A stretch of DNA of 64,000 nucleotides from Amanita rubescens. Taxonomy: Eukaryota; Basidiomycota; Agaricomycetes; Agaricales; Amanitaceae. Position 1 is the stretch's first letter; each line of letters starts with the position of its first letter. The position numbers and the translations under genes are program-made. The stretch is taken from NCBI GenBank assembly GCA_015039365.1, contig WION01000047.1, positions 124,001 to 188,000 of the forward strand, in the 5' to 3' direction. The notes beneath the pieces are model-generated. The model made no database searches. It had not been told where the DNA came from and saw only the letters and a list, made by a program, of their open reading frames with translations. Below are positions 1 through 64,000 of the stretch, one piece after another.

Positions 1-1477
1 GCGAATATTTTCCCCCTTGATCGCAAGGTCGGCCATCACCACTTTATAATTAGGTGCCCCTTCGTCCGTCTTGATATACAACGTCGATCCACGGTTTGTG
101 ATTCTGAGAATACAAATTGGCAGCGATCATGAGGGACGGAAGACTGGGCCTACAAAATACAGTCCGCAGAAAACTCGTTGACGACTCTTTTCCATTGCAA
201 CCCAGATCTGATTTGGTTCCCGTCGATCTCAGCAATCCATAGAAGGTTTGTCTGGCCGAATTAAAAGGCATCATTTGTTATAAACAACAGGCGATATACC
301 TTTCCCGTATCCTTCACGATGTGCATATATAAGTATTTTCCGTCTTCGGAGACTGCCGATACGAATGTCCATTCGGGATGGTCCTCATCATGGAGAATAA
401 GGATATCATCCGCTTTGTTTGCCGCTTTTAGCGCTGGCGAAGGAGAATAAAGGATGTTGCCTTACACTGAGGGGTTCCTACGAAATGGTAATACACCGCT
501 GCATCTCGGTCGGTATGTCTTTGAATTCGATTCATGACATCATCGTCGACGGGAGGAAACCGCTGGAAATCATTATTCATCTTCTTCACAACTGGGAATA
601 AAGTTTACTTGGTAGAAGAAACCCTTGGAATCCTTGGTCCATGCTATAGTAGAAAACTTGACGTATTTGAGCTCATCTGATAGCCGGTGGTCACCTAACC
701 CTGAATCCATAGCTGCTTGTGATAACGGAGAAGCTGTAGAACGAACGAAGATAGTTGAGAACGCATTGCCCTGCGCAATTTATTGATCAAGAATACCGAA
801 AGCAGACAAACGGGGCTACGCACGGATGTGATCATCCGATATGCAAAGTACGTTCCACAGCGGGAGAATTTGCAAGCGGGTGACAGTGCGACAGAACCAT
901 CAGAGGCAAGCAAATTAGGCTTTATTGAGCGTTAGAAGGGTACCTTGAAGTATAACCATCCTTACGTCGAAGAACGGCTCGCCTATGACAGTGTCATCCT
1001 TTGAAAAGTCGGGGAGAGCAGCTTCCTTTGAGCGGTAGAGAACTGTAAACAAAAGTTGTTCATATTGGTTTAGATGAGGTCAGCTACTAGTTTAACTCAC
1101 CCGCTTGGCGTTGAAGTCCGCTATTATAGAACCAGTACCATCGTCCATCATCGACCAGAGTTGGAGGCGAGAACTGGAAATGACTCTGTGAGGTGCTAAC
1201 TTACAGATGGAAATGTGCTAGCCACCTTAGGATAGTCCATACAGGAACGGAGGAGGTCCCCAAGCTTCTGTTTGTCTGGGTATTTGTCAAGGTAGGACTG
1301 CGTAAACAGCCGTTGGGCAGTTACCCACTTCTCCGTTTCATCTGTGTGTTTTTCTAGCCAATGGTACGGGTCCGGAACGCTTACTTGGCCATTGGCTGCG
1401 CTCTCGTAGACGTCGATGTGGTCAGAGCGACGTGTAGGGGGGTAATTTCCGGGAGCCCAGGGAGTGACGGGGGCCAT
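1..1477 (-). CDS. Prolyl oligopeptidase (POPB-like), N-terminal part; gene runs off the left edge
   Basis: Serine peptidase of family S9A. The start is the ATG at 1477, giving MAPVTPWAPGNYPPTRRSDH, the usual N-terminus of mushroom POPs; an in-frame ATG at 1507 is less likely. Exon 1 continues with the VPDPYHWLE box. Further exons, joined by short GT-AG introns, encode FSPPTLVDDGRWYWFYNSG, then STIFVRSTASPLSQAAMDSG, then ILHDEDHPEWTFVSAVSEDG, then LLWIAEIDG, and the reading frame is kept at each junction. About 250 residues are present, all from the N-terminal beta-propeller side; the catalytic Ser/Asp/His lie outside the window. Mushrooms have a housekeeping POPA and, in producers of amatoxin-type peptides, a second enzyme, POPB, which cleaves MSDIN precursors after Pro and macrocyclises them. 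The position beside an MSDIN-like gene, an FMO and a P450 makes POPB the better inference, but the visible part cannot decide between the two. Confidence 0.88.
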
Positions 1478-1775
1478 TGCAAATTTGCAGGCTAGTTGCC
1501 AATACAAAGGTCAGCCAGTGAGTGATGCAATTATCGTAGGGGACGTAAAATCATGGGCAAATTGACCTTATGACATGGAAGTGCGGGAACAAGAGAACAT
1601 TCTGATTAAACCTGGTCAGATGACCATACCTCATCCACACTAGCGACCTTGAAGCCGAACTTACGCAAAATATGTCCCAACTGGGCTAATACATAATTTC
1701 TTGTGTCAAGCAATTGGTCCGTGGTTGTTGAAGCGAGACGGTTCCGAGGGTCTATCTGTGTAGATAGATTAAAAC

Positions 1776-1809
1776 TAGATAAGCATCGGCTTGCGCCGGC
1801 TGCGACCTT
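1776..1809 (+). repeat. Short dispersed GC-rich repeat, copy 1
   Basis: A 34-bp motif starting TAGATAAGC and containing GGCTTGCGCCGGC then TGCGACCTT. Two more copies lie at 11319-11344 and 14848-14881 in the opposite orientation. The core has weak dyad symmetry (GCCGGCG..). This copy lies between the POP gene and the MSDIN-like gene. It could be the end of a mobile element or a conserved non-coding element; no coding role is seen. Confidence 0.6.
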
Positions 1810-3041
1810 CAGTTGCTTGCCTGTTCGGTTCGTACGGCGCGTCGACTGGGTAGACCGTAGAGATGAATATAATACTGTCAGAAATTATATTGAAACTTCA
1901 CATACATGACTGACTTTCCACACGTACAGGTCGCTGTACACTGACACCATACCCGCCAGCACGAAACTACTACACGGTGAGATTCTCGACGTCTAGTACG
2001 TCATCCTAAACGATAAAATTAATCCCTGTCAACGTTGTTTCTATTGGTGCTCACCCGAACACGTTTTATTTTTCCTATTCGACCCTTCTCTCCTTCTTTT
2101 TTTAGTTTCCCGAGCTTCCTCATGCATCTTACCCTTTGCTTCGTCTGCGCCCATCTGCTCGAGCCTTTATTCGTTTCCAAAGATGTCTCAAGTTACCGGG
2201 ACGCTGGTACCAGCAGTTGACGTTAGCATCAGTCAGTACCAGGAACATTGACATCAACAGGTGCCGTTTCTTAGAACGAAATGATAAGACAGGCCGAAGT
2301 TGAGAGACATGGTAGGGGACGGTTCCCACGGTTTTGGTAATGCAAGCACTTGTCAGTTCAAGTCCTTTTGTAACGTAAAATTCACCTCAGTCTCGTGTGT
2401 ATGAAGACTGAGGTTCATGGAGGGTGTAGATTCCCCAAGAGACGGGGTTTAGGTTTTCTTTGTGCGTCTCAATGAGAACCTCCAAGGCCCAAAGGGGAAA
2501 TGACTATAATTAGACATCACCGTTTTGGCGCCATTCATCGAGACATCAGTGACGCTTGTGGCGGAAAAGTCTTAGTTGTAGACACCAAGTGAATTCATTC
2601 ATACCGTCCCGCATGCGGCACGTCGCATAACTGTCAGACGGCAGGCTGGGCCGGGTGCTTATCATCGATCACGGACCATAGTACGCCATTGTACTCAATT
2701 GTACTCAAGTTCAACAATCTTATGCTGGCTCAAAACATGTTCTGCATTCAATGACGTGGATTTTACAAATTTTTTACAATACACAAGTGAATCAAAAATC
2801 AAAGGAACGTTATGGCTTTGTCTAATGAAATATCCAGTCGTCAGTCTACTTGAAAATGATGATCAAGAAGGGATTATTTCACCACTGATACAGCCTCATC
2901 GATCCAAGGCCCTCCACTGACAAGCGATGGTACATATTCCCTTCTGCCTGCGCCCACTACTGTTTTATCAGTTCACTATTCATTGTGTAGTCATTTACGA
3001 GAGATACCTTTGGTCACCGATGGGCCGACACGGCGGGATAA
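1810..3041. other. Intergenic, no gene recognised
   Basis: Between the divergent upstream region of the POP gene and the 3' end of the MSDIN-like gene. Only short open frames with no family features occur. 2041-2130 is pyrimidine-rich (promoter-like on the plus strand), but no coding exon follows that I can support. Confidence 0.4.
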
Positions 3042-3194
3042 TCAGCAGAGTCTGACGAGGCCGTAGGTAAACATATCAAGCAGTTCAGGAGGTTTGACAT
3101 ACATGGTGTTGTAGGGACCCATGTCCTCAATGGGAGCACTCCCATGGACATCCCAGATTGCGCAGGGAAGGCGAGTTGAGTTGTCGGTGTACAT
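3042..3194 (-). CDS. MSDIN-family-like cyclic peptide precursor, two coding exons
   Basis: Small precursor gene. Coding exon 1 runs 3194-3103 and opens with the decapeptide MYTDNSTRLP. This matches the MSDIN leader in length and in Met1, Asn5, Thr7, Arg8, Leu9 and Pro10, where POPB cuts. The next 11 residues are the putative core: Cys first, Trp fourth, His seventh, Pro last. An acidic follower comes next. A GTATGT donor at 3102 and a CAG acceptor at 3052 define a 51-nt intron; splicing splits one codon and leaves a final exon (3051-3042) of two full codons, ending Leu-Cys-stop. The spliced product is 33 residues, within the usual 33-35, and known MSDIN genes also have an intron near the 3' end of the coding region. 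Unspliced, the frame runs on for 17 codons to the same stop. The gene lies between POP, FMO and P450 genes. The core matches no toxin core I know, so the bioactivity is unknown. Confidence 0.72.
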   Translation of the reverse strand: MYTDNSTRLPCAIWDVHGSAPIEDMGPYNTMYVKPPELLDMFTYGLVRLC

Positions 3195-4221
3195 TTCGAT
3201 AGAAGTCAGAGGTATCTGGGCAGTTGCAATTGCTCGGATGGGGAGCAGACGGTTAAACAGTCGCCCTTTTATGTGATTTCAGTCTTCCCATGATTAAGAA
3301 ACTTATATAATTTTCCATCGAACCGACCCAAAAGGTTTCCGATTCAGTGCCAGAGGTCGCTAAAAATTGCCTGGCTCGAATCTCTACGTTCTGATGAATT
3401 TTCCGCCCGTTTCTAGAACGTGAAGGGTCATGGTATCCTTTATTCATCCAATATATCAACATACTTATCGCTTAGTTTCATTTGTCGGAGTATTCGTGCT
3501 CAGCCGTCTAGGGTTAGACTACTGTCGTTTGACACGTTAAGGCCACCCTCATCGAATCGCAACCGAATAAGCCATGAGTACGAAGCCTTTCTTCGGACTT
3601 AACTGATTGCACCATTCTGGATGTAGCTCTCTGATGAATCAAAATATTCTAAAGTCGAACTGAAAATCCATATTCATAAAGTATTTATGTACTTCGTAAA
3701 GACAATTCTCTCATTTGCTGCCAAGACTCTTACTCGGATCGCTGAGGTGAATATTGTCGTAACCCAAACACATGGGCACGGGAGAGTTCCTAATTCAGAG
3801 AAGCGCATTACGCAAAATCAACATGTCTGTTCGCAAGCGAAATCTTATTCGGACAATAAACAATTTAGCGAACTAGATCCTGCAGGGGCTTTGAACTTGC
3901 TTAGAAGGGCTTGAAATCTCTCGAAATCCTCCCACTCCTATTTCCGTAATAAGGGTCTGTTCGGCATCATTGACGTCATAGCGGTAGTACTGCGATACCG
4001 AAAAATACCGATGTGGTTAGTTACGTTGATTGTACACGCTCCACAAGTGAATAAATATCATGAATGCTGTAAATCAAATGAGTCCATCGCTTGTGATGTG
4101 GGTATAGGATGCATTTTAGTAACCATAATTTCGCAAAGAGGGTGCATCCGATCGTGATCATACGCTCGATTGGCTGGTTTTGTCTTTCTATCCACATTTT
4201 GACAATCAAAAGGTTCGCACG
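3195..4221. other. Intergenic between FMO 3' end and the MSDIN-like gene (upstream of the latter)
   Basis: Holds the presumed promoter and 5' UTR of the minus-strand MSDIN-like gene. A TGCCCAG at 3219-3225 (minus strand) could be a 3' splice site of a leader intron. The open frames at 3253-3462 and 3687-3914 have no recognisable features. Confidence 0.4.
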
Positions 4222-4247
4222 AGGCCCTCCTAACCTTGGAGGGGCCT
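4222..4247. terminator. Inverted repeat downstream of the FMO gene
   Basis: AGGCCCTCC and GGAGGGGCCT pair, with one bulged base, around a 7-nt loop. The hairpin lies about 130 nt past the stop codon of the minus-strand FMO gene. It could affect 3' end formation, but this is only suggested by position. Confidence 0.3.
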
Positions 4248-4374
4248 TGGCGTCGTCTTCACCTTTAAGTGCACAATTTGACAGGACCAGGAGCATCGAC
4301 ATGAGCAGGCTTGGTTAATAGCGACATTAAGTGTATTAAATCGAGTCCACCCTTTCGCAGGAGTGACGGAAATA

Positions 4375-6797
4375 TCACCAACCACGACTATACAAGAATT
4401 CATCTATCTTCTTCGTAATTTGTGCTTGATCAACACCAGCAAATACATTGATCCCGTATCTTGCCTGGATCAATAGCGCCATGAAGTTAAGGTCACTGTG
4501 TAAAAGAAATGAGTGGTAGCTGGAAGATGTGATCGAAGTTTTCCTTACCCTGGCTGCCGCGCATTGACCTGCCGAAAGAAACATATGTTAGGTCTGTGGA
4601 AAAGACAGGCTATATTCTAGTACCTGTCGTCCACCATACTTGACAGCTGCATCGTTAAGCCAACCGACAAAGAATCGAATCATATCTATCCATTGAAGCT
4701 GTATCATTGTCTTAACATAGGACGGATGGAAAAGGATCGCACCGTTTGAGTCCTTGAGACCCAGAAACTGGTTGTTCTTCCCATGACCACCTTTCCCCAA
4801 TATACGTTCCTCGTACCATTTCCACAGCTGTGGTGTTGTTGGAATCTTCGCTTGATTTCCCCAAACCTTGGAGAGCGCAATGGAAATATACTCAGAATAT
4901 TGGTAGAGGGGAATCCCCATGTTCACTGGGGGAAGATCAGGATTAAATATCGGCCAAAAAGTTTATGAATGGACTTACTGCCCATAAACCCCAACGTGGG
5001 TTCATCAATGGATAGAATGTCGAGATACAGATTACGAAGGTGCGTTCCGTCGGTTACAATGGGAGAAAGATCAGTATCCTTGGCAATGCGAGAGGAGTTG
5101 TGAAATTGAGGAATGAAGGGGAAAGAATGACGGTAACCAGTTGCGAATAAGATAGAATCAATACCATTGAGAGTCTGGTGTGCCAGATGCAGTCAACATT
5201 TTAAGTCCAAAGCAGGACTGGAGCCTACCGTTCCATTCGCGAACTCGACGCGACTCGTGACAATGCTTGATCCTGGGGGAGAAAAGCACTCGATTTCCGG
5301 AACGATCGTAACATTGCTCGGTAGAAATTTGAGGATAGGATGTCTTGCTGGTTACGATTCGATGAAGATCATACTGACAGAATATCGTACTTACATTTGC
5401 CCCCCTGTGAGAGTCATGTACAATGTAAATAACAGAATCGAAGTGGATTTTGCGGACGAACATACTCTGACAGACTGGTATATGTGACGCGTATACGGAG
5501 CAATATCAATGGCCATCTGTATAGCACTGTCCTAAAAATGAAATCCAAATTTGGCATTGAATTTCATAGTCTTGAAGCCACTCACAGAACCACCAACGAT
5601 AAGCACCGTTTGATTGGCGTAAGGTTGAGGACGCCGATACTGGCGCGAATGAATTACCCTGTCTGGGAACTGATCCGCCCAGGCCTGTAACCCAGGAATG
5701 TCCGGGACGTGGGGCGCATTGAATCTCCCCGTTGCAACAACCACTGCATCGAAATCCTATTGTTCCAGGAAACAGATAAATATCCGGTGGGTGGATCAAA
5801 TGGGAGGAAATACATTCCTCCTTCGTCCACACAGCCGTCGATGTGTTCCTGCCTGTTCGTACCATTTCTTTCACTGTTAGGGTCCAACCTGACCTAACCT
5901 GGCCGTTTTCAGTCGAATTAAAACGTCTCTCAACAAGCTCGACCCGTGTGTTGTAACGAATGCGCGGATTTTCGATGTCGTTGCTGTTGATTCCGTGAAA
6001 TGATGAAAACGCTCGGATATACTGGGCGACGCGATGGTGTGGAATCTCTGGTTCGAGCATCACTGTCAAATGAGAGCGTGGTTATACATGACAAATACAT
6101 ACCCAAAGGTTCACTGGCCGGCCAGGGCAGTTCTGGAAACTGTTCACGAGGTATTAGGGGCAAGCTGCTGAACGATGAGATTGAAAGAACCTTACCTCCT
6201 GATATTGCTTTATATATAAATAAATAAATATTCACCGCGAACGTGACGGGATAGAAATGTGAGTGCACGCACAGGTGGAGTACTCGTCCGTAGAGATTTC
6301 CAAATCGGTTTAGGCGATCGGTGGACTCTCAACGTTTCCTCAGACACCTCTCCCTCGTAATGCTCTTCATACGGCAACGCTACGCCTTCCGGAGGAAGAG
6401 AGGGTACGAAATCACCAACGGAGATGTCTGCATTTGGCATGGGCGTCTTGGTGTGTGCTTCCTCGGTGTAATGCCAGGTCCCGCCAGGTACAGTGTCACG
6501 TTCAAAGAGCCAAACATCAAAACCTGCCTGGGCGAAATCACGATACGCGACGAGTCCACTATATATTAAGAGTACGAGTCAGCAAGAAAAAAGGCGTGAC
6601 AAGGATCGAAACCATTACCTTGGACCTGCGCCGATGATGGCTACTTTATGTATCGGCCACGAGAATTGGTATGAATCGGATTCTAGCGGCAACTGATCAG
6701 GCAATAGCGGTCGTTGCTCGGAAACTGTGACCGGGATTTCGAGGAGAATCACAAACGATAACCAAAGGAAAATGCTGTGGTTGTGAAACTTCATCAT
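4375..6797 (-). CDS. Flavin-containing monooxygenase with signal peptide (FMO1-like)
   Basis: Multi-exon gene for a class B flavin monooxygenase using FAD and NADPH. The start at 6797 gives a hydrophobic N-terminus (FLWLSFVILLEIPVTVS), a signal peptide or anchor that suggests the ER/secretory route. Then come the FAD-binding motif VAIIGAGP, the downstream VPGGTWHY box, the FMO signature region FPDRVIHSRQY, the NADPH-binding motif VLIVGGSVSG, and ILFATGY near the C-terminus. The last exons encode LYLDILSIDEPTLGFMG-type sequence and end at the stop at 4375-4377. All parts are readable through short GT-AG introns, so the gene looks functional. In amatoxin producers an FMO of this kind is clustered with POPB, MSDIN and a P450 and is needed for late modification of the cyclic peptide; a role on the neighbouring precursor is inferred. 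The enzyme could act on another small molecule. Confidence 0.85.
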
Positions 6798-7147
6798 CGC
6801 TATAGAGGCTGGCTATGATGTTGTTCCTTTCGTAGCGAGAGTGGCAGTCAGTCCCGTGGAAAATTGGACTTGACAGGTGGTGGTGCTCGGTACCCAGGCG
6901 AATCCCCATTTAGCAACCGATTAGAGTCAGGGACAACATATGTTGAGATATAGTCTGAAATACGTAAGGGTCTAAATTCGGTTGCCTACATAACTCCGAC
7001 CGTGGGGAACCGAATAGACCTCATCGACATCTCTAATCTGATCCGAATGGCACTAGGGGCACCGACGTCTGCGAACGCGAGCACGATCTCCTGCTTATAG
7101 CCGAGGTCCCCCTATGAGCTGTTCTAAGTTGCACTTCACCCGCCAGT
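6798..7147. promoter_or_regulatory. Bidirectional intergenic region between FMO and P450
   Basis: A 350-bp gap between two divergently transcribed genes, likely a shared promoter region that would co-regulate them. I see no clear TATA box in a fixed position on either side. Confidence 0.4.
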
Positions 7148-9355
7148 ATGGGTCCCATCGCAACAGTCCTCAACAGTCTTCTTTTCGATTTCAAACACCA
7201 CGCTCTTATCTTTGTTACCCCACTCGCGCTAGTCATCGCCTTGCGCTTATTCCATACTCGCCGTAACAGAATCTACACGCCAAGGCTTGCAGGACCGTCG
7301 AGCAATAGCTTTTGGTCTTTTGGCGTTTCGAAAACCGTCCTCCATGCAGCCGATGACGGAACGCTTTTTGCAGAGTGGGGAAGGAAATATGGAACCGTAT
7401 ACGAAATACCTTCCGGCTTGGGCACGAAGACACTGGTCCTCGGCGACCTGAAGGGACTCGCTCACTTGTTCACCCACGACACCACGACATACACTAGGAT
7501 TGGTACACCGTCCGTTCAAACCATTGTATAACTCTATCTTGTCATATGTTCTTCCTATGCTCACGAATACGTCTTAGCTCGGGGAGACGGTGCTGGTTGT
7601 AGAAGGAGAGGCTCATAAGAGGTATATTTCTTTTGTAGGTTTACGCCGCTGTCTCTCCAATGGGTTCTTCTGGCAGACAACGTAGGGCGATGTCCTCTGG
7701 CCTTTCAGTGTCCGCGATTAGGAACCTTTTTCCTGTGTTTCTCGAATCTACGGAGAAGGTGTGAAAAAACGGTCCTCCTACCATTTCACAGGAGAATGAT
7801 TCCCCCTTAGCTTGCGTGCGCCTGGGAAGCTCTTTTAGAGTCCAATCCAAGCGGCGGTTCCGTTGGGTCTATAACTACAGACATACAGGATTGGTAGGTT
7901 GTTCCAGAACTTTTCTTGCATTGTTTATTAACTTTACCTAAACAAGGATGAATCGTGTCGCGTACGTATATCCTCCTCCTCCAGATCTCAATTCTAACGA
8001 AGAATTGGGTAGACTTGACAGCATAGGAAGGGGTTGCTTTTCGTACGACTTTGATTCGTTGACTGGTAGTATCCCTCCAGTTATGAAGGCCTTGGATTCT
8101 TTTCATTCCCTTCGGCGGACGTTTTTCTACATGCTTTGGTCCATTATCAATCCATTCTTTCCAAGGTTGGCCATGAAGATTCACAGAGAGTACTCGGATG
8201 CGCTCGAGTTCTTCGCTGAGAGTTTGAGAGAAATTGCAAGGAACCTGTTAGCGAGGGAACAAGGCGAAGCTTCGGGTATAGGGGATAAGTCCGGGACGGC
8301 TTCCCATGTGCAAATGTCATTTAAAGAAATGCAAAGCAGAGTATGTTCTATTTTCACTCCGTGATGATTGTTGGACCAACTTATGGTGTAGGTGGTACGA
8401 AGGTTCTTCCATGGATTGTCTCAAAACTGACCCAAAGCTTAGACAGTGTATATACTTGGTGGATATGACACAATTGCTGGTACGCGATGACCTAGGGTAA
8501 TGAGAGTTAGATGCTCACCTTCATTCAATCTTATAACTCCAGCCACGCTGACGGTCCGTCGTTCATTTTGTTGACACTCCACACTGCGGGCTAATGATAT
8601 AATCGCACTGAAGTGGGCTCTCATCGAGCTTTCTCGCAACCCCGATATTCAAAATACGCTGCGTAATGAGTTACAGGAACACATTCCGACCTCGGAAGGA
8701 TTGACCTACGATAAACTGATGAATGGTTTGCCATATCTCGACGCCCTCGTGAGCGAGACTTTAAGGTTGCACTTATCTGTCGATTTGAAACGTCAGGTAC
8801 GTTTTTCTAAGTTGGACCGTACTTCTGTCTTTTACAATAATTAGGTAAATGAAGATGATACAATTCCACTTGGTCAACCTATTGTTACGCCATCCGGAGC
8901 TCTCATCGACAGTCTCCCTGTGGCTAAAGGGACTATCATTCGTATGCCTATCGCTGCGCTAAACCGGTCGGAAGCCTTGTGGGGTCCAGACGCTACAACA
9001 TTCGATCCTACCCGGTGGCTTGAGAAACGCGGTGAAGCTCACAAGAGGAGGGAAGAAATCCCTGGTTACCCACACCTACTCACGTTTGGTTATGGTCCGA
9101 GGGTGTGCATAGGGAAGGCGTTTGCGTTAGCGGAAATCAAGGTGTGTTCTCTTCGACAATGCGTTCGTTCAAGAATCTGCTGCTGAATTTTTTGTATTGC
9201 AGGCTGTGCTTTCGGTTCTTGTTCTCAAGTTTCAGTTCGAATTTCCAGGTGGACCAGACACCAAACTCGGTAGGTGCATAGGTGTGCGCCCAAAGGATGA
9301 TGGAGAGGAATGTGCAAAACTTACGCTAGCCATCCGTAAAGTTGTGGATGGTTGA
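7148..9355 (+). CDS. Cytochrome P450 monooxygenase
   Basis: Multi-exon, membrane-anchored P450. The ATG at 7148 is followed by a hydrophobic anchor (about residues 14-36, ALIFVTPLALVIALRLF) and a basic stop-transfer HTRRNR. Readable landmarks in order are the C-helix region GEAHKR + QRRAMSSG across an intron, LFPVFLESTEK, the I-helix region GGYDTIA (split by an intron from LKWALIELSRNP), the ExxR helix as SETLRLH, the PERF-like region FDPTRWLE, and the heme loop FGYGPRVCIGKAFALAEIK with the cysteine ligand. It ends LAIRKVVDG-stop at 9353-9355. Introns use GTACGT- or GTATGT-type donors. The gene appears intact and is divergent from the FMO gene. By analogy with the P450 in amatoxin clusters it probably hydroxylates the cyclic peptide made here; the CYP family was not assigned. 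Confidence 0.9.
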
Positions 9356-9542
9356 TGTTGTTCTCGGCCAAGAGGGATAAATGTGAGGGATGTGGGGCAG
9401 ATCCAAGGACGAGATTTAGGATCTGATGTAAATAGCAGCAATACTAAGCTGAAATTTACCTCTACAATAACTTTTATCTAAAGACCCCTCATAAATCATT
9501 CGATATGTTATTGTTGAGATTGTTCCGAGGCCAGTTTTTTTT

Positions 9543-9592
9543 CCCGCTGTGTAACGTAGTTAAGTGTCCCGCTGTGTAACGCAGTTAAGTGT
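9543..9592 (+). repeat. 25-bp direct tandem repeat, two units
   Basis: Two adjacent units beginning CCCGCTGTGTAACG and ending GTTAAGTGT, differing at one base (T or C at unit position 15). They lie about 190 bp after the P450 stop. No coding function. Confidence 0.85.
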
Positions 9593-11318
9593 CGGCTATT
9601 ACCGACCCGCGGCGAACATTTCGGTCCACCAACGCTTGTCGAGGTCGTGTGCAGTTGCGTTAACGTGTTCGTCGCGTCTGTCTTACTGTACAGCTAACCG
9701 CCTAACAGCGATTGCTGTTACAGCTAAGCATACGGCATCTACAAAGTTTCTCCAGCTCTAGGTAATGGTCAATGAAAGTAATGACCTCGAAATCTATTTG
9801 TGAGGCTGACAAGGTACAATATACATACTTGCCTACGCCCTTTCTCTTTCCTCCACTATCAACTTACTGTGCGTCTAGCTCAAAACCCAAAGCAACAACT
9901 TTCACTCCAACCATGGCTAGACTCGATTATGTATTCCTGCGAGTAAATGACCGTCTTCCGAGTCATTGCAGCAAGCAGTGCATGATGTTTTCTTGCCGTG
10001 CATAGATGCCCGATAAACTGCCGGTTCAGCGAAATGGCTGGCGATCTGCGAAGCAAGGCCAAGGCTCCTAATGACGTTGAGTAAGTAGCTTTGAATATTT
10101 CCCAAGATGACAAGAAATTCATGCTCCCCAAGGAGTTCACCTAAGCACCACTCGCCCCGTGCCTGATATACTCGCAATGCCTCCAGGGGTTCGTGAGGTA
10201 TTTACAGAACCTGTGGTACAATTCTTTTTAAAAAGCGACCCACATAATTCTGGATAATCAACGGGAGTGGATCATCTGTGATGTCAGAGCCCAGGAATGC
10301 ATCATACTTGAAAGCATTGCCAGTTGGCAGCGAGGACAATTGTTGGAAACAAGACATCGATATCGCAGAAGTGCCCGCAACCCATAATAAACGTGAACGT
10401 AAACTTCATTCTCCGCCAGAAGAATTCAGGTCTCATGTGCCTTGAAGAGCCTCAGTAATCCCATGTCTCGATTTTGCGCATTAAATGTAAGATCCATCCA
10501 CCCATATCAATCGCGGGGCGCTGAGTACTCCTGCTTATCGTTGACGAGGCAAACTTTGCGAGACCACGCAAGCCCACTTTCTAGGTTCATACAGTGCAAT
10601 CTCTGACGGGGCAGCGGCTACAACGTTCCAACCACTCTAGGCAATCGGATTGCTACTCCGGGAAGGGGTGTTCATTAACATTTCTGTTGGTGTCTATATG
10701 TAAGACGTTCGGCAAGTTGACAGGGATGGGAACGATCGAGGACGCAAAAAACATGGCACGAGCGTTTACTGCCTATTTTGCCAATGCATCAACCTTTACT
10801 TGGCGATAGTACGAAACGAGGTGTACTTCATATGAAATTCACGACCCGATAGAAAGAGTCTTTTGACATTGCTATGATGACCTATTTTTTTTATGTATCG
10901 GTTCGGTAGTCGTGATATGATAGGTCGCTTACTGCTGTTCTCGACCAATACTTTACGTCACTCATGAGCATTGCATTCCAAGGGAACGGAGCGTATGCTT
11001 CGGTCTTATGTTGAAAAGGGGGGCTTGATTTCGCGGTATGTAGTAACTTGAGCGCTTGGCCAACCGTCAGTTAGATTCAGAATCCATCCAGGACCTCGAT
11101 CACAACGCAGAAAGGCCAAATCCAGGCGGAGAGGCCGATCCAAACTTCCTTTCTTCGCCCGACTCCCTCATGACAGCTGCGGCTTCATACTCTCCATGTA
11201 GCGCTTCAAGTTCTAGCAAAGAGAAACGAGCCAAATAACACGCTTCAATGGATACAAAAAAAATATTATGATATCATTTCTGATAGATACACGTCAGCGC
11301 AGCTGAACAGACAAACAA
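9593..11318. other. Intergenic, possibly decayed sequence
   Basis: No gene could be supported. Short open frames occur at 10594-10809 and 11056-11238; the latter ends in a Ser/Pro-rich, low-complexity tail and lacks any recognisable domain. 10865-10890 is a poly-T tract. Confidence 0.4.
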
Positions 11319-11344
11319 GCGCCGGCGTAAGCCGACGCTTATCT
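11319..11344 (-). repeat. Short dispersed GC-rich repeat, copy 2
   Basis: Reverse-complement copy of the motif at 1776-1809 (read on the minus strand: AGATAAGCGTCGGC then TTACGCCGGC). It lies about 50 bp outside the left end of the TIR element at 11396, so it is not part of that element. Confidence 0.6.
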
Positions 11345-11395
11345 GTAAAATAATTTTATATGTATGTTGCTATGCGCTCTACGCGGACGCACCTA

Positions 11396-12466
11396 CAGTC
11401 GACTCCCTCTTAACCCATAGCCCTCATAACCCATACTCCCTCAAACCCCATGGAAATTTGGAATTCCCGAGTTGGTTAGCAGGAGTTATGGGTTAACTCC
11501 CTCATACCCAATAACCCATAGTGTTTCAGGTTCAAAACCCATAGATTCGGGTAGCTCCGCTCCGGGGATATGACCAAAATAGGCATGGGATGGCCACCAG
11601 CCGTGATCCGAGCCAGAGAAATTGGGGAGGGACGTACATTTCTGCCTCCGGAATATCCATATATAGACACTTTTACCATGAATACATGTCCTAACCACAT
11701 TATCGCGCCATATATTGTGCTACTATTGATAACTACGACGCCTTGAATGCAGCCCATCCAAAATCTGAGGCTATGAGGCTGGCTAATGCAGCACGGGATG
11801 AAGCACGACGATTGCGGCTGGCACTGGCATTCTCCCTGACCTCACTGAGTCCTCATCATCTAAACCCTCGGCATCTGATCCCGTGTCACTGTCCCTAATC
11901 AACACAACATCCCTCAGTATCCTATCTAATCCCTTGTCAACAATGATGACTCAAATCCTGCAGAGAAATTGGTTTAGATGAATTGGACTTGGAGAAGACC
12001 GGCGCACTTCAGTCCTTTACCATCACAGAAACAACTGATGAAGATCTTTAAGGCCATGATGGATGCAAAGAAGGTTCGTGAGGTGGCGGCTACTGCTGGG
12101 ACCAGGGATCACGATGTTGATGACAATGCAGTTGTTGATGCTGGTCCCAGCCGCAAGGAAACCTGCAGGCTTTGCTTACACTCAAAAAGTGTTCAGGGCC
12201 TTGATGATTCTTTTGCGCGCAAGCCGGAGGGAATGCTGACCACCAAATGTGCTTCATCGAGGACTCCCAGAACCTCAATTAACTCTCGTGACGGATTATT
12301 TCCCTCGGATTAACTAGTACACACATTAGAAGCCATTACAATAGTCTAGTAATAGAAACTAATAAATTTTTGGCACTTTATGGTGTCGCTCTAGTACCCC
12401 ATACTCCCTAATAACCCATACTTTCAGGCTCAAACCGAGCGGTATGGGTTAAGAGGGAGTCGACTG
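11396..12466. mobile_element. Non-autonomous Tc1/mariner-like DNA transposon
   Basis: The ends are perfect 24-bp terminal inverted repeats starting CAGTCGACTCCCTC and continuing to AACCCATA. They are flanked by a TA on each side (11394-11395 and 12467-12468), the target duplication of Tc1/mariner elements, whose TIRs also often begin CAGT. Sub-terminal copies of AACCCATA/CCCATACTCC follow inside both ends. The 1,071-bp interior has a 111-codon frame at 11978-12313 with no DDE/D transposase motifs, so it must have been moved in trans. Confidence 0.82.
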
Positions 12467-12468
12467 TA

Positions 12469-13426
12469 GTGTATTGTGATTAAGGTGTCAAAAACGGGCA
12501 GCACGGTCTTCAGGATCGTGCAGTTAAAATAGTCAAGTCTAGACCCTTACGATTACTCACTAAGGCCGAACTGCTTAGCCCAGGGTTCCAACGATGACAT
12601 GGGGATAGGAATGCTCCCACTTCATACATGACTCGTTCATATTGATATGAGGGTGGAGCCACCGTGTCACCGTATGCAGCCATAGCTGATTCCGAGTGTT
12701 TTATAAGTATTACTGACGGGTTCTTTTACTATGACTTGTTGTAGGTTTTTTCCCTGCTCTTTGTAGAATACGTTGCGAATACACTCTGCCATTTGTGGCA
12801 TTTCAAGAAAAAAGAGATTGATATGAACGCGCGCGCAGCGCGCTTGGGACCGGATTCCTCAACGGGTACCTGATTCCTGTACATTCCATACGTCTGGCAG
12901 AGTGTATGTTTGTTTTGAGTTACGTACTTCCACACCTCGGAGTTAACCGAATTGACATAACTGATTGCAATGTGTAGTTTCTGGAGTCATGTCTTGTGCC
13001 TTTGAAATTGAATTGAAATCGCGTAACGGTCCCCGAGCCGGAGTCGCACGACAAGTTCGAATTATGCTGCGTGAAAGTTGAAGATCACATTTGCTCGGTA
13101 TAATCTTCACTATTGCTTCGAGCACTGCACTAGCAGCGGTGATGCGACCATGGCACATGCAATGCACGTTCCTGTTTCACCTCGCACGTGAAGTTGGTCT
13201 GCGGAGATTTCCGATTCGGAAACACCCGGTGGAAAGAGCTCAACCTCATATGTCTAGTGTGCCGGACGCGTGGCATGTCATTGTGCTCCATTAGTCTTTC
13301 ACAATTCTTGAAACTCGGGGATCTGCATCCGTCCCCCATCATGAATTCACTAGTCAGTTTCGTCCCTGTGGCTGCCCCTCAAGATAAATTCGCGCTGAAC
13401 AACTCTACCTCAGTAGTTCCGTAATC
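12469..13426. other. Intergenic; left arm of an inverted duplication begins here
   Basis: No gene recognised in 12469-13100. From roughly 13160 the sequence matches, inverted, 16400-16720 (for example GTTCCTGTTTCA and TTTCCGA near 13170-13220 against 16675-16710), so this is the upstream region shared by the DUF6534 gene pair. Confidence 0.5.
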
Positions 13427-14741
13427 ATGGACGCATGGGCACATCCTAAGTGCGTTGCTGCACTGTTTCTTACTTCCTTTTTTTCGGGTTGACCAGTGTT
13501 AACAGCCTAATTCGCACACCAGAACTGGCTCTTGCCTTGGTCAGTACGCTGCCCTTTAAATTTTACGGCCTTATGAACGCAACTTTACTACAGGTAATTG
13601 GCAATGTGATCAGTTTTTGTCTTTTTGGTGCATTAACTGTGCAACTCTGTACGTCTCCTCCGACATACACGGGATGAATAACGGTTGACAGTTTTGCACA
13701 GATATGTATTACATCACCTTCATTAATGACTCGAAGAAATTGAAAGCGACCATATATGCCATCTACTTCATAGAGATGGTCTACACGGCTATGCTTGCAT
13801 ACGACCTAGTAGATCTGGTGCTCAATCCCAATTATAATGCTTGCTTTGCAACTTTAATAGTACCGATATGCGGAGGGCTGCGTGCGCCACCATCTACTTC
13901 GAACCCTACTATGCAACTGACACATCTGAAGAGGCACTACTGACGCAAGCTGTGTATGCGCATCGCATACGGATTATTGGCCAAATAAAATTCATACCAG
14001 TATGCTTAGTTGTGGTACGCAAAACCAAAAAGGACATCTTTCCAATGACTTATCCGCCATGTAGCTGATCGCAGTAGAACTTATTGTCTCTGCAGTGTTC
14101 ATGTCGATTGGCATATCATTTTACCTTGTTGCATTGGCACGTCGTTCAGATATAAACAATATTTGTTGTCTAACGTTCCACTCGTAGCTATGGGCTGTAT
14201 GCTGCCTCTGCGCCGACCTAACGATCGCAATTTTCATGGTATGGACTGTAAGTCTGCAGAATAATGATGCTCGATGTAGATCTCACAATTGAATTCAGCT
14301 CACCAAGGATAAGATATACTCCCGAGAGTTACGGCGAAGAATAACACGCTTGTTGTATCTGTTCGTGGGCTGCGGCTTCCTCACTGGTATGGTTCCCGTA
14401 GCATTCTTTGAGGACAAATTCCAACAGCACGAATAGTTGCAGTGAACATTGTTCTCGTGGTCGCGTCGAGACTGAGTTCCGCTTCCCTCACTCTTTCCTG
14501 CGGGATCGTCTTATCAAAAATCTATGCGAATTCGATGATGGTTATCGTCAACAGCCGTCCTCCTCCAGAAGCACCATCTCGTGGTGAAATAGCTACCTTG
14601 CAAATCGATACCCTCCGCTTCAACGGATCCCTTTCGGTAGGGCCGACGGCGACGACGACTACTACAAAGAGCAATGAAGAACGGCAAGAACAACAGCTTA
14701 AAACAGACGTAAGAGGTGAAGCACCTGGAGAGCGTGCTTGA
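13427..14741 (+). CDS. DUF6534-family seven-TM membrane protein, copy A
   Basis: Multi-exon gene for a polytopic membrane protein of the large basidiomycete DUF6534 family (function unknown). ATG 13427 (MDAWAHPKCVAALF) is one possible start; another lies at 13341 in upstream sequence conserved with copy B. Characteristic pieces are GNVISFCLFGALTVQL, spliced through GTACGT...CACAG to MYYITFINDSKKLKA, then YFIEMVYTAMLAYDLVDLVL, VPICGGL, and the last TM with LSKIYANSMMVIVNSR. The last is the hallmark C-terminal box of the family. A Thr-rich and charged tail ends at 14739-14741. The copy faces copy B tail to tail. I did not verify every splice site, so a defect is possible. Confidence 0.72.
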
Positions 14742-15001
14742 GGCTAGGGTTTGTGCATAATAGCATCTATCCTATAGGCTTGCCACTAAGGCCGTATTGA
14801 GAAAGTCATACATCGCATACTTAATTAAGGTTGTTAAGGTTACAAGCAAGGTCGCGGCCGGCGCAAGCCGACGCTTATCTACATTTCTTTTTGTGCACGA
14901 AAAGTAATGTGTACCATAGATAGTATAAAAATATTTCCTACATAATAAAATAAGGGAGGCCAAGTTCTGCGATGCATAACTCTTCCCAGAAAATCCAAGT
15001 C
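14742..15001. other. Spacer between the tail-to-tail DUF6534 genes
   Basis: A 260-bp spacer holding copy 3 of the GC-rich repeat and little else. It is the loop of the larger inverted duplication. Confidence 0.6.
14848..14881 (-). repeat. Short dispersed GC-rich repeat, copy 3
   Basis: On the minus strand it reads TAGATAAGCGTCGGC, then TTGCGCCGGC, then CGCGACCTT. It is nearly identical to the copy at 1776-1809 (two substitutions in the core) and lies at the centre of the inverted DUF6534 duplication. Confidence 0.65.
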
Positions 15002-16341
15002 TTAAGTCAGCTCTTCACGTGCTTCAGCAGTAACAGGCGTGTCTTTCGCATCCTGTTCTTGCCGTTCCTGATCGGTCGTCGCCGTCGTGGTCGTCGCCGT
15101 TGGTCCAACTACAAGAGATCCAAAACGCAGGGATTCGGAACCTATATGTGAGGTAGTCACTTGATTGGAAGTTAATTCTTCTTTTGGCGCAGCCCGGCTG
15201 TTGACGAGAACCATCATCGAATTTGCATAGATCTTTGATAAGACAATTCCGCAGGAAAGAGTGAGGTAATTGGAATACAATGACCCAGCCACCGTAACAA
15301 TATTTACCGCAACTATTCGTGCTGTTTGAAATTGTCCTCAGAGGAGAATGCTACTGGATCCATACCAGTGAGGATGCCGCAGCCGACGATCAGGTATAAC
15401 AAGCGTGCTGCCCTCCGCTGTAACTCTTGAGAGTATATTTTATTCTTCTTGAGCTGCAATTAATTGTGATATTTAGATTGAGCATCACTAATCTATATAC
15501 TTACAGTCATTGCCATGATTGTTGCGGTCGTCAAGTCGGCGCAGAGGCAACAAGCAGCCCATATCTACGGACCAGAATGTTAGACAGCAAGTGTTGTCAG
15601 ATATTTAAACAACATGCCAATGCGACAAGGAAGAATGAAAATTGGTGCGATATTAATACTGCGGTAACAACAATTTCTATTGCAATCAGCTATGCGGCAG
15701 ATAAGTCACTGGCAAGATGCCCCTTTTTGTTTTACTTACCGCAACTGAGAACAGTGGTATGGATTTCATTCGCGTAATGGTCCGTATGCAATATGCATAC
15801 ACTGCTTGTGTCAGTAACGCCACTTCAGACATGTGAGTCGCGTAATGGAATTCAAAGTGGAAGCAGCGCACCCAGCCCTCCGCATACAGGAATCACCACA
15901 TATACAAAGCCACCCTCGTAACTAGGATTGATTGTCAGGAATGTCAAGTGGTACGCGAGAACTGCGGTGTAGGCCGTCTCTGTTAAGTAGGTGGAGTATA
16001 TGATCGCTTTCAGTGTCTTAGGATCATTAGCAAACGTGATGTGGTACATATCTGTGCAGAAATGTTATTAACCGTTATTTAATCCGGATATAGAGACGGA
16101 CACAGCTGCACAGTTAAAGCACCAAATAGGCAAAAACTGATCGCGTTGCCAATCACCTGTAACAATGTTGCGTGATTCACGGGTCATAAACGTTAACATG
16201 CGGTGCACTGACTAAAGCAAGGTCTAGTGCTCGTGTGCGGTCTAAGCTATTAACAACGGTCAACCCCTCAAAAAAAAAAAAAGGCTGAACCAGCGTGGCA
16301 GCGTACCTAGGGTGTGTCCACGCGTACGACAATGGGTTCAT
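15002..16341 (-). CDS. DUF6534-family seven-TM membrane protein, copy B
   Basis: Inverted paralogue of copy A. The minus strand carries MYHITFANDPKTLKA, YLTETAYTAVLAYHL, VIPVCGGL, and the C-terminal LSKIYANSMMVLVNSR box, followed by a Thr-rich, charged tail ending EELT-stop at 15002-15004. A start at 16341 (MNPLSYAWTHPRYAATL) aligns with the start chosen in copy A. Divergence from copy A is large enough at the protein level that the duplication is not recent. It is probably a plasma- or endomembrane protein; substrate or ligand unknown. Confidence 0.7.
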
Positions 16342-17817
16342 TACAGTAATGCTGACAGAAAGTGGTGAGTCTGAGCGAATATATCTAGGATGGCAGCCGC
16401 ACAGGGACGAAACTGAACAGTGAATTCATGATGGAGGGCGGACGGTGATCTAGTTTCAAGTGGAATTGAACTTAGACTAATCGAGCGCAATAGCTATGCT
16501 ACGGATTTTGGACACTAGACATTTGAGGGATGTCGATGTCGAACTCATGGGGCAGCTTGCGATCTCATTGAGCGACGTGGGAATTCTTTTTGTTACTAAT
16601 ACTGCGGAAAGTTATTGAGTGACATCGCGGGGGCGAGCGCCCTAGTAGCCGAGGCAACTCGCAATACAAATGCTGTTTCCGAGTCGGAAATCTCACTTTG
16701 AAACAGGAACAGGCCAGTAGTTAGTCGCATCATCGCCCAGAGATTCTTTATGGGTTAAGGGACAGCCCTGTTCTGTCGGTGACGGGCTAACGGGTGTTAC
16801 CGACGCCGCAGTGGAGAAAATCTGCATAATGATGCAGGGAGGGGAAGGTGTTAGAAGAGACATCATGCTCGTCGAGAAGGACAGTGCAGAAAGGCTGATC
16901 AGTGAATGAAGGAATTGGATCGCGGAATAGACGCATCTGGTGAGGAGGCACTACTAGTAGCAGCCAGCATCGATAAAGCGATGGTGTCGAAACAACTAAG
17001 GCAGCCATCGTTACTATTACTATTAGTATCAGTGGGATCAAAATATCTTTTTCACGTCATCATTGGTCGAATGATGGTGTGAGCTCAGCGCAAGTATCGA
17101 CATGACAAGATCTTAACCTCGTTTGTGTACATTCTGGCATGACATTGAACCTGTCGGGAAAAAAAGACGACGACAAGGCACTTGTTTCGCTTTAATACCA
17201 TTCAGACAACACATGATAGGGGTGTCTTCTGTGCAGCCGTCATTTGAGGTAGCCCTGTGCGCGCCCGTTTCCTACTAGAGCTATTAGGAACACCGTATTT
17301 GGAACCCGTGGAATCAAGAAATGAGATCAGCAGCCCACAGATCAAGGTTGGCAAAGCATCCAGAACGTCGATGTTGTCTTAGATAAATAGTAAGCGAATG
17401 ACTGGACAACGAACGGAAAAGAAGGAACCTGATTGTTGTCCAATGGAATTTAGATTAGTTGATCATCGATCATCAAAGATCAGGTACTGAGTGGCACCTA
17501 TGGGTAAAGACGACTTTCAATGTGTCAAAGAACAAAAATCTCGTTGCAGCCTATTGGAATGGCAAGTTGCGGACGAGGACGATACCAAAGAGGATGCAAA
17601 AAAAAAGAGAGAAATAACAGCACAGAGTTATGGAAAGACCATTTTTTCTACTTTGTCGCAACAACCCAAATCTTTGAACGTAGACGAATGGATTGCACTG
17701 TCCAGCCATTATGCGTTTCTATCGTTTGCTGTACCGTAAATGAAATAAATAAACAAATCAGACTGGCGAACGCAACAGTTACCACATCCTTTAACTTCCT
17801 TCGAAGGACGAACATGG
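16342..17817. other. Intergenic; right arm of inverted duplication, then unassigned
   Basis: 16400-16720 mirrors 13160-13370. A frame at 16787-17041 (minus) has a hydrophobic N-terminus but no other support. Two overlapping plus-strand frames at 17491-17828 are Lys-rich without a recognisable domain, and I do not call them genes. Confidence 0.4.
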
Positions 17818-20800
17818 TCATCGTTTAGCTTTGCCCTTCGCCGTACCGCTGCCTGCATTCCCCGCATTCGCCGACTTTTTCTTCTTGGCTGTCTGAATAA
17901 GCTTATCGCCGCTAATGCCATCCGCATCCTTCTCTTTTTTCTCATCCTCAGACACGTCTTCCCCATTATCATCGTTCTGCCATATTATGAGCAATAATCT
18001 TGAACAATTCTACACCGGACAAACCTCGTACGCTTCTTCCAGATCAGGTGCGGCAGCTCCAGCAAGCTTCTTGGGTGCTTTCCCCAGGTCCTGAGCCTTG
18101 TGAAAGGCGATTGGATGCTCAGTCGAATTGTATCTATACACCATCAGATGCATGAGCATCGCATCATAACATTCTGCGAGACAATATGCTCACTTCCTCG
18201 TAAATGCTGTCTTGGTTGCGGGGGCAATCTTCTTGAGCACAATGTCATCCTTACGATCGCCGACACCCAACTCAACAATTGTGTCCCAGTCTTCCTTGGA
18301 CAGGTAGTATTCGTCCATTCGCTCGATAACGTCTTGAACGGCACTCTATTGATATCGACGGTAGTCAGTGAAAAAAAAAAACCCAAGTGTAGTCCGCGGA
18401 AACTCACAGATCCTTCTTCCACCAGTGGTTGTACTATATGCGGATAAAGCTCAGGAATGTATGATTGTCGGATCTCCAGCTTGTCTCCCGACACTTTGAG
18501 TCGCATGCGCACTTGGACGTCACCAAGTTGTCGCATCAGCTTGTTCCGCTTCGAATTTTGTCCGAGCCATCTTTGTACGAACTAATTAGCAAAGAACATT
18601 CGTTGGACGAACAACATATACGCACTGAGGGAACGTTAATGGGTTGGCCCCTCCATAGTGAACCCCGGTTCCGTACATACATGATGCCGGTTTAACGGTA
18701 GATAGAACGGCATGTAAGGGCATCAAGCTCCAATGCTGTTCCGGTCTATCAAGCATACTAAGCGCTGAACCGAGCATAAAACCCTTGGAACGTACCCATG
18801 GATTAGCGAATCGACCAGATCACCGTCAGAGATCGAGGAGGCAGCGCGGTCCATCAACTCTAGTTGCTTCAAAATCTTTTCTGGTCCATCCAAGTTTCGA
18901 ACCTGCGCTGGCTGGCTCCGAATGTAGTTTTCCTGTTCGAGCATGGGTGACACAGTACTCAAGTACGGCGCGAGGCGTACCTGGATGAACAACGGTACAA
19001 AGGAATGATCTTGGAAATACAGGTCCATCTTGTCTCCGAGAGATTCCCGAGCTGTTGCTGAGAACAAGTATGGTCCAAGGATCTTCGTTGTAATGTCGAA
19101 AGGGTTCATTACGGTGTACTTCTCGTTCATTTTAGACCTGCAAGCGTCGAGTCGCATCGCACGCCCAGAGTAGAATGTATTCAAAACTCACAGTGCCTTG
19201 CTCTCGTCGAAGTCCATGGCGTCGCTGGATAGCTTCCAGGTTGAAAGCATATTCAAGACTTGCCGTATATCTGACTGAGCGCCGGTGATTAGTTGGTCGA
19301 CAACATTTGCGGGAATCTTCATTTTTTCCCTAAACAAGTCTATCAATACGACTCCATATCTGCAGAAAGTCATTCATTACTTAAACGCTATTGACAGAAT
19401 TCGCGATCGAATTGCGTTCGCAGCAGGCCTATCAAACGTATGATTAGACAATCATTACACAGTCCTGCCCAAAACGCACTTTGAGAATGATAAGTTGAAT
19501 GTTGTCGATAACAATGGTCTCAGCTTGGTCGATTGCTTGTCATTGGCAATACAGATAATTGGAACCTGATGCAACGGTGAGTATAAAATGAACCAATGGA
19601 TATCACAGTCACGACCTTTGACTTCTTGATAAGGGCATTTAAAGCACCAACGCCTCCACGATCACCCGCGGACATCCCATCAACTTCATCCATGATAATG
19701 CACGACTTGTCAGTGATGGTTACCCCTAGTGCATTCGTGGCCTACATTAACTTGTCAAGGCATGGTGCGACGGTCAAACACAGAAAATTACCTTCTCGCC
19801 CCGAAGGAACCCATCGAGCGATGTATTGTTGATATTCATTCCATTCTGCAATACAGTCACCCCCGTCCAAAATCGCGACCGCGCAAAAAAGTACGAACCT
19901 CGACAAGTTTTTTGCTCCTAGCATCACTAGCGTTCAGTTCGATAGGCGTAAAACCTTCGAGCTTGGCACAGAGATGGGCGCTAGTCGTCTTTCCAACGCC
20001 AGGCGGCCCTGTGATAAGCACGGCGCGGAACATATTCGCTCCGTTCTTACCAGGTTTCTTAAAGCCGCACTTGAGGCTCTGAGGCCTGTCTACAGGTTGA
20101 GAAACATGCAAGAAGACCGAGATGATAAAATGACCAATCGTGCAACCACTGTTGGAGTTTCTCGATTTGAGACTTGTTTCCGCACACTTCTTTCAGTGAT
20201 TGAGGAGCATATCGGGTTGTCCAAAGCTGAGAGGAAAGCGTATTGGACTTTGCACTATGCAATTCGTCACCATGTTGCTCTGGTTCACCATCCGAATAGG
20301 GCTTACCCAGCGGTGCTCGAACCTTCTTGTTTATCCTCTTTCTTTGCCTGAGTCTTTTCTCTTTTCTCCATATCTTTCGCGGCTTGGCGTATAGCCTCTT
20401 CCTCCTTCTCTATCTTCTTCCTCGTCTTCTCGTCTAATTTACCAGTTTTTCTGGTGGCTATGAGGTTTAAAAATTCGTCTTCACTGAGTGTCTTGAGACC
20501 ATGTTTCTTGATAGCAGCAAGTTTTGCGGGCCCAGCATTGTCACCCAATACGACAAAACTTGTCTTACTTGATGGCTGAAGCGTTACACGTCTAATCTAA
20601 CGCATTAGTGTTGAATAAGTCAAGGAAACAATAGACTCACGCGCCATAGCGCTTGGCGATATCAACGGCTTCATCTCGGGAGAAGCTACTCAACTCCCCG
20701 GTGAAAACAAACGCCAATCCGGCTAAACAATTTGGTTCTCCTTCTGGAACGGCTTTCGATCCGTGAGCAGGTGGGGGCATCATTTTGGCGGCCTTCATCG

Positions 20801-21418
20801 CAGCCCAGCTATGTCGAGATTTAAAACCTTTTAAGTACTAACAATGGTACTGAGGCGCACCTTGCTGCAGGCTTTGGAGGATTAGTCTTCCCGCTTCCCG
20901 TCTCCTTCGAGTCACCTTTCTTCGTCGATATTGAAGGAACTGTACTGCATATGTGTTCGTAATTTACACAACGCCGTTCAAGATATCTTGTACGTACCGT
21001 GATTTCATTATGGGTTTTGCAGAACTGCTGTTCGCTCCCTTCGTCTCCTCCAGAACATCATCGTCACTGTCATCTGTAAACCGCGCAATTGAGTACTCCC
21101 TCGAAGTATGTGGTATATTACATACGCACCTACAATGAAAGTCTTCTGTCGACGCACGGGGCCTGGATTGTCTTCGTCATCACCTGCAAATCAAAGGATT
21201 CGACGTGATTTACTAATGTAGTCTCGCACTGTACGTACTTAGTACAATAGGCCTTTTCGTGCCTCGAGCAGCGCTCTGCCGCGTGTATTATTAGTCATTC
21301 AGCAAAGCCTTAGTAATCTCCCGCTCACCGAGCCAGACGTCGCACCGGTCTTTGCTGTAGATGCGCCCGAGAAGAAAAATTTACCAGCAGGCTTGGCTGG
21401 TTTCGCGGCAGGCGCCAT
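17818..21418 (-). CDS. RFC1: Replication factor C large subunit
   Basis: Largest subunit of the clamp loader that puts PCNA on primed DNA in the nucleus. The chosen start at 21418 gives MAPAAKPAKPAGKFFFSGA, with the PCNA-interaction-like KFF near the N-terminus as in other RFC1; an ATG at 21511 would add 31 residues. In order: BRCT domain (AGLAFVFTGELSSFSRDEA, then SFVVLGDNAGPAKLAAIKKH), a charged linker, LWTTRYAPQSLKEVCGNK, Walker A ITGPPGVGKTTSAHLCAKLEG, IELNASDARSKK, Walker B IIMDEVDGMSAGDRGG, sensor region ICIANDKQSTKLRPL, an RFC box containing AKSDIRQ-like AQSDIRQVLNML, the C-terminal RFC1 domain, and a Lys-rich nuclear-localisation tail ending KGKAKR-stop. Many short introns are present. 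All motifs are intact. Confidence 0.93.
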
Positions 21419-21656
21419 CGCTGTTGCTCGTGGTCTGACCGTTTGTGACGCGCGTGACACGACGCGTCTAGCCACACACAACCAAATATAGGCGGGTAGC
21501 GCGGGAAACATGACTCAAGCCTGACTAAACGCGGTCAACTATTCTAGTGCGTTCTACGATGTTCAAGCAAGTCCAACGACATTCTTAGAACATGAGCGCC
21601 AGCTTTATAATGCCTCCATCCGACGCAAAAATGACATTTCTTATCGTCACTCAGCC

Positions 21657-23066
21657 ATGTCATTCTACAGCCCTTACGTCCAATACGGCGGTTATCAAGA
21701 TCTGGAATCGCTGAGGCGCCAGCGCGAGGCTTTAGCTGCGCAACGCGCTCGCCGCGCACAGTATCTACCTCTGGAAGATCCCGATAGCGGAGAGGAATAT
21801 TCGTTCGGGCCATTCGGACCGCGCGAGAGGGTGTACGTCGACGCGAGAAGAAGGCAAGAAGCACTTGATGAGAGGAGGCGCAGGGAAGAGGAAGCACAGA
21901 GGTATCGACAACAATTAGAGCAGCTGAGGCAACAGGAAGTGGCACGCCTTCGTCAGGCTGCAGAGCTCGAACGCAGCCGTCGTGAGCAAGCGCGCTCCCA
22001 ACGGTTCTTTGGTAGACGTCCAACTCCCGCTGATGATGTAAGTATTGAACTTCCCTCACTCGTACACATGCTAATAGAGAGTCCATAGCATACCCCTTTG
22101 CATACGCAATCATCACAAGAATTCAATCGAACGCCCCATTCTACACCACATGCTTCATCAAACGAGTCTTCGCAGAACGTCACTCCTCAACAGACGCCCA
22201 AAGCAAGCGCCCCGGGCACAGCGGTTCCTCCTCCGACAGAATACACTGAAGTTCATCATGATGCAGCGCAACGTATCCAGCAGCTGTACCGCCAGCAGCG
22301 ATCTTTGCGCTCCGCCAACCACATCGCCTCACAATTTGAGGAGGCCCGCAATAGCTTCACACTGCCGGAAGCTATCGATTTCATAAATCCAACTGCGTCC
22401 ACTACTTCCACTGCAGATGAAAATATTATCACTGTGGATACCACTTTACCCACATCGGAAGCGAGCGATAGCACTTTTACCAATCTAGACGCGGATCGCG
22501 ACATTGGGATGAAGGTCTCCGGCGAACATGGACCTGAAGACGCCGCATCACCCCAGGTCGAGACAACCTCTGACGACCCAACAACGGAATATGAATTGCT
22601 AGACAGCCTATCACAATCGCCTGCGCTGAGCGCAGGTGATCCGATTGATACCAATGCCCAAGACGAGGACCTATGGACAATCATCGTTCCTGAGCAATTA
22701 GAAACGCCACTACATTCCGTAATCGACAGCCAACGCGAGGTGGCTACGGACGACAATGAACCGCTAGGTGCCGTGCCTGAAACTCAGACTCCACAGGCAG
22801 CTCTAGAAGACCAGACCGAGGTGTCGGCTGATGACCACAGTACAGATGACAGCCACACCGCTCGATTGGCTTACACAAAGCACAACTATCCACTTCACGC
22901 GTACATGGAGAAGCTGAACGTGTTCCTGATGAAGCTAGATGTTATAGAGAGCCACGGGTCACAACATGTGCGTGAGAGGCGGAAAGAGGTTGCAAGGAGT
23001 ATCGAGAAGGAGGCTGAGAGGATCGAGGCACTCGTAAGAGACATTTGGAGAAGGCATTCCCAGTAA
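21657..23066 (+). CDS. BAG-domain co-chaperone-like protein, two exons
   Basis: Exon 1 (21657-22037) encodes 127 residues rich in Arg/Gln/Glu that form a long helix, starting MSFYSPYVQYGGYQ. A GTAAGT...CATAG intron (22038-22088) joins in frame to exon 2 (22089-23066); total 452 residues. Exon 2 has an IQ-like helix (AAQRIQQLYRQQRSLRSA), an acidic, Ser/Thr-rich middle, and a C-terminal helical bundle (YMEKLNVFLMKLDVIES ... RRKEVARSIEKEAERIEAL) that fits a BAG domain, which binds the Hsp70 ATPase domain as a nucleotide exchange factor. The BAG assignment is from pattern and position; paralogues of unknown role exist in fungi. Confidence 0.78.
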
Positions 23067-24618
23067 TTCGGTTTTGGGATGGCAATGCATTGGTTTCTGT
23101 ACTTTAAGCTTTCTGTGTAATGATGAATACTTATTTTACTGCAGTTGCAGTTGGTATTTGCATAATTCATTAGACCGTGCCGAGACTCTTCTGTTGTTCT
23201 AAGTAGCCACGCTTAGACGCCCTCGCACCTCCCAATTGGAGCTATGCTCCTTTAAATATAATCACCCTGACATTGCACAGTGCTGTCTGGAATCGAAATT
23301 ACAGATGTATAACGCTATCGCGGATGAAGAATCTGTGCTGTGAACGACTTGACATGTTCCCAGGAGTGCCATTTCAGGCACGTCTAACAGCACTCCGTCC
23401 CGAGGTCACCTAACCTCTGAAGATCTGATCAGTGATCGCATGTCGCGCTACCTTTGACGTGCGACTTGTTAGTTGTTTGGGCGTCATCGATCATAGGGGT
23501 CTGGAGGTTAGCCTGTAAATTATTTGAAAATGAAAATCAATTTGAAAAGTATTGCAGGATGCCTTTGTACGTGCCGGTCAAGTCAGGGGATAGCAATTGT
23601 AACGAATGATCAACATCCAGTCATCCCGCGAACGTCTCCGAGGCTTTGTTCGATGCCTGTTATGGCAACTTGGCAGCGCTAAATGGACGGGTGGCACGAG
23701 TATCAGCGCTTCAAGGGCTGGGAACGTCAAGTAGCCAACCAAACTCAATATAATAATAACATCACCTCAACTTCCTTTCTAAACCTAGTAATAATTCTGG
23801 AGTCGAGGTCATGTTTAAATGCACCGAATAATGTCATACGAATAGTCGTACCTTCTCGTTATCTATATCAAATCAATGCCGTTTAATTTCCCAATTTCAT
23901 TGAAAAAAAGCGCCGTGACACGACCTCCTGAAATCCCGGATGCGATGCACACTGTACTATTGATTCGGCACGCAATCCCGCGCCTGAAGGAGTAGGTCAT
24001 TGCCTTGAAATAGCAAGCGACAGCCGATGTAGACCATTAAGCGTACTGCGAAGAGCGAGGGCACGACGAGTACAGTTCTGTGCGTCGTTCTGTGCATCGT
24101 GGGGTGTTTGCTTTCCGTTGCGTGCGTTCATGTTTTGAACCGAATACTTTCTTCGAAGCTTGGCGACGCAAGACATTTCTGCGCCTAACGAAGAGCCGTG
24201 CAAGGGTTCACAGCAATGAAAAGGAAGCGCCCAGATTTAGTTCCCTCAAACTACACATAGCGAGATGAACATGTACATACCAGCAACTGCTAGGCCACAC
24301 CACCACTCTCTTCTAGTCGACTCTAGGTTATACCTGAGCCACTCGCTCAATGGATTTCAAAGTTTGAGGGAGTCGAATCATTCCTCGTATCCACATGTGC
24401 ACTGATTATCGCCAAAAAGCCGTTATACAAGTACTGTGGAGTTCGCACATGGCAGATCAAGGGTCAAACCGTGGGAACGTGACACTCACGTTCTTAATTT
24501 ATAGACGGCTGTGTTACTTTTCTGCGACCTTCTCAATGCAGAAGACTTTCAAACACGCCAATCCATTTTCTGTGGGTTACAGCAGGACAGCGACTGCACA
24601 CCCTTTTTCTGGTGCTAG
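23067..24618. other. Intergenic
   Basis: No gene supported. At 24314-24376 a 63-bp stretch begins TAGTCGACTCTAGG and ends GAGGGAGTCGA, resembling the TIR of the transposon at 11396-12466; it may be a small relic. The rest holds only short random frames. Confidence 0.4.
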
Positions 24619-24626
24619 TATATAAT
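24619..24626 (+). promoter_or_regulatory. TATA box of orphan membrane-protein gene copy 1
   Basis: TATATAAT about 28 bp before the first ATG at 24654. The same TATATAA appears at matching places before the other copies (25995, 26371, 29874), which supports a functional core promoter. Confidence 0.6.
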
Positions 24627-24653
24627 GGGTCATTGTCTTCCTATACTCGCATC

Positions 24654-25427
24654 ATGGTCATGGGGGATATTCAAGCAGCTAACGAAGAACTAACCGGTTA
24701 CCTGCCTTCAGGTAAAAATTCCATTCCTTTTACTTCATCGGTAAGTCTTATCGATTGGTACATGCTAGAGACGAAAGAATTGACTTACAATTGATGTGTT
24801 TGCTCAGCTCGCCAGCGCAATGCCTTATGCCACGACGGTGCACTCTAGTAAACAAGCACTGGACAATCTCGTGAGGATGTTGTCTTCGCATTTAAGTGAA
24901 GCTTATGGTCCTTCTACTGAATCGGTAGGTCTTACCAGTTTTGCATGTCGGTAGGTGAAAAAACTAATTTACAAATCGACAATGCTCTCAGCACGCTAGT
25001 TCAATGCCTCATGCTACGACGACGCACACCACTGCCAATGTACCTTCGACCACCACTAAAAACTGGCCGTTGGGTACTGTCATGACCATCCCTTCTCCTA
25101 AGAGCGAATGTCGAGACGTCATGATGAACAATGTTAATATCAATATAAGCGTTAGCCTGAGAAAGATTGTGATTGCAATCCTGGTGCTGCTCACTATTCT
25201 CGTCGTAATGGCGGCCGGGTTCGTAGTGCTCTACTGTGCCTGCAACAAACGTTTTGCAAGCAGGTCCCGATTTCCAGTGAGTCTCAGACCAATCTAGTAA
25301 AGGAATCTGTTCAAAGTTGTCCTGTTTCTAGTCATACTACTCCCCTTCCGGTGTTAAATTACCAGAACAATCTCCTGAATTCGGATTGGATTCAAGGACG
25401 CCGGTCTCCCCCTGTCCTTCATACTAG
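24654..25427 (+). CDS. Small single-pass membrane protein, unknown family, copy 1
   Basis: Four exons: 24654-24740, 24808-24924, 24992-25276 and 25332-25427. All introns are phase 0 with GTAAGT, GTAGGT or GTGAGT donors, and exon lengths keep the frame. The product is 194 residues (192 if the second ATG, 24660, is used). It has an N-terminal region with HLSEAYGPST, a Thr-rich stretch with WPLGTVM, an amphipathic ISVSLRKIV, one transmembrane helix (about 22 residues, IAILVLLTILVVMAAGFVVLY) followed by CACNKR, and a short cytosolic tail ending SPCPSY. No signal peptide is seen, so it is probably a type III or tail-proximal anchor. I do not recognise the family. Confidence 0.72.
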
Positions 25428-25854
25428 CAACGACACTCGCAATGGTGGGCGAGCTCAGAACGGTTCCGATCGTGGTGTCTCTTGTACCCTGTCAAATTAC
25501 GAAGAATGCCTACAGAACAAAATTAGGAGCGTTTTCGACATAGGATCGTATTAGTAGTTTTATGTAGGCTCGTCAATACAACAGGCTTGGAAGTTGGGAG
25601 TGCGCTCACCACCTTCTGGCTGCCTAATCGGGAAGCCCCACGTGGACTGGGCACCAGAGGTGCAACTGTACTGCAAAACCTCCTGGACCCTGGGAAGTTC
25701 ATTATTCTACTAGTCACCGGTCACCACAGCACATTACGCCACAACAAGGTGGACGCGAGGCAAAATGGAGGCGCTTCCGATGCCAGCATGGGCAGGAGTA
25801 CATTTTGATGCAAGGCGTGACGGCGTCCCATACGCCACCCGTTGTTCCGAAAGC
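25428..25854. other. 3' flank of copy 1
   Basis: 25550-25570 (GTATTAGTAG then TTTATGTA) recurs after copy 3 at 30886-30905, so the duplicated unit includes the 3' flank. The rest has no recognised gene. Confidence 0.45.
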
Positions 25855-26158
25855 TGAATGGATTACACCTGGCTTGCGGACGCTAGCCAGCCAAGCTGGC
25901 GCATGTCCTCAGTTTCATCAGAGCTGAGTTATTGGTGTTACAGCAATTCAGCCGGATGGCGCGCCTGTTATGTGGGCATTCGCCTTGTCAGTGGTATATA
26001 ACATAGTGGACCTTTCGCAAGTGTCTACGCAAGCAAGCGAAACTTATGGCTCTTTTTCTGTTTTGGTGAGTCTTACATACCGACGAGGAACGTTGTTAAA
26101 TAAGGTTGATATATGTCAACAGTGCGCGAGTTCGACATTCAACGTTACCGCACCATAG
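25855..26158 (+). pseudogene. Truncated copy of the orphan membrane-protein gene
   Basis: Contains the promoter repeat (TTACAGCAATTCAGCC at 25939-25954), a TATATAAC box at 25995, a first-exon segment ending in the SETYGSFSVL equivalent of SEAYGPS, a GTGAGT...CAACAG intron, and the first codons of the next exon, then stops at TAG 26156-26158. The transmembrane exon is absent. Confidence 0.6.
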
Positions 26159-26318
26159 TAGCGAGATGAGAGGCAGAAACCCCCAAAGCCAGCTGACACA
26201 ACAGGGCTATAGATTTTATGCCAAACATCCCAATTATCTGGCTTGTGGGTGCTAGCAGCCGCAGCCATACGGCTAAAATGCTGGTGCATCTTCTCAGTTC
26301 CATCAGCTGAGCCATTAT

Positions 26319-26378
26319 TATTACAGCAACTCAGCCTGACGGATACGCCAGGCGGGATTGGCCTCAATAGTATATAAC
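26319..26378 (+). promoter_or_regulatory. Conserved promoter block of the orphan family (copy 2)
   Basis: The segment TTACAGCAACTCAGCCTGAC, then GCCAGGCGGG, then TATATAACGCGGCC (TATA at 26371) is matched at 29819-29884 before copy 3 and partly at 25937-26005. This is the same upstream block duplicated with the gene. Confidence 0.6.
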
Positions 26379-26433
26379 GCGGCCTTTTTGTTAAAGAAAT
26401 GGGAAGGATTAACGACAGACTGGTTTTTCGCAA

Positions 26434-27034
26434 ATGTTGTCTGCACGAGCAGGCGAAGCTTGTGGTCCTTCTTTGGTAAGTCTTAGCATCTTCATATGTC
26501 AACGAGGAACGTTGCTAATGTTGGTATGCTAACAGCGCGCCGGCGCAGCGTCCAACGCGACTGTGACGACGTGCACCACCACACCTCCTAGTCCCACCTC
26601 CGAGTGGCCTGTGGGCAACGCCACGACACCCCCTGGTCCCAAAGAAGGAAATGATGGTCCTGCTATGAAAAATGGCAATAGCCTGAACAGTATAAGCGCC
26701 AGTCTGCAAAAGATCGTCGTTGCGATCGTGTGGCTGACCAGTTTGTCGCCAGCATCTTTGCCGTCGTAGCTTGTTTGCTTTATTGTATATGCCGCTACCT
26801 GCACAGCCATTCTGAAGACGAGAAGTCGCTTAGCTTTCACTTCAGGCCATACAAAGATATGGTAAGTCCTGGGAAATCTCTGGAGAAAATTGTCTAAAGA
26901 TGTTTTGTTTCTAGCCAGCTGGTCGGACGATCTATATTACAGCCGATCGCAACCGCCGCCCCGTCGTTGATTCGTTGGGTTTAGTGACACCAATTTCACC
27001 TTGTCCTTCATACGAAACTTGGAGCTTTAAATAA
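26434..27034 (+). pseudogene. Orphan membrane-protein gene copy 2, frameshifted in the TM exon
   Basis: Exons 26434-26475, 26536-26861 and 26915-27034 line up with copies 1 and 3, with the same GTAAGT donors. Exon 2 is 326 nt, one short of a multiple of three. The reading frame changes near 26742-26745, where copy 3 has AATTTTGTC and this copy AGTTTGTC; a lost T in the run would explain it. After that point the other frame gives a TM segment VASIFAVVACLLYCIC and a normal tail ending CPSYETWSFK. Also, the family's usual start (ATG 26399) is out of frame, so initiation would have to be at 26434. It could also be a sequencing error. Confidence 0.62.
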
Positions 27035-27048
27035 ATGGACCTGCTTTT

Positions 27049-27170
27049 TCTCAGGGTTTTCGGAGTGACGACCCTGAATGTCATACGAGCGTCTATACAT
27101 TTGTTGCGGAGATTCTTGTTCAAGTTGTGCCTGTCGTTGTTGTCACAGCGGTGTCACAGTCAGTACAGGG
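27049..27170 (+). pseudogene. Fragment of a malate dehydrogenase gene
   Basis: Closely matches one internal exon of the MDH gene at 37638-37768 (FGVTTL and VIRAS are readable in both), with about 20-30 nt missing in the middle. It includes bases corresponding to intron flanks on both sides (a TTTTCTCAGG acceptor and GTCAGT), so it is a genomic fragment and not a retrocopy. It lies directly after copy 2. Confidence 0.75.
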
Positions 27171-28341
27171 CGCGTACTACTTCTCCTCACTACCACCTCG
27201 GTCCCCCTCTTTCACCAGCCTTGTCAAGCGGATCATGGATGATTGACTCAATCGTCCAGCTGATATCAGCCAGAGCAGTTGTTTCATCACGATCCTGAAC
27301 CATTGGAATGTTTAACTGCGCTTTATATGCCATATGGCCTTTGCTCGATCCCGACATCACCGCCGACACATTCCTCGCGGCGATGATCAAATCCACGCAT
27401 TCGTTCTGTCGTAATTAATGTTGGAGAAAAGGCATTGACGTTCTCAGGCTTCTCCGCCTCAACGTTTATTCCAAGGAAACAGGGCTTCAAAATCGATGGT
27501 TGTCGCACTCCTCTTTTCTGACGACAACAAACCCCTACGCTACAAGGATCTTCGTCGAGTAGTGCTCCAGTGCTCCACGGAGTTCACTCGATGTGGAAAG
27601 CACTCTCTATCGTCCAATCCGCTGTGTCAGGTGGTGGGGAACTAGAACCCTTAATGACATCGGCTGTGTCATCAACTCGGTCGGTTTTATCCGCTTTCGA
27701 CGCGCACGTTGGCGACTGCGCGTGCCAAACGCGAGCACAGATGCTCTGGGAGCTAGTCCAACCTGAGAAGCAAGAGGCCTTCAAGCGCGGTCGCGATGCT
27801 GCAGGAAATCAGAATCCACGCCGCATCGCTTCTGCAGGATCTTGAGATAGCACGTATTCCTGGGCTTGGCGCGCTGAATACTTTGGGGAGTATGGAAGCA
27901 CACCGGGTTCATTCGAATTCTTATGAGCCTCCCACCAATTCCAAAACCGCTAAGGACGAAACTGGTTGTAAACGTATGTTATCCATCGGAAGGGTGGATC
28001 ATAATTTGCTCAATGCTCGTTTCAAGGTACACCGCCTCAACAATCCCATTCCTCAAACCCTAAAGAGTCTTAGTTCACTTTACTGGATCGGGGGAATATG
28101 GAAGAGTATACGAGCTGGTTCAAAGGCAACAGAGCCAGCGAAGTAACCAGTGAACAAGGGAGGAGTTTGGGATTGGCATTGGAGTTCCCGGGTGTGGTGG
28201 GGAATGAGCCATTTATGGTTGAATGAAGCTGGATAAACGAGCGTCTTTAGGTAATGGAAATGTCATTGAACTGCTACAATCGCGCCAGGAACAAGCCTAC
28301 TACGTACGTCGAATTTCCGGCGCACCAAGTACGTTTATCAC
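27171..28341. other. Unassigned stretch before the FunK1 remnant
   Basis: Open frames run on both strands (27190-27396 minus, 27570-27845 plus, 27796-28146 plus) with no domain I know. The 27584-27840 region reads like helical protein in the plus strand (QSAVSGGGELEPLMTSAVSS) and could be a decayed gene. Confidence 0.35.
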
Positions 28342-29424
28342 GTGTCAATGCCCCCTTACTTTGGCTCCGTTTGGGCTGTTGCTTCCTGCCTCGGTATGCT
28401 GGAAACTCATGGCACTGGTTCCTCAGGATCGCTGGATATCTACCCGAAATGTGAATTTGACGCCATCTCCTCATCTGCATCACCAGTCATCGCTCGCACT
28501 GACCTGGGACGGCCTGCCCCCCTTCTGATTGGTTGGAATCGAAAACTGCAGCCCATTGATATCGAGCTCAAGGATAGCGAGGATAAAAACGATCGTGTTT
28601 CAGGAGTCGTCTCTCACGTTGTCAACCTCGATCGAACTCGTACTAGCATGACGGCATTATGCCACATTTCTGAGCCAATGACAACGTTTACATGTTCGAA
28701 GCAGGTTATAGAAGCCGTTCGGGACGCCATCAAAGGTATGTTGTTGAACGACGGTCAATCTTCTCGGTGGCCTATAAGCCAACCAATAAACATAGGACAC
28801 AAAGTCCTTGTGGAATGTGGCCTACTCCATCAAGATATAAGTGCAAGCAATGTTTCGCTAGCCAAGTCCGGGCAGTTCAAGGGGTTTCTTCATAACTTGG
28901 ATTACAGCATCTATGCGCGGGAACAGGGCCAAGACGAGAATTGTCGACTAGGCACGCTCTCATATGGCATCCCCAGGATGGTAGGCTGATATATATGCAT
29001 TGGAACGTGCCACGAGTCTTATGCGACAATTTAGGGAACCTTTGAATTCATGGCAAGGGATATTCTGGGCGGTGACCCGCACCCTCCGAAGGATGATCTC
29101 GAATCTTTTTTCTGGTTGCTCGCGTGGACCATCTTTCGTCGTATGTATTATGCTCGGGCATTGAAATCCCTGAAGAAGGTATTTAACAACCCCTGGGACG
29201 CACGGTCGGCAAGGGCGGCCAAAACCACATGGCTTGCAGATGTGGCGCTAGACGAGAAAATTGTCACCGAGAGAAACGTGAGGACCGAGTCGTTCATACC
29301 ACAACTTGCCCGTTTGTTACTGGAGCCCGATGTAGACCACAGTCGTATGCTTCTCGTCTTTGAGGATGTGCTCAACAGGCTGGCCCAACTGGAAGGCGAG
29401 GCACGACGCGCCGGGGACGAATAA
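28342..29424 (+). pseudogene. FunK1-type protein kinase, N-terminally truncated and catalytically altered
   Basis: C-terminal kinase part of the fungus-specific FunK1 family. A GTATGT...CATAG intron (28736-28793) joins VIEAVRDAIKG in frame to HKVLVECGLL. The catalytic loop reads HQDISASNV (family HRDIS..N) and the metal-binding position reads FLHNLDYS, with Asn where LIDLDY has Asp. After a second intron come GTFEFMARDIL and DDLESFFWLLAW, both hallmark FunK1 motifs, ending at 29422-29424. The N-lobe before 28342 is not recognisable. The gene may be a pseudogene or a pseudokinase; it has split the orphan membrane-protein array. Confidence 0.65.
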
Positions 29425-29818
29425 CACTACCATATGCATCAGTTGTGGAAGGACGATCAGCTACTATTGGTGGTATGATCGATTACAGTGTTAGCCGTGT
29501 TAGTTCCACCTATCCTGTGCATTTGTATCGCAGTGAATTTGTTTCAGCATCGTGACAATCGAGATTCCGTAGTAGAAACGGGTCTGAACTGAGGATCAGC
29601 GCTATCAGCCTTGACCACAGCATGTCATATGTTACGCCATGGGTATGGCGAGGCACAAGGCTGAATCTCTCAAAGCCGACAGGGCTACAGGTTTGATGCC
29701 AGCCGTCCCATATATTCAGATTACCTGGCTTGCGGGTGTTAACAACTGCCAGGCTCCAGCCAGACAGTGAAAAAATGCTGGCGCATCTCCTCAGCTCCAT
29801 CAAAGCCGAGCCATTATT
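29425..29818. other. Upstream flank of copy 3
   Basis: 29630-29800 matches 26170-26320 (upstream of copy 2), part of the duplicated unit. No gene. Confidence 0.5.
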
Positions 29819-29884
29819 GTTACAGCAATTCAGCCTGACAGACACGCCAGGTGGCGTTGGGTATTCGCCTCACTATATAACGCG
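29819..29884 (+). promoter_or_regulatory. Conserved promoter block of the orphan family (copy 3)
   Basis: TTACAGCAATTCAGCCTGAC, GCCAGGTGGCG and TATATAACGCGGGAC (TATA at 29874) match the block before copy 2. The ATG at 29922 is about 45 bp further on. Confidence 0.6.
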
Positions 29885-29921
29885 GGACGTTCTGTTCTAA
29901 ATTTTTATCACCGGCGTAGAA

Positions 29922-30859
29922 ATGGAAGCGGCTAACGACAAACTGGATGATTTCTCACAACTGCCATCCGCGCAAGCAGGCGAAGCTTATGGTCCTAGTA
30001 TATTGGTAAGTCTTACCATTGTTATGTATCGACGAGGAACGTTGTTGAGGTTGGAATATGCTAACAGTGCAATGATTGGCCATTAGGCATCGACACGGAC
30101 GTCCCTCCTACAGGAAATGGAATTACCATGGATGATGGTAGTAATTGCACCATAGGCACCAGCTTGCGGAAGGTCGTCATTGTGATTGTAATGCTGGTCA
30201 ATTTTGTCATCGTGGCAGTATCTGCCGGATACCTTTATTGCGCATACTTTTCGGGTCTTTCAAGCGAAGTTTATGGTCCTCCTACTTTATTGGTAAGTAT
30301 TCCTGGTTTTTATATATATCGGGGATAGAGAAATTGATTTACAATCGCTATATGCACTCAGCACGCCCGTGCAATGCAATGCACCACGGTGACTTACGCC
30401 ATTCCACCTTCGACTACACTCGATGGTTGGCCATTGGGAACCGCCACGCGCACCCCCGCTTCTACAGGGGAATGTGTTCAAGACAATCTCGTGAACGATG
30501 ACAACGAGAATATAAGCACCAGCTTACGAAATATGACGATCGCAATCTTGGTGTTAATCAGTTTTGCTATTTTACTAGCGATGGCCAGAGTTCTTTATCG
30601 CGCTTACCAGAACCAGAAGAAAGACTCTGAAGACGCAACGCTGGCACCGCTCCCCGCGCCATACGGGCCATACAAACTGGTAAGTCTCAGAAAAACAATT
30701 TGTTGAAGAAAATGACGGTATTTTTTTTTCTAGTCACCTAACCGACTGGTCCGTGTTACACCCAATCGCAATCACAGCCGCCCCTTCACTGTTGACGCCG
30801 ACTCATCGGGACTATCTTTTGAATTAACACCAATTCCACCTTGTCCCCCTTATATCTGA
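29922..30859 (+). CDS. Orphan membrane protein copy 3, internally duplicated
   Basis: Exons 29922-30005, 30068-30292, 30362-30679 and 30734-30859 are all frame-preserving (28, 75, 106 and 41 codons; 250 residues). It carries two modules. Each has a WPLG motif, a TSLRK or TSLRN segment and a hydrophobic helix (VIVIVMLVNFVIVAVSAGYLY and AILVLISFAILLAMARVLY), so it spans the membrane twice, unlike copy 1. SEVYGPPTLL in exon 2 repeats GEAYGPSIL of exon 1, showing that a whole exon pair was doubled. The tail ends PIPPCPPYI. No family recognised. Confidence 0.72.
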
Positions 30860-31476
30860 TGGCAAGTTTAGGAGGATTTAAATCGTGTATTAGTAGCTTT
30901 ATGTAAATGGAATTCCCTCTCGTCGAATTTGTGAATGTCATTCAGTGCACCAGGAGTTACAGAGTGGCAGCTAGACCGGTTGACACAGTTGATGGCTATT
31001 CTAATTACAAACCATTTATCCCATTTGCTATACACCTGAGGTAGTCTCGTTCCCAGACGTAATGAGCGATGAGTCCCGTGTGTGAGCATTCGGAGTAAGC
31101 CGGGCTGAGTTTTAATTTGGGTTGTTGCGCACGACAACTCGCTCTATAACGTCTGGCGCAAAACAACCGCGAGGGGGGTCAACTGGGTTTACTGATGTCG
31201 CTATTTATAAAACCAAAAGCGTTGAAGTGACACGTGCGCATGGGACGCTGTTGTATGCCTCTTGAGATCTGAGATGCGATGTTAAGACCAGCTGCCGTTC
31301 TAACTGATGACGATATTATTTGGTTGTGCTTGGCAAGACGCGGCACGGCAAATGCCGTTGTCTTAAAATGCGATTCCTTCAACACTTTGGAACTAGATAT
31401 TCGGAAACCTCGATAGCAATATACCTTCTTCTCGCATAACGCAGGAAATGAAAAGCGCGTTTCAGTCTCGAACATC
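30860..31476. other. Intergenic
   Basis: The first ~40 bp match the 3' flank of copy 1. The remainder shows no gene I can support; a 99-codon antisense frame at 31179-31478 lacks any domain and overlaps the start of the next gene's upstream region. Confidence 0.4.
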
Positions 31477-32912
31477 ATGAGAACCAGGCTCCCAACTTTG
31501 TCTTACAACCCGACAGGTTTTTTGTGGAACGAAGATTTTCACAGTTCCGCGTACACAAAGCGACGAGTGTTTCCACGAACGGATCTTCAACACCTCGTTC
31601 CATGGAATACATTTGAAACAGAGATCAGCGAGGCTATTACTACTCGCATGCTCGATGGGCATTCCCTTAGACGCCGAATATGACATCGGGTCCCTACCAA
31701 AGAAACGATCGCGCGTGCGGAACGAAGAAGATATTCGACTTCAGGCGACAGTACAGCTGCACTATTTGGTGGAAGAGGTGCTGGATATACTTGGGATTGA
31801 AGGAGAGTTCTCCACGCCAGAGTCTGGGAATAATCAGATCGTTGGAGCGCCTGACTTTTCTTGGTTGCGGGCTCCCACCAGGCATCCCAAGGTTGTGGTA
31901 CGTGTATCAATGATTTCTATTTTTGATAGGCCTCATCTTTGTGGGACAGGTAGTATACAAGACAAAATGGGCGGCCCCTCTTGAGAACTTGCCTGCGTAT
32001 TTTCAAAGTAGAGATCCCTCGGCTGGCTCAACAGTCGATCGACGCTGTCTTCCAACTCTACGGCTACATGACATTTAACGAGAACAAATATGGCATACTC
32101 AATAATATGGAGTGTGCTTGGTTTTTCCAACGCGTTGAGACTCCCGAAGGCCGAGGCAAAACCTTGCAGTACTACGGGCCGATCAGTTTTGATTCGGTTC
32201 ATTCGCCAAGTATGCTCAAAGCCTTTGTGGGCACTATTCTGCTTGCCGAAACTGCACCTAGTACCTGGTTTCATAGTTCCCCAACCTCCGCCAATGTACC
32301 CCCGGCCGATACTTCGGTACATCTGCCACAGCTACTCGTAGCCGTGACGCAGCCATTGCGCAGGCACAGTCATACCATTCGGTCGTCGAGGCCGGATCAT
32401 ATCCGGTTTTGCCACTTGACCCTCGTCTTTGCTATTTTGACCATACTTCCGTGCGTCATGCTCCGCAACGAGGCTGTACATTAAAGGCAAAACTGGTGAA
32501 ACGATTTTTGAACCTGGATGTCTTCTGCAAAATTATAGACCTTTTTCAGAGGGGAGATGCCATGGATGCGCTCAATAAGGAGGTACGCAATTATGCTACC
32601 TTGCAGCATCTACAAGGCACAGTTATTCCACGCGTCCATGGATATTACGATGTTTGGGGACTCTTGAGGCTCCTTGTGCTCGAAGATGTTGGTACTGCAA
32701 TCCCTGAAGTTGGGCCAATCAATCCCCGGACGAGGGAACGGATGATATCCACTCTTGCTCGCGTCCACTTGGCAGGATATGTTCACGGTGATATTGCACG
32801 ACGCAACTTCTGCCAGAAGGGTCATGCGATATTCTTGGTCGACTTAGAGACGTTGGCGGCGGGAAGTCACGCCCAAATGACAGCTGAATTAGCCCAAATT
32901 AATGCATTGTAG
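31477..32912 (+). CDS. PD-(D/E)XK-like / fungal protein-kinase fusion
   Basis: Reads as a multi-exon gene of a family common in agarics. The N-terminal half has LPTLSYNPTGFLWNEDF, a helical stretch QLHYLVEEVLDILGIEGEF, PDFSWLR, an intron, then VVYKTKWAAPLENLPAYFQ and QSIDAVFQLYGYMTFNENKY, the layout of an REase-like fold; the usual Glu before the Lys seems to be Val here. The C-terminal half is kinase-like: TLKAKLVKRFLNL, PRVHGYYDVWGLLRLLVLED, catalytic loop HGDIARRNFC and IFLVDLETL (metal-binding Asp kept), ending at 32910-32912. Splice sites between 32300 and 32409 were not resolved, so a break there is possible. Substrate unknown. Confidence 0.55.
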
Positions 32913-33164
32913 ACTGTTTCTTACACCTGAATTGCATGCAACAATTTCACACTTGACTAATTAACGGGACAGTTATCGAGTGAAATGTGATTCGGCGATT
33001 ATGCAGGCTGTGACGAAAGGCATTTACAATTGAGCCCAAGTGGATAGATACCTTAATTCGGGTTGGCGAGCGGTACTATATAGAAGTCTGAGAATTACTA
33101 CATGATAAGACTACTAGAAGTTATGTAGACGTGTAAGAGCACGCTCGCAACTCGTTAACGTACC

Positions 33165-36013
33165 TTATATATCCATCTCCCACACCATAGAGTTAGTATT
33201 CGCAGTACTACCAAACTCCATATGTTTCCGTATACACGCGCCAATCTTTCTGTTCGGCTCTGGGGGTCCCTCGAACGTAACTAGTTCCTCAAGTATATGC
33301 GAGAAATCTTGGTTTTTCAAGAACTTGAAAGTGTCGGAAGTGAGTCCGGCTGCGTAGATGCGCAAACATTGAGGTTTATCCGGAACAAGTGGAGACGTCC
33401 AACCAGGAGTGATTGTGGCAGTAACTTTTGATGTATCCAGGCCATAATCCACTAAAATGGCGATCCGCGGGAGATCTGAAGAATAACCAATAGTGTGGTG
33501 TTCCAGCTGGATACCGCTCAAGTCACCATTGTTGGAATGCGCTGTGAGCTTCACGGATATGCCGCATAGTGAAAATTCCTGACGAATGCGAAAGAATATT
33601 GGTATCGCGGCATCTATCATATGCTGCCCGTGGCAACACTGGATCGCACTTGTCCTCTGCCACAATCGTCGGATCCATTCTTGAACACTACGTATGGACG
33701 TTGTCAATTTCAGTAAAAGAATGGCAAAGATAAACTCACCTCATTCCTTCTCTTTTCCCAATATCATCCTTCATTGACACCCAATGCGAAAAATTGATAT
33801 ATGCATCGGCAAATAGTGCTTTTGCATTAGCTTCAGTCTCGCCCCAAAACGACGTCCCAAACAGGTATTGAAGGTAACCAATGAGAGGAACCATCTTACA
33901 ATCGAAGAGTTCGGATTCCGGGGTAAGTAATGGCACCGGAAAGTCCTGGACTGATTGTCGAATATAGAGATCCTTGCCAAGTAGGAAAATCAACCGGTTT
34001 GCCAATTCTCCAGTTTTTCCAACTTCAATAAGTCCTGCTTTTACCTTTTCATTTAGCGCCACGAGTATATCCTTTCGAGCCTTGGGTGATTGGTGCAAGA
34101 GTTGTGCCGCAACGCATGACAGGAGTGGTTCCGAAGGATACGTAGTAAAACTCCACGTCCGCTCTTCAGTTGTTGCAAGGCACACACGTCCGTGGCTGGC
34201 AATCGCATTTTCAATAAGCGAGATTGCTTCTTTGTGACCAAAGTAGATGTTGAGACCGAATCGTTGCGCAAGTACTGCTAATTGGTCTCCGACATTTGGT
34301 TTGTTTTCCTCAATCCCAGGGGCAAGTTTCAGCCGTGCCAATAACTCCAAGCTTCCAACATCTCCTATTGACGTCCATCTGTCAGATAAATAAGTAAAGA
34401 ACTAGGATGAAATAGCCAATTTCGCACAGTGGACGGCCAAAACCTCTTATATATTTCAACTTGGCATTTTTATCAGCCGGTATTTCATTGGAGGGTGTTG
34501 CCATTTGATCCCATCCTAATTCGGTATAGGGAGGAAATAATAATCGCCCAATATTGACTCTGGCCGAGTTGTCTGATGTGAAGATTAGCACAAGAGAATG
34601 AAATATGGAGGGAGTTCTTAACATTTAGGTTGTGGTGTTGCAAAATCGGCAACTTTTGATGTTGTCGAGGCAAATACAACCCAACATCTAGCCGATCTAG
34701 TGGGAGCGGAATAGTCTGCTATTGCTCTGCAAAAAATGATTGATGGCCTCCAATTACCCGGCGATTGTGTCAGGGTCAGTTCATGGGCTTCGTCTACCGC
34801 AATTACCAAAAAAGGCCCATGCGGCTTTTTCCTTTCCGCAAGCATCTTGTACAATGAAGCATATGCTTTCCACATCGCCGTTACCCCATTAATATCACTT
34901 ATTTGTGGGTATATCTGGAGGGAATGATAAGTTAGATGTTTTGATCGTGGGTGAAGGCTCACATTGTCATATTCTTTCTGTACATCGCAGAAGAAAAAAT
35001 GCCGCGTCGCGACGCAAATGGGGTTAACTAATTCAGTCATGCCAGCGTTCCATTCTTTAATGAAATTTTCCCTGCTGCTTGCACTCAGACGCTGTTCAAG
35101 ACACTTGAAAATAGCAATAAAAAACGCATGACATTTGCGGGTGTAAGTACCCTCATTGGTGAAGTTTCTTGTTAGAATCTCTGCAGGAAATGCATCTGGA
35201 GGAGGAAATGCGTGCTTGTCTCCAGGATCACGTAAATTCATGTAAAGGACTATGACATCATTTTTACGAAGCTAAATACAATGCTAAGCTATGAACAATG
35301 CTAGAATGAGAGGACACTCACCTCACACAGCAAACGTGATTTCCCCGTCCCCGAGCTCTGAACAATGCTGCAGAATTTTCCGTAATAATTGGCTTCTCCG
35401 TATTTTTTTTCATTGTCCCTCAGGTATTCAAGGAAGCCGCGAACAGCCATGCCGCGATAGTCCTGGTCGAATGCTGTAACTATATCTTCCGAGAGTTGCT
35501 CGGATCCTGTTGCAATCCCCATAAATTTGGTCCAATTTAACTGCAACAACTCACGATTCATCTCAGGTGGTTGCGGGTATTGACTTGGTCCTTTCCTACG
35601 TTGTAAGATTTCTAGGTAATTTAATGTAAATTGATGAAGATCGGATGACGGGTAGATACCTCACCCCGGATCTTTCTGAATGACCCAGATTCCATTGCCT
35701 CTGGGACATGTTTTTCAAGATCGCGGTTTTCGCGGACAAGGAGAAGAGCATCGTCCATTTTAATCGGAGGAAGGGTGCCATTTGAGACGTTAGATGTGAG
35801 AAAGATGACATTCGCTGTAAAGTTCGACCAGTCGTTCTTGGGATAATTTTCAAGTATTTGAAGGATTTGACGGTCAAAATCCTTGTATTGCAGATCTGTC
35901 AAGCCATCGCGGATCGTTGCCAGGGACTGCCCTGTTGGATCAGCGATCTCTCGCTTCTGTCGGATTGCAGGAGGTGCACTGTGACTAAGGGGCGCAGTGG
36001 GACGTTTAGCCAT
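33165..36013 (-). CDS. P-loop NTPase-REase (Crinkler/CR-like) protein, gene 1
   Basis: Multi-exon gene. Starting MAKRPTAPLSHSAPPAIRQK at 36013, it has an N-terminal helical domain, then YGKFCSIVQSSGTGKSRLL with the Walker A GTGKS, a middle region, FLVIAVDEAHEL (Walker B, DEAH), and a C-terminal nuclease-like part with MIDAAIPIFF and GIQLEHHT. The corresponding motif in gene 2 (47814-50685) is ILIQVKND, so the Lys of the PD-(D/E)XK motif is Glu here, which predicts loss of cleavage. NTPase plus REase modules of this kind are the core of eukaryotic CR (Crinkler) effectors and their relatives; in mushrooms the role is unknown, possibly conflict or self-recognition. The stop is at 33165-33167. 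A few splice junctions near 34380-34620 are inferred. Confidence 0.68.
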
Positions 36014-36821
36014 TGTGGTGGATTAGGAACAACGCTGAAGTGATAGGAGGCATATGTCAGGCTGTTCAAGTGCGGCAGTCAGTCTGGCCTGAAGTAGTAC
36101 GTCATTTCTTCATTGTCTGCAATCCAATGTCCTGTCAAGAGTTTGCCTTGTCATGGCGAAGCGCAGCACACTGTCTGAAGCACATTGGGGTATGCCGTCC
36201 GTTCGCCAGTCCGTCATGTCTGCAGAGCGTTGTGTTGCCCTCGACGCCCGCTTCCTCTGTCACATCGTCTTCGCTCGACTCCACGTCCAGGCTCAATGCT
36301 TCGTTGCGACGTAAATGTAATTGTTGCACCCCCTCTTCTGCACCCTTGTCTCATTCTCTCGCTGCCCCGACGTCTTGGAGTGTTATTCGTGATGGCAGCT
36401 TGCGTTAGGCGAGACATCCAAGCAGCGCACGAGATACGTTTTCTGTCTGTCGTAGACATATAAATAGTTTAATATTTCTCCCCTCAGTACGAATATCCGT
36501 AACTGAGGTGAGATGTTACAATCTTTACTATAGGTTCAATAGGTATATGCCAAATATCCGTAACTGTCTGTCCCCACCCATACCACTTTGCATTCACCAG
36601 CATTGATGGCTACGTATAGCGCTCGAGAGCAGCTACTAGTCCCCGGCCTTGGACCATGCCACGCGAAGTGGGTTTGACGGAAAGGCCCGTGGCGGGATCC
36701 CGGAAAAGTTTCCTTATGCGGACCCGGTCCGATCCAGTGATTCTGAATCGCCAGCGCGTCAACGGTTGTTCCCTCCCATCTTTCACATCGCTTTATATCT
36801 TGTAACGAGTAAGCAATCAAA
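36014..36821. other. Intergenic between divergent gene 1 and MDH
   Basis: Promoter regions of the minus-strand NTPase gene and the plus-strand MDH gene. Overlapping frames on both strands at 36013-36460 and 36536-37062 have no support as genes. Confidence 0.45.
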
Positions 36822-38327
36822 ATGGTCAAGGCTGTTGTTCTCGGCGCTGCGGGTGAGTGACTATCCTGCGTTTGTATCTCCACTTGAGTTGGCATATCAA
36901 TCTACATCTATATCTCCCTATCTATTATCCGTCATCGGGCACGATGGCTTATGCAGCTGGTTTATAGGCGGTATTGGACAGCCTCTTGCGCTGCTGTTGA
37001 AGGCGAATCCTCTTATTACGGAGGTTTGTTCTCACTCGGGCGATTTTTTGGATTGGTCTTAAACTTTTCGTATGTTAGCTCGGCCTGTATGATATCGTCA
37101 ACACTCCAGGAGTTGCAGCAGATTTGTCGCATATCCCGTCCAACGCCAAAGTCGAGGGATACCTCCCTGACAACGATGGTCTAGCAAAAACTCTCAAAGG
37201 TGCCGATGTTGTCGTGATTCCGGCTGGTGTTCCGCGCAAACCCGGTGTATGAGTATTTCTGCTGCTCAAATACATGTGATAAACTAATATTTTGGTAACT
37301 AGATGACAAGGTACAAATTCTTTCTAATCATTGCGCTACATATGGCTGATGTTGATATGTTGGTGAATAAGAGATGATCTGTTCAAGGTTTGTTAGCTTT
37401 GATAAGATGTGCGATTGCTTATCTCGTTTTTTTTAGATCAATGCAGGTATCGTGAGAGATTTGGCGGCGGGCATTGCCAAGGCAGCACCGAAAGCTTTCG
37501 TGCTTGTCATTTCAAACCCTGTCAATTCGACTGTTCCGATCGTGAGCGAAGTGTTCAAGAAACACGGCGTCTATGATCCCAAGAGGTGTGTGAAAAATAT
37601 CCGCTTTTCGAGACCGTTATCGAGAATATTTTTGTCAGGATCTTCGGAGTGACGACCCTGGATGTCATACGAGCGTCTACGTTTGTCGCGGAGATTCACG
37701 GCGATCTTTCTTATTCTTCCAAAGTTGTTGTGCCTGTCGTTGGTGGTCACAGCGGTGTCACGGTCAGTGTATGATGGAAGCTATGGATGTATTTTTGACC
37801 TGCTTGTCATAGATCGTGCCTTTGCTGTCACAGGCATCGCACCCGCTTCCCGCTTCTGCGGATACCTCCGCGTTGGTGAAGAGAATCCAGTACGGAGGCG
37901 ATGAAGTTGTCAAGGCTAAGAATGGTGCAGGATCTGCGACGTTGTCGATGGCTTACGCCGGAGCGGAGTTTACGTCCAAGGTGATCCGTGCGCTCAAGGG
38001 CGAAAAGGGTATCGTCACGCCTACCTTTGTCAACTTGGAGGCAGACGTGGTGGGAGGTGCAGCGTTAAAGAAGGATATTGGAGCTAACATTGCATACTTT
38101 GCAAGTAACGTTGAGCTGGGGGTAAGTGGCGTTTTGCAATTCAATTCGGGTCAGCGATTGATGTGATTGATCGACGATCACAGCGCAACGGAGTTGAGAA
38201 GATCTATTCCCTCGGTAAGATCTCTGACGAAGAAAAGGCGCTTGTGAGTGCCGCTGTGCCGGAGCTTGAGACGAACATCAGCACGGGAACGAAATTCAGT
38301 CTAGACGCTGGTAAACCGGCATTGTAG
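36822..38327 (+). CDS. Malate dehydrogenase, NAD-dependent (probably cytosolic)
   Basis: Oxidises malate to oxaloacetate with NAD+. The ATG at 36822 gives [10 protein letters not shown], with no transit peptide; exon 1 joins [19 protein letters not shown] (the Rossmann GxxGxxG), then [37 protein letters not shown] and DLFKINAGIV, and [14 protein letters not shown]. The catalytic region [14 protein letters not shown] and [11 protein letters not shown] (active-site His) follow, then [19 protein letters not shown] and a stop at 38325-38327. At least seven short introns are present. No C-terminal SKL-type peroxisomal signal is seen, so the cytosolic form is most likely. An internal exon recurs as a fragment at 27049-27170. 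Confidence 0.93.
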
Positions 38328-38448
38328 AGTAGAGTACTAGTGTGTTGTGTAAGAATAGAAATCTCATGCCTGGGTCCCCGACGTCACGTGCACGTGTGCG
38401 CTACCTTGCGTCGCCCCTCTCTCGCATGCCTTACGCCGTCTCCCCGCC

Positions 38449-41400
38449 ATGGCTGCCTCAAAGCTGCCTGTTCTCACCCTTCCACATCCTCTCCTCATTC
38501 TCCCCGCTTCACGATTCACAATGCCAGTTCATAGGCACGTCGGTGAAGCAATGCTCGCCCTTATAGAAGAGTCAGATGCTCTCCCGGTCGTCGCTGCCGT
38601 CCCGGTCACTTCCCCAACAAGTGACCCATACGACCCCAATTCTCAACACACGGAACCTATGTTGGCAGAATGGGGTACTGCCGCAAGAGTGCTCCGAATT
38701 GTAAGACCCCCTACAAGGGGTTCGCGCCAGCCGTACCTCGTTTCGCTGCACGGTCTCACCCGCGTTCGCATCGGCACGTCAAAGTCTGCCGTTGTCCCTC
38801 TTCCGGCGAGCGAGTGGATCAACACGCTTTCGCACCACGAGGTTGAGTATCCCCCGACGGAGAGGGTACCGAGTAGGGATGCGGTTGAGAAGTTCAAGCA
38901 TTCAGCGACGAGGCTGTTGGATAGACTTGCCAAAGATTCGGTGCAGCATTCCAAGAGGGATGGGTATATGAAGATTGCTGCTATGCTGGAGGATGTGACA
39001 GATGCTCGGGCGTCATGGATGGCGGACGTGTTGGTTGGGACAATCAATGGAGAGTATGCTGATAAACTAGGTGAGTATGTATGTGTAGCGCCCTTGTTCT
39101 GGTCTAATTCTCGCCAATAGCCATGTTAAGTACACCCGATTCTGAAGCGAGACTCAAACTAGCTACGGAGATATTCCTCAAACAAGCTTCCATCTCCGAA
39201 GTAACGAAGAAGATTGCAACGGCTGTCGACGAGTCATTGTCGAAGCAACAGAAAGAGTTTTTCCTCCGTCAACAACTTGCGGCTATCCAGCGCGAGTTGA
39301 GCGCTCTCCAGCGGACTTCATCAGGCGAAGGAGTCGCAGGAGGAAGCTCATCAGAATTGGACGACGATGAACAACATGAAGCAGATGATATGGCCGACTT
39401 GAAACGCAAAATTGAGGCTATGGCGCCCGGCTCGGAGGAACGCAAGATGGGTGTGAGAGAGTGGAGGAGGCTGAAACGGATACCTCAGGGTAGCGTCGAG
39501 CACGGTGTGGTCAGAAGCTATGTATGTCGTTCAACCTTTTCTTTCCGGCCCGTTAATCTGACGTGCGTAGCTTGAATGGTTAACCTCGATACCATGGTCA
39601 AATTCGACTTTTGCGCCGCCTATATCTCAGCCTCAGATTAGAGACAAGAGATTCTTGATTAACGCAAGAGCTCAGCTGGATGCTGACCATTTCGGCCTGG
39701 ACAAGATTAAGCGGAGATTAATTGAATACCTGGCTGTGGTAAGGCTAAAACAGTTGGTTGCTGACAAGGAGCACAAGGAAGATCAGGAGAAGATGGCGGC
39801 AAAGGCGGCTGATCAGGTAACGATGAAAGATGGAGAGGGCAAGGATGTCCAGGCCAACAAGAACCTGCAAATTGTACCTCACCAACATCATCATCATCAC
39901 CAGCCATTGGTAAAGCCTCAGTCGAGGCGAGTCGTCAAGGGGCCTATTTTACTGTACGTTTCTTACGCCACAGTTCGAGGACGTTGCTGATGTACGACAA
40001 TAAACAGGTTTGTCGGGCCACCGGGAACGGGCAAGACCTCGCTCGGTCAATCCATAGCCAAAGCGCTTGGGAGGCCGTTCCAGCGCATCTCATTGGGCGG
40101 TGTGAGGGACGAAGCTGAGATTAGAGGTCATAGACGGACGTATGTCGCCAGCGGGCCTGGGTTGATTGTGCAAGCGCTGAGGAAAGCTGGGAGGCCAGAT
40201 CCCGTCATGTTGCTGTGAGTGACGTCACAATGGGCGTGGATCATTCATTGACCCCAAGTCGTACGATATAGGGACGAGATTGACAAGATTGGGCAGAGTA
40301 ATTTCCATGGTGACCCTGCCGCTGCATTATTGGAAGTGTTGGATCCTGAGCAGAATCATACGTTTAATGTAAGAGCGTCGTTTATATTATCTCAAAGAGT
40401 GGAATTGGTCTAATGCAATATCGCTAAATAGGATCATTACATCAATGTACCGATCGACCTCAGTCAAGTCCTTTTCATATGTACTGCGAACACTCTCGAC
40501 ACCATCTCTGCGCCGCTTTTGGACAGATGTGAGGTGGTACAACTTTCTGGTACGTAGGTATTCTTTCGAACGAAATCCCCTTTATTCATGCAACTATTTA
40601 GGTTATACACATGACGAAAAGATGCACATCGCGCGAAGGTTTTTATTGCCAAAGCAGCTGAAAGCAAACGGGCTGAACGAGGATCATTTTGCCATTACGG
40701 AGCCCGCTTTGCTGCATATCGCCACGCGGTATACGAGAGAAGCTGGTGTTCGCAGTCTCGAGCGCGCCATTGGTGCCGTTGTTCGGTATAAAGCTGTGGA
40801 ATGGTCAGATTCTATTGACGCGTTCAATGACCATCAGCCCGAGCCAAGCTCCAGTTCAAACCCAAGTCCGGAGCAAGGAGGTACTATCGTTGTTTCCGGC
40901 GGGAGGAAGAGAGAGTATAAGCGGGTCGTGGAAGAACACGAGCTTGAGAAGGTTCTCGGAATTGCGCGGTGGGATGGGGAAGAGAAGGAACGAGAGGAAC
41001 GGCGAGGGGTCGTCTACGGTCTCGTTGTGATGGGCCAGGGCGAAGGGGGTATTCTGCCCGTCGAGACGATTGCGGTTCCGGGGACTGGGAAGCTAAAGTT
41101 GACCGGGAGCCTTGGGGATGTGATCAAGGAGAGCGGGGAGCTCGCGCTCAGCTGGCTCAAGATGCACGCGTATGATTTGTGCATTACGGATACGCGATTG
41201 CAGGATCCGCTCAAGGTTCCTGAGGCGTTCGATGTGCATTTGCATTTGCCTGCTGGGGCTCAGAAGAAGGATGGGCCTAGTGCGGGGGTGGCGATGGTTT
41301 GTGCTTTTGTGAGTTTGTTGACGGGGGCGTGTGTGTCGCCGAGTGTGGCGATGACGGGTGAGGTGCGCGTTTCTTTCTTTGCTTGTTGCTTTGGGATTGA

Positions 41401-41683
41401 TTCAAGGGTGTGTGTGTGTGTGTAGATTTCGCTGAGGGGATATGTTACGCCTGTGGGCGGGATCAAGGAGAAAGTGCTGGGTGCACACAGGGCGCAGATG
41501 ACCAAGGTGATTTTGCCCTGGGGAAACCGGAAGGATGTGGAACACGATGTGGCGCTGGAGATTCAAAACGAGATGCAGTTTGTGTTTGTGAAGACGGTGA
41601 GAGAGGCTTTAGATGCTGCGTTTGGCAAGAACAAGTTGGCGTGGAGGAGGGGAGCTGTGTTGTTGGAGAGTGCGAGGCTATAG
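38449..41683 (+). CDS. Lon protease homologue, peroxisomal
   Basis: ATP-dependent serine protease of the LONP2 group. The start at 38449 gives [19 protein letters not shown]; the LAN domain ([11 protein letters not shown] ... [12 protein letters not shown]) comes first, then a coiled helical region ([19 protein letters not shown]), then Walker [41 protein letters not shown] and Walker B. The C-terminal protease domain has the catalytic Ser in [11 protein letters not shown] and the Lys in [15 protein letters not shown]. The last four residues are SARL, so the C-terminus is a canonical PTS1 (ARL), fitting import into peroxisomes. An insert before the ATPase domain contains a run of five His. 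The intron near 41365-41425 holds a (GT)n microsatellite. Confidence 0.92.
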
Positions 41684-41972
41684 TTGGCGGCATGTTTTTT
41701 TTTTTTGGTTTTTTTTTTCATGGCTATATTGGCTATATATACTTAACTCGTACTAGTAGCGTAAGCTGTATTAGTTGTAACTATTACCGCCACAGAACAC
41801 CTGTGGCAGCGGCGTTGTACTCTTTTTTGATACGATGCAGATATGGTGGCCTGGTGGAGTCGTCGGTGGAGATAACTGGCAGTCGAACGACGATAGTTTC
41901 CAAATGAGGAATGTGCTGGAAGTCACGGCTTTGCGGGTTAATTTCCCCCACGCCGATACCCTCCACAGAGCC
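41684..41972. other. Short gap between Lon and RPB7
   Basis: Contains T-rich tracts at 41699-41722 after the Lon stop and the presumed RPB7 promoter. No other feature. Confidence 0.5.
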
Positions 41973-42765
41973 ATGTTTTTCATTGTACGTCCTGTTCCAA
42001 ATCTTACTATTACCTCACGGCCTCACTACCACAGAAAGAGCTCACGCACACGATCCTCCTTCATCCGTCTTATTTCGGCCCGCGCATGCTCAACTACCTC
42101 GAAAACAAACTCTATTCCGACGTTGAAGGGACATGTTCTGGACAGTTCGGCTACATCATAGCCGTTGTCTCTATTCTGGACATTGGAAAGGGCATGGTTC
42201 TTCCAGGGACGGGACAGGCAGAGTTTGTGACCCGTTACCGCGCTATCGTCTTCAAGCCGTTCAAAGGAGAGGTCGTAGATGGCGTAGTGAACAATGTTAG
42301 CAAGGTGCGTGTACTACAATCGATACCCCGCGCTTTGGTTGTCTAACATGTCAATCGCAGATGGGTTTCTTCGCGGACGTGGGGCCTCTAAGCGTATTCG
42401 TCTCACATCAGGTACACAACACATCCTTCAACAACACCAGGACGACATCTGACTTGTTGAATAAAGCTCATCCATCCTGACATGCGGTTCGACCCAAATT
42501 CCAATCCGCCCTCCTTTGCATCCGATGAACAGGTGAGTATTCTCACATGTCCGGTCGAGCTCACCACCCTGATAGCATTTCCCGTCGTAGATCATCGAGA
42601 AAAACACCAAGGTACGACTAAAGATCGTCGGTACCCGGGTTGACGCCACGGAAATTGTATGTCCTCGTTGGCCTCTCTTCACTTCATCCATCCTAACAAT
42701 TTTTTTCTGTCTATTAGTTCGCAATTGGTACTATCAAAGAAGACCATCTTGGAGTCATTGAATAG
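41973..42765 (+). CDS. RPB7: RNA polymerase II subunit RPB7, complete
   Basis: RPB4/RPB7 stalk subunit of Pol II. Exon 1 is only MFFI; after an intron the protein continues [20 protein letters not shown] (the RPB7 N-terminal domain), [33 protein letters not shown] and [15 protein letters not shown] (the OB-fold S1 domain), [16 protein letters not shown], ending [18 protein letters not shown] at 42763-42765. The length (about 170 residues) matches the family. This is the parent of the truncated copy at 55310-56394. Confidence 0.93.
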
Positions 42766-43045
42766 AATCGTTGTTTTGCGCGCTGTTTTTTTTGCCACGA
42801 TTTTTGTCTACGTGTGCGACACCGGCAATCTCTGTGCCCAGAGGATAGGTGGAAGGCTGGATCATGGGTTGTACTATAACCCGGGGCAAGTCTGTTGCTT
42901 ATGGCCGTAACGGTCCTTACCGGACAAAATGTACTTATTTGAAGGAACTTGAAGTTGACTAGCCGATGCTCATTATACGTCCAACTATTTGCTTACCTTC
43001 GGTCACTTGGAGAGGCAGGAGGAATGGCAGTGTCACGCGACATAT
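41986..43045. repeat. Segmental duplication block 1, parent copy (RPB7)
   Basis: Matches 55310-56393 in inverted orientation, beginning inside RPB7 intron 1 (ACGTCCTGTTCC) and running through the 3' flank. The other copy lacks promoter and exon 1, so this is the source. Confidence 0.85.
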
Positions 43046-43084
43046 ATTGATGAACTCAATTTCCAAAACAATTGAAGTATGACA
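42766..43084. other. Region 3' of RPB7, part of duplication block 1
   Basis: This stretch to about 43045 recurs inverted at 55310-55440. It reads as RPB7 3' UTR and flank, no gene. Confidence 0.55.
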
Positions 43085-43393
43085 GAGGAAGCGCAGATAA
43101 GCATACGCTTGAAACCGCTAGGAGGGGCCGTTGGATGATTCGTCCATGGATCTAAAAGTCGTCAGAGGCTCAGAGCTATTCCGACGTGCTGTCGGATCTG
43201 TCACATAGAGTTTCCGGGCAATGTTTGTACTATGTACCAGACGATGCAGCCAGATGAAGGCGGAGGGCTGGCAAGTGATTTATGAGCTGGTCTAAGCTGG
43301 TACGTGCGGGAATACTACTTTCAATTCGATCCTGCAACTATCAAGGGAGGAAACTGATTTTGGGCTGTCCACCGTACAAGATGATGGTGATGG

Positions 43394-43813
43394 TTAAGAA
43401 TATTTTGTTCGTTAGTAATTGAAGCCCGCCTTAAAGAATTGATCTCTGTTCGCTAGGCTCCCTGTATTGTCTCGGGAATATGGCAGCAAACTAAACGACA
43501 CTGGCCTACCATTGGGATCCACGACTGTGCGATTAATGTTTGTTATACGCTCGAGCATTTCTCCCGAGGAACCTGAAATACAGTTAGAACGGAACGAAAT
43601 GGTCAAAGGCATTACTTAATGATACTTACCAGACGCTGATATTCCCCAAGTTCTAGTGCGATAGCTGCGACATCGGATGCCAGAGCGGCGAACTCATTAA
43701 GAGCCCGGCTCTGCGTGTAACTTAACGAGCGCAGCAAATACCCGTCATTCCCAGGGTATACTAAATCCGTCTGCGGCACGGTCACTGCGCTTATAACGAA
43801 TAATGTCGTCGAA
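43394..43813. repeat. Inner segment of block 2 in the same orientation as its partner
   Basis: From TTAAGAATATT to GTCGTCGAA. Flanks on both sides match the partner locus inverted, so this piece was flipped once. Short near-inverted words TTCGTTA are found near both ends. Confidence 0.75.
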
Positions 43814-44360
43814 AATGCTGTCCGTTTCCTGCAAGAACAAGAGACGAAGAACCCGCACGAAGAGGACAGACCCTTTACGGCCTCGTTCCAGATCCACGTA
43901 TACCGCAAGAAATCCTGTTGCCCACCAACGTCGCATGTGAGTGCGCTTCACAGACTACTTTGTACGTTCTTATTGAATTTGTCCAGGGTGCCTCGTCCTG
44001 TACCTTGTATGAAAATGGATGCACCCTCTGTAGCTCTTTCGTGAGACAAGGGGGAATCCTCCCAACAATCCAATATGTCTTGTCCATCTCGATGAAGCAG
44101 GAAGAATGTACAACTCGAATACATAGGCAACCTGTGGGATAGTGAAACGGTGGAAGAATTTACCGACACCTGAAGAAGCGCAAACCTAACATGTCACTTC
44201 GAGGCTCAAGCTGACTCGGCGCGTGAAGGACATCTTTCAGTGAAGGGCGGTGACATCATGGCGCGGAGTCCGGGTATCATATACCAAGGGGAAAGCATCT
44301 ACTATCACTTCGACAACGCAAGTTGCTCTCTATACCAGTGCAGTGACCGCGTCGCAGATG

Positions 44361-44760
44361 AATTTAGCGCCCTGACAACAATGCCGTGTTGGCTTGGCTC
44401 GCTTGTGATGGATGCAGTTGGAGATCTGGCGTAAACTTCTCAGAAATCGGGACACGAGGACGTTTAACAGGCGTCTGTTCTTCCTTATTCCGTAGTTTCA
44501 AAAGCAGGACGGCGTCATTTCCGACAATGTCATCCTCTGGGGCGACACGATTCTTGTGTTTAGAACCGGCAGTCTCCAGATCATTTGCAAACGACGCTTT
44601 GCTCTCCTTTCGTGACGTCGCGATTATTGTCATCTCATTGAGCGTTTCTTCTTCCACTCTCTTGGGCGCTCTTAGATTAGCTCCATTTCCCCCCTTCTTC
44701 CTTCGCGAGGCATTGACGGACAGCGCCCACCGTTCGTCGTAGAGCGAGACTAGATGGAGC
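44361..44760 (-). other. Unknown Lys/Glu-rich coding-like sequence, copy A
   Basis: The minus strand reads ETLNEMTIIATSRKESK, then ETAGSKHKNRV, a charged and disordered sequence. Its inverted copy is at 61020-61240. No family recognised; it may be part of a decayed gene. Confidence 0.4.
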
Positions 44761-45115
44761 GGCGCGCGCGCGTCACCCCGGTTCCACTTTCTTCTTTCCC
44801 AATGCGCCTATTCTTTTGACGCCTGCTCTTGCTGCCAGCCGCCTCCATAATTCTTTATCCTTTTTGCTCCACGACGACGAAGTTTTCTTGGAAGCGCGCG
44901 ACTCAGAAGGGGCCGGAGCTATCTTTCCTTCCTCCTGGTCAGATGCGTTGCGACTGACACGCGATGTATCCTCGTCTTCATGATCTATCCCAACGACCCG
45001 ATTTTTTTTTGTGACCGTGCGTCCTCGCTTCGACGCACCAAGAAGGTTCTCTTGATTGAGGACTTCCTCCCCAAGGTAGACTTCCCGGACATTTTAGCCA
45101 TGTCAGTGTCAGACA

Positions 45116-46012
45116 TGCAGGTCAGTAAAGTCATCTATCTCACCGCTGTATGTTATTGTTGGCTAGCTTCCATATCAACATCTTCATCGTGTCCAACTCG
45201 TCGTTCACTCCCTTCAAGAGGACAGTCTGATTCCGAACAGTGATTCCCTGTTCGAACAACTTCCGAGCAGCCACCTCCGTGACCCACGTAATTTCTTGCG
45301 GGTGGTTGAAGTGGGTATGCAAGGCGGTCGTCTTACCCATTGATCGTGCGTCGTTTGCGATCTTTGTGAGGGCATCCATCCACTCATGATTGTGGGGGGT
45401 CGAGAGAAGCCGCGTCCCAATCACTGGTACTGGAGGTAGTAGGCATCGCCACCTGACACTACGATGTCATTGAGAGCAGGGGTGTCTTCGATGTATCGAA
45501 ACACTTTCTCCCAGCGACGTCGAGCAGGAGGGGATGGAGCCTTGCTGATGGTGACTGTCCGGGCTCCTACGCCGTAGGATCTCGTACTAGAACGTGAAGT
45601 TCATCAATTAGGAACATTCGACGGTCCCATGTGCACTTGTCAGAAGCGACAATAAACTGGACAAACTGAGGTTGCTGTTACATTTACTAGTCAGGAAAAT
45701 CTTGAAGCCGAAGAGAAATGGCAAGAGAACCTAAAAATAGAGCCTTAGTGGGATATCTGTGCACATTGCACAAGGCCAGGGACGGGAAAGTCTTGGATCT
45801 CGTGCAAGGAATCCAACGAAAGTTTGGGGTGATCTGGCTTCAGTGATGACTTGAGGGGAATAAACTGGTTTCTGAGAGGATCCATGAGGACACGAGACCA
45901 GTCGACGAGACTGAGATATGCGGCGTTCAGACGACCGGCTCCATCACATTGGCAATGAAATCGTCCCAAGTCTGGATATGCTGCAGTTCTGGGGGTGTTG
46001 TGACATCGTGGG
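45116..46012 (-). pseudogene. Lysine 2,3-aminomutase-like pseudogene, copy A
   Basis: Minus-strand pieces match KamA-type radical SAM enzymes: SLVDWSRVLMDPLRNQFIPL, LDSLHEIQDFPVPGLV, SGGDAYYLQ, then TALHTHFNHPQEITWVTE, GITVRNQTVLLKGVND and WKLANNNIQ. The CxxxCxxC iron-sulphur motif before RSYGVGA is gone, a segment between DAYYLQ and HNHEW is deleted, and the 3' third is missing. Compared with copy B there is an extra deletion near 45925-45950. This is not a functional enzyme. Confidence 0.75.
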
Positions 46013-46015
46013 CCA

Positions 46016-46291
46016 ATGCCAGTTTTTTCTTATTCCCGCTACGTAAGTAGTGGGTTCAGTACGACGCTTCTGCCAGTGATCAGGATCACGCAATCACATT
46101 TGTGACCTTTACTTGTTTTGGCAAGCCTTGTGGAACTTTTTCTGACTTCTTCTCCGCTATTCCGTGATCGACAATCGGTCGAGTTCCATAACGCGTGGTT
46201 GAGGAATGAGATCGAATCCGCCCCCTTTCATTTCTACACTTTATAAGACTATCGGCGCTCGAATCTTAGCAGGTAATCGACGTTCCCGAAT
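46016..46291. other. Spacer before the next gene
   Basis: No gene. Likely holds the promoter of the gene starting at 46292. Confidence 0.5.
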
Positions 46292-47516
46292 ATGTCTGCA
46301 ACTCGCGTGATCGCTTTCAACGAGGTTGCTGCTAAAATCAACACAATCCATGCGAAATTCAAAAAAGAACAACAAGGAATGTCTATCCGGAGAAAAGTAA
46401 GTTCAAGTTCTCTTTATTTGCCGGGCGCTGAGTAATGATGTGAAGGTTTATTGGAATTGCCTCTACACAACCAACGTGTGGCGAACGGCGCATGTTGTTC
46501 CCGTACCCGTCGTGCCAATGGGTATCGAAAACCCGGATGACAATGCCTTGAACGCAACTGTCACATACCAACTTGACGGTAAGACGTGGATTAAGCCGCC
46601 CCCTATTGTCCAAGACGCATCAGGAGGTTTGTTGGCCTGGCTTAGATGTAACCGAAATCCCCCGTGCTCCCTCCTCGAATGCAGATGCGGATTTGATTGC
46701 TACTCACTTAGGGCCAAAATATGTCGTCCCTCCCGCACTCGCTACTTCAAGTAAAGATATTGCGGGGACCTCTCGCACTAACGGCAAACGTGTGTTTCGG
46801 TCGCGAGATGATCACCCTGCCACCACCAGGTCTGCGGATTCGGTGAAGCCAATAGTTCCCGGTGCATATTACGACCCTCATCTGCTTCCCGATTTCGGTG
46901 GCCCCGCGTTTCGTCTCGTAAACGCGAAGCTCTTGCAACGAGAAATTGTAGATGCAGAAGGCAATCTGATCCCTCCTTGGGAGATGTACGACAAATTGCG
47001 TCCAGGAACTTTAGTCCTGATGAAAGTCCAGCTGCTCACATTCGAACTCCCTGACCGTCAAAAAAGCGGACTTCGGAAGGTACTTACTAATTCTGTGTTT
47101 CCAACTTTGTTTCTGATGTTCCTCTCAGACTTACCAGTTCCTGATTGATCGTATTCGCGTCGTCGCACATTCAGAAGGGGAAATGGAAATGCCAGACAAT
47201 GGAAATCCGGGATTTTCCAGCCGTCGAAGCCAATTGGCCGAACGTGACGAAACAGACGACGCATTAGACGCGTTGTTCTCCTCAAAGAAAAGAAAGACGG
47301 GAGAACTGCCTTCTGCATCCACCTCGCAGTCTGTCCCATCTGACTTCTCATTTGGCATCGGCCGAATCAACACAGATCGTTGAAACTCCGTCCACCAACC
47401 CAAAGACGCGGAAAGAGACGAAGACGCGATCTGGCAAAGGAAAAGTAAAAGCTACCGCCGGTTCAAACGATGAAGAAGGGAATGACACCAGCGATATCGT
47501 CATGACGGAAAACTAA
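46292..47516 (+). CDS. Protein of unknown function, possibly frameshifted
   Basis: Starts MSATRVIAFNEVAAKINTIH at 46292; a GTAAGT...GTGAAG intron joins to VYWNCLYTTNVWRT. The next part shows a frame change near 46620-46650 (WIKPPPIVQDASGG in one frame, then LDVTEIPRAPSSNADADL in another), then an acidic/basic middle, LLTFELPDRQKSGLRK, an intron, TYQFLIDRIRVVAHSEGE and SSKKRKTG. The first frame stops at 47381-47383; another frame runs on to 47514-47516 with a Lys-rich tail ending DIVMTEN. Either two frameshifts or unrecognised introns are needed. The family seems conserved in agarics but I know no function. Confidence 0.5.
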
Positions 47517-47813
47517 ATTTAAAATCTAAGTCTTATACTCTATTGATGTAATTGTATTCTTGTAATGGCATCTGAAATCCTTACCTCCGGAATTATGTGA
47601 CGATGGCCAGGACGTAGCGGGACTTGCGGCACTTGTGCCGCCCTCAACGTTTATCATCCAACTGCAAACTCGGCCTCACCGCTAACCTTTCAGGACATCG
47701 CGCATACATGTTGTACATGTCACACCCAGTGTCACTGACGTTACGTTACCTCGAGCGCAGATCTGAAACGGCCAGCTTCAACGCCTAGCACGAATCCAAT
47801 ACCAACGAAGAAG
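47517..47813. other. Intergenic
   Basis: Presumed promoter of the next gene. No feature seen. Confidence 0.5.
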
Positions 47814-50685
47814 ATGCACCTTGAAGTGCAGGACATATTCGGTGGTGACGAAGGCAAGAACCATGCTGCCGATGAGGTATTGCGTCAAAGCTATTTCGAA
47901 GTAATATTTGACCACTTGGCCACAAACTGTCGCATGTTATCGAAACTCCAGTTGGTGGAAAGTGGCATCAAACTTGTGATCTCGAAAGTCCATACCATAC
48001 GTTGGCCAGGCGATGATGTTATTTTACGCGAATTGGATAATACCGCTGGTTTTCGTGATTCTATATTGGAGTGCTTCGAGACGAGAAATTACAGGGGTAT
48101 CAGAAATTTAGTAGGTCTGTGGTTTCCTTGCGGAGTTGACTCATGTGCTCATGCGTGACATCTCAGCTTCTCTCCAGAAAGATGCTGTCACTGAAGGTAT
48201 GAGCACCTTCATTAGCTAGTAGATCCTTACGGCTCGGCTCATTGATGCAATTACTGTGAAAGCATGGGAACGGCCATACGTAGGGAAAGCGCATATATGC
48301 CTCTATAAAGTGATAGAGGCACATCGAAAAAGTTACAATGTATACGGACGCATCTTGCCCGTTGTTCAGTCCTCTGGGGCTGGGAAGTCGCGAATGGTTG
48401 ACGAATTGTCTAAGGAGCACCTCGTAATCCCCATAAATCTCCGACCCGAGAGAGAAAGGGGTGGGTCAACCTTTGTCAAACCTTGAACCTATCATTACTG
48501 CTCGTTTTACAGGATTTCCAGCGGCAGATCACACTGTCCGCGAATTCTTCGACAAGGACACTTCGCAGTGGGGGGTGTATACCCGATATGCGGCCTTCTT
48601 TACTGCTCTGTTTCAGCAACTCAAAATCTCTTTTGAAAATATCGACAGCGAGTTGGCAAAACACAATATTGAGACGACGGATTCTACTGCATCCAAGTTT
48701 CGTTTTCTTATGACGCAAGCTCAGACCTATGATGCACCAAATGAGTATCGGAAGGTGTTCTATGAGAAAGTTTGTCAAAAAGCTGAAACTGTAAGTAGCT
48801 GAATCTATACAATTCTGGACTCATATTGTATCCCCTGTAGCTATGGTTCTTGGACCAACGGAAGGACGAGCCCATGACCGGAGGTGTGCGATACATTACA
48901 TTATCCTTCCTTCAAAGCAATTGATGATTAACAAGGTGAAGGACTATTGGATGTATATCGAGCTGCTAAAGACCTGGTTCGTTTCCTCGAGCCATCAATG
49001 GCCGACGAGCAACTTAAATTTCTTCCACCCGTTATCATCCTCGCATTCGACGAAGCTCACCAGCTCACCGAGGTTCAAGGCAAAGCGGAGGAACCATGGT
49101 CAAGATTCGGCGAGCTTAGACGTAACATCCGCAAACTGAGGTCCCTTCCAATTCCCTCCTTGTTCATTTCTACAGTTAGCAAAATATCTGACTTTACGCC
49201 TGCACCGAAGCAAGATATGTCAGCGCGAATAGTGAATGAAGAGCTAACTCTATTATCCCCCTTTACCGAACTTGGATTTGATCAACTACTCAAGGCGTCA
49301 CCAATAAAAGAAAACACAATAAACATACAGCATGCAGCTACAGATCGCGTTATGTGTCGATTTGGTCGTCCTCTGTTTGTTGCAACATTCAATTCTCTGT
49401 TCTTCTTACTAATGAGATCCAGTTTTGGCACGCGCTTCGATCATGGAAAAGGAGAGGCTCGGAATGAAATTGTCGATTTTGCAGCATCAAAACTTATTTG
49501 TGGACAGTCCGGGAATATACCGACCGGGCTTGATGATGATCAAAAGCTCGGTATGGAGAATCATCTGACTCGATTTGTTCTCGTCTGATCAATATTCTGT
49601 TTTTCTTAGCTTGTATGGCTGTCCGCCTTGCATTGGAATTCAATTCCACGACGTTGAAATCTCGACAACGAGAGCACTTACAAGTTGCGAAGCACATGCG
49701 CATCTGCATCAAGGTTAATGATGGTTTTGAAACGATTGTGTCAGTCGCTTCCTCCGAGCCGATCTTGGCCGAAGGTGCTCGACGCCTCATGTCCAATCCT
49801 AAATTTAACCTGCCTGCATCGTTGCTCCGCGAACTGCAGACGCCAGGTTTAGACAAAGGCACTCGAGGAGAGCTTGTGTGCCTCGTTCTGCTCTTGCTTG
49901 CATGCGACAAGGCAGTCGCAGCCACAGCCACACGTGCCTTTCCTGTCTGCGAATTCTTCAAAAACCTGCTGAACAGCGATCACTATGCGGAGCTCTTGGA
50001 AGCAGAGCCGACTAGACAAGACAATGTGGAGTCGAGTTTTCAAAAGACATTTGCCGATTCCAAGATTTACTTTAACCATTTCATCAAGATACACGATCCT
50101 CGTGTGGTGAATCGAAAATACTTATGGATGTTAATCGCTCGTGGAGCAGCAGTACTTTGCGCCAACAATCAAGCCGACATCGATATTGTGGTGCCGTTCA
50201 CTTATTCCGATGCCAAGCTTGGACGAAAGAACGTTTCTGCCATCTTAATCCAGGTGAAAAATGACCGAAAATTTTCAACAACGCCGATACGTTGGTTGTT
50301 CGATGGGATGAATCCTTTCTTCGTCGGTTTGTTTGATCATTCAGATGAACCGCTGCCCGTGATACGGATGGTTTTCGCATTGTCCTCTGCAAAGCCTGGT
50401 GTTACAATCATGGAACCAGAAGGGAGCCGAAAAGCCAAAGAAACGAAAGCAAAGAAGTCACCACGGTACACGTCCTATGATATCTGGTGTGCTGGAGCTT
50501 TTGCGGAGACGTTCGCAGTGATCAACGAGACCGAGGAAGAAGTGTACAAACAGCTACTCAAAGTATGCAACAAATTTCCAGAGTCATATGAATCAAATAT
50601 GGTAGGTGTGAATCACTGGGGCGCATTTGAAGTTACAGAGGAGGGTGCAGATGAAGGGATGGACGAGTATGATTATGAAGATTGA
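47814..50685 (+). CDS. P-loop NTPase-REase (Crinkler/CR-like) protein, gene 2
   Basis: Starts MHLEVQDIFGGDEGKNHAAD. After a helical N-terminal domain comes YGRILPVVQSSGAGKSRMVD (Walker A GAGKS), TRYAAFFTALFQQL, then PPVIILAFDEAHQL (Walker B DEAH), RSLPIPSLFISTVS, LLSPFTELGFDQL, and in the C-terminal exon ADIDIVVPFTYSDAKLG plus SAILIQVKND, a complete PD-(D/E)XK motif (Asp; Gln-x-Lys). It ends with an acidic tail GMDEYDYED at 50685. Architecture is as in gene 1 (33165-36013), but here the nuclease motif is intact, so this copy should be an active or activatable nuclease. Introns are short. Biological role in mushrooms is unknown; relatives act as effectors or in conflict. Confidence 0.78.
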
Positions 50686-52390
50686 AATGTTGTAGCTGTA
50701 CATCCAGACTCCTGCCCAATTGTTACACATCATTCTGTGTCGCGATCGCTGCCTCTCCCATCCCAACACCTGCCTCTTCCCCTTCCCGCTCGTTTGCAAG
50801 GCCTTTAATCGCATCGGAACTCTACCATAGCAACCAACGCCGAGCTCCAACGCACCGTCCGGGACAATCGCGAGATCTCCTCTTCATCCGCTGTCTCGTC
50901 CTGTAAGCACGCACAAAAAAACTCTCGGAATTGGAAATCTTTGTACAATTACGATTTCGAAGCTCGGCCTGCAGTCTGCTGTCATGTCATACCAATTTCT
51001 GATTGTTACATTGTGAAAACGGTGAATACGCATGCACACGACTATTGGCAACAAAAAATTTCACCATCTGTCAGAACGCCGTCTGGTCTACACCCTGGGT
51101 ACCGTATTGCTGATTACCCACCGCAATCGTTATCCAGCTGATTCATAGGGCTGCCACATTGAGCCATGTTGACAGGAATAGATTTGAAAAGCATTCTTAT
51201 AGCACATATGCGTGCCCTGCTATGAACAGGTGGTAAGCAGTTGAAGGGCTGTACCAAGATCGGCAGCGCAAAGACGGCAGCGGTTCTGGCCAGACCTCAG
51301 ATAGATCGAAGGGTCTGAGGCGCGGAAAGAATAATGGTCCGCCCCTTTACAACTATAAAGTTCATGCCGAACGGAGCTTACACTCCACTTTCATTGTTAT
51401 CATTCATACTAGCTCACCGCGCTCACCGGTCACTATACTTCGAACGGCATCATCAAACAGATGCTCCGTAATGTCAACCACAAATATGCAGCAGGCTGAC
51501 GTACTGGCGGCGACCATGTGCTTGGTACATAATCAATTCCTCCTAGGGATATGTGGTCCCTCGCGCAGCAAGTGTTTGACACACGACAGGGAATGAATGG
51601 CTGGTAACCAACGTGGCGATGCTATTGTACGGTGCCCATAGCACAACAACAATGAAGCATGAATATATTGCATGGAGACTCAGGTATAGTCACGATCCAG
51701 CATCCTGTCAGGATGAGTGCTTATGGGGTTTGGACGACGAAAGTGTTGATTGGTGCACATATTTAGACTCGCCATCGAGTGATAAACGAGAGACAGGATC
51801 CTTGAATGGTCACAAGTACCGTTTACTTCTTAACACAGATCATGTTTGCAACACTTTCATTGTCATCGTTTCTGGCGCTGATCCACCAACCAGAAGGTCA
51901 ATCGGGTATAATGGGACACGAATATGAATATGTACTGCTGACTCACTGCGACCAAGCATGTACTAGTCAAGGATTAAAATATTAACCGGTGACATTACTA
52001 TTTTTGCAAGACACAGCTCGGATCGGACCGCCAGTAATTAACGTTTGCATAAAGTTTGATTTGGAAAAAAGATACAAGATGCGTTATTCGATACAGCTAG
52101 GAATGCACATGCACTGCACTACAAATCCTAGGATTGCAAGATTCAGGTATAGATCCGGACCAAGCTCAGAGTTTGGCTTCGTCATCAAAGTCTCCCGAGA
52201 CATATTTATCATCAGTCAGGGCGCTGTGTTGTGCCACCTTGGGGTCCATGGTAATGACGATGAGCACCCAGGATGTACCAGATGCTAATTATATATCATA
52301 ATCAGTGCAAACTGTGGACATCACTGAATCGACATACAAGGCGAGTATAACCACTCCCAGGGTAATGACCTATGACCAAACTGAGCAACG
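50686..52390. other. 1.7-kb intergenic region
   Basis: No gene supported. A 104-codon plus-strand frame at 51613-51927 and a 99-codon frame at 51989-52288 show no domain and no splice-consistent neighbours. Confidence 0.4.
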
Positions 52391-54819
52391 TTATTCACCC
52401 GAAGAGACGAGAGCGACTCTTACGGATGCGTAATTCATATTTTGTGCTGTCACGGGCTTGATGGTAGGGATCGAAAAAATAACAGTGACGAAAAGAGTCC
52501 AAAAGATACATGTCATATTGCACAGCCGACCGAGAATGCCGTCACCCATGTAAAATGGGCCAGGTTTGAACATTACCTCCGGATGATCCTTATACACTCG
52601 TCTCAAGGCAATTGGGATAATGTAACTCAAGTCGAGAGCCATTGCCGTCAGTGAAAATATAGCGTTGGCTGCTATAGGACTAGCAAGATCCAACAAACCA
52701 GGCAAAACGCTGACGAACGTGGCAAGCCATACGGCGCGCACTGGCGTCTTTGTCTTCTCTGATATCCCGCTAAAGAAACCATCGTCAGGGAACGCTAGAA
52801 TGTTCCGTCATCATAATATAGGATAGTAAGTAATGGCCGGAATTACCGCGATCACGACTCAGGGCATAGATCATCCTTGAAACTGCCTGCAGAGCAGTCT
52901 GAACAACGAAAAATGCCGTAGCACAGACGAGTGCCTTGGCGGAATCTAAGTCGCGTGTCTGATTGAACAATCGGCGTATGCTTACCCAGAGGGTCAGCGC
53001 GCCGGCTTTACCCATACGAAGATACATAATCTGAACTTGTTCATCAAATATTTTGTATCCAAGATCCGGTCATCTTACCTGAAGTACAGCTGAGCCAGAC
53101 AGACCAGGCAGATTTTCTCTGCAAGATATTAGATCAATTTGGTTGCGAGAAGTTGACACTCACAATGGCCCAGAACATAGGATGAGCACAATGTTCAGCA
53201 GCCATCCAATCAGACCGGTGCCGACAACTGCGTTTCGTTTACCATTCAGACATTCAGGAAAATTCATTTCTCTTACTAACCAGCCATGAAGATAGCTGAA
53301 GGTGCTAAGATAACGGCGCATCAGCGACTGATATGACCAAAGTAGGGCCAATATTACCTGCATACGCGGCCCGTTTGACCTCTTCACTACGCAGTTATAA
53401 GTCCCTGCTTATAGCTTGCAGCGTGGAACAAGATACTTACGATATGTGAGCAGTCGCATCATAGTCCTATGAGACAATTCACGTGTGCTCTGAATCATAA
53501 TTATAGATTACCTACTGTCATCTGATGGTTACGGTTAGCCCAGGGGTTCGATTTGACTCTGAACAAGACGCACCGTCCATTGGACAGAGAGTAGACCAAA
53601 TAAAAAAGCTAGGCCTGAGTTCCAGCCCCCAGTCTGGTTAACCAGACCAGCAGAACCAAATACGTACTCAGGAGGATGCATTTCGTTACGGGGAGTGGCG
53701 GCAAGGAGGACAATGATGATAACTGATGCAGGATTTGTAGTCTAATCAATGACTAAAGACGAATAACGCACGAATTGTTGTTCCTATATTTACAAAGACG
53801 AACCACTGGGTGATTCGCGCAAGTTGTTTCGTTGCAAGAGAATTCTGAGGTTATATCAGACATCCTCAAGCAGGGAATAATGGAGAAAAGTACCAATAAT
53901 CCATGAACAACAAGCAAAGCAACGAAGAGCCCGACAATTTTCCCCTGTGTGATCTGAACGTGGCCGTCCTGGCCAGATCAAAGAGAACTTAGCGTCCTTT
54001 AGCGGTGATCTCGGTATTCAACGCGTACCTTGCCAATGGAAATAGCTGCCCAAATCATAGCCGAAAGGCCAAACTCGGTCGACGAAACTCCAGCAATTTG
54101 ACCTAGAAATCAATCTTCAGCTGTCACTTTGACAGAACAATGTTTTGATTCTGACCGAGGACGTTTAACCACCCGACAAGCCAACCAACCTAAAACAACA
54201 CCCGTCGTCACATCCACGGGCCCCATGACTAGATCGCTTTAGCCGACTTACTTTGGCGCGATGCTTTTTAGGTGTCAGATGAGCGGATGCGGTGTATCTA
54301 GCCAGAACGGCGCATTCAGTCAACAACATAGTCAGTAAGAAAAGGGTACTCACAGGCCGCCGCATGTTGGATAAGCACTAACGATCTCCGCAATACTAGA
54401 TCCAAGCGTGAAGCACATACACGCTCCCAGAATCCAGCACCATACGACCTATCAAGAAAAAAGTTGGATGCTTCATAAAAACTTCAGCAGGAAACACACC
54501 GAAGACGGTCCGCCGAGCGTCAAAGGAGTGTTGAATGTCGTCGAAATGCTGGAGCACACTCCCTACCGAATTACGCACCATCAGTATAATCATTGCGGTA
54601 GGGAATAAAGTCATACCATTATACTGAAAGCGAAACTGATCTAAAGCACAGATTTGAGTAACTCATGCTCTTGATGAAGATTGAGTAGCGCACCGTAGAC
54701 AGATTCGTAAACTCTCGTTTGAACGAAGGCTTATACCCCAGTGCGACGAGTTCCCGATCCTCCTCGTCAGGGGACGAAGAGTCGAAGGATGCTGGGCGTT
54801 TCTTCTCCAATGTTGACAT
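52391..54819 (-). CDS. Amino-acid permease (APC superfamily, GABA/choline permease type)
   Basis: Multi-exon membrane transporter. The start at 54819 gives MSTLEKKRPASFDSSSPDEE, with a cytosolic N-tail then LVALGYKPSFKREFTNLST. Transmembrane segments and loops appear through the exons: SSIAEIVSAYPTCGGLY (typical permease box), GQIAGVSSTEFGLSAMIWAA, then ATAFFVVQTALQAVSRMIYA, then KTPVRAVWLATFVSVLPGLL, LDLSYIIPIALRR and KPGPFYMGDGILGRLCN. The stop is TAA at 52391-52393. The family imports amino acids or gamma-aminobutyrate at the plasma membrane; the exact substrate cannot be read. Confidence 0.85.
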
Positions 54820-55309
54820 TTTCGTCAAATGGCTCGCGTTGCGGAAAGATTGAAAAAGCGTAGCAAGGATATCTGTATTCACGCCAGACGAGACTCGTGG
54901 CGGTAAGGTGGAAGAGGCGAAAAAAGATATGGAGCATGCGACTCTCCAACAGAAAAAACTTAAATTAGCGCTTGATAGTGCCGAAAGATACCACGCGATC
55001 CACGCGTAGATAGCACGTACAATGATCCCCGATTAGCCTTTCCCTTTCATTTATTCTTGACTCCCTTTTGAGAGCGTGCAAGTGCCCTGTCATGAGATGT
55101 TGCGGCACGTCGTAGTAGTATATGTAACATGTATCCAACGTCCGGGGATCTTCCGTTCAATCGGCTTTGGTATGAAACTGTGGTGTTTTAGCACAACACA
55201 TGGATCCTGTCGATGATGACAGGCAGAGGGCAACATGGCAGCGACATTTTGGCATCGTAGATCAATGATCGAATGACCAACTTCAATTGTTTCGGCCGCA
55301 AGTGGAAGT
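54820..55309. other. Intergenic
   Basis: Promoter side of the permease gene and left limit of duplication block 1. No gene. Confidence 0.5.
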
Positions 55310-56394
55310 TCATCGCGTGACACTGCCATTCCTCCTGCCTCTCCAAGTGACGGAAGAAAAGTAAATAGTTGGACGTATAATGAGGATAACAGTTGGGAGC
55401 GAGCCTATGCAGCTGCGAGCATCAACTTAAAGTTCCTCCAAATAAGTACATTTTGTCCGATACGGTCCATTAGCAACAGACTTGCCCCGGGCTAATACCA
55501 TCCAGTACAACCCATGATCCATCCTTCTACCTATCCTCTGGCACTGAGATTGCGGTGTCGCACACGTAGACAAAAATCTTGGCAAAAAAAAACAGCGCAA
55601 AACAACGATTCTGTTCAATGACTCCAAGATGGTCTTCTTTGATAGTACCAATCGCGAACTAATAGACGGAAAATTATCAGGATGGATGAAGTGAAGAGAG
55701 GCTAACGAGGACATACAATTTCCGTGGCGTCAACCCGGGTACCGACGATCTTTAGTCGTACCTTGGTGTTTTTCTCGATGATCTACGCCGGGAAAGGCTA
55801 TCAGGGTGGTGAGCTCGACCGGACATGTGAGAATACTCACCTGTTCATCGGATGCAAAGGACGGTGGATTGGAATTTGGGTCGAACCGCATGTCAGGATG
55901 GATGAACTTTATTCAAAAAGTCAGATGTCGTCCTGGGTGTTGTTGAAGGATGTGTTGTGTACCTGATGTGAGACGAATACGCTTAGAGGCCCCACGTCCG
56001 CGAAGAAACCCATCTGCGATTGACATTCCATGTTAGACAACCAAAGCAGCGGGCCATCGATTGTAGTAGACGCACCTTGCTAACATTGTTCACCACGCCA
56101 TCTACGACCTCTCCTTTGAACGGCTTGAAGACGATAGCGCGGTAACGGGTCACAAACTCTGCCTGTCCCGTCCCTGGAAGAACCATGCCCTTCCCAATGT
56201 CTAGAATAGAGACAACGGCTATGATGTAGCCGAACTGTCCAGAACATGTCCCTTCAACGTCGGAATAGAGTTTGTTTTCGAGGTAGTTGAGCATGCGCGG
56301 GCCGAAATAAGACGGATGCAGGAGGATCGTGTGCGTGAGCTCCTTCTGTGGTAGTGAGGCCGTGAGGTAATAGTAAGATTTGGAACAGGACGTT
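55310..56394 (-). pseudogene. 5'-truncated RPB7 copy
   Basis: An inverted copy of 41986-43045. It keeps the RPB7 exons from [20 protein letters not shown] on, and the introns, but the duplication starts within intron 1, so exon 1 (MFFI) and the promoter are missing. At 56393/56394 it abuts sequence encoding [15 protein letters not shown], the end of a NACHT-type NTPase gene. Some substitutions have accumulated relative to the parent. It is most likely dead, although the fused NACHT exon could in theory provide an upstream start. Confidence 0.85.
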
Positions 56395-58324
56395 CTCAGT
56401 CTGACTGAAGATGAAGTCGGGAAATGATGCGTGGTACCAAAGGACCTGGTCATCTTCGCAATAGAGAATTGCGTAAAGTTCGTTCAAGACAGCGATTGCA
56501 ATTGCATCAGATTTAGAGAGGAGGGCAGCAGCAAGAGATGTCGATGTGCGTTCAAATGTACAGAGGAAGGTATGGAGGATGCACATACGAAGTCGTCGTC
56601 AAGGCCAGAAAAGGCATCATGCCGCAAAGTTCGGAAGCTTGACATGCAGGTACTTGGTGATGTCTGATCCTACATGCTCAATCGGCACATCTTGCAAGCG
56701 ATAGACAGCGTTGGACGAGAAGGGTTTACGCTTGCAGAGTTCGACGACACGAGGGTCTGGTCGGCGTTGTGAAAAGAAACTTGAGTCCTTGTAGGGGGCA
56801 TCGGTCGATTGTCTCGATTATGCCTTGAAGAAACATGGACCCTTCACGGGCCTCGATCTCGTCCAGTGGATCAACAACGATGAGGTAAGGTGGGAGCTCC
56901 GTACTATGACGTCGGGGTTCAGACTGCCGCCATGGACCAACAAAGAGGTCCTCCATCTGCTTGTCGACTGAGTCGAACTTGTCCGATTCATGCAAAGCGT
57001 GGGCGTACGATCTCGACTTTCGAGCGAGCTGGTATACAAGGCTGGGAATAATATGAACTTGTCGCCTTGTCTCTTCAAATTGGCAGGAGCAAAAAAAGTT
57101 GCTGCCCAAGACGGTGTGTCGTCCAGTATTCTCAAGCCTGTCGAAGTATTGGGCAATGGTATATGCGCTTCGCCCGTCAGCCAGAAGACAGTCGAGCTGT
57201 CCGGTGAGTCGGCCCATTCAATTATATCCTTTAGAATCTCCTCGCGCGTTTCTTTTGTGCATGGTTCGCGGGTCACCGTCGCCCCGGCCCCCCAAGTCAG
57301 TGTTGTAGATCACCTTCCTTGCGCAAACACGGTCAAGTTGCATCAGCTGATGATGATCAGTGCTCGTCCTAGTAGAAGATTTGATGTTTACCTTGATCTC
57401 AGAGAGTATAACATTCACCTGTCCCTCAGTAGTCCAGGCGATGTCGAGTTGTATGCACTATGCAACGAATGAGCAAGTTGGTTATTTGATAGGAAGTTAG
57501 GGTTGACCTGGAAAGTCTTCGTAGCCTCATCGATCCGTTTGAATATGTCCTCTATGGCTCCCCTGTCTGCTTCATTCTCCAATACCCGTATAAATGTACC
57601 TTTCGACGCCATTTGCTCTAGCTTGCGGATTTTATCCAGAAGGATCCTGCAAGCGCATTGGTTATTGTCTTCAACTTTGGTAAGCGAATGGCTTACCCAA
57701 CGAAGGCCGTCATTCGTGGCTTTGGAGAGTCAGGGATACCTTGGTCCACTGCCTTATCCACAGCGAGGAGTCTTTCAGCAGTCTGAATGATGAGTTTGTC
57801 GATGGCACCCTTTGTCTTGAACCACCTGAAGCGGAGAATCAGTAAGTGTGTGATCCACTGAGACTGACAATGTACATTTTTTATATCGATGATGGCATTA
57901 ACAGCGGCAACGGGCGACTTTGCCAGAGTTCCATCGAGACATCCCTCGACCTTCTTGAGCAACATTTCCATACCAGTCCAAGCGACTGCAAGTACAGGCG
58001 TCAGGCTGGACAACAATAGTGAATTTATCCAGCGTAAGTATATCGGCTTCCATCTCCACATCTTTCACGGCAATTGTGAACATATATGAGAAATAAAATG
58101 CCAGAGAGCGCACCTGGATATAATGTCGAGGATATGTCACTATGTGTGAGCTTCGTCTCAAGGGCGTGGTAATCGTTGACTTTGTCGATTACCAATCCTT
58201 CTAGAGCCAACTTCATTTCCTTGATGGTATTTGATTCCTTAGATGAGCATTCGACTGTTGTCCTGGGATTAGCCCATAGAGCCAAGCAAGCAGTATTTCC
58301 GAGTCTAGTCTTTGTATCCGTCAT
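56395..58324 (-). pseudogene. NACHT-type NTPase gene, decayed, Walker A deleted
   Basis: Fungal STAND/NACHT gene. Order on the minus strand: an N-terminal helical part from MTDTKTRLGNTACLALWANP (58324), AVNAIIDIKN, DKLIIQTAERLLAVDKAVDQ, then EPCTKETREEILKDIIEWAD and VFWLTGEA. The expected GSGKTT is absent: after VFWLTGEA comes, in another frame, YTIAQYFDRL, so about 25 nt with the P-loop were lost. Then LGSNFFCSCQFEETRRQ, IIPSLVYQLARKSRSYAHAL and YLIVVDPLDEIE (NACHT Walker B region) are readable. The 3' end ([20 protein letters not shown]) is cut off by the RPB7 copy. It cannot bind ATP as written. Confidence 0.72.
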
Positions 58325-58520
58325 AGAGGGTGTGATATAGAAACAGGACGGTAAGCCTTGGCCTCCAGAGACGCGAGTTCGAACCTAAGTAGCACGTGAA
58401 AAAAAGGAGCTAGCACGTGATGCGTCTATACCCAGTAAAAACGTGCTAACTCCTTCCCAGTCTCGTCTGGAAAACGACAACCAAAGAAGGGCGCAGAAAC
58501 GGTTGGAAAAGCTTCCCGCC
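58325..58520. other. Intergenic between divergent genes
   Basis: Short shared upstream region. No other feature. Confidence 0.5.
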
Positions 58521-59243
58521 ATGGCTGATATGTGGCAAGCTATACAGAAACTACAGGATGGCCTCTCGAAACTACAGGATGGCCTCTCGAAACTACAGAA
58601 TGACTTGGCTGGCGAAAGGGCCGACCGCTTGGTGGTTCAGGAGAAACACGAAAATGCCATAGCCAAACTTGAAAAAAAGTTGAAAGGAGGATCAAAGCGT
58701 GACGACGCCATTAAGGACTTGGAGGCATCGGTGAAGCAGCTTGAACGGCAGTTGGAAAAGCGACAAGAGTTGGAAGAGAAGCTGGATCGTGAACTAGACA
58801 AGTCGAAACAAAAAAAAAAAGTTGAAGGCAGATAATAAGAAATTCATCAAACAGGTACGTACTATTCAACAATTGTCTAGCCCTATTACTTAGCTTCAGC
58901 GGCAGCTTGCGCCGATTCAACGTCGTGTTCTCTTGGACTATGGCCGTTTAGATATCCTCCGTTATTTCAAGGATGAGGCCAACACGTGGGACGACTTGGT
59001 CCAGCAACATCCACGCAGCGTAGACCTCGTAAATGCCATCATGGACAAGTTAAAGGGGAATAAAGACTTGAAGTTTCATCCCTCGCGTCAAGCGATCCGA
59101 TACCTCTGTTTACCTAATGATGTGCGCGATGAAGGTAATCGCAACGCACACAACGCCACAGCGAAATAAAAGATGCTATTAAGCTGGGGGAGAAACGTCC
59201 TTTGATAGAGTTGTTTCAGTTTATATTTCAGATTAAGTACTAG
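58521..59243 (+). CDS. Coiled-coil protein of unknown function, with likely frameshifts
   Basis: ATG at 58521 (MADMWQAIQKLQDGLSKLQ). The product is strongly alpha-helical (QLERQLEKRQELEEKLDREL), a coiled coil. Near 58809-58819 a run of eleven A switches frame: in one frame the protein stops after KKKVEGR, in the other it goes on KLKADNKKFIKQ to a GTACGT donor. The next exon starts RQLAPIQRRVLLDYGRLDILR and contains NDVRDEGNRNAHN; near 59150 another shift moves to SEIKDAIKLGEKRPLIELFQ, ending TAG at 59241-59243. Two 1-nt indels, one in a homopolymer, may be real or assembly errors. Such coiled-coil proteins are widespread in agarics; function unknown. Confidence 0.45.
58550..58612 (+). repeat. 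21-bp tandem repeat inside the coiled-coil gene
   Basis: Three units of about 21 bp (CTACAGGATGGCCTCTCGAA in the first two; the third is diverged) encoding the heptad-like unit LQDGLSK. In-frame expansion of a coiled coil. Confidence 0.85.
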
Positions 59244-59500
59244 TTCATAGTATCTGCCTTATTTAATTGGCTTTCAACCTGAGGTGGCCGCAATTCAAGT
59301 CTCCATCATATCAAATGTGACCCATTACATGGCTGAATGCCACGGACAAGAGCTAATTGGCAAAGTCCGCCACAAGGTGAAATCTATCAAGTCAAAACAG
59401 ACACGCATTTACGGTCTGTCTACGGGAGACTAGTAATTCAATCTTCCTGGAACGTAGACCCTTGCGCTTAGATATACACAGACCACCATCAGGGTCTCGC

Positions 59501-60635
59501 ATGGTTCTGCGGGATTTACAACCACAAGCCTTGCAGACACCACCGAAGCGAAACATCCCGCTTACGGGCATGTCATTTCTCACTGGAGCGATGTGTCTGC
59601 AAAAGATTTTCTCGACCATGACTGGCAGGTACGAGACTTTTGGTTTGACTCACATAAGACGATCTCAAGCCTTGGGTCGACATATTTCTAACGTAGTCCA
59701 GGGCGAACGGCAACTCCGTGATTTTTTGGGATGTGTGGTTCCAGAAACATCGGCCCACGATGTCACAACACCCCCAGAGCTGCAGCATATCCAGACTTGG
59801 GACGATTTCATTGCCGATGTGATGGAAGGTATCAGGGCCGCACCAATGTCTAGTCGTCCGACGCCGCATATCTTCAGTCTCGTCGACTGGTCTCGCGTCC
59901 TCATGGATCCTCTCAGAAACCAGTTTATTCCCCTCAAGTCATCACTGAAGCCAGATCGCCCCAAACTTTCCTTGCACGAGATGCAAGACTCTCCCGTCCC
60001 CGGCCTTGTGCACAGATATCCCACTAAGGCTCTATTTTTAGGTTCTCTTGCCATTTCTCTTCGGCTTCAAGATTTTTCTGACTAGTAAATGTAACAGCAA
60101 CCTCAGTTTGTCCAGTTTATTGTCGCTTCTGACATGTGCACATGGGACCGTCGAATGTTCCTAACTGATGAACTTCACGTTCTAGTACGAGATCCTACGG
60201 CGTAGGAGCCCGGACAGTCACCATCAGCAAGGCTCCATCCCCTCCTGCTCGACGTCGCTGGGAGAAAGTGTTTCGATACATCGAAGACACCCCTGCTCTC
60301 AATGACATCGTAGTGTCAGGTGGCGATGCCTACTACCTCCAGTACCAGTGATTGGGACGCGGCTTCTCTCGACCCCCCACAACCATGAGTGGATGGATGC
60401 CCTCACAAAGATCGCAAACGACGCACGATCAATGGGTAAGACGACCGCCTTGCATACCCACTTCAACCACCCGCAAGAAATTACGTGGGTCACGGAGGTG
60501 GCTGCTCGGAAGTTGTTCGAACAGGGAATCACTGTTCGGAATCAGACTGTCCTCCTGAAGGGAGTGAACGACGAGTTGGACACGATGAAAATGTTGATAT
60601 GGAAGCTAGCCAACAATAACATACAGCGGTGAGAT
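59501..60635 (+). pseudogene. Lysine 2,3-aminomutase-like pseudogene, copy B
   Basis: Longer copy of the pseudogene at 45116-46012. Read from ATG 59501: MVLRDLQPQALQ, then DVTTPPELQHIQTWDDFIAD, SLVDWSRVLMDPLRNQFIPL and SPVPGLVHRYPTKALFL. After a break come RSYGVGARTVTISKAPSPP, YIEDTPALNDIVVSGGDAYY and an immediate stop, then a shifted segment DALTKIANDARSMGKTTALH and FNHPQEITWVTEVAARKLFE. The iron-sulphur CxxxCxxC is missing and the end is lost after WKLANNNIQ, so it cannot work as a radical SAM enzyme. Because copy A shares these lesions, decay preceded the duplication. Confidence 0.78.
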
Positions 60636-60916
60636 AGATGACTTTACTGACCTGCATGTCTGACACTGACATGGCTAAAATGTCCGGGAAGTCTACCTTG
60701 GGGAGGAAGTCCTCAATCAAGATAACCTTCTCGGTGCGTCGAAGCGAGGATGCACGGTCACAAAAAAATCGGGTCGTTGGGACAGATCATGAAGACGAGG
60801 ATGGATCGCGTGTCAGTCGCAACGCATCTGACCAGGAGGAAGGAAAGATAGCTCCGGCCCCTTCTGAGTCGCGCGCTTCCAAGAAAACTTCGTCGTTGTG
60901 GAGCAAAGGATAAAGA

Positions 60917-61294
60917 ATTATGGAGGCGGCTGGCAGCAAGAGCAGGCGTCAAAAGAATAGGCGCGTTGGGAAAGAAGATGCGGAAGAAGGGGGAAATGGA
61001 GCTAATCGAAGAGCGCCCAAGAGAGTAGAAGAAGAAACACTCAATGAGATGACGATAATCGCGACGATATTGTTCAAGGTCCGTCAGAACCGGACGAAGA
61101 CTGCTCCCCCACATTTACGTGCTTCAGACAAATTAACTGAGGCTAAAAGTGCTTCGTCACGAAAGGAGAGCAATGCGTCGTTTGCAAATGATCTGGAGAC
61201 TGCCGGTTCTAAACACAAGAATCGTGTCGGAAATAACGCCGTCCTGATCTCCGCGGAAGGAGACAAACACAAGATAGCGCCAATCCTACGGTAG
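60917..61294 (+). other. Unknown Lys/Glu-rich coding-like sequence, copy B
   Basis: EETLNEMTIIATILFKVRQN and ETAGSKHKNRV match copy A, with an extra insert between them. Charged and disordered; function unknown. Confidence 0.4.
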
Positions 61295-61850
61295 TCGTTG
61301 AAACGGCCTTGAACAACCAAAACAAAAGTGATCGGGCCGCTCGGTGTATCTCGGGCGAGGACCTACCACCGTCAAAGTTGCCTGTGGAAGATAAACTCAA
61401 TCCAGAAGACGACTTCGCCTTCAACAGTCGTTGGAAATGGATAATAAGCAAACAAGAATGATCAGGCCATTCGGCGCATCTCAGATGAGGACTCCACGCA
61501 ATTAAAGGCGCAGGTGTATCCCGGAAGAAGAGAACGAAGACGACTCCGCCCCGAACTGTTAGCTCTCAACTTTGAAAACGCAGTTGAACCTCACCGCGAG
61601 GACGAGACTCGCATGTCAAAACCTAGCTCTTTGGGTGTAAACCCACAAGGAGCATCCAAAACCGGCGTATCGAGAAAAGACTCCAAAAATCCTTTTTTTG
61701 ACGTGGGCATTTCAATCGGTAATAAGTCAAATAAGGCTAATATGGTCATTCGGAATTCCAACAACTAGGCGACTTTTCACGAATAAGTAGTCACTACTTC
61801 AAGTCATCAAAATCGAATACTTAGTATGAACTTGTAATTTACTCAAATGG
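61295..61850. other. Insertion in block 2 copy B, no gene recognised
   Basis: Lacks a match in copy A. Contains charged open frames without a domain (61514-61768 plus). Confidence 0.4.
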
Positions 61851-62517
61851 TCGCCGCTCGCTTGGAGTCGCTGGTATGCTTTTCGTATGGACTGCATCTA
61901 TCACAAGCGAGCCAAGCCAACACGGTATTTAGCTGTTGTTGTCAGGGCGCTAAATTCATCTGCGACGCGGTCACTGCACTGGTACAGAGAGCAACTTGCG
62001 TTGTCGAAGTGATAGTAGATGCTTTCCCGTCGATATATGATAGCCGGACTCCGCGCCATGATGTCACCGCCCTTCACTGAAAGATGTCCTTCACGCGCCA
62101 AGTCTTGTGAAATGACATGTCAGGTTTGTGCCTCTTCAGGGCGTCATCCACCGTCTCACTATACCACAGGTTGCATATGTATTCAAGTTGCACATTCTTC
62201 CTGCTTCATAGAGATAGACAAGACATATTGGATCGTTGGGAGGATTCCCCTTTGTCCCACGAAAGAGCAAGTGCAGAGGGTGCATCCAGTTTCATAGAAG
62301 GTACAGGATGAGGCGCTACGTCGATACCCTCAGCTGGACAAATTCAATAAGAACGTACAAAGTGGCCAGTGAAGCACACTCACATGCGACGTTGGTGGGC
62401 AATAGGATTTCTTGCGGTGTACGTGGATCTGGAATGAGGCCGTAAAGGGTCTATCCTCTTCGTGCGGGTTCTTTAAACTCTTCGTCTCTTGTTCTTGCAG
62501 GAAACGAGCAGCATCAT

Positions 62518-62951
62518 TTAAGAATATCTTGTTCGTTAGTAAACCCGCCTTAAAGAATTGATCCTGTTCGCTAGACTCCCTGTATTGTCTCGGGAATATG
62601 GCAGCAAACTGACACTGGGTTACCATTGTGATTCATGACTGTGCGATTAATGTCGTCCAAATTTGTTTGTTACATTGACCAGGATACGCTCGAAATTAGC
62701 AGTTGGCAGCACTTCTCCCGAGGAACCTGAAATACAGTTAGAAACGGAACGAAATGGTCAAAAGGCATGATACCTACCAGACGCTGATATTCCCCAAGTT
62801 CTAGTGCGATAGCTGCGACATCGGATGCCAGAGCGGCGAATTCATCAAGAGGGCTCTGCGTATGACGAGCACAGCAAATAGCCGTCATTCCCAGGGTATT
62901 AAATTCGTCTGCGGCACGGTCACTACGCTTATAACGAATAACGTCGTCGAA
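62518..62951. repeat. Inner segment of block 2 copy B, direct to its partner
   Basis: Same orientation as 43394-43813 although both flanks are inverted. It ends with GTCGTCGAA. It encodes in the minus strand DEFAALASDVAAIALELGEY, a helical sequence of unknown function that is also present at 43612-43760. Confidence 0.75.
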
Positions 62952-63290
62952 GCCATCACCATCATCTCGTACGGTGGATAGCTCAAAATCAATTTCCTCC
63001 CTTGGTCAAGCATGGTAGTTGCAGGATTGAATTGAAAGTAGTATTCCCGCACGTACCAGCTTAGCAGCACATGCCACAAATCACTTGCCAACCTACATAG
63101 GCTAGTACAAACAACGCCGGCATTGAACCGCCTCCACCCACACTCGGCACATATTGCCCGGAAACTCTATGTGACAGATCCGACGGCACGTCGGAATAGC
63201 TCTGAGCCTCTGACGACCTTCGCATTGGACTTTTAGATCCATGGACGAATCATCCAACGGCTCCTCCTAGCGGTTTCAAGCGTCCATTCT

Positions 63291-64000
63291 TTCCCCTTCA
63301 ACCCGACAAGTCCACGGCGTCCGTGAACCTCCCGCCAAGGCCATTTCAAAATTTATCCTCCGACGCGTTTCGAAAGCAATGCAGTGCCAGTCTTGGCCTT
63401 GGCAAAGGCTTGGTGTTCGAAGATTCATCAACCACACTAGCTTGCAATTGGGTACTATGCCATAAACAGAGAAAGCGATGAGATTGATCGACTAGCGCGC
63501 TGCTAGACGGGCTTGTAATACATAAATTTGCCAAGGCAATCTACGGCATCCCTTGGATCGAAGCTGGTAACTTGCGCTATGTAGAGACTGTCGCCTTGGC
63601 TCAGATGCGTGTTACCCGACGATATTCGCTTGATCAGCTGCCAAGTGATTCCTACATCTCGCTGAGCAACACAAATTACATCGCCAAGAAGGCTCGACGT
63701 TGATAACTATCCACGGCGGATAAGTAGCTCTGGCACGATTACCTAGTCTAGTCACTGGTCACGCCGGTCGGCCATCCGGTCATCTGTCCACCGCGGGCTT
63801 GTTTCACGATATGCATGTCAGATAAGCCAGTGTTATAGCGCTGTTAGGCATACTTCTGTAATGTTACGATGTCACCGCCAACGCCACTTATTCATTGCGG
63901 CAGTGGCATTCAAGTTGATGTCCGAATTGATATGGACAATCTCTCTAAAGAGTAATCCGTAGCTAAAATCCCGCAGGTGCATGGGGAACGGGGAAGGTTT
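63291..64000. other. Right edge of the window, unassigned
   Basis: A short plus-strand frame near 63310-63470 reads NLPPRPFQNLSSDAFRKQ, but on its own it cannot be assigned. No other feature. Confidence 0.35.

Follow-up and report, generated by a model that had tools for sequence, protein, structure and literature searches.

Does a short open reading frame (ORF) lying beside a prolyl oligopeptidase (POP) gene in Amanita rubescens encode a precursor of the MSDIN family of cyclic peptides? MSDIN genes are found in few genera, and their origin is debated between horizontal transfer and old inheritance followed by loss (PMC6408872, PMC10356791). The window, that is, the whole stretch of 64,000 nucleotides analysed here, corresponds to C407:124001-188000 in an assembly of 75.7 Mb and 786 contigs. 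We consider it very probable that this locus holds an MSDIN-like cyclic-peptide (RiPP) precursor together with its cluster, for which we infer splicing, cleavage, cyclisation and tailoring; the precursor seems to represent an unusual branch within the MSDIN-like peptide family. This reading, the precursor part of which was already proposed in an earlier note, is favoured because the ORF and its MSDIN-like architecture are intact in both haplotypes, relatives combine conserved flanks with variable Pro-ended cores, the neighbouring POPB-like POP is nearest to GmPOPB, the FMO and P450 neighbours match their Pfam families, and a candidate intron lies at the expected place. Counted against it as caveats are a mismatch with the curated family model, a short follower, two changed POP sites (Gln at Arg663, no Trp695), an open intron and a leader match at chance level.

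The candidate gene is an uninterrupted ORF of 50 codons (153 nt) on the minus strand (window 3194-3042), the parts of which are collected with the neighbouring genes in the table. Reading of the sequence bore out the coordinates and frame of the earlier note, its 51-nt segment (3102-3052, minus) and the 33-residue product expected from splicing. The predicted follower has 12 residues if the segment is spliced and 29 if it is not, and ends in frame with Leu-Cys both ways. Contig C35 is the apparent other haplotype of C407 (99.2% identity over 18 kb; around the gene, 3026 out of 3030 bases), and the ORF is free of differences between the two. Peptide, pattern and DNA searches of the genome found no third intact copy, and Rfam gave no match above gathering scores in window 2600-3500.

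Features of the precursor locus (window positions)
Feature	Position	Strand	Remarks
POPB-like prolyl oligopeptidase, N-terminal exons	1..1477	-	gene runs on upstream of the window; alignment to C16 POP ends near C407:122,346
Conserved 3' flank, probable 3' UTR	2879..3041	-	from comparison with C16 paralogue A
Exon 2: remainder of fourth-last codon, then Leu, Cys, stop	3042..3051	-	aligns with Leu-Ser-stop of C16 paralogues
Candidate intron, 51 nt, GTATGT...CAG, branch-like YTNAY at 3071-3067	3052..3102	-	frame open if retained
Exon 1 share of follower, 9 codons + 2 nt	3103..3131	-	
Core, 11 codons, Pro-ended, with Cys1 and Trp4	3132..3164	-	
Leader, 10 codons, MYTDNSTRLP	3165..3194	-	terminal Pro is the expected first cleavage site
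TATA-like CATAAAAGG, 5' of start codon	3265..3273	-	same word 5' of both C16 paralogues; read from the sequence alone
FMO-like flavin monooxygenase gene	4375..6797	-	PF00743 and PF13738 above cut-offs in one piece; exons inferred
Cytochrome P450 gene	7148..9355	+	PF00067; exons inferred

The agreement of the leader with MSDIN at M1, N5, T7, R8, L9 and P10, claimed from the first inspection, is borne out; PMC7318481 gives frequencies for M1, N5, R8, L9 and P10 and prints leaders ending in NSTRLP for known MSDIN genes of Amanita, Galerina and Lepiota. The gene thus has the 10-residue leader with M1, N5, R8, L9 and P10 and the variable, Pro-ended core of 6-11 residues by which MSDIN members are recognised; undecapeptide cores are rare, with two in the PMC7318481 list. 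The follower departs from the family in length: MSDIN followers usually count about 17 residues, 14 and 15 being also listed (PMC5159998, PMC7318481), and here the Leu-Cys end is present in a follower of 12 or 29. The curated NCBI amanitin model TIGR04309 did not match the gene, and its sole weak match in the genome (E 1.46) lies elsewhere. Because of this mismatch and of the follower length, we regard the gene as a variant rather than a plain MSDIN member. In the main texts of the literature, supplements aside, MYTDN matched only a paper on tobacco calreticulin by its title, MNDINSTR was absent, and NSTRLP occurred in MSDIN papers as known leaders and otherwise in papers on other subjects by their titles. 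The gene may already be listed in paper supplements.

The strongest argument against chance comes from six relatives (P0001-P0006) in a public genome and metagenome protein database. With the 50-codon ORF as query, successive searches returned 4, 5 and 6 proteins, the last having scored 157 candidates; E-values when first found were 1.2e-24, 9.5e-23, 6.9e-18, 2.3e-7, 1.9e-20 and 5.9e-15. Across the seven aligned sequences S6, T7, R8, P10 and P21 are invariant, and M1, N5 and L9 are each kept in six; the P0003 ORF begins two residues earlier, P0002 is an 84-residue ORF extended upstream, and P0006 is the single exception at the final Cys, with Ala. These seven sequences contain five different cores of 9-11 residues, all Pro-ended if cut at the aligned Pro21. 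Such a variable Pro-ended core between conserved flanks is the pattern that an MSDIN-like precursor should leave in an alignment. No relative was found in the viral and prokaryote contigs scanned.

The neighbouring POP gene starts 1.56 kb from the precursor stop, and five of its pieces have GmPOPB of Galerina marginata (5N4B-5N4F) as best PDB match (E 8.3e-29, 6.8e-11, 5.6e-18, 4.2e-4 and 1.4e-49). The same pieces match the fungal POP OphP (7ZAZ, 7ZB0), which we take to be the POP of a fungal RiPP pathway, far more weakly (2.9e-18 vs 1.4e-49 for one exon). The catalytic Ser577, Asp661 and His698 appear conserved, judging from the alignments and from GmPOPB mutant chains that scored lower or dropped out. 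The window POP differs from GmPOPB by a Gln at Arg663 (L009:7982-8140 = C407:122481-122639), a position at which a second POPB-like protein, encoded on contig C16, keeps Arg; in the alignment, the Trp695 insertion of GmPOPB is absent from both. Activity of GmPOPB fell when R663 was mutated or W695 deleted; of the mutants tested, R663Q kept the most cyclic product (PMC5648786). Upstream of the POP gene, two tandem TWDLP...NGRYD repeats (L009:6910-7568) gave no Pfam match.

Over the compared pieces (287-288 residues), identities are 72.2% for window-C16, 69.1% for GmPOPB-C16 and 63.2% for GmPOPB-window, which makes the window POP a diverged sister of the C16 enzyme. A third POP, on contig C112, shares 62.0% with GmPOPB, 61.0% with C16 and 57.5% with the window POP; GmPOPB is therefore almost equally near the C112 and window enzymes in these pairwise identities, which include no reference POPA. 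We call the C112 POP POPA-like for one reason only, an extra intron suggested by the alignment within the exon for GmPOPB 380-503. From these comparisons the window POP likely belongs with POPB. Four of its pieces, compared with C16, have dN of 0.10-0.19 and dS of 0.87-1.53, and are under purifying selection.

On the other side of the precursor lie the FMO-like and P450 genes. The latter shows by eye what we take to be the ExxR and haem-Cys motifs. Farther genes, between window positions 18147 and 41422, include RFC1, a BAG domain gene, a fungal kinase and a Lon protease. Repeated long ORFs, alike by eye, are found in window 33168-35271 and L009:2089-4177 (the LRKxDVIVLYMNLR family and neighbours); three pieces that were tested had no Pfam match.

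The cluster on C16 combines the second POPB-like gene (70.9% DNA identity to the window POP over 3.2 kb) with two P450-like genes resembling that of the window and a pair of almost identical precursor-like genes, A and B. POP, A and P450 are arranged on C16 as their counterparts are in the window, strands included. A tblastn search with window pieces found no FMO match in 39.6 kb of C16. Both paralogues are devoid of TRLP and of the core prolines, and may be relics or changed genes. As a separate observation, C16:27340-41000 (L025, L023, L024) forms an inverted duplication with MFS-like ORFs, a 113-codon ORF and precursor-like genes on both arms; the MFS-like ORF of the one arm tested scored 31.5 bits with PF07690, below the cut-off of 33.4.

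Whether the 51-nt segment is spliced out or kept decides what the follower would be. MSDIN transcripts carry an intron in the fourth-last codon (PMC5159998), of 52-58 nt in the family, and the candidate lies at that place. In 12 of 20,000 codon shuffles the fourth-last codon was interrupted by a GTRNGT...YAG intron measuring 45-75 nt, making this geometry unlikely by chance. Both C16 paralogues keep the donor, the branch-like CTTAC, the acceptor and the place in a segment of 65 nt, which is not a multiple of 3, and their splicing would give a Leu-Ser-stop end aligned with the Leu-Cys-stop of the window gene. Identical bases between the window and A number 46/75 in the 5' flank (z 2.4), 42/66 in exon 1 (z 3.8), 33/51 in the intron (z 3.0) and 116/158 in exon 2 with the 3' flank (z 13.6); the intron is therefore no more diverged than exon 1. 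Exon 2 and the 3' flank (window 2879-3041, C16:40430-40593) are 73% identical, though dS of the POP pieces is near 1.

The main rival reading is that the segment stays as an exonised or retained intron, yielding a 50-residue precursor with a 29-residue follower that would still be MSDIN-like and POP-processed. It draws on the segment being open, with a similar translation, in all seven sequences, the more distant relatives included, and on P0004, in which 2 of 17 segment residues differ (one inserted codon uncounted) vs 9 of 19 in leader and follower. Open frames were, however, favoured among relatives because the 50-codon ORF was the query. A lenient neutral simulation, with splice sites fixed and inserted codons uncounted, gave P 0.018 for P0004, which speaks for retention, against 0.65, 0.98, 0.96, 0.18 and 0.83 for P0001, P0002, P0003, P0005 and P0006, all of which fit neutral drift; its divergence is a lower bound, which tilts it toward an intron. 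This simulation and the comparison with A weaken the protein-like segment as evidence against splicing. With the paralogues keeping the splice sites at 65 nt and the place matching the MSDIN intron, this rival is doubtful. We find it probable that the segment is spliced; that it is retained, or that both forms are made, is a lesser possibility. The two-exon structure of the earlier note is likely rather than proven, since the segment is open and protein-like in 7/7 sequences.

With the 51-nt intron spliced out, the precursor would consist of 10 leader residues, 11 core residues and 12 follower residues. If it works as GmPOPB does (PMC5648786, PMC5159998), the POPB-like enzyme would first cleave behind Pro10 and, by transpeptidation at Pro21, release a head-to-tail cyclic 11-mer, with a calculated [M+H]+ of 1137.5146, or of 1135.4989 once two H are lost. 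The FMO and P450 could subsequently oxidise this product and might even, as a guess, link Cys1 with Trp4. An intron with double duty, whose spliced 12-residue and retained 29-residue followers would switch the recognition tail for a co-evolved POPB paralogue and give bicyclic peptides with the Cys1/Trp4 order reversed, seems to us unlikely.

More improbable still is that the gene is a decaying MSDIN-like relic, no longer processed. For this reading speak the C16 paralogues, with their missing TRLP and core prolines, and the window POP, which has its Arg663 site changed and is farther from GmPOPB than the C16 enzyme is. Against decay, the two haplotypes alike preserve the leader, the end and both expected cleavage prolines, which are conserved among relatives too, and four pieces of the window POP are under purifying selection.

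The leader pattern bears on the last alternative. Genome-wide, M-x3-N-x-T-R/S-L/F-P occurs at two places in 75.7 Mb, the gene and its allele, and the reversed pattern at three in the same genome; the leader match by itself is therefore near chance level. The earlier note had named such a result as grounds for doubt; this doubt applies to the leader pattern taken alone and not to the whole locus, which stands above chance by its six relatives, POPB-like neighbour, paralogous cluster and intron place. The leader patterns run on the genome (10 residues with L/F, 9 residues with L/F, 10 residues with I/V/M) gave, besides gene and allele, three places for the 9-residue form and one for I/V/M, all rejected. 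Two of the three (C1, C565) are near-identical copies of one stretch, which by eye we presume to overlap another coding frame, and the remaining one matches through Ser-Phe. On C331, the I/V/M place runs in frame and unspliced for 24 codons before a stop, and so read is devoid of an MSDIN-like end. A chance ORF with a TRLP-like start, to which the chance-level leader pattern would point, is scarcely conceivable given the conserved relatives with variable cores, the cluster context and the paralogous cluster.

A branch with its own follower, an adjacent POPB-like gene and a second, altered cluster is new material on the origin of MSDIN genes, and the locus offers a natural POP/precursor pair with a different recognition tail. 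With the MSDIN genes of Amanita, Galerina and Lepiota, the MSDIN-like precursor described here shares a 10-residue leader (9 in Lepiota) with an NSTRLP end known from among them, a variable Pro-ended core, the usual Leu-Cys end, the fourth-last-codon intron as a candidate and a POP partner (PMC5159998, PMC7318481). It is unlike them in a follower sequence that differs from the usual 17-residue ones and in an 11-residue core with Cys before Trp; Cys1 and Trp4 are three apart, and the known Trp-Cys bridge has the two residues the other way round. The genes associated with amanitin are MSDIN, POPB, FMO1 and P450-29 (PMC12811753), and genes of the FMO and P450 kinds, identified from Pfam, are also present at this locus. 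A parallel is the single MSDIN of Clavaria fumosa, like this one a lone divergent member in a POPB-holding genome, which differs by a 9-residue core, a 17-residue follower and a leader ending in TRVP (PMC10356791).
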